Shown in pieces: positions 1 to 64,000 of a stretch of 64,000 nucleotides of DNA. This stretch comes from Sulfurospirillum sp. (GTDB taxonomy: Bacteria > Campylobacterota > Campylobacteria > Campylobacterales > Arcobacteraceae), in the NCBI GenBank assembly GCA_030491005.1, contig JAKZMJ010000032.1, forward strand, positions 1-64,000, given 5' to 3'. Position 1 is the stretch's first letter. Every line of letters starts with the position of its first letter. The position numbers and the translations under genes are program-made. The notes beneath the pieces are model-generated. The model was not told the origin of the DNA. It saw only the letters and a list, made by a program, of their open reading frames with translations, and searched no databases.

Positions 1-1
1 C

Positions 2-198
2 GTAGACCCAAAAAATGACTTAGCATTTAAAAAGATATTTGGAAATGAAATAAGAAACTATCTTAGATATAAAAGCTACCAATCAAAATGGTAATCAGTT
101 TATAGTTGAAATGAAAAAAAAGATTTAAGTGATTTTATAAAAGAAGTTTATACTATACTTCTGAAGCTTATATATCTCAAATACAAACGGCTATTTAG
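2..198 (+). pseudogene. Remnant of Rpn-family PD-(D/E)XK nuclease / transposase-like gene
   Basis: Three short stretches match the family usually annotated as Rpn recombination-promoting nuclease or PD-(D/E)XK transposase. From base 2 one frame reads VDPKNDLAFKKIFGNE, the family's N-terminal signature. From base 69 a second frame reads IKATNQNGNQFIVEM, the core strand with the active-site E. From base 142 the third frame reads RSLYYTSEAYISQIQTAI and then a stop at 196-198. The pieces are in the right order but in three frames, and the roughly 40 residues normally lying between the first two are missing. The gene is therefore dead by deletion and frameshift. Its 5' end may lie left of the window. 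Bases 199-280 show nothing I recognise. Homology is from family memory; the frames are read directly. Confidence 0.8.
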
Positions 199-280
199 CT
201 AAGTTGATGATTATGATTTAGGGTTGACATATCAAAGATTATAGTAATAAAAGTGTGTAAGTAGTAGTAGAAATTTTATT

Positions 281-1144
281 CTAAGAATAATAGATATTTT
301 TAAGGTTTAAGATAAATGTATTTCCTTCAGTATTAGTTTTTATTTTTATAATAATTTTATGCTTATCACAAAATTCTTTTACTATATATAAACCTAAGCC
401 AAAACCTTTATAAATAGAATTTTCTTGATAATACTTATCAAAAATAATAAATAAATTTTTAGTATCAATTTCTTTTCCTGTATTATAAATATACAAATTA
501 TTATTCTTTGTTTTTATAGAAACAATGCCATTTTTTATATTATTATATTTAATTGCATTAGAAATAAGATTATCAAGTACTATTTCAAAACCTTTTAAAT
601 CACAATTTAATTTAATATTTTCAACATTAATCATAATTTTTATATCATTTTTTGTATCTTCAAATTTTTTTATACTTTTTTGAAGAATATCATTTAAGTA
701 AAAAACTGAGTTTTCTATTTTATCTATTTCTTTTTTGATTTTATATTCCATATTTTCATAAAGTTCTAATAAATTATTAGATGCCAAAGCAATACGTTTT
801 AGTCTTAGTAAGTTTTTTTCATCTTTTAAATTCTTTTCTAGCATTTGAGTATTCATCTTTATTGTAGCAATTGGAATATTTATTTCATGAAGTGTTTGTT
901 GTATATTTTTTTGTAAGTTATCATCACTTTTAAAAAGCTGATTTAATAAAGGCTTACTTAAAATATAAAAGAATAATAATGCAATAACAAATAAAAGAGT
1001 AAAACTTAAAAATAAATTTATTCTTAAATAGTTATTATGAAGTATTAGATATTGAGTAAAAATAATAAATACAATAATAAATGATAAAATAATAAAAAGT
1101 GAGATTAAAAAAGTTTTTCTTTTATAATTCAATTTTATATCCAA
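281..1144 (-). CDS. Sensor histidine kinase (two-component system)
   Basis: A 287-residue inner-membrane kinase. Two hydrophobic segments (about residues 11-35 and 43-63) enclose almost no periplasmic loop, so any signal is probably sensed in or at the membrane. The phosphoacceptor box reads HEINIPIATI with His near residue 86. The ATP-binding domain carries the N box DNLISNAIKYN and the G2 box GFGLGLYIV. It is short for the family and has no PAS or HAMP domain that I can see. Its start overlaps the end of the upstream response-regulator gene by 23 bases, so the two are almost certainly co-translated partners. The signal and target genes are unknown. Confidence 0.9.
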   Translation of the reverse strand: MDIKLNYKRKTFLISLFIILSFIIVFIIFTQYLILHNNYLRINLFLSFTLLFVIALLFFYILSKPLLNQLFKSDDNLQKNIQQTLHEINIPIATIKMNTQMLEKNLKDEKNLLRLKRIALASNNLLELYENMEYKIKKEIDKIENSVFYLNDILQKSIKKFEDTKNDIKIMINVENIKLNCDLKGFEIVLDNLISNAIKYNNIKNGIVSIKTKNNNLYIYNTGKEIDTKNLFIIFDKYYQENSIYKGFGLGLYIVKEFCDKHKIIIKIKTNTEGNTFILNLKNIYYS

Positions 1145-1781
1145 AACCTTTAATACTTTTTATAGAATCTTTGCCTAGAATTCTTTTTAAATTATGAATA
1201 TATACTCTAATAGCTCCATTGCTATGATTATCTTCAAAATCCCAAAGTTTAGAAATAATCATATCTTTAGTAATGATAGTATTTTTATTTTTTAAAAAAA
1301 GTTCTAATAATTTTATGATTTTAGATGATACATTCATATCTATATCGTTTTTATAGAGTCTTTTTGTATTTGGATTAAATTTAATATCATCTTTTAAAAT
1401 GAAAGTATCAAAACAATTACCACTTCTTTTAAGCACAGATTTTATTCTTAAAAGTAATTCATCTAAATCAACTGGTTTTTTTAAATAATCATCACAACCA
1501 TTAATATAGCTTTGTTTGAGTGTGTCTTTATCTTTAAAAGAAGTAAGATATATACAAGGTGTTGTGTCTTGGTTTTTTCTTAATATTTTTAATAAATCTA
1601 GTCCATTTAAATCTGGTACATTAATATCAAATAAATATAAATCATAAGTATTTTCATAAGATAATTCTAAAGCTTTTTGCCCATCATATACCAAATGTAC
1701 TTCAAAATGTTCTTGACTTAAAAAATCTTCTAAAGTTTGTGCAAACAATACATCATCTTCTAAAACAAGAATTTTTAACAT
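1122..1781 (-). CDS. OmpR/PhoB-type response regulator
   Basis: A 219-residue regulator. The N-terminal receiver has the acidic pair near residues 9-10 (LEDD), the phosphoacceptor Asp near 52 in the FDINVPDLNG stretch, and the conserved Lys in DDYLKKPVD. The C-terminal half is a winged-helix DNA-binding domain ending in SIKGFGYKIEL, the typical OmpR-family recognition helix and wing. It precedes and overlaps the histidine kinase gene (23 bases) and lies 2 bases after trmL, at the end of a long minus-strand gene run. It is the phosphorylation target of the adjacent kinase by context. The regulon cannot be inferred from this window. Confidence 0.92.
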   Translation of the reverse strand: MLKILVLEDDVLFAQTLEDFLSQEHFEVHLVYDGQKALELSYENTYDLYLFDINVPDLNGLDLLKILRKNQDTTPCIYLTSFKDKDTLKQSYINGCDDYLKKPVDLDELLLRIKSVLKRSGNCFDTFILKDDIKFNPNTKRLYKNDIDMNVSSKIIKLLELFLKNKNTIITKDMIISKLWDFEDNHSNGAIRVYIHNLKRILGKDSIKSIKGFGYKIEL

Positions 1782-1783
1782 GA

Positions 1784-2251
1784 TTAGATTTTAAAATCAA
1801 TATAATTTTGTCGTAAAGCTTCATAAGCAATAATAGATACACTATTTGCTAGATTTAGACTTCGTGCATTATTTTTCATGGGAATTGTTATGCAATTATC
1901 TTTATTTTTTTCTAATAAGTTTTGGGGTAGTCCTGCATCTTCTCTACCAAAATATAAAAAATCATTTTCACTAAACTTAACTTCAAAATAATTTTGCTGT
2001 GTTTTTGTCGTCGCAAAAAAATGCTTATTTGAAAGTGGATTTATGTTCCAAAAGTCTTCAATATTATCATATTCTTTTAAATCCAAATCATCCCAATAAT
2101 CTAAACCAGCTCTTTTAACTTCTTTTTTTGTAATATCACCAAAGCCATAAGGTTTTATCAAATGCAAAGTACAATTTAAAGCAAAAGCCAATCTTCCAAT
2201 CGTTCCTACATTTCCAGGTATTCGTGGTTCTAGTAAAACAATATTAAACAT
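1784..2251 (-). CDS. trmL: tRNA (cytidine/uridine-34 2'-O)-methyltransferase TrmL
   Basis: A 155-residue SPOUT-family methyltransferase, the normal length for TrmL, which 2'-O-methylates the wobble nucleotide of tRNA-Leu isoacceptors using S-adenosylmethionine. Family motifs are visible in order: the N-terminal LLEPRIPGNVGTIGR, the middle FGREDAGLP, and the C-terminal RSLNLANSVSIIAYEAL, which form the trefoil-knot cofactor site. It sits 20 bases after napD and 2 bases before the response regulator. Nothing in it looks degraded. A different SPOUT substrate is possible but the length and motifs favour TrmL. Confidence 0.93.
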   Translation of the reverse strand: MFNIVLLEPRIPGNVGTIGRLAFALNCTLHLIKPYGFGDITKKEVKRAGLDYWDDLDLKEYDNIEDFWNINPLSNKHFFATTKTQQNYFEVKFSENDFLYFGREDAGLPQNLLEKNKDNCITIPMKNNARSLNLANSVSIIAYEALRQNYIDFKI

Positions 2252-2271
2252 AGCAATAGATTTTTATCATA

Positions 2272-2658
2272 TTATTTATTTTTATTATCAAATTGTTTAG
2301 CAAAACCTTCTAAGTCTTTGTGTTTTAAATCACCATTATAGATAATATCTTCAGGTTTTAAATCATCATCATGTAACATATGAGGTACTGCATCTGAATT
2401 TTTTAGAACATCTATGTGATCATTTAACTCATCTTCGCTATAAGCCATCTGCATATCAGCACTGATTACTTTTGGAATACTTTCAATTACTCTTAGTTTT
2501 TTCATTTCATCTGATACACTCTCCCCCTCAATAGTCACAATAATTCTACCTTTATCATCATGTAAATGATAATCGCAAACTCCACAAGATTTTATATCTT
2601 GTAATACTTGGTCTAAATTTTCTGGCAATGTTTTAACAACTATACTTGATATGTTCAT
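2272..2658 (-). CDS. napD: NapD, chaperone for periplasmic nitrate reductase maturation
   Basis: A 128-residue small cytoplasmic protein whose N-terminal 85 residues (MNISSIVVKTLPENL through IPKVISADMQMAYSEDEL) have the ferredoxin-like NapD pattern. NapD proteins bind the twin-arginine signal peptide of the catalytic subunit NapA and hold back its export until the molybdenum cofactor is in place. A 40-residue acidic C-terminal tail with HMLHDDDLKPED is extra relative to enterobacterial NapD. It follows napL by 10 bases, the order known from Campylobacter and Wolinella nap operons (napAGHBFLD). The other nap genes are not in this window. Confidence 0.85.
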   Translation of the reverse strand: MNISSIVVKTLPENLDQVLQDIKSCGVCDYHLHDDKGRIIVTIEGESVSDEMKKLRVIESIPKVISADMQMAYSEDELNDHIDVLKNSDAVPHMLHDDDLKPEDIIYNGDLKHKDLEGFAKQFDNKNK

Positions 2659-2668
2659 ATATTTTCCT

Positions 2669-3628
2669 TTAGTTTATTTTCCAATATAATATTTCATTCG
2701 TATCACTTGAACTATATAATTCATTCTCATTTATAAAAACTATATTTGTAAGAGTTGACTTATGTCCTTTTAGTACAAAATATTCTTCTTTTGTATTTGT
2801 ATTAAAAATTGTAATATTATTATCTTCATCATTTGCAAATCCAGCTATTTTCCCACTTGGACTTAATCCAACACTATATATCAAAAAACTAGCTTTTTTA
2901 TAATACGAAATAGAATTCTTGTTATTAAAGACAGCACAACGCCTATCTTTTCCTGCTGTTATAATAAGGTCATTTTTAAAATCAAGCTGATAGACATTAT
3001 CAACATTTAAACCGACATAAGTCTTTATAATTTTACCATCTTTAACATTTATTTGTTTTAAATTTCCACTTTCATCTGAAAGAATAAGAGTAGTTTTGTC
3101 TTCATTTAAAATAAAATGTGAAAAACTAGATTGGGAAATTTGTTTATCCCATAATACTTTTTTATCTTTTAAACTATATAAAAATACTTGATTGCTTAAT
3201 AATGCAAATATTATTGTATTTTCATTTATGAACTTTGCTTGTTTTATATATAGTTTTTTCTTATCTGATATTATTAATTCTAATTTATTTTTAGTATAAA
3301 GATATATTTTTCTATATCCCTTATTTCCTTGAGCAGTAATTAAAATCTTATTTTTATGCACATCAAGGGAATAAATCTTAGCATCAATTTCATCTCCCAT
3401 AAAATCTTTTACTTTTGGTACTTTTATCGTTTGTATTAGTTTTTTTGTTTTTGTATCAAATATATTCACAAGGTTTTTAGATGTTCCTGCATATAATTTA
3501 AAATCATCATAAATTAAATCATTTACACCTGAACTTGCAATATATTTAAAACTTGCTTTTAGATCACTTGCCAAAGACAGATTAAAAGTTAATAAAAATA
3601 AACAAGTTAAAGCAAATATCAGTTTCAT
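2669..3628 (-). CDS. napL: NapL, WD40-like periplasmic protein of the nap cluster
   Basis: A secreted beta-propeller-like protein of about 319 residues, with a signal peptide (MKLIFALTCLFLLTFNLSLA) and repeated WD-like blades ending in ILYWKIN. The open frame extends five codons upstream, but the ATG at 3628 is preferred because AAAGGG lies six bases before it and the signal peptide then starts cleanly. Position directly before napD identifies it as NapL, a protein found in Campylobacterota nap operons whose exact role in nitrate reduction is not settled. Unusually, the gene upstream is a lytic transglycosylase and not napF/napB, so the pair is separated from the reductase genes. Confidence 0.8.
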   Translation of the reverse strand: MKLIFALTCLFLLTFNLSLASDLKASFKYIASSGVNDLIYDDFKLYAGTSKNLVNIFDTKTKKLIQTIKVPKVKDFMGDEIDAKIYSLDVHKNKILITAQGNKGYRKIYLYTKNKLELIISDKKKLYIKQAKFINENTIIFALLSNQVFLYSLKDKKVLWDKQISQSSFSHFILNEDKTTLILSDESGNLKQINVKDGKIIKTYVGLNVDNVYQLDFKNDLIITAGKDRRCAVFNNKNSISYYKKASFLIYSVGLSPSGKIAGFANDEDNNITIFNTNTKEEYFVLKGHKSTLTNIVFINENELYSSSDTNEILYWKIN

Positions 3629-3677
3629 TATTGACCCTTTCATATACTTTTTAATTTAAAAGATAATATATGAATAT

Positions 3678-5348
3678 TTATTTAATTTGATTTACTACAT
3701 TATCAAAAAGAAATTGTAATGTAATTTTATTTTCTTCGTCTTTTTCAAAATAATTATAATAAATATAATAATTTGCAAGAACCTTTTTACCGTATTTTCT
3801 TGTCTCATTGTAGGATATTAACTCCATACTTAAGAAAGGTTCATACTTACTTTTATTTTTAAATAAACCATTTTTTAATTGAGAGTTCAAATATCCACCC
3901 CCTCCATTATAGGCATATGCCAAGAACAAAGGATGTTTTAACTTTCTTTCTAAATCATTTAGATGATAATTAGCATATCGTAAATTTGTTTTTATATCAA
4001 ATTGTTGATATATATCATAAGGCTCATTTAATTGTTTTGCTATATGTTTTGACAAAAATGGCATAATTTGCATAGCACCTTGTGCAAATGAAGTAGAAAT
4101 AGATGAAGGAATAAATCTACTTTCTTGTCTTGCAATAGCATAAACTAATGTTTTTCTTTTATTATCATATTGCTTTAAATATTCTTCAAATGGTGTGATA
4201 AAATAAGACCGCCTATAAGAATAATATTTTTCTAAAATGAAAGCCAAGTGTCCTACTGTTTCATTTGTAATAAAAGCACTCTTATAAAATTCCATCTTTT
4301 TTTGACTTATTGTTTTTATATTATTTAATACTTTAATCCAAGAAAATTGATTTTTTGTATCAAATTCATAAAGTATATATTGTGGTTCTTCTAGTCTTAT
4401 AAAATAGTCTATATTATTTATTTTTGTATTAGTTAATTCTTTTGCATATAAAGAATAAATATTATTATCCCAGCTAAGGGCTAGTTTTTTTAATAAAATT
4501 TCATTTTTATTAAGTAAATATTGCCAAAATAAAACTTTGTCTTTATCCATTCTATAATATGCTTTTAACAAAGCATTATCTAAATACTTAGATGCTTTAT
4601 TTAATTTATCATGTTTTATTGCATTAAGAGCTAGTAAAAAAGAAGATAAATGATCCAAATTTATATCATTTATATCAAGTAAAGATTTGTGAATATTAGT
4701 TAACTTTATATTAGTTATTGAATATTTTATAAACTCACTAAAATTCTTTTGACTCTTAGAAATTTTCATTAAAGTTTTATTTGGTATTTTATAATTAAAA
4801 TACTTTGTTCTGTATTTAAAACCAACTCCAAAATATAAAGCATAAAAATTCTTTGTTGAAGATGATATAAGTTTAGCAAAAGGCATAGGTGAGGATATTA
4901 TTTTAATTTGTTTTGCAAAGTTCGGATATTTATTTTTGACTTTTTTATATATTATTTGTGCATTATTGGAACCTAGTTTTGTAATATCGAATATACTCAA
5001 ACCTATTTTAATACAAGTTGAGTAAGATTTAACTAGATTTTTGTTACTCATTCTTAAACATTGTGCAACTCCTAAAGTTTCATCATGTTTAAATTTTTTA
5101 GCAAAATTAATAAAAAGTTTATTAGTAACATTTTTACTCATACCTATGGCACTTAAAGCATCTTTAGATGTGATATTTGTTTGTAAAAATTGATTTATAT
5201 AAAAATCTTTTGCATAAGACCTTGGTTTTGTTTTTAAAAACTCTAAGCTTGGTTTAAAATAAGATATCTTATTTTCTATTTTAAGCAATTCATTTGAAAA
5301 AACCAATGAAGTAAAAACAAAGCTAAAAAAAATAATCTTATTTATCAT
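3678..5348 (-). CDS. slt: Soluble lytic murein transglycosylase (Slt70 type)
   Basis: A 556-residue periplasmic enzyme with a signal peptide (about residues 1-18), a long helical superhelix region, and a C-terminal lysozyme-like domain. The catalytic Glu is residue 409 in ARQESRF, followed by GAMQIMP and the AYNGGGGYL motif, all hallmarks of family 1 lytic transglycosylases. The enzyme cleaves the MurNAc-GlcNAc bond of peptidoglycan to give 1,6-anhydro products, functioning in wall turnover. The gene lies 3 bases after yggT; a slt-yggT-gltX order also occurs in Campylobacter as I remember it. It is probably co-transcribed with its neighbours. Confidence 0.93.
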   Translation of the reverse strand: MINKIIFFSFVFTSLVFSNELLKIENKISYFKPSLEFLKTKPRSYAKDFYINQFLQTNITSKDALSAIGMSKNVTNKLFINFAKKFKHDETLGVAQCLRMSNKNLVKSYSTCIKIGLSIFDITKLGSNNAQIIYKKVKNKYPNFAKQIKIISSPMPFAKLISSSTKNFYALYFGVGFKYRTKYFNYKIPNKTLMKISKSQKNFSEFIKYSITNIKLTNIHKSLLDINDINLDHLSSFLLALNAIKHDKLNKASKYLDNALLKAYYRMDKDKVLFWQYLLNKNEILLKKLALSWDNNIYSLYAKELTNTKINNIDYFIRLEEPQYILYEFDTKNQFSWIKVLNNIKTISQKKMEFYKSAFITNETVGHLAFILEKYYSYRRSYFITPFEEYLKQYDNKRKTLVYAIARQESRFIPSSISTSFAQGAMQIMPFLSKHIAKQLNEPYDIYQQFDIKTNLRYANYHLNDLERKLKHPLFLAYAYNGGGGYLNSQLKNGLFKNKSKYEPFLSMELISYNETRKYGKKVLANYYIYYNYFEKDEENKITLQFLFDNVVNQIK

Positions 5349-5351
5349 ATA

Positions 5352-5630
5352 CTACATACCTATAACTAATCTACCAAGAAATGTTTCTATTAAAACCAAA
5401 ATCAAAATTATAATCATTGGTGCAAAATCAATATTATTATACTGCGTTGGAATATATCTTTTTAAAAATTTAAACACTGGCTGTGTAACTAAATGTATTA
5501 TTTGCACAAGAATATTTTCTTGGCTAACTTTTAACCAAGATAAAACTACAGAAGCTATAATAATCCATTTATATAATGAAATTATCATAACAATAAGTAT
5601 TAAAACTGAACCTACAAAAGCATCTAACAT
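5352..5630 (-). CDS. yggT: YggT family integral membrane protein
   Basis: A 92-residue inner-membrane protein with two hydrophobic segments (about residues 5-33 and 65-90) separated by a loop containing [19 protein letters not shown], the family's conserved region between the two helices. YggT proteins are linked to osmotic tolerance and, in some bacteria, to cell division and growth-pole organisation, but the biochemical role is not established. The gene overlaps the end of gltX by 7 bases and precedes slt, so all three are likely translated from one message. This is the complete single-repeat form of the family. Confidence 0.88.
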
Positions 5631-6928
5631 TTTACAATTTCTCCTAAATAATTTTTAATTAGTGGATAAATATCAGATAAATTTGGTCCATCATTCGCAC
5701 CTGTTAAAAGATATCTTAAAGGTTTAAATAATGATTTACCTTTTAATCCACTTTCTTTACTCAAATAAGCTTTAAACTCAATAAAAGAATTAAAATATTT
5801 TTCTTTTAATATAATATTTTTTAAGGTATCAAACTCATCTTCAAATCCAACACACAACAATTTTTTAGAAAATATTAAGTTAAGTTTTGATTTTAATTCT
5901 TTTATTGTACTAGCTTCTTCAAGATATACTTTTGCTAGTTTTCCAATATCTTTATCATCAAAACCCAATATTTTAGATAATCTTATCTCATCTATAATTT
6001 CTAAATGTTTTTTATTAACAAATCTTAATTTACTAATATCAAACTTCGCTGCACTTTTTGATATAGATTTTATATCAAACCATTTTATAGCTTCTTCTAA
6101 AGTAAAAACCTCGCATGGAGTTTTATTGCCAAGCAATACAAGATAATTAGCAATTGCACTTGGAAGAAAACCTTCTTCTATTAACCATCTAATTGAACTT
6201 TCATCATCTCTTTTGCTCATTTTCTTACCACTTTGGGCATTTAAAATCATAGGCAAATGAATATAATTTATTTTCGTTTTATATTCTAATATATCTCTTA
6301 TATATATTTGCTTAGGTGTATTTGATAAATGGTCTTCTCCTCTTATAACTGTTGAGATATCTAATAACATATCATCAATAGCACAAGCATAATTATATGT
6401 AGGAGTTTTATCATGTCTTAGAATAATAAAAGAATCTATATCAAAAGGTTTATAATCAAAATCACCTTTTAATAAATCAGTAAATTTAATATTAGATTGA
6501 GGTTGTTTAGCTCGTATACTAAAAGGTGCATTTACTTCTAATACTAGTTCATTAGATAGATTTTGACAAAAACCATCATATCTAAATGGTTTTTTTTCAT
6601 TTTTTGCTATTTGTCTTAATTCATCAAGTTTATCATCACCACAAAAACACGCAAATGCTTTTTTTGTGGAAACTAATTGCATGGCTAGTTTTTGATGATA
6701 TTTCAATGACTCACTTTGATAAATCACTCTATCGTATTCAATAGAAAATAAATTAAGAATTTCTAATATTTCTTTATCTTTATTTTTAATATTTCTTTTT
6801 TTATCTGTATCTTCTATTCTAATTATTAGTTTTTCATTTAATTGTTTTGATAAAATATGATTAAAAATAGCAACTCTTAAATTACCAATGTGCATATCAC
6901 CTGTAGGACTTGGTGCAAATCTTAACAA
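5624..6928 (-). CDS. gltX: Glutamyl-tRNA synthetase
   Basis: A 434-residue class I aminoacyl-tRNA synthetase that charges tRNA with glutamate. The HIGH-type motif is in [15 protein letters not shown] near the N terminus and the KMSKS-type motif is [12 protein letters not shown] helical anticodon-binding C-terminal region follows. Campylobacterota commonly carry two GltX paralogues, one of which charges tRNA-Gln for later amidation by GatCAB; I cannot tell from this sequence which type this is. It starts 1 base after the M16 homologue's stop and overlaps yggT by 7 bases, so it is embedded in the bamA-mqnC-M16-gltX-yggT-slt run. Confidence 0.95.
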
Positions 6929-6929
6929 A

Positions 6930-8240
6930 TTATTTCCTTACTATTGAAAATGATAAATTATTAATCTCTTTATGAGATTTTATATAATTATTTAAATCTT
7001 TTAATTTTAAATTTTCAATATTGTCTAATTCAATCTTAGGATAATCTTGAGGCAAAGCACGATAAAATAATGTAAATGCTCTATTTAGCCTTTGTGATAA
7101 AGTTTCGCTTCTAAGAGGTTCACTTCCTATTAGGAACTTTTTTGCTGATTTTAACTCGTCTTTTGTTACGCCATTTTTTACAAATTCTTTAACTAAACTT
7201 ATCACAAGTTCTTTTGCTTCATTTGTGTTTTTAAGCTTAGTTTGTAAATGTCCTGTAAAATACGAATGTGATTTATTAGTGGATATTGAGGCATAAGCAG
7301 AATAAGCAAGACCCCTTTTAACGCGTATTTCTTCCATAAGTCTTGAACCAAAACCACTTCCTCCTAAGATAAAAGAAGCCACTTTTGCCATATATAAATC
7401 TTCATCATTAATTTTCGTATAAAAAGGACTTGCAAAATAAATATATGCTTGTTGGGTATCTTTTAATATAATATTTTCTTTTGTTTTATCATTTAATGTG
7501 ATATTTTTTAATACTTCTGTTTTACTTGTTTTTATACTAGATAAAAGAGTTTTTAACTTATCTTTTATTTCATTAAATTTAAAATCTCCACCTACAACTA
7601 CGATTAAATTATTTAAATTTAAGATTTTATCTATAGAAGTTTTTATATCAGTTAGTTTAATTTTTGAAATAGAATCAATTGTTCCTAAGCTTGAATTCTC
7701 TAAAGCAGTATTTTTAAAAATAAGCTTTTTTAACTCAATACTTGCAATAAAATCATAATCATTTTCTTTACGCTTTAAATGTCCTGTTTGTATAGTTTTT
7801 AATTTTTCTAATGTTTTTTCACTATAGTTTGGGTCTTTTAGTAATTGATTTAATAAATCTAAACCAATAGTATGAACATCTTTTAAAGATGACAACTCTA
7901 TAACAAAAGTTTCAAATCCTGTATGAGAGCTAAGTGAAATTGCATTTTCTTCTAGTTTTTGTGCAAATTTAAATGAACCTAGTTTTTTAGTTCCCTCATT
8001 TAATAATTGTGCACTTAAAGATGTGATACCACTTTGTGCTTTATCTTGAATATAACCAGAGTTTTTAAAAACTAATTGTACATTTAAAATAGGTAAACTA
8101 TTATATTTTTCAAAAATAATAGGTACTTTTATATTATTAACTTTGATGTATTTAATTGTATTGCTCACTAGAATTCCTTGTAATGTAAATATTAATATTA
8201 TTGAACGTAGTATCATTTTTATCATTTCGTTTTTATGCAT
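6930..8240 (-). CDS. M16B peptidase homologue lacking the HxxEH zinc motif
   Basis: A 436-residue exported protein with an N-terminal hydrophobic signal (about residues 8-26) and two M16 (pitrilysin/processing-peptidase) half-domains. In the N-terminal half, where active members read GxAHLLEHMxFxGT, this protein has [14 protein letters not shown], so both zinc-binding His and the catalytic Glu are absent. The C-terminal half keeps the substrate-binding R/Y region ([18 protein letters not shown]). This resembles the non-catalytic partner of two-subunit bacterial M16B peptidases. No catalytic partner is encoded nearby. In Helicobacter an M16 gene also lies by bamA and mqnC, so the neighbourhood is conserved. 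Function as an active protease is unlikely. Confidence 0.87.
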
Positions 8241-8241
8241 T

Positions 8242-9306
8242 TTAATATCTTTCTAATATTTCATAAGCTGTATTTCGTTTTGCAGGATACTCACCTATAT
8301 CTTTAATAAGCTCAATCATTTCATCTTGGTTCATGCAGTTTGTTGCCCCTGCTGCTGATACTACATTTTCTTCCATCATAGTACTACCTAAATCATTAGC
8401 ACCAAATTTTAATGCCATTTGACCTATATAACTTCCTTGTGTAACCCATGAGCTTTGAATATTTGGAAAATTATCTAAATACAATCTTGCAAGTGCTAAT
8501 AATCTTAAATATCTATTTGATGACTGAACTTCTAAGTTAGGTAGTTCTTCTTTTAATTTGGTATTTCCACTTTGGAATGACCACATAATAAATGCCCTAA
8601 ATCCAGATGTTTCATCTTGTAAGACTCTTAGCATATCTAAATGCTCAATAATATCTTCATTGCTTTCAACAGTTCCAAACATCATGGTAGCTGTTGTTTT
8701 CATATTAATGCTATGAGCTAATCTATGAACATTAATCCACTCTTTTGCGTCCATTTTTTTAGGTGCTATGATATCTCTTACTTTATCGCTTAATATCTCA
8801 GCTCCAGCTCCTGGAATTGAGCTTAAGCCCTTTTTTTGTAGTCGTTTTAAAACTTCTAGTATGGATATTTTTGATACTTTTGCAATATATACTATCTCAA
8901 TAGCTGAAAATGAATGCAGGGTAATTTGGGGAAATTTATTATGAATATGTTCAACTAAACCTTCATAATAATCAATTTTTAAATTAGGATGCACTCCTCC
9001 TTGCATTAAGATTTGAGTACCTCCAATTTTTAATAACTCTTCTATTTTTGTATCTATTTCTTCAAAAGTAAGAATATAAGCATCTTCATCTTTTTTATGC
9101 CTATAAAATGCACAAAATTTACAATCCACCCAACAAATATTTGTATAATTTATATTTCTATCAACTACAAATGTAGTTATTTTTTTAGGATGAAGTAATT
9201 CTTTCTTCCTACTTGCTAATTGTCCTAATTCAAGTAAAGAAGCATTTTGTATTAAATTTAAAGCATCTTTTTTACTTAATCTTTGGTTAAAATTGTAAGC
9301 ACTCAT
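8242..9306 (-). CDS. mqnC: Cyclic dehypoxanthinyl futalosine synthase MqnC
   Basis: A 354-residue radical-SAM enzyme of the futalosine menaquinone pathway, converting dehypoxanthine futalosine to its cyclic form. The iron-sulfur cysteines are C58, C62 and C65 in NICWVDCKFCAFYR, and the adjacent VVDRNINYTN is characteristic of MqnC as opposed to the aminofutalosine synthase MqnE. The C-terminal half has the GSTMMEENVVSAAGA motif of the MqnC/E and CofG/H group. It begins 1 base after bamA and ends 1 base before the M16 homologue, so expression is tightly coupled. A UbiA-type prenyltransferase, probably MqnP, is encoded at 51919-52797. Confidence 0.95.
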   Translation of the reverse strand: MSAYNFNQRLSKKDALNLIQNASLLELGQLASRKKELLHPKKITTFVVDRNINYTNICWVDCKFCAFYRHKKDEDAYILTFEEIDTKIEELLKIGGTQILMQGGVHPNLKIDYYEGLVEHIHNKFPQITLHSFSAIEIVYIAKVSKISILEVLKRLQKKGLSSIPGAGAEILSDKVRDIIAPKKMDAKEWINVHRLAHSINMKTTATMMFGTVESNEDIIEHLDMLRVLQDETSGFRAFIMWSFQSGNTKLKEELPNLEVQSSNRYLRLLALARLYLDNFPNIQSSWVTQGSYIGQMALKFGANDLGSTMMEENVVSAAGATNCMNQDEMIELIKDIGEYPAKRNTAYEILERY

Positions 9307-9307
9307 A

Positions 9308-11560
9308 TTAGAAACTAGACCCTAAAGAAAATTCAAAATTAGATGTGTCGTCAGTTTTCTTTTTATCAAGTGCATTTGCAAAAATTAACTGTAAAGGTCC
9401 AAAAGGTGAAATCCATTCAAATAACGCTCCTGCACTTGATCGTTTAATATCAGTAAATGCTTTTTTACCAGTCATTCCATAATCATAAAAAACTCCCCAT
9501 CTCATCTTCATAGCATTACTTAAAGGAAAACTAAGTTCAATTGCACTTGCAGCCATAAATTTATAAGGGTCTTCAATTTGTCCATTTTCATTATTTGGAC
9601 CAAAAGCATAAGACTTATATCCTCTTAAACTGCTAGTTCCTCCTAAATATAAAGAATCTCCTTGATGTATTTGTCCATTATCTTTTATATGATTTGCTTG
9701 TATTTTATACCTTAGAATCCAGTCTAGTTCGTATTTATCGTTTAAAGAATAAAAATATTTAAGATATAAAGAACTTTTTATAAACTTTGAATCCCCTCCT
9801 ACTCCTGCGTACTCCATTGACATACCAGATTTAATACCATCTCTTGGAACAAAATAATCATCAGTATTATCAAAATTTAAATATGGAGTTAAACTACTTA
9901 ATATATATTTTTTATTTCCATAATATTTTTTTCCTATTTTTTTCTTAAAATTATTTTGATAATCATAATTTTCTTTTATAGAGCTCAATTTATAAGTTAA
10001 ACCAAGTTTTAAGTTTCTAAAATATTCCTTCCCTAAACCTATAGAAAAACCTTTTGATTTTTTTTCAAGTTCATAAACACTATTATTTATCTCTTGTTTG
10101 TCGTTATTTATACTAATATGACCATGATATAAGCTATCATAAATGGCAGGGTTTTTAAGGAAAATAGAAAAATCTGATTTTCTTTTTGATAAATCAGCCG
10201 ACACACCTAAGTTTAATCCTGAACCGAAAATATTTTTATCTTTAATAGAACCACTTATCATTACTTTATCATAAGAACCAAAACCACCACCAAGTATTAT
10301 ATTTCCCGTTGCTGCTTCTTGAACTTTTACATGTAAGTTAATTTTATTATCTGATATTCTTTCTTCTTGAATGATTACTTTATCAAAAAAACCAGTTCTT
10401 TTTAATTTTGATGTTGAGTCTTTTAAATCTGTTAAATTAAATTTATCTTTGGGTGCTAAGTATACATTTCTTCTTATAACCTTATCTAATGTCCTACTAT
10501 TACCTGAAATCTTAACATCATTGATAAATATTTCTTTTCCTGGAATTACATTAAATATTATATCAGTTGTTGCATTTTTAGAATCTTTTTTAATATCATA
10601 TTTTATATCTGCAAAGGCATAAGATAAATTAGCAATTTCTTTTTTTATAAAATTAACATCATGTCTTAATTTTTTAATATTAAATACTCTATTCTTTTTT
10701 AATCTCAATTTTGAATATAAGTCTTTTGCATCTATAATTTCTGAATTAACATAAATAGTAATAGAATTAGTTGTATATTGCTGCCCTTCACTAATATGAA
10801 AATCCAAATTAGCCTGATTTGATAAAAAATCAACTTCTAAAAAAGGGTCTTTTATATCTATATCTAAGTAACCATGTTCTAAATATAGCTCTCTAATTCT
10901 AGTTGCATCATACTTTAATTGTTCTGCTTTTAGTTCACCATCATTTTGGGTAATAAACCAAGGAATAAACTCTTCTTCTTTATTAAATGTTACTTTTTCA
11001 AAATCATCTTTATCAAATTTTGTTGCTCCATAATAATTAACTTTTTTTATAATTATTTCATCACCTTTATTAACATTAAAAATAACAGATACTGATGATT
11101 GGCTTAGGTATTCAATTTCAACTTCAACAACAGAATTAATAAAACCATCATTTTCAAGTTTTTTTAATAAAAGAGATTTTGCATTTTTGATTTTTTTAGG
11201 GGAGTACATTGAACCTTTTTTTAGACCTACTTCTTTCTTGATTTTATTGATATCATCTTTTCTTGTTTTGTAACCATAAAGTTCAATATTTGAAATTGAT
11301 GGTTTTTCTTTAAAAATTATTTTTAAATTACCATTATTATTTATTACAGAAATATCATCAAAATAATTATAAGCATAAAATTTTTTTATAAAAATATTAA
11401 TTTTATTTATATCAATTTCATCTCCTACTTTATATCCTAATTGTTCATTAGCAATATTTTGTGAGATTTTCGTTAAGTTAACATATTTAATTGATTTAAT
11501 TTGTTGTGCTTGTAGCATTAGTCCTAATAGTAGAAATAAAAAAGCATATTGTTTTTTCAC
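9308..11560 (-). CDS. bamA: Outer membrane protein assembly factor BamA
   Basis: An Omp85-family protein of 750 residues: signal peptide, about five POTRA domains (roughly residues 20-415) and a C-terminal 16-strand beta-barrel ending in the aromatic signature NFEFSLGSSF. It folds and inserts outer-membrane proteins. The open frame can be extended to a TTG at 11587, but the GTG at 11560 is preferred: AAGGA lies five bases upstream, and the protein then begins MKKQYAFLFLLLGLMLQAQ, a classical signal peptide. The barrel has the lid-loop GGTSSLRGY motif. It is the first gene of a minus-strand run and ends 1 base before mqnC. Confidence 0.95.
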   Translation of the reverse strand: MKKQYAFLFLLLGLMLQAQQIKSIKYVNLTKISQNIANEQLGYKVGDEIDINKINIFIKKFYAYNYFDDISVINNNGNLKIIFKEKPSISNIELYGYKTRKDDINKIKKEVGLKKGSMYSPKKIKNAKSLLLKKLENDGFINSVVEVEIEYLSQSSVSVIFNVNKGDEIIIKKVNYYGATKFDKDDFEKVTFNKEEEFIPWFITQNDGELKAEQLKYDATRIRELYLEHGYLDIDIKDPFLEVDFLSNQANLDFHISEGQQYTTNSITIYVNSEIIDAKDLYSKLRLKKNRVFNIKKLRHDVNFIKKEIANLSYAFADIKYDIKKDSKNATTDIIFNVIPGKEIFINDVKISGNSRTLDKVIRRNVYLAPKDKFNLTDLKDSTSKLKRTGFFDKVIIQEERISDNKINLHVKVQEAATGNIILGGGFGSYDKVMISGSIKDKNIFGSGLNLGVSADLSKRKSDFSIFLKNPAIYDSLYHGHISINNDKQEINNSVYELEKKSKGFSIGLGKEYFRNLKLGLTYKLSSIKENYDYQNNFKKKIGKKYYGNKKYILSSLTPYLNFDNTDDYFVPRDGIKSGMSMEYAGVGGDSKFIKSSLYLKYFYSLNDKYELDWILRYKIQANHIKDNGQIHQGDSLYLGGTSSLRGYKSYAFGPNNENGQIEDPYKFMAASAIELSFPLSNAMKMRWGVFYDYGMTGKKAFTDIKRSSAGALFEWISPFGPLQLIFANALDKKKTDDTSNFEFSLGSSF

Positions 11561-11684
11561 AAGAATCCTTAAAATCTTTTTGAACAAAAATATATCTAAA
11601 TTAAGTTTATATATTGTTGAATATAACTAATAATTAATTGACTTTTAGTTACAATCGCAAATTATTAAAAATGGGGAATAAATT

Positions 11685-13229
11685 TTGTTAAATATAAAAA
11701 ATACTTTTATAGGTAAAAGTGCAAAAGATGATATATTATCAGGTATAGTCGTAGCCGTTGCTTTAGTACCTGAAGCAATAGCATTTTCAATAATTGCAGG
11801 AGTCTCACCACTTGTTGGTTTGTATACGGCTTTTATTTTAGGTTTTATAACTGCTATTATTGGAGGAAAAGCTGGAATGATTTCAGGAGCAACTGGAGCC
11901 GTTGCTGTTGTGTTGGTTAGTCTTGGAATTAAGGCAAAAGATGCTTTAGCTCCGCAGATGTTAAATGACTTGATATTAAATTCGCAATTATCATCTTATA
12001 TTCTTCAATATATATTAATGGCTACTATTATGGCTGGAATATTTCAAATACTCGTAGGAGTATTTAAGTTAGGTAAATTTATAAGACTAGTACCACAACC
12101 TGCTATGTATGGTTTTGTTAATGGTTTAGCTATTGTAATTGCTATGTCTCAATTTCCACTTTTTAAAGGTGAGAATTGGATTATGTATGTATTAGTCATT
12201 TGTACTATGGTAATAGTGAAATTTTTCCCAAAAATTAGTAAAATAATTCCTTCTGGTCTTGTTGCAATTATAGTCATTTCTATTATTGTTATTTTTTTTG
12301 ATTTAGATACTAAAAGAGTTGGAGATTTAGCTGATATCTCAGGAGGTTTTCCTACTTTTTCTATGCCTATTATGTATATTAGCTTTGATTCAATATTATT
12401 AATACTTCCTTATTCTATTTTAATAGCACTTGTAGGTTTAATTGAATCATTATTAACACTTTCTGTTTTAGATGAGATGGGAGGAAAAAGAGGTAGTGGA
12501 AATCAAGAGTGTGTAGCACAAGGTATTGGTAATATTACTTGTGGTTTTTTTGGAGGTATGGCAGGGTGTGCTATGATTGGTCAAAGTATTATTAATTTTA
12601 CTAATAATGGCTGGGGAAGATTATCAGGATTTGTAGCTTCTTTATTATTACTTTCTTTTGTAGTTGAATTCCCAACATACATTGCCATGATACCTATTGC
12701 TGTATTAGTTGGTATTATGTTTATGGTTTCTATTGGAACTTTTGAATGGGAAAGTGGAAATAGATTTAGATTTATGCCAAATCATGATAGATTCGTTCTA
12801 ATCATTGTAACAGTAATTACTATATATGCAGACTTAGCAATTGCTGTAATTACAGGAATTATAATCTCAGCACTTGTGTTTGCTTGGAAGCATTCAAAAG
12901 TAAGTGCAAGAACTTATAATAAAAATAAAGATACAAAAATTTATGAATTTGATGGACCTTTATTTTTTGGTTCAACTACATCATTTTTTGAATTATTTGA
13001 CTTAGAAAAAGACCCACAATATGTGATACTAGATTTTAAAGATGCTAGAGTTATGGATATATCAGGAGTTGAAGCTATTGATACAATTACTAAAAAATAT
13101 TTTGATGCAAATAAAAAACTAAAAGTTAGACACTTAAGTAAAGATTGTAAAAAGATACTTAAAAATGCAGGTCCGTTTTGTACCTATGAAGAAGATGATC
13201 CAAATTATAAAGTAGCAATTAATTATTAG
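11685..13229 (+). CDS. SulP/SLC26 family anion transporter with STAS domain
   Basis: A 514-residue inner-membrane carrier with about 12-14 hydrophobic segments up to residue 400 and a cytoplasmic C-terminal STAS domain (about 415-510; ARVMDISGVEAIDT includes the conserved Ser). SulP proteins move sulfate, bicarbonate or other anions, often with sodium or protons; the substrate cannot be read from sequence. The early TM1-TM2 motif AVALVPEAIAFSIIAGVSPLVGLY is well conserved. Translation starts at a TTG with GGGGAA eight bases upstream. The gene is monocistronic: divergent from bamA and separated from the convergent kinase gene by a 13-base-pair hairpin. Confidence 0.93.
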   Translation: MLNIKNTFIGKSAKDDILSGIVVAVALVPEAIAFSIIAGVSPLVGLYTAFILGFITAIIGGKAGMISGATGAVAVVLVSLGIKAKDALAPQMLNDLILNSQLSSYILQYILMATIMAGIFQILVGVFKLGKFIRLVPQPAMYGFVNGLAIVIAMSQFPLFKGENWIMYVLVICTMVIVKFFPKISKIIPSGLVAIIVISIIVIFFDLDTKRVGDLADISGGFPTFSMPIMYISFDSILLILPYSILIALVGLIESLLTLSVLDEMGGKRGSGNQECVAQGIGNITCGFFGGMAGCAMIGQSIINFTNNGWGRLSGFVASLLLLSFVVEFPTYIAMIPIAVLVGIMFMVSIGTFEWESGNRFRFMPNHDRFVLIIVTVITIYADLAIAVITGIIISALVFAWKHSKVSARTYNKNKDTKIYEFDGPLFFGSTTSFFELFDLEKDPQYVILDFKDARVMDISGVEAIDTITKKYFDANKKLKVRHLSKDCKKILKNAGPFCTYEEDDPNYKVAINY

Positions 13230-13233
13230 ATAA

Positions 13234-13261
13234 TACCTTTATAATTAAAATTATAAAGGTA
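13234..13261. terminator. Bidirectional terminator between sulP and PAS kinase gene
   Basis: TACCTTTATAATT (13234-13246) and its exact complement AATTATAAAGGTA (13249-13261) form a perfect 13-base-pair stem with a two-base centre, between two convergent genes. The right arm contains the last codons and stop of the kinase gene, so one sequence serves as both coding end and hairpin. No long T-run follows, so strength is uncertain. Confidence 0.65.
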
Positions 13262-14330
13262 AAGAGATTTGAAATACAGCCCCTTCTTTAGAGTTTTTAG
13301 CAGTAATGCTTCCATTATTATAGTCTTCTATAATACTCTTACATATATATAAACCTAAGCCTGTGCCATTTATTTTAGAAGAAATATATGCTTTAAATAC
13401 ATCATTGATTATTTTATCCTCTATGCCCTTGCCATTATCTTCAATTTGAATAATTAGATATTCATTATCATCATAACAACTTATGTTTATTTTTTTATTT
13501 TTTATTTTATTTTTGATCATAGCATCACATGCATTTGTTATTATATTAACAAAAGTTTGTACTATATCATTTATAAAAATCTTAATTTGTTTATCTGATA
13601 CGATATCTAAAACTAGTTCAATAGAATTGATTTTTAATACAGGTGATAATATTGTATATACTTTATTGATTAGTTCTTGCATATTTATATATTCTTGTTC
13701 TTTTGCAATACTATAAAAATCTTTAAAATCATCTATTGTATTATTCATATATATTAATTGTGATGAAATATCACTAACTATCCCATCAACAACTTTTTTG
13801 GTTATTTCAATATCCAGCATAGTATCAACTGTTAGCTTTTGAATGATTAATGATATAGTTTGAATTGGTTGCTTCCATTGATGTGCGATTAATTCAATCA
13901 TATTTCCAATATTTGCAGCTTTTTCTTGTTGTATTAAGATTTTTTTTTGCAATAACAATTCTTTTTTATAAGTAATATCTTTTTTGATTATGTCAAAATA
14001 AATTAAATTATTATTTGAATCTAGTTTTCCTTTACCTATATCTTGTGTCCAATAAAACGAAGAATCTTTTTTTAGATTTTTTACTTCGCTATTCCAAGTT
14101 TTTCCATTTTTTATTGTAGTACATAATGTTTCGTATTCTTTATTTGATATTTCATCATTTGGAATAATATATTTATTATTAATTAATTCATTTTTACAAT
14201 ATCCCGATATCTCACAAAATGCCTTAGAAACATTTAGAACAATACCATTTACATCAATTCTAATCATTATAATTTGTTCATCAAACATTGATATGTTTTC
14301 ATAAAACATTTCATAATCTAATTTTAACAT
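13251..14330 (-). CDS. PAS-domain sensor histidine kinase (orphan)
   Basis: A 359-residue soluble kinase with no transmembrane segments. An N-terminal PAS domain (about residues 10-125, with NGKTWNSEV and a PAC tail DIIKKDITYKKEL) is followed by a coiled linker, the phosphoacceptor box LIAHQWKQPIQT, and an ATPase domain with an N box containing NACDAM and the G box GTGLGLYICKSI. The AHQW(R/K)QP box is shared with the kinases at 24567 and 60483 and is common in Campylobacterota. No response regulator is adjacent, so it is an orphan whose partner is elsewhere. The PAS ligand is unknown; I see no heme-binding signature. Confidence 0.9.
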   Translation of the reverse strand: MLKLDYEMFYENISMFDEQIIMIRIDVNGIVLNVSKAFCEISGYCKNELINNKYIIPNDEISNKEYETLCTTIKNGKTWNSEVKNLKKDSSFYWTQDIGKGKLDSNNNLIYFDIIKKDITYKKELLLQKKILIQQEKAANIGNMIELIAHQWKQPIQTISLIIQKLTVDTMLDIEITKKVVDGIVSDISSQLIYMNNTIDDFKDFYSIAKEQEYINMQELINKVYTILSPVLKINSIELVLDIVSDKQIKIFINDIVQTFVNIITNACDAMIKNKIKNKKINISCYDDNEYLIIQIEDNGKGIEDKIINDVFKAYISSKINGTGLGLYICKSIIEDYNNGSITAKNSKEGAVFQISLPL

Positions 14331-14372
14331 TAAATTTCCTAATATTATTTTCTATAATTACTTTACTATTTT

Positions 14373-14558
14373 TCATCTTAGTTTATCTTTATAGTAAAAA
14401 CATTCGATTCCTGAATTAGTTTTTACGACTATTGATGGTATAATTTTAGACTCAAATCCGTAAACTTTACAACCATGTGGTTTTAAATTATTCCATGTTA
14501 CATAATAATGAGTGCATTTCTGACATACTATTTTTTTATTCATATGTAATGTTAGCAT
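14373..14558 (-). CDS. Small cysteine-rich conserved protein
   Basis: A 61-residue protein with CQKCTHYYVTW, then HGCKVYGF, then a late Cys in IECFYYK. The C-x2-C and later Cys/His residues suggest a small zinc- or metal-binding fold. I recall similar short proteins with a CxHYYxTWxxxxPxGCKAxGF pattern in Campylobacterota, sometimes misannotated as uracil-DNA glycosylase; their function is not known to me. The start at 14558 is not firm: an internal ATG at 14543 would remove five residues, and neither has a strong ribosome-binding site. It lies between two unrelated genes in opposite orientation to the downstream one. Confidence 0.65.
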   Translation of the reverse strand: MLTLHMNKKIVCQKCTHYYVTWNNLKPHGCKVYGFESKIIPSIVVKTNSGIECFYYKDKLR

Positions 14559-14637
14559 AATTACTTGAAACTTATAAAAATAACTTAACTTTATATTAAG
14601 TGATTTTTATATAAGATTATTGTTTAAGGGATATATA

Positions 14638-14973
14638 ATGTTTACAAATATTAGCACTAAACATAAGTTGATTTTAAATATGCTTATCACTCAAGTTTTT
14701 TTTATCTGCATTAGCCTTAGTTCTTTTTTAGCAAATGGAAATTTAACTAATATTGTTTTAACAAATATTATAATTGGTATTTTACTTGTTATTATAAATT
14801 ATTTTTTAACAAAAAGAATAATTGGTGGTATTGATAGATTTCATAATTTTTTTGATGATTTAGTTGATATTATGTTTTTAAAAACTTATAAAGTAGAAAA
14901 AGCTTCTTATACAAAAAAAGATGAAATAGGTTCGATTCTTGAAAAAATGAATACAGTACATGGTGAAAAATAA
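14638..14973 (+). CDS. Truncated chemoreceptor-like membrane protein (TM segments plus HAMP-like end)
   Basis: A 111-residue protein: two hydrophobic helices (about residues 13-33 and 38-58) followed by a region (GGIDRFHNFFDDLVDIM, then KVEKASYTKKDEIGSILEKMN) that resembles the HAMP-like segment joining membrane and signalling domains in Arcobacter-type methyl-accepting chemotaxis proteins. It stops there, with no methylation helices or signalling hairpin, and recR begins 16 bases on in the other direction. Translation most likely begins at the ATG at 14638, which has AAGGG eight bases upstream; an in-frame TTG lies at 14620. It is either a deletion remnant or a small membrane protein derived from a receptor. 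Function unknown. Confidence 0.6.
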   Translation: MFTNISTKHKLILNMLITQVFFICISLSSFLANGNLTNIVLTNIIIGILLVIINYFLTKRIIGGIDRFHNFFDDLVDIMFLKTYKVEKASYTKKDEIGSILEKMNTVHGEK

Positions 14974-14989
14974 AACAATATAAAACTAA

Positions 14990-15562
14990 TTATATTTTTA
15001 TTTGACTTTGTATAGCTTTTCCAAGTGATAATATATCTACATTTTCTAAACTAACACCCGTTGGCACTCCTTGTGCTATTTTTGTAAAGTTTATATTATA
15101 CTTAGATAAATTATCTTCAATAAAAAGCATAAAAGAATCATTTGATAATGAGGGCGTTAGTGCAAATAATATATTTATGATTTTATTATCTTCTATAAAT
15201 TTTTTTAAATTATCTATTTCTTGTTTTTCAAGACTTGTAATAACAAAAAATATACCATCAAATTGTTTTGACTCATTGATAAAAAAAATATCTTTAGCAC
15301 TTTGGACAAGACACATTTGACTTCTGTTTTTAGTGTCATCTAAGCATATTTCACAAATCTCATTTTGGCTCATTGCCCCACATTGAATACATTTTGTGAT
15401 ATTTGTAATCGCATTTTCAATGCAATGTGAAATTTTGATACCACTATAATTATCATTCATTACAATATGATAAGCCAATCTTTGTGCAGTTTTTTTTCCA
15501 ATGCTTGGTAATGCTTCAAAAGAAGCAACTAAATCATAAAATTTTTCCAAACCTTTTTTCAT
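14990..15562 (-). CDS. recR: Recombination protein RecR
   Basis: A 190-residue protein of the RecFOR pathway that helps load RecA at single-strand gaps. The N-terminal helix-hairpin-helix (FEALPSIGKKTAQRLA) precedes a four-Cys zinc finger (C58, C61, C70, C73) and a Toprim domain beginning near CLVQSAKDIFFI. The C-terminal Walker-like TKIAQGVPTG segment is typical. The gene is divergent from dnaJ across a 67-base region and convergent with the receptor-like fragment. Length and motifs are normal; nothing looks degraded. Confidence 0.93.
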   Translation of the reverse strand: MKKGLEKFYDLVASFEALPSIGKKTAQRLAYHIVMNDNYSGIKISHCIENAITNITKCIQCGAMSQNEICEICLDDTKNRSQMCLVQSAKDIFFINESKQFDGIFFVITSLEKQEIDNLKKFIEDNKIINILFALTPSLSNDSFMLFIEDNLSKYNINFTKIAQGVPTGVSLENVDILSLGKAIQSQIKI

Positions 15563-15629
15563 AAAAAATTATATCAAATATTTATAATAATTTAGCTAAA
15601 ATCTCTTAATTAAAATTAGGAGTTATTAA

Positions 15630-16757
15630 TTGAGTGAAATTGATTATTATGAATTATTAGAAGTTAGTAGAAATGCTGATAAAACTGTAATAAAAAAAGC
15701 ATATAGAAAACTTGCTATGAAATATCATCCAGATAAAAATCCAAATGATAGCAAAGCAGAAGAAAAATTTAAATCCATAAATGAAGCATACCAAGTATTA
15801 GGTGATCAAGAAAAAAGATCTATTTATGATAATTATGGTAAAGCAGGCTTAGAAGGTCATGGACAAAGAGGTGGTGGCTTTTCTGGAGGTTTTGATGATT
15901 TAGGTTCTGTTTTTGAAGAAATGTTTGGTTCAGCTTTTGGAGGAAGATCTCAAAGCTCAAGGCAACAAAGAAAAACATATAATTATAATCTTGATACCAT
16001 GGTTGATATTCAACTTGAATTTAACGAAGCTGTGTTTTCTTGTAAAAAAGATATACAGTACTCCTATAAAACATCTTGTACTCCTTGTGATGGGACAGGG
16101 GCAAAAGATGCCAAGCTTAGTACTTGTGGGACTTGTGCGGGGCAGGGTCAAGTTCATGCAAGACAAGGTTTTATGACTTTTTCACAAACTTGTCCAAAAT
16201 GTCAAGGTTCTGGGCAAAGTGTGGCAAAATCTTGTAAAAAATGCTCAGGACATGGATATAAAGAAAATACTGATACATTTGAAGTGGATATTCCTGAAGG
16301 TGTTAATGATGGTATGAGAATTAGAGTTTCTAATAAAGGAAACATTGCACCAGATGGTTCAAGAGGAGATTTATATTTACAAATTTCTGTTACAGAAGAT
16401 TCTCATTTTATTAGACATGATGATGATATATATGTAGAAATTCCATTATTCTTTACCCAAGTTGCACTTGGAGGGAATATAAATATTTCAGGTTTAAGAA
16501 GTGAATTAGAACTTTATATTCCAGCAGGAACTAAAGATAAAGAACAATTTAAATTTCCAAATGAAGGAGTAAAATCTGTTCAATCTCACAGAAAAGGTGA
16601 TTTAATAGTCCAGATTAATATAAAATACCCAAAATCTTTAAATATAGAACAAAAAGAACTTTTACAAAAACTACAAGATAGTTTTGGAATTGAAAGTAAA
16701 TTACATGAAAAGAATTTTGAAAATATGTTTGATAAAGTTAAAAAGTGGTTCAGGTAG
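15630..16757 (+). CDS. dnaJ: Chaperone DnaJ (Hsp40)
   Basis: A 375-residue co-chaperone that stimulates DnaK ATPase activity. The J domain has the HPD triad at residues 33-35, followed by a Gly/Phe-rich linker ([18 protein letters not shown]), a zinc-finger domain with four CxxCxGxG-type repeats ([32 protein letters not shown]), and the C-terminal substrate-binding domain. Translation begins at a TTG with TTAGGAG placed properly upstream. dnaK and grpE are not adjacent, and I see no CIRCE-type repeat in the recR-dnaJ promoter region. Full length and apparently functional. Confidence 0.97.
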
Positions 16758-16774
16758 AATTATTACAAATTATA

Positions 16775-16794
16775 AAATCGCTAAAAATCGCTAA
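16775..16794. repeat. 10-bp tandem repeat upstream of trpB
   Basis: AAATCGCTAA occurs twice in tandem 24-43 bases before the trpB start. It may be a protein-binding site or chance; no dyad or terminator structure goes with it. Confidence 0.4.
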
Positions 16795-16817
16795 AAAACA
16801 TTAATAAAGGAAGTCAT

Positions 16818-18020
16818 ATGTTAAAAAATTATTTAGACAATTTACCAAATAAAGATGGTTATTATGGAAAATTTGGTGGTTCATTTATTCCTCCTGTTTT
16901 AGAAGAGCCTTTTAAAGATATAATAAAAGCATATGAAGAGCTTAAAAATTCTAAAGACTTTATAGAAGAATTAAAATATGTAAGAAAACATTATCAAGGA
17001 AGACCAACTCCAATTTCTTATGCAAAAAATTTAAGCCAATATTGTGGTGGAGCAAAAATATATCTTAAAAGAGAAGATTTAAATCATACAGGAGCTCATA
17101 AATTAAACCACTGTATGGCTGAAGTAATTTTAGCAAAGCATTTAGGAAAGACAAAAGTAATAGCTGAAACAGGTGCAGGTCAACACGGAGTTGCCTTAGC
17201 AACTGCGGCTGCTTATTTTGGCTTAGAATGTGAAATACATATGGGTGAAGTTGATGTAAAAAAAGAATACCCAAATGTAGTAAGAATGCAAATTTTAGGT
17301 GCAAAAATAATTACAGTTACTCATGGACTAAAAACTTTAAAAGAAGCAGTTGATAGTGCATTTGAATCTTATATAGGTCAAGCTAATACTTCTTTATATT
17401 GTATTGGTTCAGTTGTAGGTCCTCATCCTTTTCCTATGATGGTTAGAGATTTTCAAAGTATTATAGGTATTGAATCTAAAGAACAATTTCTTGAATTTGA
17501 TGGAAAGTTACCTGATAATATTGTTGCTTGTGTTGGTGGTGGTTCAAATGCTATGGGAATTTTTTCTGCTTTTATTGAAAATAAAGAGGTAAATCTTTAT
17601 TGTGTTGAACCCTTAGGAAAAGGTAGTAAATTAGGAGAACATGCGGCAACTTTAACTTATGGGCAAGAAGGAGTTATGCATGGCTTTAATTCTATTATGT
17701 TAAAAGATAAAAAAGGTGAACCAGCACCTGTATATTCAAATGCTTCTGGAATTGATTATCCCTCAGTAGGACCTGAACAAGCCTATTTATATAGTATAAA
17801 TAGAACTAAAATAGGTCTTTGTGATGATGATGAAGCAATAGATGCTTTTTATAAACTCTCAAAGTTAGAAGGTATTATTCCTGCACTAGAATCAGCTCAT
17901 GCAGTTGCATATGCTATGAAACTAGCAAAAAGTCTAAATAAAGATAAAACTATTTTAATAAATTTAAGTGGTAGAGGCGATAAAGATATTGATTTTGTGG
18001 TTGAAAACTATCCTATGTAA
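16818..18020 (+). CDS. trpB: Tryptophan synthase beta subunit (stand-alone copy)
   Basis: A 400-residue PLP enzyme joining indole and serine to make tryptophan. The PLP Lys is K95 in HTGAHKLNH, the catalytic Glu is E117 in [11 protein letters not shown], and the phosphate-binding loop is [19 protein letters not shown] is near the C terminus. The sequence HTGAHKLNH differs from the enterobacterial GGAHKTN form, which suits a divergent TrpB subgroup. No trpA or other trp gene is in the window; the neighbours are dnaJ and a Sel1 protein on the other strand. Start: ATG with AAAGGAAG upstream. It could be a second copy that recycles free indole, but that is inference. Confidence 0.93.
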
Positions 18021-18060
18021 AATAATTTTTTAATAAAAGAGTAAGTAGTAGTTTTAATGA

Positions 18061-18987
18061 TTATTTAAAATTATGAGTTTCTAAAAATAATCTTGCTCTT
18101 TTATGATTTTTATCGTTCGCTTTTCTCATCCAATATTTTGATTTATCTAAATCTTGTTTTACACCCAAGGCATTAAAGTAGAAATATCCTAAATAAAACA
18201 TAGCTTTTGTATTTTTTTCTTTTAGTAAATAATACAAGTCAAAGGCTTTTTTATAATCAACATTAGCAATATTGCCTTCTCTATAAATATCTGCTAATTT
18301 AATTTGTGCATTTTCATGCCCTTGTTTAGCTGCATTTTCTAATAAAATAACTGCTTCTTGGGGACTATATTTTACACTATTTGCTTTCATATAAATTAAT
18401 GCTAGATTTGTTTGTGCTATTGTATTATTTGCATATGCAGCTTTTTCATAATAAAAAATTGCTTTTTTTAAATTCTTTTTTGTTCCTTTCGCAAAAAAAT
18501 ACATATTTCCTAAATTATTTTGTGCAATAATTACACCTTGTTTAGCAGCTTTTTCATACAAGAAAAAAGCTTTTTTTTGAGCTTTAAGAGAAGGGTCTAA
18601 TTCATAAATCATTGCTAGATTTAATTGAGCTAAAGCATAGCCTTGTTTTGCAGATTTTTTAAACCAATATATAGCTTTTTCTTTATTCTTGTCTACAACT
18701 TGACCAAGATATAAGATTTGTGCCAAATTATTCTGAGCTATTTTATTACCTAAATATGCAGAACTCTCATACCATTTAAAAGCTTCTTCCTTATTAACTT
18801 CTACACCTAAACCTTTATAATTCATTAATGCTACATTATACTGTGCCTGTGCATTATCTTTTTTTGCTAAAATTTTAAATTCTTTATATGCTTTTTTATA
18901 ATTTTGATTTTTGAAACTATTTATTGCATCAAGAAATGATATAGCATATAAATTCACAACTATACTAATAATAAATAAAAATCTCAT
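18061..18987 (-). CDS. Sel1-repeat secreted protein
   Basis: A 308-residue protein with a cleavable-looking signal peptide (about residues 1-17) and seven to eight tandem Sel1-like repeats, each with the pattern A-x-N-L-A-x-h-Y and a K-A-x-x-h-Y-x-K-A-A element, for example AQNNLGNMYFFAKG and AQTNLALIYMKA. Such solenoids bind other proteins or form scaffolds in the periplasm; Helicobacter cysteine-rich Hcp proteins are related, but this copy lacks their paired cysteines. The substrate or partner is unknown. It lies 22 bases after cbiB in the same direction and may be its distal operon partner by position only. Confidence 0.88.
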   Translation of the reverse strand: MRFLFIISIVVNLYAISFLDAINSFKNQNYKKAYKEFKILAKKDNAQAQYNVALMNYKGLGVEVNKEEAFKWYESSAYLGNKIAQNNLAQILYLGQVVDKNKEKAIYWFKKSAKQGYALAQLNLAMIYELDPSLKAQKKAFFLYEKAAKQGVIIAQNNLGNMYFFAKGTKKNLKKAIFYYEKAAYANNTIAQTNLALIYMKANSVKYSPQEAVILLENAAKQGHENAQIKLADIYREGNIANVDYKKAFDLYYLLKEKNTKAMFYLGYFYFNALGVKQDLDKSKYWMRKANDKNHKRARLFLETHNFK

Positions 18988-19009
18988 ATTAAAAATCCTT
19001 TTTAGCTTT

Positions 19010-19906
19010 TTAAGATGTAAGTATCAAATAAATCATACCATAAAATAATATTAAAAAATCAAGTTTTGATTTTAAGCTTAATGCTTGAATTACATTTTCT
19101 TTTATTATATTAGAATTTCCTTGTGAAAAATATGCCTTATCTTTTATTTTACCAAAATAAGATGTAGGTCCTCCTAATTTAATATTTAAGGATAATGCCA
19201 TAGCAGATATTGGATATCCTGCATTTATACTATCGTGTTTTTTTCCAAATTTTGAAAAATTAAATAATGCTTTTTTTGACATAAAAAATATAGATATTAA
19301 TATAGCTGTTATTCTAGCTGGAATATAATTTACAATATCATCTAGTCTTGCACAAAACTTTCCAAACTTTTCGTATCTTTCATTTCTATATCCTTGCATT
19401 GAATCAAGCGTATTTATTGTCTTATATAAAAATCCACCAATAATTCCAAATAAAAAAATATAAAAAATTGGTGCTATAATTCCATCAGAAAAATTTTCTG
19501 CATATGTTTCAATACTAGCTTTATAAATATCTTCTTCGCTCATATTTTTAGTATCTCTACTTACTAAAAGAGCAATTTTTTCTTTTGCATTTTTACTATT
19601 TATAAGTTCATAGACGCTATCATATAACATTTTTGATGATATACAAAAAGATGCTAAAAATGCTTGAAATAAAATATTGTCAATTAAACTTAAAATATAA
19701 ACACAAAAATACACTACTATTAAAACAATAAGACTAAGAATAAAACCTCTAAAAATACTATCTTTATAAAAATACTTTTCTAAAAAAGATATGATAAAAC
19801 CAATTATTACAATAGGATGAACAAAGTATTTATATTTATTAAATTCGCAAAAATAAAAATCAATAAAATAAGCTATGAATATAAGTTCATAATTGAAAAA
19901 ACTCAT
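19010..19906 (-). CDS. cbiB: Adenosylcobinamide-phosphate synthase (CbiB/CobD)
   Basis: A 298-residue inner-membrane enzyme of cobalamin synthesis that attaches the aminopropanol phosphate arm to adenosylcobyric acid. Family signatures are ETYAENFSDGIIAPIFY, NTLDSMQGYRNERYEKFG and RLDDIVNYIPARIT, plus the C-terminal SAMALSLNIKLGGPTSY; about five hydrophobic helices are present. It follows the PLP enzyme at 19906-20922 with a TAATG one-base overlap, and that enzyme makes the aminopropanol phosphate precursor, so the two act in consecutive steps. Naming is confusing: CbiB of Salmonella equals CobD of Pseudomonas. No other cobalamin gene is in the window. Confidence 0.93.
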   Translation of the reverse strand: MSFFNYELIFIAYFIDFYFCEFNKYKYFVHPIVIIGFIISFLEKYFYKDSIFRGFILSLIVLIVVYFCVYILSLIDNILFQAFLASFCISSKMLYDSVYELINSKNAKEKIALLVSRDTKNMSEEDIYKASIETYAENFSDGIIAPIFYIFLFGIIGGFLYKTINTLDSMQGYRNERYEKFGKFCARLDDIVNYIPARITAILISIFFMSKKALFNFSKFGKKHDSINAGYPISAMALSLNIKLGGPTSYFGKIKDKAYFSQGNSNIIKENVIQALSLKSKLDFLILFYGMIYLILTS

Positions 19907-20922
19907 TAAAATTGATCTAAGGCTTGTTTTAACTTATATAAATAATTTCTATTTTTAACAGCAATTCGTATATGATAATTATTTAAATAATCAAAATTTG
20001 AACAGTCTCTTATTAATATTTTATGTTCTTTAAGTTTATTTTGGAATTCTTTGGCTTTCATATTTTTTAGCTTTATTAAAATAAAATTTACATGACTTTT
20101 ATATATTTTTTCAATAAAATCATAGCTTAATAAAAAGTTTTCTAAATATATTTTATTTTCGCAAGTTAAGTTTAAAGTGTTATTATAAAAAGTATCATCT
20201 TTTAATGCATCTTGTATGTATAAAGAATCAAAGTGTGATATTTTCCATAAAGGTTCATATATTTTTAAATTTTCTATATTCTTTTTTGACGAAAGAATTA
20301 CACCTAACCTAATTGAAGCACTAGAATAAAACTTAGTCATTGATTTAAGAATATACAATTTATCATAATGTTTAATATATTTACTATATGATAAATTTTT
20401 AGTAAAATCCAAAAAACTCTCATCTATTAAAATAGTTGCTTTTTGTTTCATCCAAATTTTCATTAATTTATCCATATCATAATATAAACCATCAGGAGTA
20501 GATGGATTTACAAAAATCACTAAAGTATTTTTATTGATATTTTTATTTTCATAAATATTATCAAATCTATTGATTAAATGAATTTTGTAAGAAAATATTT
20601 TTGCAGCTTTTTTATACTCTAAATATGCTGGGGAATAAATAGTACATTGTTTTAAGTCTAAAAATTTCAATAAAGAAAAAATAGCTGAACTTCCTCCATT
20701 AAAAAGTTCTATTTTTTTACTTGAAAGCTTATATTTTTTAGAAAGTATTTTATATAGTTTTGTGTAATCTGGATAAGGTGAGATATCTTCTTGTGTAAAA
20801 TCTAAGTTAATATTGGCTTTTATAAAATTAATATTAGAGGATAAATCAATCACATCTTTTACATTACAATTTAACTGCTTTGCAAACTGTATTATATTAC
20901 CACCGTGCTCATAAGTTTTCAT
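19906..20922 (-). CDS. cobC: L-threonine-O-3-phosphate decarboxylase-like PLP enzyme
   Basis: A 338-residue fold-type I aminotransferase-like protein. It begins with YEHGGNI, typical of the Salmonella CobD / Pseudomonas CobC group, and has the phosphate-binding FNGGSSAIFSLLK, the PLP-contact NPSTPDG and DES, and the Schiff-base Lys in LKSMTKFYSSASIRLG. The group decarboxylates L-threonine phosphate to (R)-1-amino-2-propanol phosphate, the arm joined by CbiB, whose gene overlaps it by one base. Histidinol-phosphate aminotransferase is the nearest alternative, but the HGG start and the cbiB partner favour the cobalamin role. Confidence 0.85.
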   Translation of the reverse strand: MKTYEHGGNIIQFAKQLNCNVKDVIDLSSNINFIKANINLDFTQEDISPYPDYTKLYKILSKKYKLSSKKIELFNGGSSAIFSLLKFLDLKQCTIYSPAYLEYKKAAKIFSYKIHLINRFDNIYENKNINKNTLVIFVNPSTPDGLYYDMDKLMKIWMKQKATILIDESFLDFTKNLSYSKYIKHYDKLYILKSMTKFYSSASIRLGVILSSKKNIENLKIYEPLWKISHFDSLYIQDALKDDTFYNNTLNLTCENKIYLENFLLSYDFIEKIYKSHVNFILIKLKNMKAKEFQNKLKEHKILIRDCSNFDYLNNYHIRIAVKNRNYLYKLKQALDQF

Positions 20923-20969
20923 TTTATTATAATTTCCATTTAGATTTAAATTATTAAAATTATTAAATT

Positions 20970-21935
20970 TTAGCCTTCTGCTAGTATTTTTACTTTTCCA
21001 TTTAAAAGTTCAATAAATAATTCTTTTTTGCCTAAAAACTTATACGTTCTTGTTTTGTAATCTTCATCCATAACAATTTTATACATATTTTGATTAGAAG
21101 AATTTGGGTATGGCATTACATTAATATTAGAAAATTCAATTTTTTTCTTTTCATTTCGTGAAAATAGTCTCTCTTTATATTCTTTAAAACGCTTCAAAGA
21201 CATACCATCATGTCTTTTGAATTTTTTTGAATAAAAACTAATATATGTTTTTATATCAGATTGTTTCCATGCATCTCTCCACTTATAAATAGAGGCTAAT
21301 ATAATACTTAAATCTTTATTTGAAACATTTTTTATATTTTTATTGGAAATTAAAAGAACAGACTTATTTACATTTATATTTTTATCAAGTTTTTGCAAAG
21401 GCAAGTTATCTAAAGCAATACAACCTTGTGTATACTCATCTCTTTTTTTATTTTTATCAAGAGGTCTTCCATGTATCCAAATACCATATCCATTTTTTTT
21501 TAATGTTTTATCATAAGTATTAGGATAAGAAGTTACCAATGCTAATGGTCCATAAAATGAATCAAGTTTAGTTAACTTTGATGTTAAATCGTAAACACCT
21601 TCAGGAGTTTTTAAATCACCTTCAATTTGTTTATCTCCATTTTTTTCACCAACAATAACCTTATTTTTGGAAATCAAGTTTATTTCATTTGAGCTGACTT
21701 TAAATAAAGATATTTTTTTGTCTATTTTTTCAGTTAGTATTACATATTTTTTTGATTCATAGTAACCTAATTTAATATTTTTATTTTTAAAGTATTTTTG
21801 CCAGTATAGTTTATTTTTTAATTCATTGTCTAAGTATTTTTTTACTTCTTGTATTCCTTTTTGTCTGTAAAGATCAACCAAGTCAGCAAAGACATAATTT
21901 GTGTATAAAATCATAAATATAATAAATATTTTCAA
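20970..21935 (-). CDS. L,D-peptidase with YkuD and NTF2-like domains (Csd6/Pgp2 type)
   Basis: A 321-residue exported protein with a signal peptide (residues 1-17), an L,D-transpeptidase-fold (YkuD) domain, and a C-terminal NTF2-like pocket (about 205-320). The catalytic residues are H155 in IWIHGRP and C172 in TQGCIAL. This architecture is that of Helicobacter Csd6 and Campylobacter Pgp2, which act as L,D-carboxypeptidases trimming peptidoglycan tetrapeptides to tripeptides and are needed for helical shape. The gene is divergent from an M23 peptidase gene of the Csd3 type, 79 bases away, so two cell-shape enzymes share a promoter region here. Transpeptidase activity cannot be excluded. Confidence 0.88.
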   Translation of the reverse strand: MKIFIIFMILYTNYVFADLVDLYRQKGIQEVKKYLDNELKNKLYWQKYFKNKNIKLGYYESKKYVILTEKIDKKISLFKVSSNEINLISKNKVIVGEKNGDKQIEGDLKTPEGVYDLTSKLTKLDSFYGPLALVTSYPNTYDKTLKKNGYGIWIHGRPLDKNKKRDEYTQGCIALDNLPLQKLDKNINVNKSVLLISNKNIKNVSNKDLSIILASIYKWRDAWKQSDIKTYISFYSKKFKRHDGMSLKRFKEYKERLFSRNEKKKIEFSNINVMPYPNSSNQNMYKIVMDEDYKTRTYKFLGKKELFIELLNGKVKILAEG

Positions 21936-22014
21936 AATATTACCCCAATTTTATTTTTTTTTAAATTGTGCAATTGTATAATATTTATTCTAATTTTTAC
22001 ATAAAGAAGCAAAT

Positions 22015-23202
22015 TTGATTAAAATGATTATATGTACAGTATTAATGTCGATTTTTTTATATGCGAATAAAACTGAAGAATTAGCTTGGCCAAAGGGTGA
22101 GACCTTTCTAACATACTTGGAAAAATATAATATTTCTTTAAATTTATATTATAATCTTGAGAAAGAAGATAAGGAATTATGTGCAGAAATAGTCGCAGGT
22201 TCTAATTATTTTCAACTTTTAGATGAAAAAGGTTCTTTAATACAAGTTTTAATTCCAATTTCAGAGGAAATGCAACTACATATATACAAAAACAATGAAA
22301 ATATTTATAAATTTAAAACCTTGCCTATTGTGTATCAAGAAATAGAAGAAATACTGAGTATAAAAATAAATAATTCACCTTATCTTGACATATTAAAAGC
22401 TACAAATAATAAAGCCTTAGCCGATGAAGTTTTAAGATCATTTTCAAATTCTTTAAATTTTAGATATATGAGAAAAGGTGATAATGTTGTTATTAAATAT
22501 AAGCAAAAAATTAGACTTGGAAAATATTTTGGACAAGCTCATATTATTGGAGCATTAATTGAAATTAAGGGTAAAAAACATTATATATTTAAAAATGAAA
22601 AAGACACAAAGTATTATGATGAAAAAGCCAAAAGTCTAACAAACTTTTTTTTTAGAACACCTTTAAGTTATACAAGAATATCAAGTAAGTTTACAAAAAA
22701 AAGATGGCATCCAATTTTAAAACGATATAGAGCTCACTTAGGTGTAGATTATGCAGCACCACGAGGTAGAAAAATATATGCAGCAGCAAATGGACGAATA
22801 ATATTTAGAGGGCGAAAAGGTGCTTATGGAAATACGATTATCATTAAACATAATAATGGTTTGAAAACCCTATATGCACATCAAAGTAAATTTAGATCAG
22901 GTTTAAGAGTTGGAAGTCGTGTAAAAAAAGGTAAACATATAGGGTATGTAGGTAGTACGGGACTTAGTTCAGGACCACATTTACATTTAGGCTTATATAA
23001 ATATGGGCGGGCTATAAATCCTTTAAAAATTATAAAAATCACAAAAAATAAACTAAAAGGAAAAAGTAAAAAAGAATTTTTGAGATATACAAAAAGAATT
23101 ATTAATATTTTAAAACAAAGTATTAATAATCAAGCTTTAAGAGTTACTAAACTTGAAAGAAATTCTTCTTCAAGTAATATTGACTTAAATAGTGTGTTAT
23201 GA
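22015..23202 (+). CDS. M23 family metallopeptidase (Csd3/Pgp3 type)
   Basis: A 395-residue exported peptidase: N-terminal hydrophobic signal, about 200 residues of helical and regulatory domains, then a LytM domain with zinc ligands H241 and D245 in HLGVDY and H322/H324 in HLHLG. A basic 60-residue tail follows. Length and layout match Helicobacter Csd3 (about 400 residues), a D,D-endopeptidase and carboxypeptidase that relaxes peptidoglycan crosslinks for helical shape. The TTG at 22015 is preferred because AAGAAG is five bases upstream; an ATG lies three codons later. Its stop overlaps the mgtE start (ATGA), so translation is coupled. Confidence 0.88.
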   Translation: MIKMIICTVLMSIFLYANKTEELAWPKGETFLTYLEKYNISLNLYYNLEKEDKELCAEIVAGSNYFQLLDEKGSLIQVLIPISEEMQLHIYKNNENIYKFKTLPIVYQEIEEILSIKINNSPYLDILKATNNKALADEVLRSFSNSLNFRYMRKGDNVVIKYKQKIRLGKYFGQAHIIGALIEIKGKKHYIFKNEKDTKYYDEKAKSLTNFFFRTPLSYTRISSKFTKKRWHPILKRYRAHLGVDYAAPRGRKIYAAANGRIIFRGRKGAYGNTIIIKHNNGLKTLYAHQSKFRSGLRVGSRVKKGKHIGYVGSTGLSSGPHLHLGLYKYGRAINPLKIIKITKNKLKGKSKKEFLRYTKRIINILKQSINNQALRVTKLERNSSSSNIDLNSVL

Positions 23203-24551
23203 CAGAACAAAATATAAAAAGAGGCTCAAAAGAATTATTAGCAAATATTGAAAATCTACACCCAAGTGATATAGCTAACTCTTTAAAAAAAATAGAAAGA
23301 AAATCTACTGATGATTTTTTTTATATACTAAAAAAACTTCCTGATGATATTTTAGGTGAAGTTATTCTTGAGCTTCCTGATTCTTTAAGAGAAGATGTAT
23401 ATAAAGAACTTTCAATTTCAAAATTAGCTGAAGCAGTTGAAGAATTAGAATCTGATGATGCCACTGATATTTTTCAAGAAATTGAAGAACATGATGAAGA
23501 AAAAGCAAAAAAAGTTTTTAATGCCTTAGAAATTGAAGACCAAAAAGATATAAACTGGCTAAAAAGATATGAAGAAAATGAAGCTGGTGCATATATGCAA
23601 ACAGAATTATTTTCTGTAAATTTATCAGAGAATATCGGTTTATCAATTAAAAGACTACAAAAAAATAAAGAAGCAGGTGAATTGGATAATATTCATCAAG
23701 TTTTTATTGTTAATAATGAAAAATCTTTAGTAGCTTCAATTTTATTAGAAGATTTAATAATTTTTGATTTTACAAAAACCTACAAAGAAATATTATCTTC
23801 TTATGATAAAAATAGATTTAAACCTTATTTAGTTCAAGATAATGAAAATATTGATGAGGTAGCTAAACAATTTGAACAATATGATTTTTCTGTAATTGCT
23901 GTTGTTGGATATAAAAATGTATTAATGGGAAGAATTACATCAGATGATATCTTAGATGTTATTGAAGAAAATGCTACTGAACAAATGTATCAATTAGCAG
24001 GAGTAAGCCAAGATGTTGAAAATGATGACAAAATAATAATTACTGCTAAAAAACGTGCTATTTGGTTATTTTTAAATTTAGGAACGGCTATTATGGCATC
24101 GTTTGTAATTGGAATGTTTGATGAAACAATTCAAGCTTTGATACCTTTAGCAATTTTAATGCCAATAGTTGCGTCAATGGGTGGCAATGCAGGAACTCAA
24201 ACATTAGCTGTAATGGTTAGACAATTAGCATTAGGAGATATTGATAAAGAAAATGCTAAAGATGCTATTAAAAAGGAAATCTTTATTTCTATTTTTAATG
24301 GTATTTTATTTGCTATTATTATGGGAATAATTGCATATTTTTGGTTTGATATGATAGTATTAGGAATAGTAATAGCTGTGTCTATGCTCATAAATTTATT
24401 TGTAGCTGGTTTTTTTGGTGCATCTATTCCCTTGGTTCTTAAAAAACTAAATATTGATCCAGCTGTTGGTAGTACTGTATTATTAACAACTGTTACTGAT
24501 ATTGTTGGTTTTTTTAGCTTTTTAATGTTAGCTAAAATATTTATTATATAA
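23199..24551 (+). CDS. mgtE: Magnesium transporter MgtE
   Basis: A 450-residue channel-type transporter. The N-terminal helical superhelix domain (HPSDIANSLKKI onward) is followed by two CBS domains (about 130-255), a plug helix and five transmembrane helices with the pore signature PIVASMGGNAGTQTLAVMVR and the late VGSTVLLTTVTD. In characterised MgtE, magnesium bound between the cytosolic domains closes the pore. The start overlaps the M23 gene's stop by four bases, and a kinase gene follows after 15 bases. The peptidase-mgtE coupling is not one I know to be functionally explained. Confidence 0.95.
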   Translation: MTEQNIKRGSKELLANIENLHPSDIANSLKKIERKSTDDFFYILKKLPDDILGEVILELPDSLREDVYKELSISKLAEAVEELESDDATDIFQEIEEHDEEKAKKVFNALEIEDQKDINWLKRYEENEAGAYMQTELFSVNLSENIGLSIKRLQKNKEAGELDNIHQVFIVNNEKSLVASILLEDLIIFDFTKTYKEILSSYDKNRFKPYLVQDNENIDEVAKQFEQYDFSVIAVVGYKNVLMGRITSDDILDVIEENATEQMYQLAGVSQDVENDDKIIITAKKRAIWLFLNLGTAIMASFVIGMFDETIQALIPLAILMPIVASMGGNAGTQTLAVMVRQLALGDIDKENAKDAIKKEIFISIFNGILFAIIMGIIAYFWFDMIVLGIVIAVSMLINLFVAGFFGASIPLVLKKLNIDPAVGSTVLLTTVTDIVGFFSFLMLAKIFII

Positions 24552-24566
24552 AATAAGAAGTCTATT

Positions 24567-25928
24567 ATGTTAAAACATATAAAAATATCTATTACTATTT
24601 CTGTATTATACTTACTTTTTTGTCTTATATTTTTATTATTCATTCAGATAATATCTAATATACCAAGCTTTAGTCTTAGTACTATTCTTATGGAGTTTAT
24701 TTATCTAAGCATTACAACTTATATAATATATATTATAATTCATAAATATTATGATAACAATGATGACAATATCGGATTTGGACTTCAAACTCTTATTGAT
24801 ACTTCTCCTGATTCAATTATACTATATAATGAAGATGGTGATATATTAATGTCTAATAATGTATGGCAAAAATTTACTAAGTATAATATGAATACAATTA
24901 CTACAATTGAACAATTAATAAATAAAGTTTTAAAAAATAATCATATTCAAATCAAAGAAATATTATCTTTTATATATTTATTTGATCAAAAACTAAAAGA
25001 TAAAGAAATTGATTTTGAAGATAAAAATAAAAATAAATTTATACTTAAATTACATTTATCAACATCTTTTATGTTTAAAAAAAGAAGAACTATTCTTTTG
25101 ACTATTTTTAATATAACAAATAATAAAAATAAATATGTAAAAAAGATGCAAGAGCAAGAAAATATTTCTAAATTAAACATAAAAGAAATAGAAGAGAAAG
25201 AAAGAAAATTATTACAAAAATCAACAATGCTTGCAATGAGTGAGATATTAGAAAATATAGCTCATCAGTGGAGACAACCATTAAATATGATTTCAACAGT
25301 AGCAAGTGGAGTAAAACTACAACAAGAATTAGATTTATTAGAAGATGATTTTTTAACAGAGTCAATGAATCAAATAAATAAATCAACACAAGACTTATCA
25401 ACAACTATTAATAACTTTAAGAACTACTTTACACCAAATAAAGAAATGTTCTCATTTGAATTTGAAGAAATATTGTATAAAACAATGCAAATATTAAAAC
25501 CTAAATTTTCAAGTCATAATATAGAAGTCATAAGTAATATTGAAAACTTTAAAATTAAAAACAATGATAATGCTTTAATTCAAATATTTATGAATATTTT
25601 AAATAATTCAAAAGATGCTCTACTTAAACATAATCCAGATAAAAAATATATTTTCATTGATATATATAAAGAAAATTATAAAGCGATTATAAAAATAAAA
25701 GATAATGGTGGTGGAATAAAAGCAAATATTATTAATAAAATATTTGAACCTTACTTTACAACTAAACATCAAGGACAAAATATAGGAATAGGTTTATTTT
25801 TAATAGAAAGTACTATTGAGAAACATATGAATGGGAAAATATTTGTTAAAAATGAACATTATACATATCAAAATCAGACATATATATGTGCAAGTTTTAC
25901 AATAGAGTTACCTTTAAAAGTTCAATAA
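24567..25928 (+). CDS. Membrane PAS-domain sensor histidine kinase (orphan)
   Basis: A 453-residue kinase with two N-terminal hydrophobic helices (about residues 8-30 and 36-60) and a very short external loop, a PAS domain (about 72-195, LQTLIDTSPDSIILYNEDGDI), a coiled linker, the phosphoacceptor box NIAHQWRQPLNMIS, an N box with NNSKDALL, and the G box IGIGLFLIES. No response regulator lies nearby. It follows mgtE by 15 bases and converges with cca, whose coding sequence it overlaps at the 3' end by 32 bases. The signal is unknown; magnesium sensing would be a guess from position only. Confidence 0.9.
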   Translation: MLKHIKISITISVLYLLFCLIFLLFIQIISNIPSFSLSTILMEFIYLSITTYIIYIIIHKYYDNNDDNIGFGLQTLIDTSPDSIILYNEDGDILMSNNVWQKFTKYNMNTITTIEQLINKVLKNNHIQIKEILSFIYLFDQKLKDKEIDFEDKNKNKFILKLHLSTSFMFKKRRTILLTIFNITNNKNKYVKKMQEQENISKLNIKEIEEKERKLLQKSTMLAMSEILENIAHQWRQPLNMISTVASGVKLQQELDLLEDDFLTESMNQINKSTQDLSTTINNFKNYFTPNKEMFSFEFEEILYKTMQILKPKFSSHNIEVISNIENFKIKNNDNALIQIFMNILNNSKDALLKHNPDKKYIFIDIYKENYKAIIKIKDNGGGIKANIINKIFEPYFTTKHQGQNIGIGLFLIESTIEKHMNGKIFVKNEHYTYQNQTYICASFTIELPLKVQ

Positions 25929-27186
25929 TTTGTTCTTTTTCTAAATTTTTTTCAATTTGTAAATTTAAAGCATAAGCAAGTATATTTTTAAATTTTTTAC
26001 TTGGTTTTAGTCCTAAGGAAATAATATCTTTTCCACAAACTAATCTTTTTATAGCTATATTTTTGATATTTAATTTTATCGATACTTTTATAATATATTC
26101 AAATATATCTTTACTTGCTTTTTGATTGAAATTTTTTGACCAATATAATATTGCTACATCTTCTATATTTACATTTAAAGAAAGTTTTTTGAGTTTTATA
26201 GTTAAATTATTTTTTAGTGTAATTTCATTAAAACAATCTTGATATACTAATAAATTACTTATAATTTGTGTAATTTTTTTCTCATTTGTTACTTTAAATA
26301 AAAAAGTTTTAATACTTTTTGTACCTAAATTTTGACATAAAATACAATAAAAAAGATATAAAATTCTATATTCATCTTGTATTTGTAGCTTTCTAATAAT
26401 TTGAACTAAATTATCCATACTTGTTAATATATGAGAATTTATATGATTATCAAATTCACAAAAATATCTTAGTATTCCAAGTTTTTCTAATAATATAAAT
26501 GCAAGTGATGGTTTATTCGATTTAAGAAATATTTTTTTAAATTCTTCATAAATTCTCTCTTTTGGTAAATAATCTAAGTCATTGTTTATAAGCACTTGTT
26601 TACATAAATTAAAAGTTATTTTATCTAAACTTAGTTCAAATCTTGAAGAAAGACTAATTGCTCTATATACTCTTAATGGGTCTTCAATAAATGTTTTTGC
26701 ATTAATATGTTTTAATATTTTATGCTTTAAATCTTTAATACCATCAAAAGGATCTAAAAATTCATTTTTTAAAAAATCATATCCTATTGAATTAATAGTA
26801 AAATCTCTTCTTAAAGCAGCTTGCTTATAGCTTAGCGTAGTATTTGTTTTAACCTCAAAATCTTGGTGCTTTAGACCAGTTTTTATCTCGCTTCTTGCAA
26901 GGGCAAAATCAAAATCAATGTTATTAATACTTAATGATAAAACTCCAAAAGATTTTCCTATAAATTTTACACTGGCATATTTACTTAAAATTGAAGAAAT
27001 TTCTTCAATTTTATATATATTGAATATTTCAATATCATAATCTTTACAAGGAATATCTAAAAAATAATCACGAATACAACCACCAACTAATATTGACCTT
27101 GCCCCAATATTTTTTAAATCAACAAGTATTTGTTCTAATATAAAAGGTAGAGGCATTTTTTTATTTTGCAAGTTATAAACATCCAA
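25897..27186 (-). CDS. cca: CCA tRNA nucleotidyltransferase / poly(A) polymerase family
   Basis: A 429-residue class II nucleotidyltransferase. The N-terminal head has LVGGCIRDYFL followed by the metal-binding DYDIEIF, then ALRRDFTINSIGYD and DPLRVYRAISLSSRF, which are the nucleotide-recognition motifs of bacterial CCA-adding enzymes. The C-terminal body is helical. It repairs or adds the 3' CCA of tRNAs; both tRNA genes in this window already encode CCA, so the role here would be repair. Its 3' end overlaps the convergent kinase gene by 32 bases, with both stop codons inside the other's coding sequence. A poly(A) polymerase function is less likely. Confidence 0.9.
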   Translation of the reverse strand: MDVYNLQNKKMPLPFILEQILVDLKNIGARSILVGGCIRDYFLDIPCKDYDIEIFNIYKIEEISSILSKYASVKFIGKSFGVLSLSINNIDFDFALARSEIKTGLKHQDFEVKTNTTLSYKQAALRRDFTINSIGYDFLKNEFLDPFDGIKDLKHKILKHINAKTFIEDPLRVYRAISLSSRFELSLDKITFNLCKQVLINNDLDYLPKERIYEEFKKIFLKSNKPSLAFILLEKLGILRYFCEFDNHINSHILTSMDNLVQIIRKLQIQDEYRILYLFYCILCQNLGTKSIKTFLFKVTNEKKITQIISNLLVYQDCFNEITLKNNLTIKLKKLSLNVNIEDVAILYWSKNFNQKASKDIFEYIIKVSIKLNIKNIAIKRLVCGKDIISLGLKPSKKFKNILAYALNLQIEKNLEKEQIIELLKVTLL

Positions 27187-27365
27187 TATTAAGATTAAAA
27201 AGAATATCTACTTTTACCTTAAGCTAATTGTAATTTAGTTTAAAAGCGATAAACTTGCGAATTATTTTTATTATTATGCTCATATTCATCTAGTGGATAT
27301 AAGAATGTAAATTATTTTACTTTCTATGTTTGAATATTAATATTATATTTGTCATTATTTACACA

Positions 27366-27371
27366 TATACT
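27366..27371 (+). promoter_or_regulatory. Candidate -10 element of the porin gene
   Basis: TATACT lies 42 bases before the porin ATG, in a very AT-rich stretch with no good -35 match, as is usual for sigma-70 promoters of Campylobacterota. AAGGAG sits at the right distance before the ATG. The 227-base gap shared with cca holds no other recognisable element. Confidence 0.4.
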
Positions 27372-27413
27372 ACTTAATGTAAAAATAATTTTAATAAAAA
27401 AAGGAGAATAAAT

Positions 27414-28625
27414 ATGAAAAAAGTTACACTTAGTTTGCTTACGTGTGTTCTAGTATCGACGCTTATGAATGCAGATGATTTGCAAAAAGCATTTAAAGAA
27501 ACAAAAATGACAGGTGAGTTAAAAGCTCAGTATTTTGATAGACCTCATGTAGATGGTAAAAATGATACAATATCCCTTGTTGGTGGAAATGTCAATCTTA
27601 ACACAGGTTTATATTATGGTTTTGGTGCTGGGTTTACATTCCAAACATCTCACAGAGTTTCTAAGTCAATTGAAGGTAATACGAATGAGTACATTAACAC
27701 TATGGATGTTAGTGGTTCTGTTTTATCACAGTCATATTTATCTTATAGTCTAACAGATACTATATTTAAAATAGGTAGACAATATATCACAACTCCTCTA
27801 TTAGCAGGGTCTGGTTCGCGAATGATTAAAGAATCATTTGAAGGTATAACTTTAGAGAATAAAAGTTTGCCTAAAACAACTATCACTTTAGCTTATGTTA
27901 ATAAGTTTCAAGGAAGAACAAATGGATTAGGAGATGCACCTAAATTTAATAATATATATAAAAATTCTACTCCTATACCTTTACAAGTTGCTAAAACTTT
28001 TAAAAATGCTTATACCTTATATGCAACAAATAATTCTATAGATAAATTAACACTAAGAGCTCAAATATTAAAAGTAAATGTAGATAAAAAAAATGCAGAC
28101 AAAACAAATGCTGATAAAAGTGTTCAATATTTTGATGCCTCATATAATCTTTTTGGTGTTAATGTAGCAGGTCAGTATATTAATTCTAAAAATGCTAAAG
28201 TAAAAGGAAGTTTATTTGGTCTTAAGGCTAGTGGAAATATTGCCATGGTAAATATAACGGGTATTTACACAAATACAAGTGGGAAAGGAACAGTTTACTC
28301 AGGTCTTGGAGGAGCTGCTGATGCTTCATTTAGTGCTTTTCCTTTGCATGGTGGAGGTGTGACATATACAAAAGATACTAATACAAAAGTTATAGTATTA
28401 GCTACAAATATAAAAGGTGCGACTATTGTAGGATATATGGGACAAGTAAAAAGTGACCATAAAGTTGGACCTGCAAAATATACAAAGATTGATGGAGGAG
28501 GTGCTTTTGTTCAATATGCTTTTAATAAAAGTTTTTCAGCAAAAGTGATGTATGAACATGCTTCTTTTAATACACTTAAACATGCAAGTGATATGTTTAG
28601 AGTATATACTTCTTATAAATTCTAA
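27414..28625 (+). CDS. Outer-membrane porin (Campylobacterota OprD-like family)
   Basis: A 403-residue beta-barrel protein with a signal peptide ending MNADD and a C-terminal aromatic residue (VYTSYKF), the usual outer-membrane insertion signal. The body is a series of amphipathic strands with alternating residues, including IFKIGRQYITTPLLAGSGSRM, a segment typical of Campylobacterota OprD-like porins, which let small charged solutes or peptides pass. Substrate specificity cannot be told. The gene is monocistronic, with a good AAGGAG ribosome-binding site and a 13-base-pair hairpin after it. Codon use is balanced, suggesting strong expression. Confidence 0.85.
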   Translation: MKKVTLSLLTCVLVSTLMNADDLQKAFKETKMTGELKAQYFDRPHVDGKNDTISLVGGNVNLNTGLYYGFGAGFTFQTSHRVSKSIEGNTNEYINTMDVSGSVLSQSYLSYSLTDTIFKIGRQYITTPLLAGSGSRMIKESFEGITLENKSLPKTTITLAYVNKFQGRTNGLGDAPKFNNIYKNSTPIPLQVAKTFKNAYTLYATNNSIDKLTLRAQILKVNVDKKNADKTNADKSVQYFDASYNLFGVNVAGQYINSKNAKVKGSLFGLKASGNIAMVNITGIYTNTSGKGTVYSGLGGAADASFSAFPLHGGGVTYTKDTNTKVIVLATNIKGATIVGYMGQVKSDHKVGPAKYTKIDGGGAFVQYAFNKSFSAKVMYEHASFNTLKHASDMFRVYTSYKF

Positions 28626-28652
28626 GCTTAATATAAAATAAATACCTATAAA

Positions 28653-28686
28653 AATCCTTATATTTACTATAAAAAATATAAGGATT
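28653..28686 (+). terminator. Terminator hairpin after porin gene
   Basis: AATCCTTATATTT (28653-28665) and AAATATAAGGATT (28674-28686) form a perfect 13-base-pair stem with an eight-base loop, 27 bases after the porin stop. The T-run after it is weak. Confidence 0.65.
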
Positions 28687-28759
28687 AATACTTTATGAAA
28701 TTCATACTATATTTTAGTCATAATATCTTTATGAAAAATATAATTATATGCAATAAAAT

Positions 28760-28788
28760 CGAACATCAAATCAAATATCAAATGTTCG
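28760..28788. repeat. Inverted repeat just before rnhB
   Basis: CGAACAT (28760-28766) and ATGTTCG (28782-28788) are exact complements separated by 15 bases, ending three bases before the rnhB ATG at 28792. No Shine-Dalgarno sequence precedes that ATG, so the dyad occupies the place of the ribosome-binding site. It may be an operator or an mRNA hairpin. Confidence 0.5.
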
Positions 28789-28791
28789 CTA

Positions 28792-29343
28792 ATGTTTAGC
28801 TTATGTGGAATTGATGAAGCTGGCAGGGGTCCACTTGCTGGTCCTTTGTGTGTCGCTGGCGTGATAATCAATGAAGCAATTATTGGTTTAAATGATTCTA
28901 AAAAATTAAGTGAAAATAAAAGAGAAATACTTTTTGACACTATTAAAAAAAATTGTTTTTATCATATAGTTTTTAAAAGTGCAAAACAAATAGATAGTTT
29001 GGGATTAAGTTTTTGTTTAAAAACTTCTATTGAAGAAATTATGAATACCTTAAAAAATAAAACAAATCATTTTTTAATAGATGGTAATACTTCTTTTGGG
29101 GTTAAAAACTTAGAATTTAAAATCAAAGCAGACGCAAGTGTTTTAGAAGTAAGTGCAGCTTCTATTTTAGCTAAGGTTTCAAGAGATAGATATATGTATT
29201 TGATTTCAAAACAATATTCAAAATACACTTTTTCTAAACATAAGGGATATGGTACTAAAAAACATATAGAAGAAATAAAAAAATTCGGATTTTGCAAAGA
29301 GCATAGGTTAAGTTATAAAATCAAAGCTTTACACTTAGAATAA
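28792..29343 (+). CDS. rnhB: Ribonuclease HII
   Basis: A 183-residue enzyme that cuts the RNA strand of RNA-DNA hybrids and starts removal of misinserted ribonucleotides. The first active-site carboxylates are D8 and E9 in CGIDEAGRGPLAGP; the third is in IKADASVLEVSAASILAKVSRD, and HKGYGTKKH follows, all diagnostic of type 2 RNase H. The protein is slightly short but complete. No ribosome-binding site is visible before the ATG; an inverted repeat sits there instead. The RluE-type gene begins 2 bases after its stop. Confidence 0.93.
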   Translation: MFSLCGIDEAGRGPLAGPLCVAGVIINEAIIGLNDSKKLSENKREILFDTIKKNCFYHIVFKSAKQIDSLGLSFCLKTSIEEIMNTLKNKTNHFLIDGNTSFGVKNLEFKIKADASVLEVSAASILAKVSRDRYMYLISKQYSKYTFSKHKGYGTKKHIEEIKKFGFCKEHRLSYKIKALHLE

Positions 29344-29345
29344 AA

Positions 29346-29921
29346 ATGAACAATACAGAAAACAATTCAAAAAAACTTTTAGTACTAAATAAGCCTAAGG
29401 GTTATGTGGTAACGAGATCTGATGAACTTGGTAGAAAAACTGTGTATAAACTTTTGCCAAAGTGGGTATTTGATGATGAATGGATGCCAATTGGACGCTT
29501 AGATTTAGAATCTAAGGGACTTTTATTATTCACAAGCAATGGTAAAATAGGAAATGTTTTAACCAAACCTAAAAATTGTATTAAAGTATATGAAATTTGG
29601 ATTAGGGGATATGTGACAAAAGAACATATAAAAGAAGCTATTTGTGGAGTACAAAGTAAGTTTGGTTTACTTAAAGCACTTGATGTCGAAAAAATAAATA
29701 TTGGTGGAGCTAAAACAAAACTAAAAATCACAATTGATGAGGGACGGAATAGACATATACGACGTCTTTTTGGTGCTATGAAAGACCCAAAATTTGGAAC
29801 ACCCTTGAAGGTCTTAGACTTGAAGAGAATTAGTATTGGAAGTTTTAAACTTGACATAAAGATAGGTGAATGGCGTTTTTTGTCATTGGAAGAAGAAAAA
29901 ACTTTACTTAAAGATTTATAA
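29346..29921 (+). CDS. RsuA/RluE-family rRNA pseudouridine synthase
   Basis: A 191-residue enzyme isomerising a uridine in rRNA to pseudouridine. Motifs: LLVLNKPKGYVVTRSDELG, the catalytic-Asp loop GRLDLESKGLLLFTSNG, and the C-terminal DEGRNRHIRRLFGAM. It has no N-terminal S4 RNA-binding domain, which fits the RluE subgroup (large-subunit helix 90 region in E. coli) better than RsuA or RluB. The precise target position here is unproven. It follows rnhB by 2 bases and is probably co-transcribed with it. Confidence 0.88.
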   Translation: MNNTENNSKKLLVLNKPKGYVVTRSDELGRKTVYKLLPKWVFDDEWMPIGRLDLESKGLLLFTSNGKIGNVLTKPKNCIKVYEIWIRGYVTKEHIKEAICGVQSKFGLLKALDVEKINIGGAKTKLKITIDEGRNRHIRRLFGAMKDPKFGTPLKVLDLKRISIGSFKLDIKIGEWRFLSLEEEKTLLKDL

Positions 29922-29997
29922 TTTAGATTTTCTTTTTAAGATATTTTAAGGTATTTTAATAAAAACTAGTAAAAGTAATAATTTATCAAAGAACGAG

Positions 29998-30333
29998 CTA
30001 TCTTTTATCCACTAATCTTCCAACTTTTTCACCACCTAATATATGAAAATGTAGATGTTCTACTTCTTGTCCTCCATTTTCGCCAATATTTGTAATAAGT
30101 CTATATCCATTTTCGTTTAAATTTAATTTTTTAGTTAATTCTTGAATAAAACCAGTCATTTGCCCTATAATATTAGCAGGTGTAGTATTAAATGAAGAAA
30201 AATGTTCTTTTGGTATAACTAAAATATGAATTTTTCTTAAAGGATTTATATCTTCAAATGCTAGAAAAGTCTCATTTTCCATAATTGTTTTATTTGGAAT
30301 ATCACCACTTATAATTTTACAAAAAATACACAT
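29998..30333 (-). CDS. HIT-family nucleotide-binding hydrolase (HinT type)
   Basis: A 111-residue protein with the histidine triad HLHFHILGG (H93, H95, H97) and the N-terminal CIFCKIISGDIPN, as in HinT/PKCI phosphoramidate hydrolases acting on AMP-linked substrates. The physiological substrate is not known. It lies beside pheS in divergent orientation; a HIT gene is also next to pheS in Campylobacter and Helicobacter, so this is conserved synteny. Complete, nothing odd. Confidence 0.93.
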   Translation of the reverse strand: MCIFCKIISGDIPNKTIMENETFLAFEDINPLRKIHILVIPKEHFSSFNTTPANIIGQMTGFIQELTKKLNLNENGYRLITNIGENGGQEVEHLHFHILGGEKVGRLVDKR

Positions 30334-30443
30334 TATTTTCCCCTATAATTTTATTATAATATTATAACCAAACTCTAATAAATGTTTAAGTATAATCTAT
30401 TTTTTAAAACAAATTAGTGATACAAAATACAGGAGAGAATTAA

Positions 30444-31436
30444 GTGGATAAGTGGATAGAAAAAATCAATAATACCTGTGATATTGAAATTTTAGAAACT
30501 ATTAGAATAGATATTTTGGGTAAAAAAGGAACTCTAACAAATGAGTTTACAAAATTAAAAGATATTCCTAAAGAAGAAAAAAAAGAATTTGCAAAAAAAT
30601 TAAATATTCAAAAGCATTTAATTACTAAAGCTCTTGATGAACAAAAAACTTTTTTAGAAAAAGAATTATTAAAACGAAAATTAAAAAATGAAAAGATAGA
30701 TGTAACAAAATTTGATAACACTTTACAATATGGGGCATTACATCCAGTAGCAAGTACTATGGATACTATTATTACATATTTCCAAAATCTTAATTTTTCA
30801 GTAGAAGAGGGTCCTTTGGTTGAAGATGATTTTCATAATTTTGAGGCTTTAAATTTACCAAAATATCATCCAGCACGTGATATGCAAGATACTTTTTATA
30901 ATAAAGATTATACTTTATTGAGAACTCATACTTCGCCTGTACAAATTAGAACTATGTTAAAACAAAAACCACCAATAAGAATGATAGCTCCTGGAACTGT
31001 TTTTAGAAGAGATTTTGACTTAACACATACTCCTATGTTTAATCAAATCGAAGGTTTAGTTGTAGACAGTTCTGATAAAATTTCTTTTGCTAATTTAAAA
31101 CATATATTAGTAGAGTTTTTAGAATATATGTTTGAAGATATTAATATAAGATTTAGACCTTCGTTTTTTCCTTTTACAGAACCTTCAGCTGAAGTTGATA
31201 TTTCTTGTGTCTTTTGTAAGTCTAAAGGATGTAGAGTTTGTTCTCATACGGGATGGTTAGAAGTATTAGGCTGTGGAATAGTTGATGAAAATGTATTTAA
31301 ATCAATAGGATATGAGAATGTTTCAGGTTATGCTTTTGGTTTAGGAGTAGAAAGATTTGCAATGCTTAAACACAATATTGGAGATTTAAGATCTTTATTT
31401 GAAAGTGATTTAAGATTATTAGGACAATTTAGATGA
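30444..31436 (+). CDS. pheS: Phenylalanyl-tRNA synthetase alpha subunit
   Basis: A 330-residue class II synthetase subunit. After an N-terminal coiled-coil that contacts tRNA (about residues 1-85) comes the catalytic core with [10 protein letters not shown]-like start ([12 protein letters not shown]), motif 2 around [20 protein letters not shown], and motif 3 [12 protein letters not shown]. Start is GTG at 30444 with AGGAGAG upstream. A CxxC pair in [12 protein letters not shown] is present as in many bacterial PheS. Its stop overlaps the pheT start (ATGA). It forms an (alpha-beta)2 enzyme with PheT. Confidence 0.97.
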
Positions 31437-33757
31437 TTATTACAAGAACATGGATAGAAGATTTTTTAGATATATCAAAAATATCAACAAAAAAGTTGTG
31501 TAAAACATTTACTAGTATAGGTTTGGAAGTTGATAGTGTAAAAAATATTAAAATTCCAAATGGTGTAATTGTTGGAAAAATTATTGAAACAAAAAAACAT
31601 GAAAATGCAGATAAGCTAAATATTTGTATGGTAGATATTGGTTTGAAAATCATTCAAATAGTTTGTGGTGCAAAAAATGTTAAAGAAGGACAATATGTTC
31701 CTGTAGCTATGGTTTCTTGTCAACTTAGTAAAGATTTGAAAATTAAAAAAACAATTCTACGAGGTGTTGAATCAAATGGAATGATTTGTTCTTCTAGTGA
31801 ATTAGGACTTCCTATTTTAAATAATGGTATTTTAGAGCTTGATTCTTCTATTGGGGAATTAATTATTGGAAAGCAATTAAAAGAGTACTCTTTATTAAAT
31901 GATGAGGTAATAGAACTAGAACTAACTGCTAATAGAGGAGATTGTTTAAGTATTAATGGAATAGCAAGAGAATTAAGCGCTTATTTTAATATTGCATTTA
32001 ACGAACTTGATACTTCTATTTCTTATTTAAACTCCGCAATAGGACAAATATTAGAAATTGACTGTGATAGTAAAGTTGAAGCTTCTTTAGTCTTTAGTGC
32101 TATTAATTTAGAAAATTTTAAACTACCATTATTGCAAAAATTAAGACTTGGTATTATTTCTAAATTTACTAATAATGATATTCAAAATGCTTTATTTTAT
32201 ACTACTCATTGTAATGGAGTGATTTTTAATGCTTATTGTAAAAACGATACAAAAATAAATAAAAATAATTTATCTGTTTTAAATATAAAAAGAGACAAAC
32301 AAAATTTTGATGTAGTTTATAGTAAAGAATTATTAAGTACTATTTGTGTTGAACATAAAGATATAACTTTAAATGATGATGAATATATCATTGAAAGTTC
32401 ATATATAAATCCAGAAGTTTTATCAAAAAGAGTTTTTGAAACAAAAAAAACAACAGGCGATATTTATTATAAAAGCTCCAGAGGAAGTGAGCCAAATATT
32501 CAAGAAGGTATGAGTTTTCTTGCAATATTGCTTTCAAAGTTTGGTGTAAAATTCTATAATGGATTTAGAGTTTTTACAGAAGATAAGGAACATACAAATA
32601 TTGATGTGAATATTGATAAAATCAATGCAATAATTGGACAAAAAATTTCAAAAATGAAAATAGAAAAAATTTTAAGCGCTTTAAAATTTGATGTAAAAGA
32701 CACAGTACATAATATATTATCTGTTAAAGTACCATTTTATAGGCATGATATCAAAAATATCGCAGATATAACTGAAGAAATAGTAAGAATAATAGGTATT
32801 GATAATATTAAAGCAAAACCATTAGAAGTATCAGAAATAAAACAAATAAATCAAACGACATTAAATTTATTAAAAAAAAATATGCTAAGACAAAAAGCAG
32901 TTCAAAATTCCTTTTTTGAAACAATAACTTATGTATTTACAAATAAAGAGAATTTAAAAAAATACAATTTCAAATGTGTAAAAAACGAGCTAGATATATT
33001 AAACCCTATTGTTAATGAATTAAATACATATAGAAGTACTATTTTATTAAATTTAGTAGAAGCTGTTTCTAAAAACTTAAAATTAGGTTTTAAATCTCTT
33101 GGATTATTTGAAATAGGTACAATTTTTGATGAAAATAGAAAAGAAAGTAAGAAAATATCTTTTATTTTTTCTGGAGAAAAAGAAGAAAATAAAGTTTCCA
33201 ATAAGGGAAAACCTAAAAATATAGATTTTTTTGAATTTTCTAAAAAAGTATTAAATACTATTGGTCATTTTGAATTAGAAACTATGCAAAAAATAAATAA
33301 TAGCTTTATTCATCCTTATCAATGTGCTAATGTTATTTGTAAAGGAGTTAATATTGGATTTATATCCAAGCTTCACCCTAGTGTTTGTAATGATTTTGAT
33401 TTACCTGATACTTTTATTGCAGAAATTGATTTTGACAAAATACAAAGTGATTTAACAATAGCCAAGACACATTCAAAATTTCAAAGTTCAAAAAAAGATT
33501 TAAGTATTGTTGTTCCAAAAGATATGGAATATTCTAAAATTAAAACTTTAATTAATACTATTAAAGATACAAATATTAAACAATTTAATTTAATCGATAT
33601 TTATACTGATGAAGCATTAGGGGATAATGAAAGTCTAACTATTAGGTTTATTTTACAAAATGATAATAAAACTTTAAATGAAGAAGAAATTTCTTCTTCA
33701 TTAGATAAAATTTTGAGCACTTTAAATAATAAACTAAAAATTACATTAAGACAATAG
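31433..33757 (+). CDS. pheT: Phenylalanyl-tRNA synthetase beta subunit
   Basis: A 774-residue subunit with an N-terminal EMAP-type tRNA-binding domain (about residues 39-145, with [15 protein letters not shown] and CGAKNV), B3/B4 editing region, B5 domain, catalytic-like core and C-terminal FDX-ACB anticodon-binding domain starting near [16 protein letters not shown]. The editing module hydrolyses mischarged Tyr-tRNA-Phe. In the B3/B4 region the sequence is shorter and less conserved than in E. coli, so editing capacity is worth checking. It overlaps pheS by four bases and precedes aroA by 29. Confidence 0.96.
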
Positions 33758-33786
33758 TTGATAAATAATAGATAAAAAGGATATAA

Positions 33787-35064
33787 ATGCAATGTCTTAA
33801 AATTAAAAAATTAAAAAAACCTTTTAATATAGAAATTACTTCAATAGCAAGTGATAAGTCTATTTCTCATAGATGTGCAATATTTTCACTGTTTTCTAAT
33901 GAAGTATCTTATATTAAGAATTATTTAACAGCAGATGATACTCTAAATACTTTAAATATCATCGAGCAATTAGGTGCAAAAATAAAAAGAAATGGTTCTT
34001 GTGTAGAAATAACACCACCAAAAGTTTTAAAAGAAGCTAATGATATTTTAGATTGTGGTAACTCAGGAACTGCTATAAGATTATTATGTGGTTTCTTATC
34101 ATCCATTGAAGGTGCTTTTGTATTAACAGGTGATAAGTATTTAAATAGCCGACCAATGAGTAGAGTTACTAAACCTTTAAATTCAATTGGTGCTAAAATA
34201 GATGGAAGAGATAATGCACATAAAGCTCCTTTATTTATAAGAGGGACTAAGGAACTTGAATCTTTTACTTATGCTTCGCCTATTGACTCAGCTCAAATAA
34301 AAACAGCGATGATTTTAGCAGCACTAAGAGCAAAAGGTGTTTCAAGATACAAAGAAAGTTTTTTAACAAGAGATCATACTGAGCGTATGTTAAAAGGTAT
34401 GGGTGCTAAACTTGAAAATGATAAAGATGGTTATATTAATATTTATCCATTAAAAAACTCTTTAAAAGCTTTAAATATTACAGTTCCTTGTGATCCTTCT
34501 TCTGGTTTTTTCTTTGCACTTGCTACTGCTATTATTCCAAATGCTAAAATAGTACTTAAAAATATTACGTTAAACCCTACGCGAATTGAAGCTTATAAAG
34601 TTTTAAAACAAATGGGTGTTGATGTTGAATTTATAGAAAAAGAAAATATTTATGAACCAATTGGAGATATAAAAATATCTCACAATAAGTTAAATGCGGT
34701 TACCATAGATAAAAATATACCTTGGCTTATTGATGAGCTTCCAGCTTTAGCAATTGCTATGAGTTTAGCTAAGGGAAAATCAGTTCTTAAGAATGCAAAA
34801 GAGTTAAGAGTAAAAGAATGTGATAGAATAAGTGTTGTAATTGAAAATCTAAAAAAATGTAATATTTCATGTGAAGAGTTTGAAGATGGTTACCATATTA
34901 TAGGTGGAGTTTTAAAGGAAGCCAGTATTAATTCAAGAGGAGATCATAGAATTGCTATGTCTTTTGCTATTGCTGGTCTTGTTTGTAATATGAATATTGA
35001 TGATAGTTCTTGTATCTTAACATCGTTTCCAAATTTTACAGAATTACTTGATTTATTAAAATAA
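33787..35064 (+). CDS. aroA: 3-phosphoshikimate 1-carboxyvinyltransferase (EPSP synthase)
   Basis: A 425-residue shikimate-pathway enzyme joining phosphoenolpyruvate and shikimate-3-phosphate. Signature motifs are the N-terminal [15 protein letters not shown], the [11 protein letters not shown] loop (the equivalent of the LGNAGTAMRP loop, here with the class II spelling), [24 protein letters not shown] and RVKECDRI, followed by [13 protein letters not shown]. The motifs fit the class II EPSP synthases. The pheS-pheT-aroA-ispH order is the same as in Campylobacter jejuni. Nothing unusual in length. Confidence 0.96.
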
Positions 35065-35076
35065 AAAAGGAAAACT

Positions 35077-35910
35077 ATGCAGGTTAAGTTAGCATCTTCA
35101 TATGGATTTTGCTTTGGCGTTAAAAGAGCTATTAAAATAGCCGAAATAAATAAAGGTGCATCAACTATGGGACCTTTAATACATAATTTAGATGAAATCA
35201 ATAGACTAAAAGATGATTATAAAGTTGGATTATATAAAGACATTAATGAAGTAAATCCAAATGATACTGTTATAATTAGAACACATGGAATTCCAAGAAA
35301 TGATTTGAAGACATTAAAACTTCAAAATATTAAAGTTGTCAATGCTACTTGTCCTTTTGTAACAACTCCACAACAAATTGTTAGAAGAATATCTCAAAAA
35401 AATTATTCTATAGTTATTTTTGGTGATGAAACTCACCCTGAGGTAAAAGGTATTAAGTCTTATGGAAAAGATATAAACGATGTTCATGTGGTTACTAAAG
35501 TAGAAGAATTAGCTAATATAAAATTTAAATTTGATAAAATAGCAAGTATTGCACAAACGACTAAAAATAAAGAAGAATATTTAGAAATAGTTAATGAACT
35601 AATTTTAAAACATAGGGAAGTTAGAGTTTTTAATACAATTTGTGATGCAACATTTGAAAATCAAGATGCAGCTAATGAATTATCTAATGATGTAGATATT
35701 ATGATAATAATAGGTGGTAAGAATTCATCAAATACTAAACAGTTACATAAAATTTGTTTAAAAAATTGTGAATCTTCATATTTAGTTGAAAATGACAAGG
35801 AAGTAGATATAACTTGGTTTAAAAATAAAAAACTATGTGGTATAACTGCAGGTGCTTCAACACCTGATTGGATTATTCAAAAAGTTGTTAACTTAATACA
35901 AAATATTTAA
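35077..35910 (+). CDS. ispH: 4-hydroxy-3-methylbut-2-enyl diphosphate reductase
   Basis: A 277-residue iron-sulfur enzyme, the last step of the methylerythritol phosphate route to isopentenyl and dimethylallyl diphosphate. The three cluster cysteines are C12 (GFCFGVKRA), one in NATCPFVTTP, and one in the late NTICDATFENQ region; SSNTKQLH and TAGASTPDWI contribute to the substrate site. It follows aroA by 12 bases. In Campylobacter and Helicobacter the next gene is rpsA; here it is a convergent thioesterase gene, so the cluster has been cut after ispH. Confidence 0.96.
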   Translation: MQVKLASSYGFCFGVKRAIKIAEINKGASTMGPLIHNLDEINRLKDDYKVGLYKDINEVNPNDTVIIRTHGIPRNDLKTLKLQNIKVVNATCPFVTTPQQIVRRISQKNYSIVIFGDETHPEVKGIKSYGKDINDVHVVTKVEELANIKFKFDKIASIAQTTKNKEEYLEIVNELILKHREVRVFNTICDATFENQDAANELSNDVDIMIIIGGKNSSNTKQLHKICLKNCESSYLVENDKEVDITWFKNKKLCGITAGASTPDWIIQKVVNLIQNI

Positions 35911-35960
35911 TCTATTGTAAATAGATTTATACTCAAATTTATATTTTTATATAAAAATAT
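35909..35960. terminator. Hairpin region between ispH and the thioesterase gene
   Basis: AATCTATT (35909-35916) and AATAGATT (35920-35927) form an eight-base-pair stem starting in the ispH stop. Then 35941-35960 is a perfect 20-base AT palindrome, ATATTTTTATATAAAAATAT, overlapping the thioesterase stop. Together they could end transcription from both convergent genes, but AT-only stems are weak. Confidence 0.4.
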
Positions 35961-36309
35961 CTATAATATTTTGTGGAATTTTGTGAGGTTTAAAATCTTT
36001 TAGATAGGCTACTTTGATATTTGTAGTAAACAAAAGCTCATCATTTCTAAATATTTCATGGAATATTAGAAGAGATGCTTTTCTTTTTTTAATTAATTTT
36101 GTATTTATATAAATCATATCACCAAATTTTGCTGGTTTTATATAATTTGCCTCTACACTTTTTACAACAAAAAATTCATCTTGTGAATGTGGAGATAAAT
36201 TTCTTTTAAAAAACAATTCACTCCTAGCTCTTTCACAAAATTTTAAATAATTTGCATAATATACAACACCACCTAAATCTGTATCTTCATAATATATTCG
36301 CATTTTCAT
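35947..36309 (-). CDS. ybgC: YbgC-type acyl-CoA thioesterase
   Basis: A 120-residue hotdog-fold thioesterase. The N-terminal RIYYEDTDLGGVVYYANYLKF is the 4-hydroxybenzoyl-CoA thioesterase/YbgC signature, with the nucleophile-type Asp early in the motif, followed by ERARSE. A structurally characterised Helicobacter homologue hydrolyses long-chain acyl-CoA. In many Gram-negatives ybgC precedes tolQ, but no tol genes are here; it is monocistronic and convergent with ispH. Complete length for the family. Confidence 0.9.
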   Translation of the reverse strand: MKMRIYYEDTDLGGVVYYANYLKFCERARSELFFKRNLSPHSQDEFFVVKSVEANYIKPAKFGDMIYINTKLIKKRKASLLIFHEIFRNDELLFTTNIKVAYLKDFKPHKIPQNIIDIFI

Positions 36310-36450
36310 ATTTTAAGCTCCTATTTAACATATTTTAAGATTGAAGTTTGAAATCTTTTTTAATGTAGATTAATCATATCATTAAAATAAAGAATTTCAA
36401 TTAATTCGAATATTATTTTATAAGTATTTAATAAGAATAAATCCATTATC

Positions 36451-36475
36451 TAGCACTTAAATACAAAAAGTGCCA
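36451..36475. promoter_or_regulatory. CIRCE-like inverted repeat upstream of htpG
   Basis: TAGCACTT (36451-36458), nine bases, then AAGTGCCA (36468-36475). The CIRCE operator of the heat-shock repressor HrcA is TTAGCACTC-N9-GAGTGCTAA; spacing is identical and six of the core bases in each arm (AGCACT and AGTGC with a following C) match. It lies 79 bases before the htpG ATG, upstream of a possible -10 (GATAAA near 36514). hrcA is not in the window. Confidence 0.6.
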
Positions 36476-36554
36476 AATTCTTTTTAAACTTTAGCTTTCT
36501 TTTATAAAGTTGTGATAAAATTCCATTATAAAAATTAATTATTAGGAAGAAAAT

Positions 36555-38459
36555 ATGGCTAAACATAAATTTCAAACAGAAGTAGGACAATTATTACATT
36601 TAATGACGCATTCTTTATATTCAAATAAAGAGATATTTATAAGAGAATTAGTATCAAATGCAAGTGATGCAATAGATAAGTTAAATTATCTAAGATTAAC
36701 AAATGAAGATATTAAAAAATCTTTACCACAAGATTGGTCAGGTAAAGTTACAATGTCTTTTGATGAAAAAGAAAAATCTTTAACAATTGTTGATAATGGT
36801 GTAGGTATGAATGAAAAAGATTTAATCTCTTCAATTGGAACAATAGCAAAATCAGGAACAAAATCATTTGTTGAAGCAATGACAGGTGATGCTAAAAAAG
36901 ATTCAAATCTAATAGGTCAATTTGGTGTTGGTTTTTATTCAGTTTTTATGGTGGCATCTCATGTTGATGTTATTTCAAAAAAAGCAGGTGAAGATAAAGC
37001 ATATAAATGGTCAAGTGATGGTTCAGGAGAATTTGATTTAGATGTAGTTACTAAAGAGAATGCTGGAACTGTTATATTTATAAAATTAAAAGATGAAGAA
37101 GCAGAAGAATTTGCTTCAAAACATAGAATAGAAAATATTGTAACTAAATATTCAAATCATATTGCTTATCCTATTTTCTTAGATTATAAAGAAGAAGTAG
37201 AAGAAGACTTAAGTGAGGAAGATAAAAAAGCTGGAAAAGAAGCTAAAAAAACAATAGAAGATAAACACGAAAAAATAAATGAAGCAACTGCATTATGGAT
37301 GCAAGCAAAAGCAAAGCTTAAAAAAGCTGAATATAATGATTTTTATAAGTCAATATCTCATGATAGCGAAGATCCAATGTTAAGTATTCATACAAAAACT
37401 GAAGGAGTAAATGAATATACAACATTGTTCTATATTCCAAGTAAGGCTCCTATGGATATGTATAGAGCTGATTATCAACCAGGTGTAAAACTTTATGTTA
37501 AAAGAGTATTTATAACTGATAGTGAAAAAGAGTTATTACCTACTTATTTAAGATTTGTAAGAGGTATTATTGATAGCGAAGATTTACCTTTAAATGTAAG
37601 TAGAGAAATTTTACAAGAAAACAGAGTTATGGCAAATATAAAACAAAGTTCTGTTAAAAAAATATTAAGTGAAATTAAAAAATTAGCTAAAAAAGAAGAA
37701 GTATATGCACAATTTATTGAACAATATAATAGAGCTTTAAAAGAAGGAGTTTATCAAGACTTTACTAATAAAGATGCTATTTTAGAACTTGTAAGATATA
37801 AATCAACAAATAGCGACAAAATGACTTCATTAGCAGATTATAAAGACAGAGCAAACACAGAACAAAAAGCTGTTTTTTATATAGTAGGAGATAATGAAAA
37901 AGTTCTTAAAAACTCACCTTTACTTGAAGCATATACAAAAAATAAAATTGAAGTTCTAATATTAGATGATAAAGAAATTGATGAGATTATAACTCCTGCA
38001 ATTGGAGCTTATAAAGAATGGACTTTAAAAGATATATCTTCTTGTGAAGCACCTGCTGTTGAGCAAAGCGAAGAAAAGAAAAAAGAAGTTGAGGAAAAAT
38101 TTCAAGATATTACAAAAAAAATAAAAGATATCTTAGGGGAGAGTGTAAGTGAAGTTAGAGTAACAAATAGATTAAATCTTTCACCTTCTTGTGTAGTAAA
38201 AGATGGAAATGACCAAATGGCACAAATGGCACAAATGATGCGTTCAATGGGTCAAGAGATGCCAGAAACTGCTCCTATTTTAGAAATAAATCCAGAGCAT
38301 GAAATAGTTTCAAAATTAAATTCTTTAAAAGATGAAGATATGATTAGTGATATTTCTTGGATTTTATTAGATCAAGCAAAATTAAGTGAAGGTATCAATA
38401 TAACTGATGCAGTAGCATTTTCACAAAGATTAAATAGAATTACTACAAAAGCTTTATAA
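36555..38459 (+). CDS. htpG: Chaperone HtpG (bacterial Hsp90)
   Basis: A 634-residue ATP-dependent chaperone. The GHKL ATPase domain begins ETEVG-like (FQTEVGQLLHLM), with the catalytic Glu and Asn in FIRELVSNASDAIDK, the DNGVGM motif, and the IGQFGVGFYS lid-glycine loop. A charged linker (about residues 215-240) joins the middle domain, which has LPLNVSREILQENR, and the C-terminal dimerisation domain follows. AGGAAG precedes the ATG. A CIRCE-like dyad lies 79 bases upstream, suggesting heat-shock control by HrcA. It is monocistronic. Confidence 0.97.
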   Translation: MAKHKFQTEVGQLLHLMTHSLYSNKEIFIRELVSNASDAIDKLNYLRLTNEDIKKSLPQDWSGKVTMSFDEKEKSLTIVDNGVGMNEKDLISSIGTIAKSGTKSFVEAMTGDAKKDSNLIGQFGVGFYSVFMVASHVDVISKKAGEDKAYKWSSDGSGEFDLDVVTKENAGTVIFIKLKDEEAEEFASKHRIENIVTKYSNHIAYPIFLDYKEEVEEDLSEEDKKAGKEAKKTIEDKHEKINEATALWMQAKAKLKKAEYNDFYKSISHDSEDPMLSIHTKTEGVNEYTTLFYIPSKAPMDMYRADYQPGVKLYVKRVFITDSEKELLPTYLRFVRGIIDSEDLPLNVSREILQENRVMANIKQSSVKKILSEIKKLAKKEEVYAQFIEQYNRALKEGVYQDFTNKDAILELVRYKSTNSDKMTSLADYKDRANTEQKAVFYIVGDNEKVLKNSPLLEAYTKNKIEVLILDDKEIDEIITPAIGAYKEWTLKDISSCEAPAVEQSEEKKKEVEEKFQDITKKIKDILGESVSEVRVTNRLNLSPSCVVKDGNDQMAQMAQMMRSMGQEMPETAPILEINPEHEIVSKLNSLKDEDMISDISWILLDQAKLSEGINITDAVAFSQRLNRITTKAL

Positions 38460-38474
38460 AAAGTTTTTGTATAT

Positions 38475-38521
38475 AAAAAAGAAGGAAAACAATATAAAGT
38501 CATATTTGTTTCTTCTTTTTT
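38475..38521. terminator. Terminator between convergent htpG and ftsH
   Basis: AAAAAAGAAG (38475-38484) and CTTCTTTTTT (38512-38521) form a ten-base-pair stem ending in a T-run on the plus strand and likewise on the minus strand, a bidirectional design. A second smaller hairpin, CTTCTTT (38559-38565) with AAAGAAG (38578-38584), lies closer to ftsH. Confidence 0.65.
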
Positions 38522-38630
38522 AGCCACATAAGAATACAAAATTAAGCAGTTTACTTAACTTCTTTTATTAAAAATATAAAGAAGCCTATAAGCCAAATAG
38601 TAAGATGTTGCAGTCTTTACAAATCCTTAA

Positions 38631-40580
38631 CTATTCTTTAATATCCAAAGCATCTGAGTGTAAATCTTCTTTTTCAAAAACTTTTCCACCATGTTTTTTA
38701 ATGATATCTCTAACTCTTTGTCCTGTTATAACCTCAGTTTCAAGTAATTCTTTTGTCATTTCTTCAATAGCATCTTTGTTTTCTCTTAAAGATTTTAAAA
38801 CACAATCATAACGCTCACCCAATAATTTAATAGTATGCTCATCTAATTTCCTAGCCATATCATCAGAAAAATCTTTATGTGATTGACCACCTAAAAATTG
38901 ATTTGTTCTTTTTTCTAAAACCATTAAACCAGAAACATCACTCATACCATAAACAGACGCCATAGATTTTATAATATCAGTAGCTCTTTCAAGATCATTT
39001 CCAGCTCCTGTTGAAACTTCTCCTATAAATACTTCTTCAGAGGCTCTACCACCCAATAAAGTATCAACTTCAGCAATTAATTCATGTTTTTGCATTAAGT
39101 ATTTATTTTCTTCAGGTGTGTTTAAAGTATATCCCAAAGCAGCAAGCCCTCTTGGCACTATTGAAACTTTATTTACTTTTTTAGCACCTTTCGTAATCTC
39201 AGCGATTAAAGCATGACCGCTTTCATGATAAGCTACGATTTTTCGCTCTTTTGGTGATATCCTTCGTGATTTTTTTTCAAGTCCAGCTATTTGTCTTTCA
39301 ACTGCTTCTTTAAAATCAGAATTGTCTACTTGTGTTTTATTAGCTCTTCCAGCTAAAAGTGCAGCTTCATTAATAATATTTGCCAAATCAGCACCTGCAA
39401 GTCCTGCTGTCATTCTTGCTACATCATCTAAATCAACTTCTTTTGATATTTTAACTTCTTTTATATGTACTTTTAATATCTCAACTCTACCTTCAAAATC
39501 AGGCTTATCAACTAATACTTGTCTATCAAATCTTCCAGGTCTTAAAAGTGCAGGGTCTAAAACTTCAGGTCTATTTGTTGCTGCTAAGACTATAACAGGA
39601 GGACCATCTGTTGAGAAACCATCCATTTCAGCAAGTAATTGATTTAAAGTTTGTTCTCTTTCATCGTTTCCACCCATAGGTCCACCACTTGCTCTGCTTT
39701 TACCAATAGCATCTATTTCATCAATAAAAATAATAGCAGGGGCAACCTTTTTTGCTTGTTCAAAAAGATCTCTTACTCTACTAGCTCCTACTCCTACAAA
39801 CATTTCAATAAAAGAAGATCCAGTAACACTTAAAAAATCTACTTCAGCTTCACCTGCAACTGCTTTTGCTAAAAGTGTTTTACCAGTTCCAGGAGGACCT
39901 ACTAGTAAAATACCTTTTGGAATTTGAGCTCCAAGCTTTACATATCTATCTGGGTTTCTTAAAAACTCTATGATTTCTTCAACTTCTTCTTTTGCTTCTT
40001 TATTTCCAGCCATATCATCAAATTTTACATTTGGCTTTTCTGAGTCGATCATTTTTTTAGAAGATCCCATACCAAGGATACCTCCACCACCACCCATAGA
40101 TTTTGACATTTTCTTAGCTAAAAACATCCAAATTCCGATAAACAAAAAAACAGGAAGAACCCAACCAAATAAAATATCTGCTAAAATATTTTCTTCGTTC
40201 ATTCCACTATAAGAAACATTATGCTTCTCTAATAAGGGTACTAATGTACTATCAGGGATAACTTTTCTTGCTATATATTTTGTGATTTCATTTCCAAATG
40301 GTTTTGAAACAGCGATAATCTTTGTATTACCAATACCAACTTGTTCAATTTTTGAGCTTTTAATTAATTTTTTCAAATCAGAATATGTAACATTTAAAGT
40401 TTTTGATTTCATAGAACTAGACATATTTGAATTTGTAATATTTGATATTCCCGTTTCAGGAAAAATTGCTTTAAAAACAAAAATTGTAAGCATTGAAAAT
40501 ATAACAAAAATCAAAATAGGATTATTGTTAAAAAAATTATTTTTATCTCCATTATTATTTTTTTGTTCTTTCTTACTCAT
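38631..40580 (-). CDS. ftsH: ATP-dependent zinc metalloprotease FtsH
   Basis: A 649-residue membrane AAA protease. Two transmembrane segments (about residues 17-37 and 128-150) enclose a periplasmic domain. The AAA module has Walker A GPPGTGKT, Walker B IIFIDEID, the pore loop [10 protein letters not shown] and the SRH region [19 protein letters not shown]. The zinc site is HESGH with a downstream Asp in the [10 protein letters not shown] stretch. It degrades misassembled membrane proteins and short-lived regulators. It begins 13 bases after prmA and closes a ten-gene minus-strand run. The short tail after residue 620 is typical. Confidence 0.97.
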
Positions 40581-40593
40581 AAACTATAACTCC

Positions 40594-41403
40594 TTAATTT
40601 TTTGTAAACACAAGACTAATCCATTCGTTTTTACGAATTAATTTTACTTGTGTTAAATCTTTAAATTTTTCTAAAACTTTTTCTAAATATTTGTCCAAAA
40701 TACCAGATAATATTAATATACCATTTGATTTTAAACAGTTTTTTAATTCTTTATTTATTATAATTAAAACATCTGCGACAATATTCGCAATTACTATATC
40801 ATATTGTTCATTAGTTTCTTTAGCTGAGCCTATCCAATACTTATTACATTTAACATTATTTAAGGATAAATTTTTTAAGGCATCATTAACACATACTTCA
40901 TCAGTATCACAAATATCAACTACACAATTCTTTTTTAAAGCTGTTATTGCCAGTATACCACTACCTGTACCTACATCTAAAACTTTATTTTCATCTTTAG
41001 CAAATTCATCAATTGCCATAATACAAGATGATGTACTCTCATGATGACCTGAACCAAAAGATAATGCAGGATCAATGATAATATCTATTTTATCTTCTTT
41101 TTTTTCGCACCAAGATGGACGAATAAAATAACTAGCAATTTCAATAGCTTTTACTGAATCTTGATATTGTTTTATCCAATCAATATTGTCTTTCTTAGTT
41201 AAAATAGTTTCACATTTTAAATTTAGTTTTTTTGCAAAGCTAAGTACACCAAATTCTATATGATTTAAGTTTTCTTGGCTTCTTATAATTAGTTCATCAG
41301 GTTTTTCTTCAATAGCTTCATCGCTTAAAGAATTAAGTAGATTTAAAAATAATGTATAATTATTTTTTGTTTTAATGACTAATTCAAAATAATACTTTGA
41401 CAA
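40594..41403 (-). CDS. prmA: Ribosomal protein L11 methyltransferase
   Basis: A 269-residue class I methyltransferase. A small N-terminal substrate domain is followed by the SAM motif LDVGTGSGILAITAL, an acidic ribose-binding strand end (VDICDTDEVC) and NIVADVL, with the family segment PALSFGSGHHESTSSCI just before. PrmA trimethylates lysines and the N terminus of ribosomal protein L11. It is slightly shorter than the E. coli enzyme. It lies 55 bases after dusB and 13 before ftsH. In Campylobacterota prmA-ftsH adjacency is known to me from other genomes. Confidence 0.94.
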   Translation of the reverse strand: MSKYYFELVIKTKNNYTLFLNLLNSLSDEAIEEKPDELIIRSQENLNHIEFGVLSFAKKLNLKCETILTKKDNIDWIKQYQDSVKAIEIASYFIRPSWCEKKEDKIDIIIDPALSFGSGHHESTSSCIMAIDEFAKDENKVLDVGTGSGILAITALKKNCVVDICDTDEVCVNDALKNLSLNNVKCNKYWIGSAKETNEQYDIVIANIVADVLIIINKELKNCLKSNGILILSGILDKYLEKVLEKFKDLTQVKLIRKNEWISLVFTKN

Positions 41404-41458
41404 TAATGTCCTTTTTTTATAAATGGAGGTATTTTAGCTAAAAATCTTTTGAAGAATA

Positions 41459-42400
41459 TTAAATATGAGTAAAAAAATTTTCAATTATATCTCTCATAAC
41501 ATTTTTATCTTTAATTGTATTTATAATATCTCTAAACTGCGTTGCCCCATTATACCCTTTTGAGTATGAATGCAATAATTTTCTAAACATAACAACACCA
41601 TGTAAACCATGAAACTTTAAGACTTCATCATAATGTTCTAAAATAATTTCTTTTTTGAACTCAAGGCTTATCTCTTCAACTCCATATTTTAATTGATGAA
41701 AAATCCAAGGTTTTCCAATAGCACCCCGTCCTATCATGACACCATTTGCATTAGTAAATTCTAAAACTTCTTTTGCTTTTGTATAATCTTTTATATCTCC
41801 ATTTGCAATTACAGGTATACTAATAGCACTTTTCATAGCCTTAATAGCCTCATAATCTACAGGTGCTTTATATTTTCCAGCTCTTGTTCTTCCATGAACA
41901 CATACAAAATCAACACCACAATCTTCAACAGCTTTTCCGATTTCTATAGGAATTTTATCATTTACACCAATTCTAACTTTTGCAGATGTGTATTGTTTAT
42001 TTGAGTATTTTTTAACTGTAGATAAAATCTCTGTTAACTTTTTTAAATCGCCCAAAAGATTTGATCCTGATCCATGGTTAAAAACTTTAGGAGCAGGACA
42101 TCCACAATTTAAATCAATACCATCAATACCATCAATGTCATTTAATATCAAAACAGCATCACGTACTAATTCAGGTTTATTTCCTGCTATTTGAACAAAA
42201 TAAGGATCTTCTGTTGGCGATTTTTCAATCATTTTTAATGTTTTTTCTGATTTATGTACTAAAGCATTAGAAGATATCATCTCAGATATTGTCAAATCAG
42301 CACCAAACTTTTTTGCAATACTTCTAAAGGGCAGGTCAGTATAACCTGCAAGTGGTGCTAGTATTATAAGTTTTTTATTAAAATCTAACTTTTTTTGCAT
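41459..42400 (-). CDS. dusB: tRNA-dihydrouridine synthase (DusB family)
   Basis: A 313-residue flavoenzyme reducing uridines in the tRNA D-loop. Motifs in order: LAPLAGYTDLPFRSIAKKFG (FMN binding), DLNCGCPAPKV with the catalytic Cys, CVHGRTRAGKYK, and IPVIANGDI followed by GVMIGRGAIGKPW. The set is that of the Dus family, closest in my judgement to DusB. Start ATG adjoins the stop of the upstream membrane protein gene. The C-terminal helical RNA-binding region is short but present. Confidence 0.93.
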   Translation of the reverse strand: MQKKLDFNKKLIILAPLAGYTDLPFRSIAKKFGADLTISEMISSNALVHKSEKTLKMIEKSPTEDPYFVQIAGNKPELVRDAVLILNDIDGIDGIDLNCGCPAPKVFNHGSGSNLLGDLKKLTEILSTVKKYSNKQYTSAKVRIGVNDKIPIEIGKAVEDCGVDFVCVHGRTRAGKYKAPVDYEAIKAMKSAISIPVIANGDIKDYTKAKEVLEFTNANGVMIGRGAIGKPWIFHQLKYGVEEISLEFKKEIILEHYDEVLKFHGLHGVVMFRKLLHSYSKGYNGATQFRDIINTIKDKNVMRDIIENFFTHI

Positions 42401-43417
42401 TTAATATAAATTAAGATCATTTAAAGAATAATGTTTTCCTGCATCTTTTAAATCAAGTAATGCTCTAAAGAATACAAAATCTTGTTTTGTATAAGCAGAT
42501 AAAATTTCTCTAGCTTTATCCATCATTTCTAAATCAAATAATATATATAAATATGAATTCATTGCAAGTTCATTATCTTTTGATATAAGTTCACAAAATT
42601 CTAATAGTTCATCAGGTTGTATTTCATTTTTATACATTTTAACAAGAGTGATATACTCTTCTTTTGTATAATCTAATTTTTTAACAAGTTCATATATCTC
42701 ATCATTGCTTAGCCCAAATTCTTTATTTTTAATATTTTTTTCAAAAAGTTTTAAAGCCATTTCTTTATCTAAATTTATTAATGAATAAAATTTCTTAATT
42801 GTTGTCATACTTTTTTGCTCAAGAACATTTAAAAAAGCTTTTTTTATAATACAATTTGAATATTGTTTATAATTTTTCAAAATTTCCATACAAAAATCTA
42901 TTTCCTTCTCTAGCTTATTGATATTATTTATTTTACTTAATGAAGAATTTAATCCCAATGAAATAACTTTTTCATTAATATACTTACCTGCTTTTATATT
43001 TTTAATATTTGCAACAATATTATTTAACTCTTTATTTGAAGAAGTAAATATAGTATCTTTAACATCAATATGAAATTGATTTAAAATATCAGCAAGGTTT
43101 CGATATCCTTTAGTTTTATATCTTCTTACATCATCTTTTTGCAATAAAAATACTTTTAATGCTTCAATAATAGATTTTTCATCTTTAATAAATGCAGAAT
43201 CTTTAATATAATGCTTAGTACCATAAAAAACTAAATGAAGTACAGTAGACAGTACTAATACAACTAAAGGTAGGATTATCCAAATAAATAGTGGTAAACT
43301 TAAAGAATATTCCAATACACTTAATTCATAGTCTATAAAACCAATTTGACTAACTACATACAAGCCAACAACGATAATTAATAATAACGAAAGTCCTATA
43401 TATATCTTAATTCCCAT
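42401..43417 (-). CDS. Unknown membrane-anchored helical protein
   Basis: A 338-residue protein I cannot assign. Two transmembrane helices lie at about residues 5-27 and 38-66. The remaining 270 residues are cytoplasmic by the positive-inside trend, rich in Lys, Glu, Leu and Ile, and look like an all-helical repeat array (for example ALKLFEKNIKNKEFGLSNDE and DNELAMNSYLYILFDLEMMD), possibly TPR-like. It lies between dksA and dusB with gaps of 15 bases and none, so it is part of the same operon. Similar proteins appear to exist across Campylobacterota, but I know of no function. Confidence 0.75.
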   Translation of the reverse strand: MGIKIYIGLSLLLIIVVGLYVVSQIGFIDYELSVLEYSLSLPLFIWIILPLVVLVLSTVLHLVFYGTKHYIKDSAFIKDEKSIIEALKVFLLQKDDVRRYKTKGYRNLADILNQFHIDVKDTIFTSSNKELNNIVANIKNIKAGKYINEKVISLGLNSSLSKINNINKLEKEIDFCMEILKNYKQYSNCIIKKAFLNVLEQKSMTTIKKFYSLINLDKEMALKLFEKNIKNKEFGLSNDEIYELVKKLDYTKEEYITLVKMYKNEIQPDELLEFCELISKDNELAMNSYLYILFDLEMMDKAREILSAYTKQDFVFFRALLDLKDAGKHYSLNDLNLY

Positions 43418-43432
43418 ATTAATCCTTCTATT

Positions 43433-43786
43433 TTATTGTTCTTCTTCATAAATTTCTCTACAAGGAGTACAAAATTTTGCAAATGGTTTAGCTCTTAGTC
43501 TAGCTATTGATATATGTTCATCACACATCTCACAAACTCCATAAGCTTTTTTTCTAATTCGAATAATTGCATCTTCAATTTCTTTTAATTCTTTTATCTG
43601 TTGATTTGCAATAATGCCTTCTTTAAAACTATCACTAGATACTTCAGCATAATCAATTTCATCATTACATTCTGAATTTTTTAAAGAATCTATACTATCT
43701 CTGCTATCTTGAATAGTTTTAATAATGGTTTGTTTTCTATTAAGTAAAACATTTTCTAACTCTTCTATTTGTTTTTTAGTAGCCAC
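43433..43786 (-). CDS. dksA: DksA/TraR-family RNA polymerase-binding protein
   Basis: A 117-residue protein with an N-terminal coiled-coil (about residues 3-75) and a C-terminal zinc finger with C85, C88, C106 and C109 (CEMC and CTPC) separated by SIARLRAKPFAKF. DksA enters the RNA polymerase secondary channel and with ppGpp adjusts rRNA and amino-acid gene transcription. The acidic coiled-coil tip is present as NDEIDYAEV. In Campylobacter jejuni the order accD-rlmH-dksA is the same. It is 51 bases after rlmH. Confidence 0.92.
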   Translation of the reverse strand: MATKKQIEELENVLLNRKQTIIKTIQDSRDSIDSLKNSECNDEIDYAEVSSDSFKEGIIANQQIKELKEIEDAIIRIRKKAYGVCEMCDEHISIARLRAKPFAKFCTPCREIYEEEQ

Positions 43787-43837
43787 GATTTTTCCTTGTG
43801 AATAAATTTTTTGATAGTATACAAAAAATCATATAAA

Positions 43838-44295
43838 TTATTTATGATACGGATGATTATTTTTTATACTAAGTGCTCTAAAAATTTGCTCAAATAGTAC
43901 TAGATGTACGATTTTATGTGCCATTGTCAAAGTACTCAAACTAATTATATTTGTACATTTTCTTAAAAAATTTTCTTCAAATCCATAGGCTCCACCTACA
44001 AAAAAATTGATTTCTGAATGATTTTCTAATAGTTTAGAAAATTTAAAACTATCAATTTGTTTTCCTTTTACATCTAAAGCAATGTTAAATTTTTTTAAAT
44101 ATGGTAAATAAGCTATAGTATAAGATTTTTTTGCTGTTAGTTCATTTATTGTGTGAGCTTTTGCGATATTTTTGTTAAATATATTATAAATAGTTACTTT
44201 AGCATATTTTGAACACATTATAATAAAATCTTGTACCAATTTATCATAATCATCTTTGGTAGTTTTTTGTATTGTATAAATATTAATTTTTATCA
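43838..44295 (-). CDS. rlmH: 23S rRNA (pseudouridine-1915-N3) methyltransferase RlmH
   Basis: A SPOUT-family methyltransferase, 152 residues from the preferred GTG at 44295. The open frame reaches an ATG at 44332, but the added 12 residues have no family match and would sit deep in thiE, whereas starting at GTG gives the usual IKINIYTI beginning and a 13-base overlap with thiE. Motifs: FFVGGAYGF, LSTLTMAHKIVHLVLFEQIFRA and the terminal NNHPYHK, diagnostic of RlmH. It modifies helix 69 of 23S rRNA in assembled ribosomes. No strong ribosome-binding site precedes the GTG, so coupling with thiE is likely. Confidence 0.9.
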
Positions 44296-44909
44296 CTTGA
44301 TTTATCTTTATATAAAGCTGAACCAACAACATTAAATCTTATATTTTTAATTTTATCATCAATATGAACCCCACCAATAGCACAAACAGGTTTTTTTGAT
44401 ATTTTAGCTAGATAAGATATTTTATGTCCTAGTATATCCTTAACATCTTTTGTACTAGAAGTTCTAAATGCTCCTAAACCTATATAATCAATATCTAAAG
44501 TATTAGCTTCTAAGATTTCTTTTTCATTATGCGTGCTTAAACCTAAAAGTTTATTTTGCATTTTTTTCCTAAGTAGTAATATCGCTATTTTTTTATCTTT
44601 ATGAATTTTGCTAAGATCTTCTTGTCCTAAATGCAAACCATCAGCATAGTGTATCAATTCTATTTTATCATTAATTATAAGAGGAATATTCACTTTCTTT
44701 TTTAGATATATTAAGTTTGTTTTTTGTAAAGCCAGATCAGATATTTTATCTCTATATTGTATAATTTTAACATCAAATTTTTTTATCATAGAAATAAAAT
44801 TATCTAAATTCATATTTCTTTCTAATAATGTTTCCCAATCACATAAGGCATATAAATAATTATATTTATCTAAGTTATATCCTAAAATTTGTGTAAAATT
44901 ATTCTTCAT
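44283..44909 (-). CDS. thiE: Thiamine-phosphate synthase family protein (ThiE/TenI)
   Basis: A 208-residue TIM-barrel protein. Motifs match ThiE: KIIQYRDK (for QxRxK), IINDKIELIHYADGLHLGQEDL, GLSTHNEKEI, the pyrophosphate loop GLGAFRTSSTKD, and CAIGGV. ThiE joins the pyrimidine and thiazole precursors of thiamine. The C terminus is compact and ends NVVGSALYK plus a short tail. TenI-like proteins are the alternative; presence of the STKD loop and GLHLGQED favours an active ThiE. It sits between accD and rlmH, where Campylobacter jejuni, as I recall, has no such gene; it overlaps accD by 11 bases and rlmH by 13. Confidence 0.82.
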   Translation of the reverse strand: MKNNFTQILGYNLDKYNYLYALCDWETLLERNMNLDNFISMIKKFDVKIIQYRDKISDLALQKTNLIYLKKKVNIPLIINDKIELIHYADGLHLGQEDLSKIHKDKKIAILLLRKKMQNKLLGLSTHNEKEILEANTLDIDYIGLGAFRTSSTKDVKDILGHKISYLAKISKKPVCAIGGVHIDDKIKNIRFNVVGSALYKDKSSDKN

Positions 44910-45768
44910 GTATCACTTTTTTATTAAACATTACTAATAAGTCACTAATAGTTTGTTTCATATCATTTCTATTTACAAGCATATCTATTGAACCTTTTTC
45001 AAGCAAAAATTCAGCTTTTTGAAAACCATCAGGTAAATCAGAACCAATTGTTTGCTTAATCACTCTTTGTCCTGCAAAACCAATTAAAGCACCAGGCTCT
45101 GCCATAATAATATCTCCTAAGAATGCAAAAGAAGCAGATACTCCTCCCATAGTAGGATCTGTTAATACTGATATGAAAGGTAGTTTAGCAAGATCCATTC
45201 TTTTTAAAGCAGCTGATGTTTTAGCCATTTGCATTAATGCAAATGTAGACTCTTGCATTCTAGCTCCTCCAGATGCTGAAACTATTATTAAACCTTCTTG
45301 TTTCTCTAAAGCTCTATTAATTGACCTAACAATTTTTTCACCCTCAACAGAACCTAAAGACCCTCCCATAAATGAGAAATCAAAAACGACTATTTGAACA
45401 TTTACTCCATTCATAGTACACTCACCACTAATAACAGCAGAGTATCGTCCTGTTTTTGCATAGGCATCTTCAACTCTTTTTTTATACGACTTTTTATCTA
45501 CAAATTTTAAAGGATCTGTTGGTTTTAAGTCTTTATCATATTCTACAAATGAACCTTCATCACTTAAAAGTTCTATTCTTGCTTTTGCTCCAATTCTCAT
45601 ATGAAAATTACATTTAGGACAAATATGATTTTGATTTGAAACTTCCTTGAAAAACATTAACGAATTACACTCAGGGCATTTAATCCAATGTGAGGGTGCA
45701 TCATTTTTATTTGCTTGTTCTTTTGTTTTATCAAACGAAATTTTATTAAATAAATTTTTTAAATCCAT
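44899..45768 (-). CDS. accD: Acetyl-CoA carboxylase carboxyltransferase beta subunit
   Basis: A 289-residue subunit that with AccA transfers carboxyl from biotin to acetyl-CoA, the first step of fatty-acid synthesis. The zinc ribbon has C31, C34, C50 and C53 (CPEC and CPKC). The crotonase-like core shows FMGGSLGSVEGEKI, SASGGARMQES and DPTMGGVSASFAFLGD, the CoA-binding region, and GFAGQRVI. It is 10 bases after metK and overlaps thiE by 11. AccA, AccB and AccC are not here. Standard length and motifs. Confidence 0.97.
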   Translation of the reverse strand: MDLKNLFNKISFDKTKEQANKNDAPSHWIKCPECNSLMFFKEVSNQNHICPKCNFHMRIGAKARIELLSDEGSFVEYDKDLKPTDPLKFVDKKSYKKRVEDAYAKTGRYSAVISGECTMNGVNVQIVVFDFSFMGGSLGSVEGEKIVRSINRALEKQEGLIIVSASGGARMQESTFALMQMAKTSAALKRMDLAKLPFISVLTDPTMGGVSASFAFLGDIIMAEPGALIGFAGQRVIKQTIGSDLPDGFQKAEFLLEKGSIDMLVNRNDMKQTISDLLVMFNKKVIHEE

Positions 45769-45778
45769 CTCATAGCCT

Positions 45779-46990
45779 TTATTTTAATATTTTAAATTTA
45801 TCAAGTTCATCTAATTTTTCCCAAGGATAATCACTTTGACCTACTTGACCCCTTGCTGCTACATCTGCAAACATAAAGGTTTCAGCACTTGGTTTATCTA
45901 AAGAGAATTTTTGAGTAATCCACTTTGGTGTTAATGAAAAGTTTTCCATTATAAATGAAGACAATTCATCATCATTTGCACTTGTAAATGTTCCAAAAGT
46001 ATCAACTGAAACTGAAGTTGGTTTTGCTACTCCAATTGCATAAGAAATTTGTACAGTACACTTTAGCGCAAGTTTTGAAGCAACTATATGTTTAGCTAAC
46101 CAACGTGCTACATAAAGTCCAGATCTATCAACCTTTGTATAATCTTTTGAACTTTGAGCTCCACCTCCTATAGGGGAATATCCTCCATAAGTATCAACGA
46201 TTAGTTTTCTTCCAGTTAACCCACTGTCATGAAGTGAAGAGTGATTAACATATCTCCCCGTAGGATTAATGTGAATAATTGTATCTTCTTTTATATATAA
46301 AGAAGTAGGAAGTCCAGTATCATCAATTAATCCTTGAATTAACTCCCTTACTTCTTCGATTTTCATACTTTGGACACAAGGAGCAGATACAACAATAGTA
46401 TGTATTCTTTGAGCTTTACAATTCTCAAAATTATTTTTATTACCATAATCTAAAGTAACTTGTGTTTTAATATCAACACCTAATTTATGATTATGATTTA
46501 AGGCATAATTATATACTTTATTCATTATCATTCTTGCATATGTAATGGCTGCTGGCATAAAATCTGATGTTTCATTTGAAGCAAAACCAAACATAATACC
46601 TTGATCTCCTGCACCAATTTCACCTGTACTTTGATCAACACCTTGGTTTATATCAGCACTTTGTTGATTTAATAGAACTTGAACTTTCACATCATCAGGA
46701 TGTAAACATTGTTTTTTGCTAAAAGATGATTTACCATCATAGCCTATTTTTTTTAAAGCTTTTTTAACGATTTGTGTATAATCTTCGTCGCTTAATTTTT
46801 TATTAGATTTAACTTCTCCACCAATAATTATATGCTTTCCTGCTACGAATACTTCACTAGCAACTCTACTATTTGGATCGCTTATAATTAATGTATCTAC
46901 GATACTATCAGCTATTATATCAGCACATTTATCAGGATGACCTGGACTTACTACTTCACTAGTAAATAAATATTTTGTTTTGTTTTCCAT
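45779..46990 (-). CDS. metK: S-adenosylmethionine synthetase
   Basis: A 403-residue enzyme making S-adenosylmethionine from ATP and methionine. Motifs: SPGHPDKCADII, GAGDQGIMFGFA and GGGAQSSKDYTKVDRS, covering the ATP, metal and P-loop positions. The frame extends 13 codons further to an ATG at 47029, but that ATG has no ribosome-binding site; the ATG at 46990 has AGGAAA six bases upstream and gives the expected MENKTKYLFTSE start. The extra 13 codons come from a 24-base direct duplication of the start region. It precedes accD by 10 bases. Confidence 0.95.
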   Translation of the reverse strand: MENKTKYLFTSEVVSPGHPDKCADIIADSIVDTLIISDPNSRVASEVFVAGKHIIIGGEVKSNKKLSDEDYTQIVKKALKKIGYDGKSSFSKKQCLHPDDVKVQVLLNQQSADINQGVDQSTGEIGAGDQGIMFGFASNETSDFMPAAITYARMIMNKVYNYALNHNHKLGVDIKTQVTLDYGNKNNFENCKAQRIHTIVVSAPCVQSMKIEEVRELIQGLIDDTGLPTSLYIKEDTIIHINPTGRYVNHSSLHDSGLTGRKLIVDTYGGYSPIGGGAQSSKDYTKVDRSGLYVARWLAKHIVASKLALKCTVQISYAIGVAKPTSVSVDTFGTFTSANDDELSSFIMENFSLTPKWITQKFSLDKPSAETFMFADVAARGQVGQSDYPWEKLDELDKFKILK

Positions 46991-47016
46991 GTTTGTTTTC
47001 CTATTTTGTTTTCCAT
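46951..47016 (-). other. Short out-of-frame ORF overlapping the metK start
   Basis: An ATG at 47016 lies in the upstream copy of the duplicated start region with GGAAA at the same six-base spacing as the metK start. It opens a 21-codon frame that runs past the metK ATG and stops in TAG at 46951-46953. If translated it would compete with metK initiation. No protein homology is evident. Confidence 0.35.
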
Positions 47017-47027
47017 GTTTGTTTTCC
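46978..47027. repeat. 24-bp direct repeat duplicating the metK initiation region
   Basis: On the minus strand, bases 47027-47004 and 47001-46978 are identical 24-mers separated by TA (period 26), each containing GGAAAACAAACATGG, i.e. ribosome-binding site, spacer and start codon. Because 26 is not a multiple of three, the duplicated ATG is out of frame with metK. Confidence 0.9.
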
Positions 47028-47079
47028 ATTAAACATAAGTATTTTTTTAAAATTATATATATTCAATAGTTGTTCTTGA

Positions 47080-48882
47080 TTACTCAACAGTAACAGATTT
47101 TGCCAAGTTTCTTGGCATATCTACATCATTTTTTAGTCTTATTGCTATTTCTAAAGATAATAATTGCAAGACTACTAACATTTCAAAAAATTCCAACATA
47201 TAATGTTCGGCTTTTTTTGTTTTAATAAAATCATCACTTAAGTCAAAATCTAAAGGAGAAATAACACAAATAGTACTATCTCTTGCACTTAATTCTTCTA
47301 CATTTGATTTAATCTTATCATATAATAAATTCTGAGGCATTAAAGCAATAGTAAATAATTCTGAATCCACTAAAGCAATGGGTCCGTGTTTCATTTCACC
47401 TGCTGGATAACCCTCAGCATGCAAATAAGAAATTTCTTTTAATTTTAAAGCACCTTCAAGTGCTAAGGGGAAAAATATATCGCGACCGATAAAGAAAAAC
47501 CCATGACCATGAAGATATCTTTTTGATAATCTTTTGATTTTATCGTGAATTGTATTATTTACCACTAAGGCTTTTGGAATTTGTCTTAATATTTGAATTT
47601 CTTTTATTAATTTTTCTTTAGATATATTATTTTTTATTTTTGCAAAATATAAAGACATCATCCATAAAACAATTGTTTGAGTAGAAAATGCCTTAGTTGA
47701 TGCAACTCCTTTTTCAATACCAGCTCTTGTTAAAATACTAATATCAGCTAGTCTTGTCATAGAAGAATTATTGACATTACAAATTACTAAAGTTTTAAGT
47801 CCCACTTCTTTTGCCATTTTTAAAGCTTCTAGGGTATCAGCAGTTTCTCCACTTTGTGATACTACTATAAAAAGAGTTTTCTTAGATAATAAAGGATCTT
47901 TATATCTAAATTCAGATGCAATTTCAACACTAGTTCTTATTTTTGATAGTCTTTCAAATAAATAAGAAGATGCTAGTGCTGCATGATAAGAAGTTCCACA
48001 AGCACAAAGTTTTATCTCATTAATATTTTCCAATATAGAAGAGTCAAATTCATCGAATATAATTTCTTCGTCTTTTACTCTTCCTATCATACAAGCATTT
48101 GACACAGAACTTTGTTCATAAATTTCTTTTTCCATAAAAAAATCAAAACCATCTTTTTTGGCACTTTCTTTTGAAGTAGGTAGTGTTGACCATTTATAAT
48201 TATTGACAAAAAACTCTATTCCTTTTGAAGAAGCAATTCCGCCTACTTCATCTTCTAAATAAACTACATCATCACTTAAACCAATTAAAGGAGAATCTGA
48301 AGAAGAAAAAAGAACTTCACCTGCTTCCTTGCCTTTTGCTATTATTAAAGGACTTCCACTTTTAAAAAAAAATATTTCATTTTCACTTTTTTTTGTAATT
48401 AACAAAATAGAATAAGCACCTTTTAATTTTTTAATTGTTTTTTTAAAGGCTTCTTTTGTATCATTTAATTTATTATTATAATTTTCAAACAAATGAACAA
48501 TCACTTCTGTATCTGTTTGTGAAACAAATTTATGACCATCTTTTAATAACTCTTCTTTTATTTGTTTATAGTTTTCTATAATTCCATTGTGAACCACATA
48601 CGAATATTCACCTAAATGTGGATGGGCATTTTCATGCGTAGGCTTGCCATGGGTTGCCCATCTTGTATGTCCAATACCTATGTTGTAGTTTTTATTTTTT
48701 ATTTTAGTAATTGCGTTCTTAAGGTTTTTTACTTTACCAACTTCTTTAAATACCTCTATATTATCTTTTCCCAATAAAGCAATACCAGCAGAATCATAAC
48801 CTCTATATTCTAGTTCTTTTAAACCATATAGTAAAATATCTTGAGTCTTTTTATTTCCAATATAACCAACAATACCACACAT
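47080..48882 (-). CDS. glmS: Glutamine-fructose-6-phosphate aminotransferase
   Basis: A 600-residue enzyme making glucosamine-6-phosphate for peptidoglycan and lipopolysaccharide. The N-terminal Ntn glutaminase begins MCGIVGYIG with nucleophile Cys2, and has the GHTRWATHGKP and HNGIIENY segments; two SIS domains follow with ACGTSYHA, SQSGETADTLEAL and the C-terminal DMPRNLAKSVTVE. It is the first gene of the ten-gene minus run down to ftsH. I saw no glmS ribozyme core in the 478-base upstream gap, as expected outside Firmicutes. Confidence 0.97.
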   Translation of the reverse strand: MCGIVGYIGNKKTQDILLYGLKELEYRGYDSAGIALLGKDNIEVFKEVGKVKNLKNAITKIKNKNYNIGIGHTRWATHGKPTHENAHPHLGEYSYVVHNGIIENYKQIKEELLKDGHKFVSQTDTEVIVHLFENYNNKLNDTKEAFKKTIKKLKGAYSILLITKKSENEIFFFKSGSPLIIAKGKEAGEVLFSSSDSPLIGLSDDVVYLEDEVGGIASSKGIEFFVNNYKWSTLPTSKESAKKDGFDFFMEKEIYEQSSVSNACMIGRVKDEEIIFDEFDSSILENINEIKLCACGTSYHAALASSYLFERLSKIRTSVEIASEFRYKDPLLSKKTLFIVVSQSGETADTLEALKMAKEVGLKTLVICNVNNSSMTRLADISILTRAGIEKGVASTKAFSTQTIVLWMMSLYFAKIKNNISKEKLIKEIQILRQIPKALVVNNTIHDKIKRLSKRYLHGHGFFFIGRDIFFPLALEGALKLKEISYLHAEGYPAGEMKHGPIALVDSELFTIALMPQNLLYDKIKSNVEELSARDSTICVISPLDFDLSDDFIKTKKAEHYMLEFFEMLVVLQLLSLEIAIRLKNDVDMPRNLAKSVTVE

Positions 48883-49360
48883 GTTTAACCCTTAATACAT
48901 AATTTTAAAATAATATCTAAAAAGTACTAAATTCTTCTTGATTTATTTTAAAGACAAAAATAATTGATAAATTTAGACTTCATTAAACATAATGTGACTA
49001 AAAACCTAAATTAATCTGGATATTTTAGTTACGTGTTTTATCTAAGTGCGTTAGTATTAAATGAAGATATATTTATTTCTAAAATTACTTATGTATAGCC
49101 ATAAGTTGATATTTTATAAAGTGCATTATACAATATTAGTGATTTTAATTTGATTAAAATTATGATGATTTTAGGGTAGATTTGATAGAATATTTTACAT
49201 TAATCAAGCTTAGGTTCTTTCAAGGTCTACGATGAGAGAAGCTAAAATAAATAGCCGAAAATACCTAGTTTTTAAGTGTCGCATCAAAATACTTGAAATT
49301 TAAATTATCAAGATCTAATACCACTCGTTCCTAAACTCCAACATTAAAGGAGAAAGATAT
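48883..49360. other. 478-base gap with no recognisable gene
   Basis: No frame here looks coding and no tRNA, tmRNA, RNase P, SRP or known riboswitch core is visible. It must hold the divergent promoters of glmS and of the unknown gene at 49361. A slightly GC-richer stretch at about 49205-49265 contains a tiny hairpin, GCTA-seven bases-TAGC, and could belong to an unlisted small RNA; evidence is slight. Confidence 0.5.
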
Positions 49361-49762
49361 ATGGAAAAATTAAAAATAAAATACGCACCAATGATTATTG
49401 TTATTTACTTTTCAGTAATGGGATTATTAATAGCCGTAATACTTAGCGCTTTAGATGATTTTTTTGGTGGTTCACCTTTTTTAAAAAAGCTTACTTCCTC
49501 TGTGTTTATATCTATTTTAGCTATTCTAATTGGTTTGATTTATTGTGAAGTTAGATTTTGGATTAGGAATATATGGCTTGGATCAATTTTATTTGGTGTC
49601 TTATCAATAAACTTATTCACATTATTATTACCAATATCAACATTATTACTTAAAGGAAATATTGGGAAGTTACCTCCATTAGATTTATATTTGGCAATGA
49701 CAATATTTATAGGTTCTTCTTTAGGGGCACTTTATTTTGGCATAGAAAAGAAAAAGACCTAA
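49361..49762 (+). CDS. Unknown four-helix membrane protein
   Basis: A 133-residue protein with about four hydrophobic segments (residues 10-30, 45-63, 70-97, 108-127) and a Lys-rich C terminus. AAAGGAG lies at good distance before the ATG, which supports translation. I recognise no family. It lies in a patch between glmS and tRNA-Ser whose content differs from the surrounding housekeeping genes. It ends in a pair of stop codons inside a seven-base inverted repeat (AGACCTA at 49755, TAGGTCT at 49788). Confidence 0.6.
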   Translation: MEKLKIKYAPMIIVIYFSVMGLLIAVILSALDDFFGGSPFLKKLTSSVFISILAILIGLIYCEVRFWIRNIWLGSILFGVLSINLFTLLLPISTLLLKGNIGKLPPLDLYLAMTIFIGSSLGALYFGIEKKKT

Positions 49763-49809
49763 TAACGTGTGACACAATACTTTCCCCTAGGTCTAAATAA
49801 AGGAAATCA

Positions 49810-50145
49810 ATGAACAAAATTTTACTATTAATATTGTTATCTTTTTTCTCTAATGCAAATTGGCTAATAAATGGCAAAATAGTTTCAGATTCTGTAAATA
49901 TAAAAACTTCCCAAAATTTAGCTGTTCAATTATGGCTAAGAAATAAAGAATCAAAATTATTAAAAAATCGGTATACTCCCTTTGAGGGAGTAATAACACC
50001 ACAAAGAAATATAAAAGTAAATTTTAATTTAACTCTTTTAGGAATTAAACTTTACAAAAAATTGTTTGTTTTTCTTGGGGTAGTATACTATGGAACAACA
50101 AAATATATAAGGCTAATTCTTAGTGTGAGTTTAGTCCAAATTTAA
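49810..50145 (+). CDS. Unknown small exported protein, possibly truncated
   Basis: A 111-residue frame with a convincing signal peptide (MNKILLLILLSFFSNANW) and a following region up to about residue 75 (NGKIVSDSVNIKTSQNLAVQ, LWLRNKES). After that the sequence, FLGVVYYGTTKYIRLILSV, looks less like normal coding, so a frameshift or early end of a longer gene is possible. AAAGGAAATCA precedes the ATG. No family is recognised. It lies 47 bases after the unknown membrane protein and just before the 3' side of tRNA-Ser. Confidence 0.45.
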   Translation: MNKILLLILLSFFSNANWLINGKIVSDSVNIKTSQNLAVQLWLRNKESKLLKNRYTPFEGVITPQRNIKVNFNLTLLGIKLYKKLFVFLGVVYYGTTKYIRLILSVSLVQI

Positions 50146-50241
50146 TTACATTTATTGTCATTTTAAAAGTTAATTTTTGAATATCTTAATTTTATATAGG
50201 TATGTTACACTTGTGAGTTGAATTAATGTTAGATTAATAAA

Positions 50242-50332
50242 TGGCGGACGAAGAGGGATTCGAACCCTCGGTACCGTTACCAGTACGTATCCTTAGCAGG
50301 GATGTGGTTTCAGCCAACTCACCCATTCGTCC
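50242..50332 (-). tRNA. tRNA-Ser (anticodon GCT)
   Basis: A 91-base gene with encoded CCA. Acceptor arms GGACGAA and TTCGTCC pair fully, the anticodon loop is CTGCTAA (reads AGC and AGT), a long variable arm follows as in class II tRNAs, the T arm is GAGGG-TTCGAAT-CCCTC, and the discriminator is G, the usual Ser base. Confidence 0.97.
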
Positions 50333-50345
50333 TTTTTGGAATAAG

Positions 50346-50351
50346 ATTATA
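50346..50351 (-). promoter_or_regulatory. -10 element of tRNA-Ser
   Basis: On the minus strand TATAAT, preceded by TGCTAT, ends 13 bases before the 5' end of the mature tRNA, a fitting distance for a promoter with a short leader. Confidence 0.6.
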
Positions 50352-50471
50352 ATAGCATATTTCTTATATTCCACTTAATATATAAAAAAACTAAGTGTAC
50401 CTCTAAAAATAGATAATAAAAATGCTTAATAAAAAAAAGAGTGCATACTAATATGTGTTTTAAAAGCAAAA

Positions 50472-51611
50472 CTAGTCAAATAACTTTTTATATTTTAACA
50501 ATAAAAAAAATACTAAACATAAAGATAATACAAACATAACAATTACCACATTCCAACCATATATTATATAAATAAATGACGGCAAAATAGCTCCAGTTGC
50601 CCCACCAATATAATAAAAAGTTAGATACATACCACTTGTAAGTCCTTTTTGTTTTTGCATTAAAGAATTTGCCATACCCGTAAATAATGAATGTATGGTA
50701 AACATAGCAATACAAAGAAAAAACATTAGAATAAATATAATATTTAGATTTTCACTTGAAAAACATATGGTAATTACTATAAATAATATAGTACTAAATA
50801 AGATTGTTCTTATTTTTCCAGCAAAAAAAATACTAATTTTCTTAGAAAACAATGAAACAATAATTCCCGTTCCATAACCTAAATACAACAAACCAATACT
50901 TGTTTCAGGAATATTTGAAAATAAATCTTTTAATCTAAAAGGCATTAAATTTAAAAGCCCTGAAAAAACAAAAAATACAATAAACATTGTGAAATAAATT
51001 AGAATAAATCTTTTGTCTTTTAAGATATTTTTTACATCTTTAAACTTAGCTTTAGTAAGTTTAGATGAGATATTTAGATTTATTTTACTTAATAATATAA
51101 TAGATATTAAAAGTGCAACACTTAAAGAGAAAAAAACACTTCTCCAGCCAAACTGTGTAGCTATAAAACCAGATATCACTCTTCCAATTAATCCTCCAAA
51201 AACTGTGGAAGCTACATATATAGACATATTAAAATGTATGTTTTTTTTATCCATATTTGCTAAAATACTCATGGACGAAGTTAAAATTGCAGGAATACAC
51301 AAACCCTCTAAGATACGAGCTAGGAAAAAAGTTTCAAAACTATTACTAAATCCTAAGAATAAATTTGTAATTAAAAGAACAATAGAAGCATTTATTAGCA
51401 TTTTTTTTGCATCAATATTTTCTAAAATATAACCATAAACAATAGGTGAAAGAGCAAGAAAAAACAATATCACTGCTGTAAATAATGATGCTTTTACAAT
51501 AGAAATATGAAATTCATTTGCTAATAAAGGTTGTAAGGGTTGGGTTGCATACATAACTGATAAAACTATAATAAGATTATAAATAATAATAGCTATACTT
51601 GTTTTATTCAT
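50472..51611 (-). CDS. Major facilitator superfamily transporter
   Basis: A 379-residue carrier with 12 predicted membrane helices. It begins with SIAIIIYNLIIVLSVMYATQPLQPLLA, and has LARILEGLCIPAILTSSMSI in helix 4 and the loop 8-9 SKKISIFFAGKIR. The TQPLQPLL stretch near helix 1 is frequent in YnfM-like drug or sugar efflux carriers, so an export role is possible; the substrate is unknown. It is flanked by tRNA-Ser and tRNA-Cys on the same strand and is not in an operon with other genes. Complete at both ends. Confidence 0.9.
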   Translation of the reverse strand: MNKTSIAIIIYNLIIVLSVMYATQPLQPLLANEFHISIVKASLFTAVILFFLALSPIVYGYILENIDAKKMLINASIVLLITNLFLGFSNSFETFFLARILEGLCIPAILTSSMSILANMDKKNIHFNMSIYVASTVFGGLIGRVISGFIATQFGWRSVFFSLSVALLISIILLSKINLNISSKLTKAKFKDVKNILKDKRFILIYFTMFIVFFVFSGLLNLMPFRLKDLFSNIPETSIGLLYLGYGTGIIVSLFSKKISIFFAGKIRTILFSTILFIVITICFSSENLNIIFILMFFLCIAMFTIHSLFTGMANSLMQKQKGLTSGMYLTFYYIGGATGAILPSFIYIIYGWNVVIVMFVLSLCLVFFLLLKYKKLFD

Positions 51612-51798
51612 AAATCATTCAAATCTATTTTTTGCTCTTCTTTCATCTATATCAATCCTTATATATTTTATTATATCAAACTGACACATAGTTTTTAACA
51701 CTTTAGAAATAATGGCTTAGAGATAAAGAAAAAAGTGTCTTAATTTAAGTTACAACACCAGTTTATAAAGGATATTTAAAAGAGAATGAAAGGTTAAC

Positions 51799-51873
51799 TG
51801 GAGGAGCCACCCAGAGTCGAACTGGGGATCAAGGATTTGCAATCCAATGCATTAGCCACTTTGCTATGGCTCC
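51799..51873 (-). tRNA. tRNA-Cys (anticodon GCA)
   Basis: A 75-base gene with encoded CCA. Acceptor arms GGAGCCA and TGGCTCC pair, the anticodon loop is TTGCAAA giving GCA, the T arm is CCCAG-TTCGACT-CTGGG, and the discriminator base is T (U73), the Cys identity element. Confidence 0.97.
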
Positions 51874-51889
51874 GTAAATATGGATTGGC

Positions 51890-51895
51890 ATTATA
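51890..51895 (-). promoter_or_regulatory. -10 element of tRNA-Cys
   Basis: TATAAT on the minus strand ends 16 bases before the mature tRNA 5' end, inside the 45 bases separating the tRNA from the upstream prenyltransferase gene. Confidence 0.55.
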
Positions 51896-51918
51896 TCTGT
51901 GATTTGATTAAAATTTGA

Positions 51919-52797
51919 TTAAATATTATCTAATATTATAAATATAAAAAAAATAATTCCTAAGTATAAGTTAACTACGAAAAATGCTTTGCTTATATTC
52001 TTAAAATCTTTATTTATTAAAATATGTTCATACATAAGTATAATGGCACTTGAAGCAACAGCAATATAAGAAAATAAAGCACCATTGGAGGAAAAGGCAA
52101 AACACAACCATAAAAGTATACTAAATATATGAAATACTCTTGATATTAGAATGGTTTTTTTTATACCAAATTTACTAGGAATTGAATGCAAACCTAGTTT
52201 TTTATCAACTTTTATATCTTGTATAGAATAAATCAAATCAAAACCAGCAACCCAAAAGATGATACCAAAACTTAAAAATACCGACCATAAAGTAATACTT
52301 TCTTGAACAGATACTACTCCTGCAATGGGAGCAAAACCAAGAGAAATACCCAAGATAATATGAGCTAAAAATGAAAATCTTTTAAAATACGAATACGATG
52401 CAATGATTAATAAAATAGGAAAAGCTAAATAAAAAGCTAAGATATTAATAAAATATGCAGTAGTGATAAAAATAAAAGCATTAAGCAAAATAAAAATCAA
52501 CATTTGTTTTGTATTAATTCTTCCATCTACATTTGGTCTATTTTTTGTTCTTGGGTTTAGGGCATCTATATCTCTATCTACATATCTATTAAAACCCATA
52601 GCAAAGTTTCTGGCACCTAATGTGGCTACTATTCCAAGTATTAATAACTTAAAACCAAACCAACCTTTTGCCGAAACTACCATAGCAATAAAAATGAAAG
52701 GAAGAGAAAAAATCGAGTGTTTAAACATAACAAGTTCATTAAAATCATATATTTTTTTTAAAAGTCTATTCATAAGTGCAAGTATAGCTAAAAACAT
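51919..52797 (-). CDS. mqnP: UbiA-family prenyltransferase, probably MqnP
   Basis: A 292-residue membrane enzyme with about eight helices. The first metal-diphosphate motif is FNRYVDRDIDALNPRTKNRP (NxxxDxxxD) and the second is YSIQDIKVDKKLGLHSIPSKFG. In Campylobacterota, which make menaquinone by the futalosine route, the UbiA homologue is expected to prenylate the naphthoate intermediate, so MqnP is a better name than UbiA; mqnC of the same pathway is at 8242. The start is uncertain: ATG at 52797 or the ATG at 52773, where the family usually begins (MNRLLKKIYDFNELVMFKHS); neither has a strong ribosome-binding site. Confidence 0.88.
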   Translation of the reverse strand: MFLAILALMNRLLKKIYDFNELVMFKHSIFSLPFIFIAMVVSAKGWFGFKLLILGIVATLGARNFAMGFNRYVDRDIDALNPRTKNRPNVDGRINTKQMLIFILLNAFIFITTAYFINILAFYLAFPILLIIASYSYFKRFSFLAHIILGISLGFAPIAGVVSVQESITLWSVFLSFGIIFWVAGFDLIYSIQDIKVDKKLGLHSIPSKFGIKKTILISRVFHIFSILLWLCFAFSSNGALFSYIAVASSAIILMYEHILINKDFKNISKAFFVVNLYLGIIFFIFIILDNI

Positions 52798-52903
52798 CTT
52801 AGCTGATTTCTTTTTTTAAGTATATTTTATTAAACTTTTTAATATGATAGGTTAAAGAGATGCTTTTATTTTTCATTTAAAATTTTAAACCAAAGATACT
52901 AAA

Positions 52904-53818
52904 ATGACACATATTTTTTCAGCTTTAATCCCTGTATTTTCTCTTATAATGATAGGATACTTTTTTAAAAAGATTAAATTTCCATCGTATGACTTTTGGC
53001 AAGGAGCAGATAAGCTAACATACTATGTATTAATGCCATCTTTATTAGTATATAAACTATCATCAGCATCACTTAGTACAAGCAATAATATATATTTCGT
53101 ATTAACAGCTTTACTTATGATAAGTATTGTTTTGATTATTTTGCTAATAATTCATAAGATTATAGTGTTTGAGGCTAGTTCTTTTACTTCTATTGTTCAA
53201 GGAGGAATTAGGTTTAATACTTATGTATTTTTAGCTTTAGTTGATTCCATATTTGCAGATGAGGGCTTAGTATTAGCTGCGATTATTTTAACTTTTGTTA
53301 TTCCTTATATAAATATTATTTGTATAAGTGTTTTTGCTTTTTATCTAAATAAAAGTACTTTAACTTTTTTTTATGTATTAAAATCTATTCTAACAAATCC
53401 TTTAATAATTGCTTGTTTTATTGGAGGAAGTATTAATTTCTTATCTGTTGATATTCCAGTGATTTTAGATAAAACATTAGAGATTTTAAGTCAGGCTGCT
53501 TTACCTTTAGGATTATTATCTGTTGGTTTTGGCTTGGTAATAAAAGAAATCAAATCTTCAAAAAAAGAAATATTTACATCAAATGTGGCAAAATTTATCA
53601 TAAGTCCTATTGTTATGTATGCTTTATGTGTATTTTTTAATTTAGACAAACAAATGACTTCAATTTTAATCATATTCTCAGTTCTACCAACTGCACCATC
53701 AGCTTTTGTATTTGCTAGACAATTAGGGGGAAATGTTAAATTGATGTCTTCTATTATAACAGTAGAAACACTGTTCTCTGTTTTTATGATTATACTTGTT
53801 TTACAGTATTTTATTTAG
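52904..53818 (+). CDS. AEC family transporter (auxin efflux carrier fold)
   Basis: A 304-residue membrane carrier with about ten helices in two five-helix repeats. Typical features are the N-terminal FSALIPVFSLIMIGYFFKK, the mid-region SQAALPLGLLSVGFGL, and the final LPTAPSAFVFARQLGG. Bacterial members move dicarboxylates such as malate or malonate, or are uncharacterised; the substrate here is unknown. It is divergent from the prenyltransferase gene and converges with pepP over a 28-base gap. Confidence 0.92.
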   Translation: MTHIFSALIPVFSLIMIGYFFKKIKFPSYDFWQGADKLTYYVLMPSLLVYKLSSASLSTSNNIYFVLTALLMISIVLIILLIIHKIIVFEASSFTSIVQGGIRFNTYVFLALVDSIFADEGLVLAAIILTFVIPYINIICISVFAFYLNKSTLTFFYVLKSILTNPLIIACFIGGSINFLSVDIPVILDKTLEILSQAALPLGLLSVGFGLVIKEIKSSKKEIFTSNVAKFIISPIVMYALCVFFNLDKQMTSILIIFSVLPTAPSAFVFARQLGGNVKLMSSIITVETLFSVFMIILVLQYFI

Positions 53819-53846
53819 ATGAATATAAATTTATTATGCTCTTTAT

Positions 53847-55145
53847 CTAATTTAAATATGGTCTTGTTAGATTTTCAACATTATTATTACTTACATAAAC
53901 ACTATCTTCAATTCTAGCTCCTCCAAAAACTCTAAACTTTGAAATCACATCCCAGTTAAATTCTTTTTTTCCATAATAAGGCTTTAATAATTGATCAATA
54001 ATATAAATGCCAGGCTCTATGGTAAAAACATTTCCAATTTCAATATTTTTTCTTAATCTTAACCGTGGATGATTTTTTGATTTTTCTATTAATGTTCCAT
54101 TTTCATCAAGAAGGGTATTTCCTATATCATGAACTTGCAAACCAATATAATGCCCAACACCAGCAGGTGAAAAAAGTTTTGAATATTTTTTTTCATATAT
54201 TTCATCCGAACTAATATTCATAAATTTAAAATTAGAAATAATAGCAGAAGCATCTAAGTGCATTTGTTCTTGAAGTACTTCATAATTCATTCCAATTTTA
54301 ATTTTTGAAATGATATTAAGTGTTGATTGATTAACAGCTTCTATTAATTCATGAAAAGCTGTATACTCTTTTTTTGCAAAAGTTCTAGTAATATCAGCAT
54401 GGTAGCCATTATATGAAGCACCTGCATCAAGCAAAAAAGATTTTGCAAGAAATTTGTTTTTTCTATAATTATGATAATGTAAAATGGAACAACTTTCATC
54501 AAAAGCCACTATGTTTTCATAAGGTACTTCAGCTTCCTTATATGCAATAGCTTCTAAATATGCTAAATGTGTTTGTAATTCAGATTTTCCACTTAAAAAT
54601 GCTTCTTTAGCTGTCTTATGTGCAGTACTAGCTATTTGATTAGCTTTTCTCATACATTCTACTTCATATTGGCTTTTAAAACATCTATGATAATGAATAT
54701 GATTTATAATTTTTTGATTATTTAAACTTTTAAAACCATAATTTTGAAATCGTATAATCTCTTCACCTAAAAAAGCTGTATTTTTAAGCTTGCTTGGAAG
54801 TTGTTTTCTCATATCTTCCAAATTATTATAATAAGATATATCAAAAAAATCACAGCAAATACCTTTTAATGCGTGTGGTTGAGAATCCCAAAAATCTATT
54901 TTTTGAAGCAAAATAAGTTTTGGTTTTTCACTACTTTTATATATTATAAAAGAATTAGGATAATTTAAAACTGGTGCAAAATATTTAAAATTTATATACA
55001 CTTTAAAAGGGTATAAATTATCATCCAAATACACTACTTTTTCATCACCTGAGTAAAGAATTACTTGATCATAAGAGTGTTTTTGCATTATTACATCAAA
55101 AGTGTTTAATACTTTTAATAAATGATTTTTGTATAAATTTTTCAT
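53847..55145 (-). CDS. pepP: Xaa-Pro aminopeptidase (M24 family)
   Basis: A 432-residue peptidase of the pita-bread fold that removes N-terminal residues preceding proline. Metal ligands are the two Asp of LLDAGASYNGYHADITRTF, His in GVGHYIGLQVHD, Glu in FTIEPGIYI and Glu in ARIEDSVYV. The N-terminal creatinase-like domain occupies about residues 1-165. No signal peptide is seen, so it is cytoplasmic. Its start overlaps the stop of the dppF-type gene by four bases (ATGA), making it the last gene of a peptide-import operon and a likely consumer of imported proline peptides. Confidence 0.94.
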   Translation of the reverse strand: MKNLYKNHLLKVLNTFDVIMQKHSYDQVILYSGDEKVVYLDDNLYPFKVYINFKYFAPVLNYPNSFIIYKSSEKPKLILLQKIDFWDSQPHALKGICCDFFDISYYNNLEDMRKQLPSKLKNTAFLGEEIIRFQNYGFKSLNNQKIINHIHYHRCFKSQYEVECMRKANQIASTAHKTAKEAFLSGKSELQTHLAYLEAIAYKEAEVPYENIVAFDESCSILHYHNYRKNKFLAKSFLLDAGASYNGYHADITRTFAKKEYTAFHELIEAVNQSTLNIISKIKIGMNYEVLQEQMHLDASAIISNFKFMNISSDEIYEKKYSKLFSPAGVGHYIGLQVHDIGNTLLDENGTLIEKSKNHPRLRLRKNIEIGNVFTIEPGIYIIDQLLKPYYGKKEFNWDVISKFRVFGGARIEDSVYVSNNNVENLTRPYLN

Positions 55146-55933
55146 ATTTTTGGAATGGCTCCTAATAATTTTTTTGTATAATCAGCTTTTGGATTTGAAA
55201 ACAAATCTTCTACACTTGAAAGTTCAACAACATCTCCAAAATACATAACCATAATACGATCACTTATATGCTCAACAACACTTAAATCATGTGAAATAAA
55301 AATATATGTTAAATTAAACTCTTCTTGTAAATCTAAAAGCAAATTTAAAACTTGTGCTTGAATTGAAACATCTAAGGCAGAAACTGGTTCATCACATACT
55401 ATTACTTCAGGTTTTAAAACTAACGCTCGTGCTATTCCTATTCTTTGCCTTTGACCTCCTGAAAACTGATGTGGATATCTATCATACCAACCTTCTTCTA
55501 ACCCAACTCTTTTCATTATTTTGTAAACTTCTTTTTTTATTTCACTTTTTGATAAAGTGGTATTAAGTTGTAAAGGTTCAGCGATAATGGTTCCAACTGT
55601 CCAGCGCGGATTTAAAGAGGAGTAAGGATCTTGAAAGATTATTTGAACTTTTTTTCTATATTCTCTCCAAGCTTTAGTGTCAAAAGTAGAAATATCTACA
55701 CCTTTAAAAAAAATCTTGCCCTTTGTAGGTGATTCTATATTTAAAAGTAGTTTTGCTGTAGTTGATTTTCCGCAACCACTTTCACCTACAATTGAATAAG
55801 TTTCACCTTTATAAACATCAAAACTTATTTTATTAATTGCATTTACCTTTTGGGCTTCTTTAAACATACCTCTTGAAATTTCATATGTTTTTTCTAAGTC
55901 TTTTATTTCAAATATTTTTTCTTTTTTATTCAT
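55142..55933 (-). CDS. dppF: Peptide ABC transporter ATP-binding protein DppF
   Basis: A 263-residue ATPase. Walker A is GESGCGKST, the Q loop is IFQDPYSSLNPRWTVG, the ABC signature is FSGGQRQRIGIARAL, Walker B is VIVCDEPVSALD, and the H-loop is in FISHDLSVVEHI. The PRWTVG stretch is typical of the OppF/DppF half. It lacks the C-terminal extension with cysteines found in some OppF. It overlaps dppD by four bases and pepP by four. It pairs with DppD on the inner face of the DppBC channel. Confidence 0.94.
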   Translation of the reverse strand: MNKKEKIFEIKDLEKTYEISRGMFKEAQKVNAINKISFDVYKGETYSIVGESGCGKSTTAKLLLNIESPTKGKIFFKGVDISTFDTKAWREYRKKVQIIFQDPYSSLNPRWTVGTIIAEPLQLNTTLSKSEIKKEVYKIMKRVGLEEGWYDRYPHQFSGGQRQRIGIARALVLKPEVIVCDEPVSALDVSIQAQVLNLLLDLQEEFNLTYIFISHDLSVVEHISDRIMVMYFGDVVELSSVEDLFSNPKADYTKKLLGAIPKI

Positions 55934-56790
55934 CTTATTTCCTTGGGAAAATCTAAATAATTAAGTTTATCATCAACAGTAGCTAGTCTTGATTTCCTTT
56001 TAACTTTTCCAGGTATTGGAATTGAGTTTAATAAAGCTTTTGTATAAGGGTGCTTAGGATTTTCAAATAACTCTTTTACATTTGCTTGTTCAACTACATG
56101 CCCTTTATACATAACAATAACTTCATCAGCCATTTGAGCAACCACTGCTAAATCATGAGTAATAAATAAAATAGAAGTGCCTTTTTTTTGCTTTAATTCA
56201 TTCATTAAATCTAATACTTGAGCTTGAATAGTAACATCTAAAGCAGTTGTTGGTTCATCTGCTATTAAAAGTTTTGGTTCACAAGCCATTGCCATTGCAA
56301 TCATAACTCTTTGCCTTTGACCTCCACTTAATTTAAAAGGATATTCATTATATTTATCACGAGCTTGAGGAATTCCTACTTCTTCAAAAAGCTCAATTAC
56401 TCTTTGTTTTCTTTGTTCTTTAGATAAGGATTTTTGGTGAAGTCTTAAAACTTCATCAATTTGATAACCAATTTTATAAGAAGGATTTAAAGATGTCATT
56501 GGTTCTTGGAAAATCATAGCAATTTCATTTCCTCGAATAGCTTGAAGTTCATATTTAGTTTTTTGCAATAAATCACTATTTTTAAATAAAATCTCACCAG
56601 CAGTCACACGACCAGGTTCTTCAACTAGACCCATAATAGATAAAGAAGTCATAGATTTCCCACTACCACTCTCGCCTACAATACATAATGTCTTTCCTTC
56701 TTCTAAATGAAAACTAATTTCATTAACAGCAGTACTAACTCCTTTATTAGAAAAGAATTGAGTTTTTAAATTTTTAACTTCAAGTAACAT
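55930..56790 (-). CDS. dppD: Peptide ABC transporter ATP-binding protein DppD
   Basis: A 286-residue ATPase with Walker A GESGSGKSM (note Met in place of the usual Thr or Ser after Ser), Q loop IFQEPMTSLNPSYKIG, signature LSGGQRQRVMIAMAM, Walker B LLIADEPTTALD and H-loop FITHDLAVVAQ. The C-terminal region HPYTKALLNSIPIPG is the OppD/DppD family end. GESGSGKSMT is normal in this subfamily. It overlaps dppC by one base and dppF by four, so the whole series is translationally coupled. Confidence 0.94.
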   Translation of the reverse strand: MLLEVKNLKTQFFSNKGVSTAVNEISFHLEEGKTLCIVGESGSGKSMTSLSIMGLVEEPGRVTAGEILFKNSDLLQKTKYELQAIRGNEIAMIFQEPMTSLNPSYKIGYQIDEVLRLHQKSLSKEQRKQRVIELFEEVGIPQARDKYNEYPFKLSGGQRQRVMIAMAMACEPKLLIADEPTTALDVTIQAQVLDLMNELKQKKGTSILFITHDLAVVAQMADEVIVMYKGHVVEQANVKELFENPKHPYTKALLNSIPIPGKVKRKSRLATVDDKLNYLDFPKEIR

Positions 56791-57659
56791 TATCTATCCT
56801 TCATTTTTGGATCTAAAACATCCATTAAACCATCACCTACAAGATTAAATCCCATAACAGTTAAAAATATTGCCATACCAGGATAAACTATCATCCATGA
56901 TGCAGTTGTTATAAATTGAAGTGAATCAGATAACATAGATCCCCATTCAGGAGTTGGTGGTTGAGCTCCAAGACCTAAAAAGCTTAAACCAGCAGCTTCT
57001 AAAACAGCAGATGCAAATCCCATAGTTGCTTGAACGATAATAGGAGTAGTACAGTTTGGTAAAACAACTTTTGAAATAAGTCTAAAAGAGTTTGAACCAT
57101 TAATTTTACTAGCAATTACATACTCTTTTTCTTTTTCAGCTAATACAGAAGCCCTTACAATTCTAGCAAATGTTGGAATTCCTACTATTCCTATTGCAAT
57201 CATAGCATTAAATAAATCAGGACCTAAAATAGATACTATTACAATTGCTAATAAAATTGCAGGAATTGATAACATCATATCAACTATTCTCATGATAATA
57301 ATATCAGCCATTCCACCAAAATATCCAGCACTTGCACCCATTAATACACCAAATATCAAAGAAATACTAACAGAAATAACACCAATAGTAAGTGAAATCC
57401 TTGCACCATATATAATTCTTGTTAATAAATCACGTCCAAAATCATCTGTTCCTAGAATATGAGCAAAAGATCCTAATTCATTCCACATAGGAGGAATTAA
57501 TCTATTATCAAGATCTTGAATTAATGGATCATATGGTGCAATTATTGGTGCAAATATTGCACATATAATTAATACCATTACTATATAAAATCCAATTAAT
57601 GCAGATTTATTTTTTTTAAATTGTTCATAAAATGCTAATATTTTATTTTCTTCATTCAT
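56790..57659 (-). CDS. dppC: Peptide ABC transporter permease DppC
   Basis: A 289-residue permease with an N-terminal cytoplasmic helix (residues 1-18), then about six membrane helices. The family segment FGRDLLTRIIYGARISLTIG follows the first large loop, and the cytoplasmic EAA loop is EAAGLSFLGLGAQPPTPEWG. The first loop contains the expected HILGTDDFGRD. It overlaps dppB and dppD by a single base at each end. Together with DppB it forms the translocation channel for di- and oligopeptides. Confidence 0.94.
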   Translation of the reverse strand: MNEENKILAFYEQFKKNKSALIGFYIVMVLIICAIFAPIIAPYDPLIQDLDNRLIPPMWNELGSFAHILGTDDFGRDLLTRIIYGARISLTIGVISVSISLIFGVLMGASAGYFGGMADIIIMRIVDMMLSIPAILLAIVIVSILGPDLFNAMIAIGIVGIPTFARIVRASVLAEKEKEYVIASKINGSNSFRLISKVVLPNCTTPIIVQATMGFASAVLEAAGLSFLGLGAQPPTPEWGSMLSDSLQFITTASWMIVYPGMAIFLTVMGFNLVGDGLMDVLDPKMKDR

Positions 57660-58663
57660 TATGAAAGCCTTATTCTTGGATTTACAACTGCATATAATAC
57701 ATCTACAATTAAATTAACTACAACAAACATTGAAGCAATTATAAGTGTTGTTGATTGAATAATAGGAAAATCTCTTTGGTTAACTGCATTAATTAACCAT
57801 TTTCCAATTCCAGGCCATGAAAATGTCATCTCAGTTAATACAGCACCAGCAAATAGCGTTCCTACCATAAGTCCAATAACTGTTAAAATTGGAAGTAAAG
57901 CATTTTTTAAAGCATGTACCATAATAACTTGCATTTTTGTACAGCCTTTTGCATATGCTGTTCTAATATATTCTTCTTTTAAAACTTCAATCATAGATGC
58001 TCGTGTCATTCGTGCAATTATTGCCATAGGAATAGTTCCTAATGCAATTGATGGTAAAATAAGATGTTTTAAAGCATCCCAAAATGCTTGAGTATCATTT
58101 GCTAAAAGTGAATCTATTAAAAATAAACCCGTTATTGTTTCTATATCAAATTCATATCCTAACCTACCAGAAACTGGAAGCCAAGCTAATTCAACAGAAA
58201 AGAAATAAATCAACATTAAGCCTAACCAAAAAACAGGCATAGATACACCAGCTAAGGCAGTTGACATAGCAGCATAATCAAAAATAGAGTATCTTTTTAC
58301 AGCTGAAATAATTCCTGCAAATAATCCAATAATTGTAGAAAAAATCATAGCAAATAATGCTAATTCAACTGTTGCAGGAAATCTTTCCATAAATTCATCA
58401 ATTACAGGTTCTCCTGATGCTAAAGATATACCAAAATCACCTGTAATAGCATTAGATACAAATAAATAATATTGCTCCCATAATGGTTTGTTTAATCCCA
58501 TTTGTTCTCTTAAAATATCAACACTTTCTTTATTTGCATGTTCACCTAACATAACTAAAGCAGGATCACCAGGAACCATATGAACCATAGAAAATACTAA
58601 TAAAGAAACTCCAAGTAAGGTGGGTATAGCCCATAATAATCTTTTAATAATATAACTTATCAA
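57659..58663 (-). CDS. dppB: Peptide ABC transporter permease DppB
   Basis: A 334-residue permease with about six helices, beginning MISYIIKRLLWAIPTLLGV and with MVHMVPGDPALVMLGEHA, the standard DppB/OppB start. The EAA-type loop is EYIRTAYAKGCTKMQVIMVH. About 40 residues between 165 and 205 form a longer loop than in some homologues (YEFDIETITGLFLIDSLLAN), as in DppB of Gram-negatives. It overlaps dppC by one base and lies 106 bases after dppA, with a strong hairpin between. Confidence 0.94.
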   Translation of the reverse strand: MISYIIKRLLWAIPTLLGVSLLVFSMVHMVPGDPALVMLGEHANKESVDILREQMGLNKPLWEQYYLFVSNAITGDFGISLASGEPVIDEFMERFPATVELALFAMIFSTIIGLFAGIISAVKRYSIFDYAAMSTALAGVSMPVFWLGLMLIYFFSVELAWLPVSGRLGYEFDIETITGLFLIDSLLANDTQAFWDALKHLILPSIALGTIPMAIIARMTRASMIEVLKEEYIRTAYAKGCTKMQVIMVHALKNALLPILTVIGLMVGTLFAGAVLTEMTFSWPGIGKWLINAVNQRDFPIIQSTTLIIASMFVVVNLIVDVLYAVVNPRIRLS

Positions 58664-58729
58664 GTAAACTCCTTTAAGATATTTTTATAAAAAAATAAAA
58701 AAATCATCTAAATTTTCTTATTTTTTTCT

Positions 58730-58759
58730 AAAATGAGTAGAAACTTTTCTACTCATTTT
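58730..58759 (-). terminator. Strong stem-loop between dppA and dppB
   Basis: AAAATGAGTAGAAA (58730-58743) and TTTCTACTCATTTT (58746-58759) are perfect 14-base complements with a two-base centre (in practice a loop of six to eight). It lies 11 bases after the dppA stop. With no long T-run it could act as a partial terminator or stabilise the dppA message, giving more binding protein than channel. Confidence 0.65.
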
Positions 58760-58769
58760 CAACAATCTC

Positions 58770-60368
58770 TTATTTTGCTAGCCATACTTCTTTAAATCTT
58801 CTTTTTCCAACAGGATCTAATTTAAATCCATGTACTTTAGTTAGCATAGGTTCAACTACAATTGAGTGGGCAATTGGTTTCCATGGAGCTTCTTCTTCAA
58901 AAATTTCTTGTGCTTTTTCATATAAAGCTGTTCTTTTAGAAATATCAGTGATGATTTTAGCTTGATCAATAAGTGCTGTAAATTCATCATTTTTCCAAAA
59001 AGCTCTATTTTGTGCAGGTTTATTCATAGCTGCATGTTTACTTAATAATACGTTTAAGAAATTATCAGGATCACCATTATCGCCTGTCCATCCTAGAAGT
59101 AACATATCATGTTCACCCATTGCTGACTTATCTAAATATGTTCCCCAATCATAAGATATAACTTTTACTTTAATTCCTATTTTTGCTAAATCTGCTTGCA
59201 TAGCTTCTGCAACTTTTCTTCCATTTGGATTATAAGGACGTGGTACTGGCATAGCCCAAATAGTTGTTTCAAATCCATTTTCATAACCAGCTTTTTTTAA
59301 TAAAGCTTTTGCTTTTTTAATATCGTAATCATAACCTTTTAGATTTTTATTATATGACCACATTGTTGGTGGAATTGGATTAGTTGCTACTGTTCCTAAA
59401 CCCTCATAAACAGAGTTTACAATACCTTGAGTATTAATAGCATGTGATATTGCTTGCCTGACTAATTTATTTTTAAAGATTTCTTTTTCCATATTAAATG
59501 CTAAATATCCTACATTTAACCCTTCTTGTTTTACAAGTTTAATCTTAGGATTAGCTTCTAAAGTAGGGACTTCAGCAGGATTTGGAAAATCCATTATATG
59601 AATAGAACCAGATTTAAGCTCAGCTGCACGAACAGCATTATTTGTAATTACTTTAAAAATTAGTCTATTAAGATAAGGTCTACCATTCCAGTAGTTTTTA
59701 TTTGCAGTAAAAATAATCTTATCATCTTTTACCCATTTTTTAAATACAAATGGTCCAGTTCCAACTGGTTTTTTTCCAAGATTTAATTCTTTTCCTTTTT
59801 TTGCTAATTGTGTAGCATAATCATTTGATAAAATAGAAGAAAATTCCATTGCAAGATTTGCAATAAATGGAGCTTCTTTTTTCTTTAAAGTAATTTTAAC
59901 TGTATACTTATCAATTGCAATTACATCTTTTACTATATTTGACATATCCATAGCAGACCAATATCTAAATGCTCCACCTATTTTATTGTAAGGGTGAGAT
60001 TTATCAAACTGTCTTTTTAATGAAAAAACTACATCTTTTGATGTGAATTCTGATTTTTTCTTAAAATATTTAGTTTTAGAAAAATAAACACCTTTTCTTA
60101 AATTAAATATATAAGATAAACCATCTTCTGATGAGCTCCATGATGTTGCAAGAGCAGGTTCTATTTTTGTAGTTCCATATTTAAATTGAACTAAGTTATC
60201 ATATACTTGTGTTGCAGCATAAAAACTCTCTCCATCTGTTACATGACTTGGATCAAATGATGAGGTATCTCCTCCTCTACCAAACACTAAAGTACCACCT
60301 ATTTGTGGAGTTTGAGCGAATGCAATAGATGAAATAAATACCAATATTGCGACAATAATCTTTTTCAT
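58770..60368 (-). CDS. dppA: Periplasmic peptide-binding protein DppA
   Basis: A 532-residue substrate-binding protein of the family 5 (SBP_bac_5) type, with signal peptide MKKIIVAILVFISSIAFAQ, then GGTLVFGRGGDTSSFDPSHV and LVQFKYGTTKIEPALATSWS. The Asp-rich region LLLGWTGDNGDPDNFL is close to the dipeptide-binding site seen in DppA proteins. There is no lipobox Cys, so it is free in the periplasm. AGGAGAG precedes the ATG. Specificity for dipeptides versus haem or nickel complexes cannot be settled, but the pepP partner argues for peptides. Confidence 0.93.
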   Translation of the reverse strand: MKKIIVAILVFISSIAFAQTPQIGGTLVFGRGGDTSSFDPSHVTDGESFYAATQVYDNLVQFKYGTTKIEPALATSWSSSEDGLSYIFNLRKGVYFSKTKYFKKKSEFTSKDVVFSLKRQFDKSHPYNKIGGAFRYWSAMDMSNIVKDVIAIDKYTVKITLKKKEAPFIANLAMEFSSILSNDYATQLAKKGKELNLGKKPVGTGPFVFKKWVKDDKIIFTANKNYWNGRPYLNRLIFKVITNNAVRAAELKSGSIHIMDFPNPAEVPTLEANPKIKLVKQEGLNVGYLAFNMEKEIFKNKLVRQAISHAINTQGIVNSVYEGLGTVATNPIPPTMWSYNKNLKGYDYDIKKAKALLKKAGYENGFETTIWAMPVPRPYNPNGRKVAEAMQADLAKIGIKVKVISYDWGTYLDKSAMGEHDMLLLGWTGDNGDPDNFLNVLLSKHAAMNKPAQNRAFWKNDEFTALIDQAKIITDISKRTALYEKAQEIFEEEAPWKPIAHSIVVEPMLTKVHGFKLDPVGKRRFKEVWLAK

Positions 60369-60414
60369 TTTCTCTCCTTTTTTATAAAATATACAAGAAG
60401 TCTAACATTACAAA

Positions 60415-60430
60415 GTGAGAAAAAAGTGAG
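60415..60430. promoter_or_regulatory. Direct repeat in the dppA-kinase intergenic region
   Basis: GTGAG occurs at 60415-60419 and 60426-60430, eleven bases apart, in the 114-base region between the divergent dppA and kinase genes. OmpR-type regulators bind direct half-sites at about one-helical-turn spacing, so this is a candidate operator for the regulator at 62363. It lies 47 bases upstream of the dppA start codon. Confidence 0.4.
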
Positions 60431-60467
60431 GTAAAAATAAAATTTTCATTTTTAATTTAAATAATGC

Positions 60468-60473
60468 TATACT
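60468..60473 (+). promoter_or_regulatory. Extended -10 element immediately before the Cache kinase gene
   Basis: TGCTATACT ends only nine bases before the ATG at 60483. A promoter here would start transcription two or three bases before the ATG. No Shine-Dalgarno sequence precedes the ATG, so a leaderless or near-leaderless message is possible. Confidence 0.45.
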
Positions 60474-60482
60474 TTTGACACT

Positions 60483-62354
60483 ATGTTTAGTGAAAAGAAT
60501 TTACCAAAATTAATTATAATTACTCCAATTATAGCAATTTTAATTATTACAATAGTTACGGGCTATATTTTTGTAGAAACACAAAATGAATATTTTTATG
60601 AAGAAAATAAAAGACTAGAAGAAGATTTTCATAAAAAACAAAAAACACTTATAAAAAATCAAATTCAAACTATCATCTCATATATAAGACATCAAGAAAA
60701 TCTATATACAAATTCTGCAATTGAAAAAGTCATCAAAGAAACATATACACTTGAAACTAGAATTAATCAGTTATATAATGATTTAAATTATAAGATTGAT
60801 ACTGATTTAAGAAAAACTATTCTTAGTAATTTAATTAATTCTAAAATATCAAATCAAAACTATTTTTTTGCATATGATACAAATGATGACGAGATAATCC
60901 AACCTTTTAATAAAAATATAATACTAGAATTCAAAAAAGATGGTAAGTTTTTTAGAAATTATTTGTTTTTTGAAAAGGGTAAATTAATTCAGTTTGAGTA
61001 TTCAAATAAAATTGTTTATTTAGCATACATTCCTAAATTAAATTGGATTATTGGAAATATAAAAAATATTCAAAAGGATATTGATTTTATTAAAAAAGTA
61101 GCTCTGTCTTATATTCAAAATATACAATTTGATAAAAATGGAAATATTATTGTTTATAATACAAAGCATATATTATTAGCTGATAAATATAGAAAATATA
61201 ATATAGGAAAAAGTGAAAAAGATTTAAAAATCAATAATGAATATATTATAAGAAAATTTATAAGCCAAACAAGTGAAGATGGAAATGGGAAATATATTAT
61301 ACATCCATGGATTAAGAAAAATGAAAAAAATGTATCCGATAAAATATCTTATGTCCAAGCTTTTGATAAATGGAATTGGGTTTTAGGAGCTGGTTTATAT
61401 ATTGATGATATACAAAAGGCAATTTTATTTGATAAAAAGAAATTAGAAAAAAGAGTTAATAAATATGTTCAGTATATTATAATAATCTCTATAATACTTA
61501 TGATAATTATTTTAGCTTTATCTATTTTAATGTCAAATAAAATATCTAAGGCATTTAAATCTTATCAAGATAAATTAAAAAATGAGAAAATAAAATTAGA
61601 ATATTTAAATAATACCTTACAAAGTAAAGTTCAAATAGGCATTGACGAATCTTTAAAAAAAGATAGAGCAATGTTACATCAATCAAGATTAGCAAGATTA
61701 GGAACGATGATTTCAATGATTGCACATCAATGGAGACAACCTTTAACAGAAGTATCTAGTATTTTAATGGAACTTGAAACTGCGACTAAGTTTAAAAAAG
61801 TTGATGATAAACTTATCTTAGAATGCACTAAAGAGAGTTATAAACTACTTAATTATATGTCTAATACTATTGATGATTTTAAAAACTTTTTTAAACCAAA
61901 TAAAAATATGGAAGAGTTTTCAATTATCAATGCTTGTTTAAAAGCTTTAAGTATTGTTGATGCATCTTTAAAAAATCTGCAAATTAATCTTATAAAAGAA
62001 TTTAAAGAAGACTCAATTGTTTTAGCTTATCCAAGAGAGTTTTCACAAGTTATTTTAAATATAGTATTAAATTGTAAAGATGCTTTTTTAGAAAAAAACA
62101 TAAAAAATGCTTTTATTAGATTTTATATAGGGAAAAAAGAAAATAAAACTCTTATTCTAATAACAGATAATGCAGGTGGAATAAAATTTGAAAATGTTGA
62201 TTTAATCTTTGATCCATATGTTACAAGTAAAAGTAGTTCAAAAGGTACAGGACTAGGGCTTTATATGTCAAAAATGATAATAGAAAAAAATATGAATGGA
62301 AAGTTAAGTGCTAAAAATACAAAAAATGGTGTAATGTTTGAAATTTTAATATAA
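60483..62354 (+). CDS. Double-Cache sensor histidine kinase
   Basis: A 623-residue membrane kinase. A first helix (about 11-30) and a second (about 332-352) bound a 300-residue periplasmic part that looks like two Cache-type modules: one ending YLAYIPKLNWIIGNIKNIQKDI, the other ending SYVQAFDKWNWVLGAGLYID, the sCache_2 signature. Inside are a coiled linker, the phosphoacceptor box MIAHQWRQPLTEVS near residue 414, the N box LNCKDAFL and the G box GTGLGLYMSKMI. Such sensors bind small metabolites directly. It precedes its response regulator by 8 bases and is divergent from dppA. Confidence 0.92.
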   Translation: MFSEKNLPKLIIITPIIAILIITIVTGYIFVETQNEYFYEENKRLEEDFHKKQKTLIKNQIQTIISYIRHQENLYTNSAIEKVIKETYTLETRINQLYNDLNYKIDTDLRKTILSNLINSKISNQNYFFAYDTNDDEIIQPFNKNIILEFKKDGKFFRNYLFFEKGKLIQFEYSNKIVYLAYIPKLNWIIGNIKNIQKDIDFIKKVALSYIQNIQFDKNGNIIVYNTKHILLADKYRKYNIGKSEKDLKINNEYIIRKFISQTSEDGNGKYIIHPWIKKNEKNVSDKISYVQAFDKWNWVLGAGLYIDDIQKAILFDKKKLEKRVNKYVQYIIIISIILMIIILALSILMSNKISKAFKSYQDKLKNEKIKLEYLNNTLQSKVQIGIDESLKKDRAMLHQSRLARLGTMISMIAHQWRQPLTEVSSILMELETATKFKKVDDKLILECTKESYKLLNYMSNTIDDFKNFFKPNKNMEEFSIINACLKALSIVDASLKNLQINLIKEFKEDSIVLAYPREFSQVILNIVLNCKDAFLEKNIKNAFIRFYIGKKENKTLILITDNAGGIKFENVDLIFDPYVTSKSSSKGTGLGLYMSKMIIEKNMNGKLSAKNTKNGVMFEILI

Positions 62355-62362
62355 GGATAGAA

Positions 62363-63043
62363 ATGAATGAAGCAATAATAAAACAATTAAAAGATTTTTC
62401 TATTCTTTGTGTTGAAGATGAAGATGGTATTAGAAAAAGATTAATAAATACTCTTAAGTACTATTTTACGGATATTTATGAAGCAAAAAGTGGAAATGAA
62501 GCTTATGATATATATTTAGAGTATAAACCAAATATTATTATTACTGATATACAAATGAATGATGGTGATGGTATTTCTTTAGTTAGGAAAATTAGAACAA
62601 ATGATTTTTACACTAAAATAATAATGCTAACAGCATATTCAACAGAAGAATATTTATTTGATTTAATTAATTATAAAATTGATCACTTTATTTTAAAACC
62701 TTTAAATGCAGATGCTTTACTAGAAGGTATTATTCAAGCTTTAGGAGATGAGATAAATCAAGTAATCAAAATAGCACAAAATTTATATTTAAATTTAGAC
62801 AAAAGAGAATTAACTTTTAAAAATGAGCATATCTTACTAAGAAAAAGAGAAAAAGATTTTTTACTTCTTTTATATAAAAATAAAAAATCCTGCATTAGCA
62901 CATATTCACAAATAGAAGATAAAGTGTGGGATAATAAATATATGAGCGCAAATGCTTTAAAAACTTTTATTAAAGATCTTAGGAAAAAATTACCACTTGA
63001 TATAATCATAAATATTCCTCAAAGTGGCTACAAATTAAAATAA
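62363..63043 (+). CDS. Response regulator with winged-helix DNA-binding domain
   Basis: A 226-residue regulator. The receiver has acidic residues in VEDEDG, the phosphoacceptor D62 in IITDIQMNDGDG and Lys in FILKPLNADAL. The C-terminal part (about 135-226) ends NIPQSGYKLK and has LRKREKDFLLLLYKNK, an OmpR/PhoB-type winged helix. AGGATAG precedes the ATG. With the upstream Cache kinase it forms a two-component system; dppABCDF-pepP is the nearest plausible target by position. Confidence 0.92.
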   Translation: MNEAIIKQLKDFSILCVEDEDGIRKRLINTLKYYFTDIYEAKSGNEAYDIYLEYKPNIIITDIQMNDGDGISLVRKIRTNDFYTKIIMLTAYSTEEYLFDLINYKIDHFILKPLNADALLEGIIQALGDEINQVIKIAQNLYLNLDKRELTFKNEHILLRKREKDFLLLLYKNKKSCISTYSQIEDKVWDNKYMSANALKTFIKDLRKKLPLDIIINIPQSGYKLK

Positions 63044-63132
63044 ACTTAATAAAGAACTACATTCAAGTCATAAGTGAAACAGTAAAAGAAATAAAAGATG
63101 AAATAGCAGAATAGGCTTCGCTAAGTATTGTC

Positions 63133-63993
63133 TTATTTTTGAAATGCAAAAAAATCAATCAACACACCTTTGTTTTTTCTTTTAGAATGCACATAATAAT
63201 TTGCGAAAATTACCTTAGAATAATCTTTTAAAGTTTTTTGAAAATACCAAGATGTTTCAATTACTCTTTGTTTTGCTAAACCTTTTAATAAATAATTTTG
63301 TATTTTATTTCTAATTCTTAAAGGTATACCCGTCATACTTGTTTTATTTAATTTATTAAATAAAACATTGTCATCTTCGGCAATTACAGCGATGATATTT
63401 ATTTTTTCAATTTTTTTATATTTTCTTAGAATATGTGATACTTTTTTTTCACATTCTTTACTAAAAGAAGCTTGGGCAACATCGTTATCATAACACTTGA
63501 TTTGATGAAACATTTTTAAAGCTTTTGTTTTTTTTACCTTAAATTCTTTTTTAAGTTTTACTCTATTTATCGTTTTTTTGATTTTTTTTGATTTTTTGAT
63601 TTTTTGATTTCTAATTATATTTTTTTTCTTAACATTTATTTTTTGTTCTCTTAATTGTAAAATATTTATTTCTAAAACTTTTTTCAATGAATTTGCTTTT
63701 TTCAAATCATATCTATTTGGCTTACATTGCTTACATAAATATATTTTTAAAAGCTTTTTTTGTGCATTTATATAATTCTTACTTGAAGCTTCTTCATAGT
63801 ACTTTAATGCTTTTTGTTTATCTTGTTTTATATATTTTTTATGATAGCTATATTCATATATATTAGCCAAATTCATAATACTTGATAATTCACCTAATAT
63901 GGCCAATTTTTCATAAACCTTAACTGCTTTTTTAATATCTTGTTTTTGTACAGGTTTAATCATATAGATATTTGCACTTGCATAATCTTTCAT
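63133..63993 (-). CDS. Sel1-repeat protein with OmpA-like C-terminal part (5' end outside window)
   Basis: The last 286 residues of a larger protein; the frame is open to the window edge, so the true start lies beyond base 64000 and the ATG at 63993 is probably internal. About three Sel1-like repeats (ILGELSSIMNLANIYEYSY, ALKYYEEASSKNYINAQKKL) are followed by a very Lys-rich stretch (residues about 117-155) and a C-terminal domain from about 160 with IEKINIIAVIAEDDN and GLAKQRVIETSWYFQKTL, whose strand-helix order recalls OmpA-like peptidoglycan-binding domains. That last resemblance is weak. Two other Cys pairs (CKQCKP) are present. Function unknown. Confidence 0.65.
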   Translation of the reverse strand: MKDYASANIYMIKPVQKQDIKKAVKVYEKLAILGELSSIMNLANIYEYSYHKKYIKQDKQKALKYYEEASSKNYINAQKKLLKIYLCKQCKPNRYDLKKANSLKKVLEINILQLREQKINVKKKNIIRNQKIKKSKKIKKTINRVKLKKEFKVKKTKALKMFHQIKCYDNDVAQASFSKECEKKVSHILRKYKKIEKINIIAVIAEDDNVLFNKLNKTSMTGIPLRIRNKIQNYLLKGLAKQRVIETSWYFQKTLKDYSKVIFANYYVHSKRKNKGVLIDFFAFQK

Positions 63994-64000
63994 ACTTTTT

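Follow-up and report, generated by a model that had tools for sequence, protein, structure and literature searches.

A conserved CIRCE-type element upstream of htpG in Arcobacteraceae and a HAIR-like element at a fixed distance from it

HrcA and HspR in described systems

HspR and HrcA co-repress groESL and hrcA-grpE-dnaK in Campylobacter jejuni and Helicobacter pylori (PMC7464140). In C. jejuni the two repressors interact directly and bind DNA cooperatively, HspR being positioned upstream and HrcA covering the core promoter along with the start site (PMC7464140). Raised temperature abolishes the DNA binding of C. jejuni HrcA itself (PMC8533110). Loss of hrcA in this organism has been reported to raise the expression of three genes, and htpG is not one of them. 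A CIRCE element is present at hsp90 (htpG), as well as at the groE and dnaK operons, in Clostridium cellulovorans (PMC8336468), which cites Tomas et al. 2003 for CIRCE/HrcA control of hsp90 in C. acetobutylicum. The statement of a preliminary description of this DNA that HrcA control of an Hsp90 gene is 'less usual' is a fair one, although CIRCE at hsp90 is known in clostridia. In the open-access papers searched, neither HrcA nor CIRCE is described at htpG of any member of Campylobacterota; subscription work, such as that of Permina and Gelfand (2003) on CIRCE regulons of epsilonproteobacteria, lay outside the scope of this survey.

The DNA analysed here (the window) is a stretch of 64,000 nucleotides, the source of which is described as a marine bacterium of the family Arcobacteraceae. 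Its genome resembles those of C. jejuni and H. pylori in having the same two repressors, the hrcA-grpE-dnaK and cbpA-hspR contexts, and CIRCE together with a HAIR or HAIR-like element at one promoter. The order of the elements is reversed, however, because at htpG of the window CIRCE comes first and the HAIR-like element lies over the core promoter. The window's genome and Clostridium are alike in carrying CIRCE upstream of the Hsp90 gene and at the groE and dnaK operons. The fetched Clostridia htpG loci also carry CIRCE, and in these loci it is perfect or near-perfect and lies 32-52 bases before the gene, whereas the operator of the window has T/A as its inner arm bases, precedes the promoter and is accompanied by the HAIR-like element. 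The best explanation as a whole, to which we assign a probability of roughly 0.8, is that the dyad before htpG is a functional CIRCE through which HrcA would repress the gene, likely jointly with HspR.

The dyad before htpG and HrcA in the same genome

The features around the dyad are as follows.

35947-36309, minus strand: acyl-CoA thioesterase-like open reading frame, upstream of htpG and divergent from it, starting about 140 bases from CIRCE
36450-36476, plus strand: predicted CIRCE-type HrcA operator, CTAGCACTT-N9-AAGTGCCAA, resting on its consensus score, genome scans and family conservation
36544-36549, plus strand: ribosome-binding site AGGAAG, read from the sequence
36555-38459, plus strand: htpG, Hsp90 chaperone of 634 aa (NCBIfam NF003555, 706.5 bits, cut-off 371; Pfam HSP90 PF00183, 381 bits)

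Judged from these model matches, htpG is an ordinary HtpG. The full 27-mer of the dyad reads CTAGCACTT-AAATACAAA-AAGTGCCAA and is separated from the htpG ATG (36555) by 78 bases. When scored over the 18 arm positions of the consensus TTAGCACTC-N9-GAGTGCTAA, it reaches 14/18, retaining the core GCACT/AGTGC. The four deviations are C for T at position 1, T for C at position 9, A for G at position 19 and C for T at position 25. The preliminary description had given the 25-mer at 36451-36475, a gap of 79 bases to the ATG and the N9 spacing of an HrcA operator, all of which are exact on re-reading. It had placed the deviations at the two outermost bases and one core base. This is correct for the left outermost base, but the right outermost base matches the consensus, and the innermost arm bases both deviate. 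Scanning found no CIRCE at dnaJ in the window, as had been stated.

Such dyads are rare in the genome. The strict core GCACTN11AGTGC has three matches in 2.69 Mb and none in the reversed control. Two of the matches precede groES and htpG; the third lies within a HugZ-like coding sequence (G000 C1:26957) and was taken as chance. With at most one mismatch, TAGCACTN11AGTGCTA occurs five times in the 2.69 Mb, compared to 0.3 expected from a dinucleotide model: at groES, at htpG, twice flanking the hrcA promoter, and once within an Lnt-like coding sequence (C15:265966), also taken as chance. About 6.5 two-mismatch sites are expected per genome, and two are C1:6958 and C30:181644. A score of at least 14/18 is reached by 0.15% of simulated 400-bp upstream regions.

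The preliminary description had reckoned with a genome devoid of HrcA as an argument against the operator. This is not the case, because hrcA is present as the first gene of hrcA-grpE-dnaK (L058:1313-2110; product of 265 aa). The protein matches NF003033 (HrcA family regulator) at 237 bits, slightly under the cut-off of 248, TIGR00331 over its N-terminus (E 5e-22) and the N-terminal part of PDB 1stz (E 7e-11). Pfam PF01628, a C-terminal HrcA model, has no match in the genome, this gene included. The absence of HrcA that this suggests was rejected as a gap in the model, the gene beside grpE being identified by NCBIfam and the PDB sequence. Since PF01628 misses this Campylobacterota HrcA, Pfam-based surveys would wrongly score it as absent.

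The CIRCE sites expected before groES and hrcA-grpE-dnaK were both found. The groES site is near-perfect and has a perfect core, so the specificity of HrcA appears to be intact in this genome. The hrcA-grpE-dnaK promoter (TTGACA/TATAAT) is flanked by two CIRCE copies (L058:1206-1299). Its -35 is overlapped by CTTGACA-N7-ACTCAAT, which looks like HAIR.

Conservation and sequence of the operator in the family

Conservation was examined in 61 Arcobacteraceae genomes, where a site was defined as a score of at least 14/18 within 400 bases upstream of htpG. All 61 contain htpG, 59 contain hrcA, and 57 carry CIRCE upstream of htpG, with a chance level of about 0.15% per region. The conservation before htpG anticipated earlier is thus confirmed, and by this evidence the dyad at 36450-36476 is a real, family-wide CIRCE-type site. 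Together with the presence of hrcA and the sibling CIRCE sites, it supports the HrcA operator first proposed for this position, which very probably functions as such at htpG.

The four genomes without the site all belong to one genus, g46. One of them, G186, has kept hrcA and has CIRCE at groES, but none at htpG. In two others, G177 and G193, hrcA was not detected and CIRCE was not found anywhere at one mismatch or fewer; both are drafts with contig ends near grpE. MerR-type genes, like hrcA, were not detected in these two drafts, which possibly represent a lineage lacking both heat-shock repressors. At a contig end of G177 there is a second htpG copy, which is fragmentary and interrupted by a stop (G177:C6:36979-37336, L246).

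Sampled members of eight other families have no CIRCE at htpG. It is present in both sampled members of family f6, and some genomes of family f3 have a degenerate version overlapping TATAAT. At the f3 loci L111, L121, L107 and L118, this -10 lies inside the spacer of the degenerate CIRCE upstream of htpG (e.g. TTAGCACTCGGTGCTATAATGTGCTAA). It is possible that this is a differently placed candidate HrcA site at the same gene. No htpG match was found in the near-complete genomes G004, G006, G028, G039, G040, G086 (f5) and G031 of the class.

Among the 57 htpG sites of Arcobacteraceae, 31 score 16 and 17 score 17, and the 14/18 of the window is among the lowest. This position near the bottom of the family could mean that the dyad is a fading relic, formerly bound by HrcA and by now too divergent to have an effect in this species. 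C at position 1 combined with C at position 25 occurs only in the two genomes of the window's genus, and C at position 25 alone is confined to the same two; these bases could weaken the dyad. However, the arms keep the GCACT/AGTGC core and the exact spacing, the deviations are common to both genomes of the genus while the spacer varies freely, and the near-perfect groES site speaks for an HrcA of intact specificity. A relic is therefore improbable.

In 30 genomes from which both promoters were fetched, positions 9/19 of the htpG CIRCE are T/A in 19, C/A in 6 and C/G in none, while the groES CIRCE has C/G in 21 of the same genomes. The canonical C/G is rare at these positions in htpG operators. 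Because the deviation of the window at positions 9/19 is common to the htpG orthologues, it is not decay; the inner bases look like a gene-specific variant of the operator.

The htpG promoter and the HAIR-like element

Conservation around the htpG CIRCE is one-sided. The 45 bases that precede it hold 4 bits, and the 50 bases that follow it hold 39 bits, with the consensus AAACTTTAGC......TTTTATAAAGTT.TGATAAAATT. CIRCE therefore appears to lie upstream of the htpG promoter. Two further elements can be recognized in the window.

36489-36509, plus strand: HAIR-like 21-nt element CTTTAGC-TTTCTTT-TATAAAG, a probable HspR site by its fixed 12-bp gap and its co-occurrence with an HspR-type gene
36513-36521, plus strand: extended -10 element TGATAAAAT with the hexamer TAAAAT at 36516-36521; TGaTAAAAtT is conserved throughout the family and keeps a constant distance to the HAIR-like block

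The start site would be near 36528, and relative to it CIRCE spans about -78 to -52. The block at 36489-36509 would then overlap the -35 region and spacer of the promoter. The conserved htpG -10 was missed by a sigma-70 consensus scan. A -35 is often missing from promoters of this class. The layout at groES is the reverse: TTGACA, TATAAAAT and, farther up, TTTAGT-N7-ACTCAA are all upstream of CIRCE, which follows the -10. A groES-like promoter just upstream of the htpG CIRCE was considered and rejected, since the 20 bases directly before CIRCE hold 2.8 bits at htpG compared to 18 at groES.

In genera g50, g54, g4 and g48 (L185, L065, L174, L221, L225 and others), an insert of about 53 bases separates the promoter from htpG. 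It holds the start of a mini-ORF and a small stem-loop, the stem of which seems to covary (GTTGC..GCAAC, ATTGC..GCAAT). Rfam gave no match on the htpG leaders of these relatives. The insert is absent from the window's own genome.

Of the 48 clear cases (block scores of at least 11/14), 47 have a gap of 12 bp between CIRCE and the block, and the remaining one has 13 bp. The gap sequence is not conserved, as the mean identity of its first eight bases is 0.45, compared to 0.43 expected from composition. The distance to the start codon varies between 38 and 109 and is 299 in a single case. The constancy of the 12 bp across genera also bears on which gene CIRCE serves. The thioesterase-like reading frame is divergent and begins about 140 bases from the dyad, in favour of a role of CIRCE at that gene or at both, but a distance fixed towards the htpG side argues against this, and locus L018 has CIRCE at htpG without any reading frame of at least 80 aa in the 2 kb upstream. 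Control of the divergent gene is thus very unlikely.

The block, CTTTAGC-N7-TATAAAG, has the 21 nt and 7-7-7 layout of HAIR. Compared with the HAIR sequence CTTGAGT-N7-ACTCAAG, it matches at 9/14 positions in the window's genome, where its length is right and its right arm weak. In 10 of 11 genomes the score is 9-10/14, little above background, and the block of the eleventh, G134, is not among the best matches listed. As a positive control, CTTGATT-N7-ACTCAAG or a sequence close to it is present at the cbpA promoter of each of the 11 genomes examined. A MerR-family gene of the HspR type directly follows cbpA in the window's genome (L294:1465-1863).

Across 19 scanned genomes, the block is present in all 11 that have such a gene and in none of the 8 that lack it (Fisher p 1.3e-5). 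When collapsed to genera, the comparison is of 11 versus 3 groups and p is about 0.003 by hand, the genomes lacking HspR being few and related. Genus g51 holds both kinds: G180 has gene and block, and G169 neither. CIRCE is kept at htpG in genus g3 and in G169, both of which have lost the HspR-type gene. G169 still has a HAIR-like sequence (11/14) at its hrcA promoter, which blurs the co-occurrence when different promoters are compared.

These data must be weighed against the reading that HrcA alone controls htpG via CIRCE, the block being nothing but core promoter with an unusual -35 and spacer. The low similarity to HAIR agrees with this, and the distance from the block to the extended -10 is always 3 bases, as expected of promoter sequence. 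A constant distance between CIRCE and promoter would also fit HrcA acting directly on RNA polymerase. However, the block is present exactly in the genomes that have an HspR-type gene, with CIRCE retained where that gene is lost. Furthermore, the block shares with HAIR its 21 nt and the CTT of its left end, and its AT-rich right arm is like that of low-affinity C. jejuni sites (PMC7464140). Control by HrcA alone is rather unlikely, but deserves to be taken seriously, and it is somewhat more probable than not that HspR acts at htpG through 36489-36509.

From these comparisons we infer the binding of HrcA and HspR at htpG, the direction of regulation, the heat response and the cooperation. At normal temperature, HrcA made from hrcA-grpE-dnaK would bind 36450-36476 and lower htpG transcription. 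Heat would inactivate HrcA, and htpG would be induced alongside groESL and dnaK. With CIRCE placed ahead of the core promoter, HrcA is unlikely to obstruct the start site in the way it does at groES. It would more likely act with HspR on the HAIR-like element 12 bp downstream, the proteins stabilizing each other on the DNA. The rigid spacing would exist because the two proteins touch. For the family we propose, with the odds slightly against us, that Arcobacteraceae htpG has a composite HrcA-HspR operator with the two sites in inverted order, CIRCE first and HAIR over the core promoter, at a rigid distance of 12 bp, where HrcA may repress from its upstream position by keeping HspR on the promoter. 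An inverted layout of this kind has not been described for the known HrcA/HspR targets as reported.

On this reading, the HrcA regulon would include Hsp90 throughout a family of Campylobacterota, in contrast to the reported C. jejuni hrcA regulon, which lacks htpG. The invariant operator distance and the gene-specific CIRCE variant may provide a natural test of cooperation between HrcA and HspR, to which the related genomes that have lost one or both repressors, and the matching site, would add.
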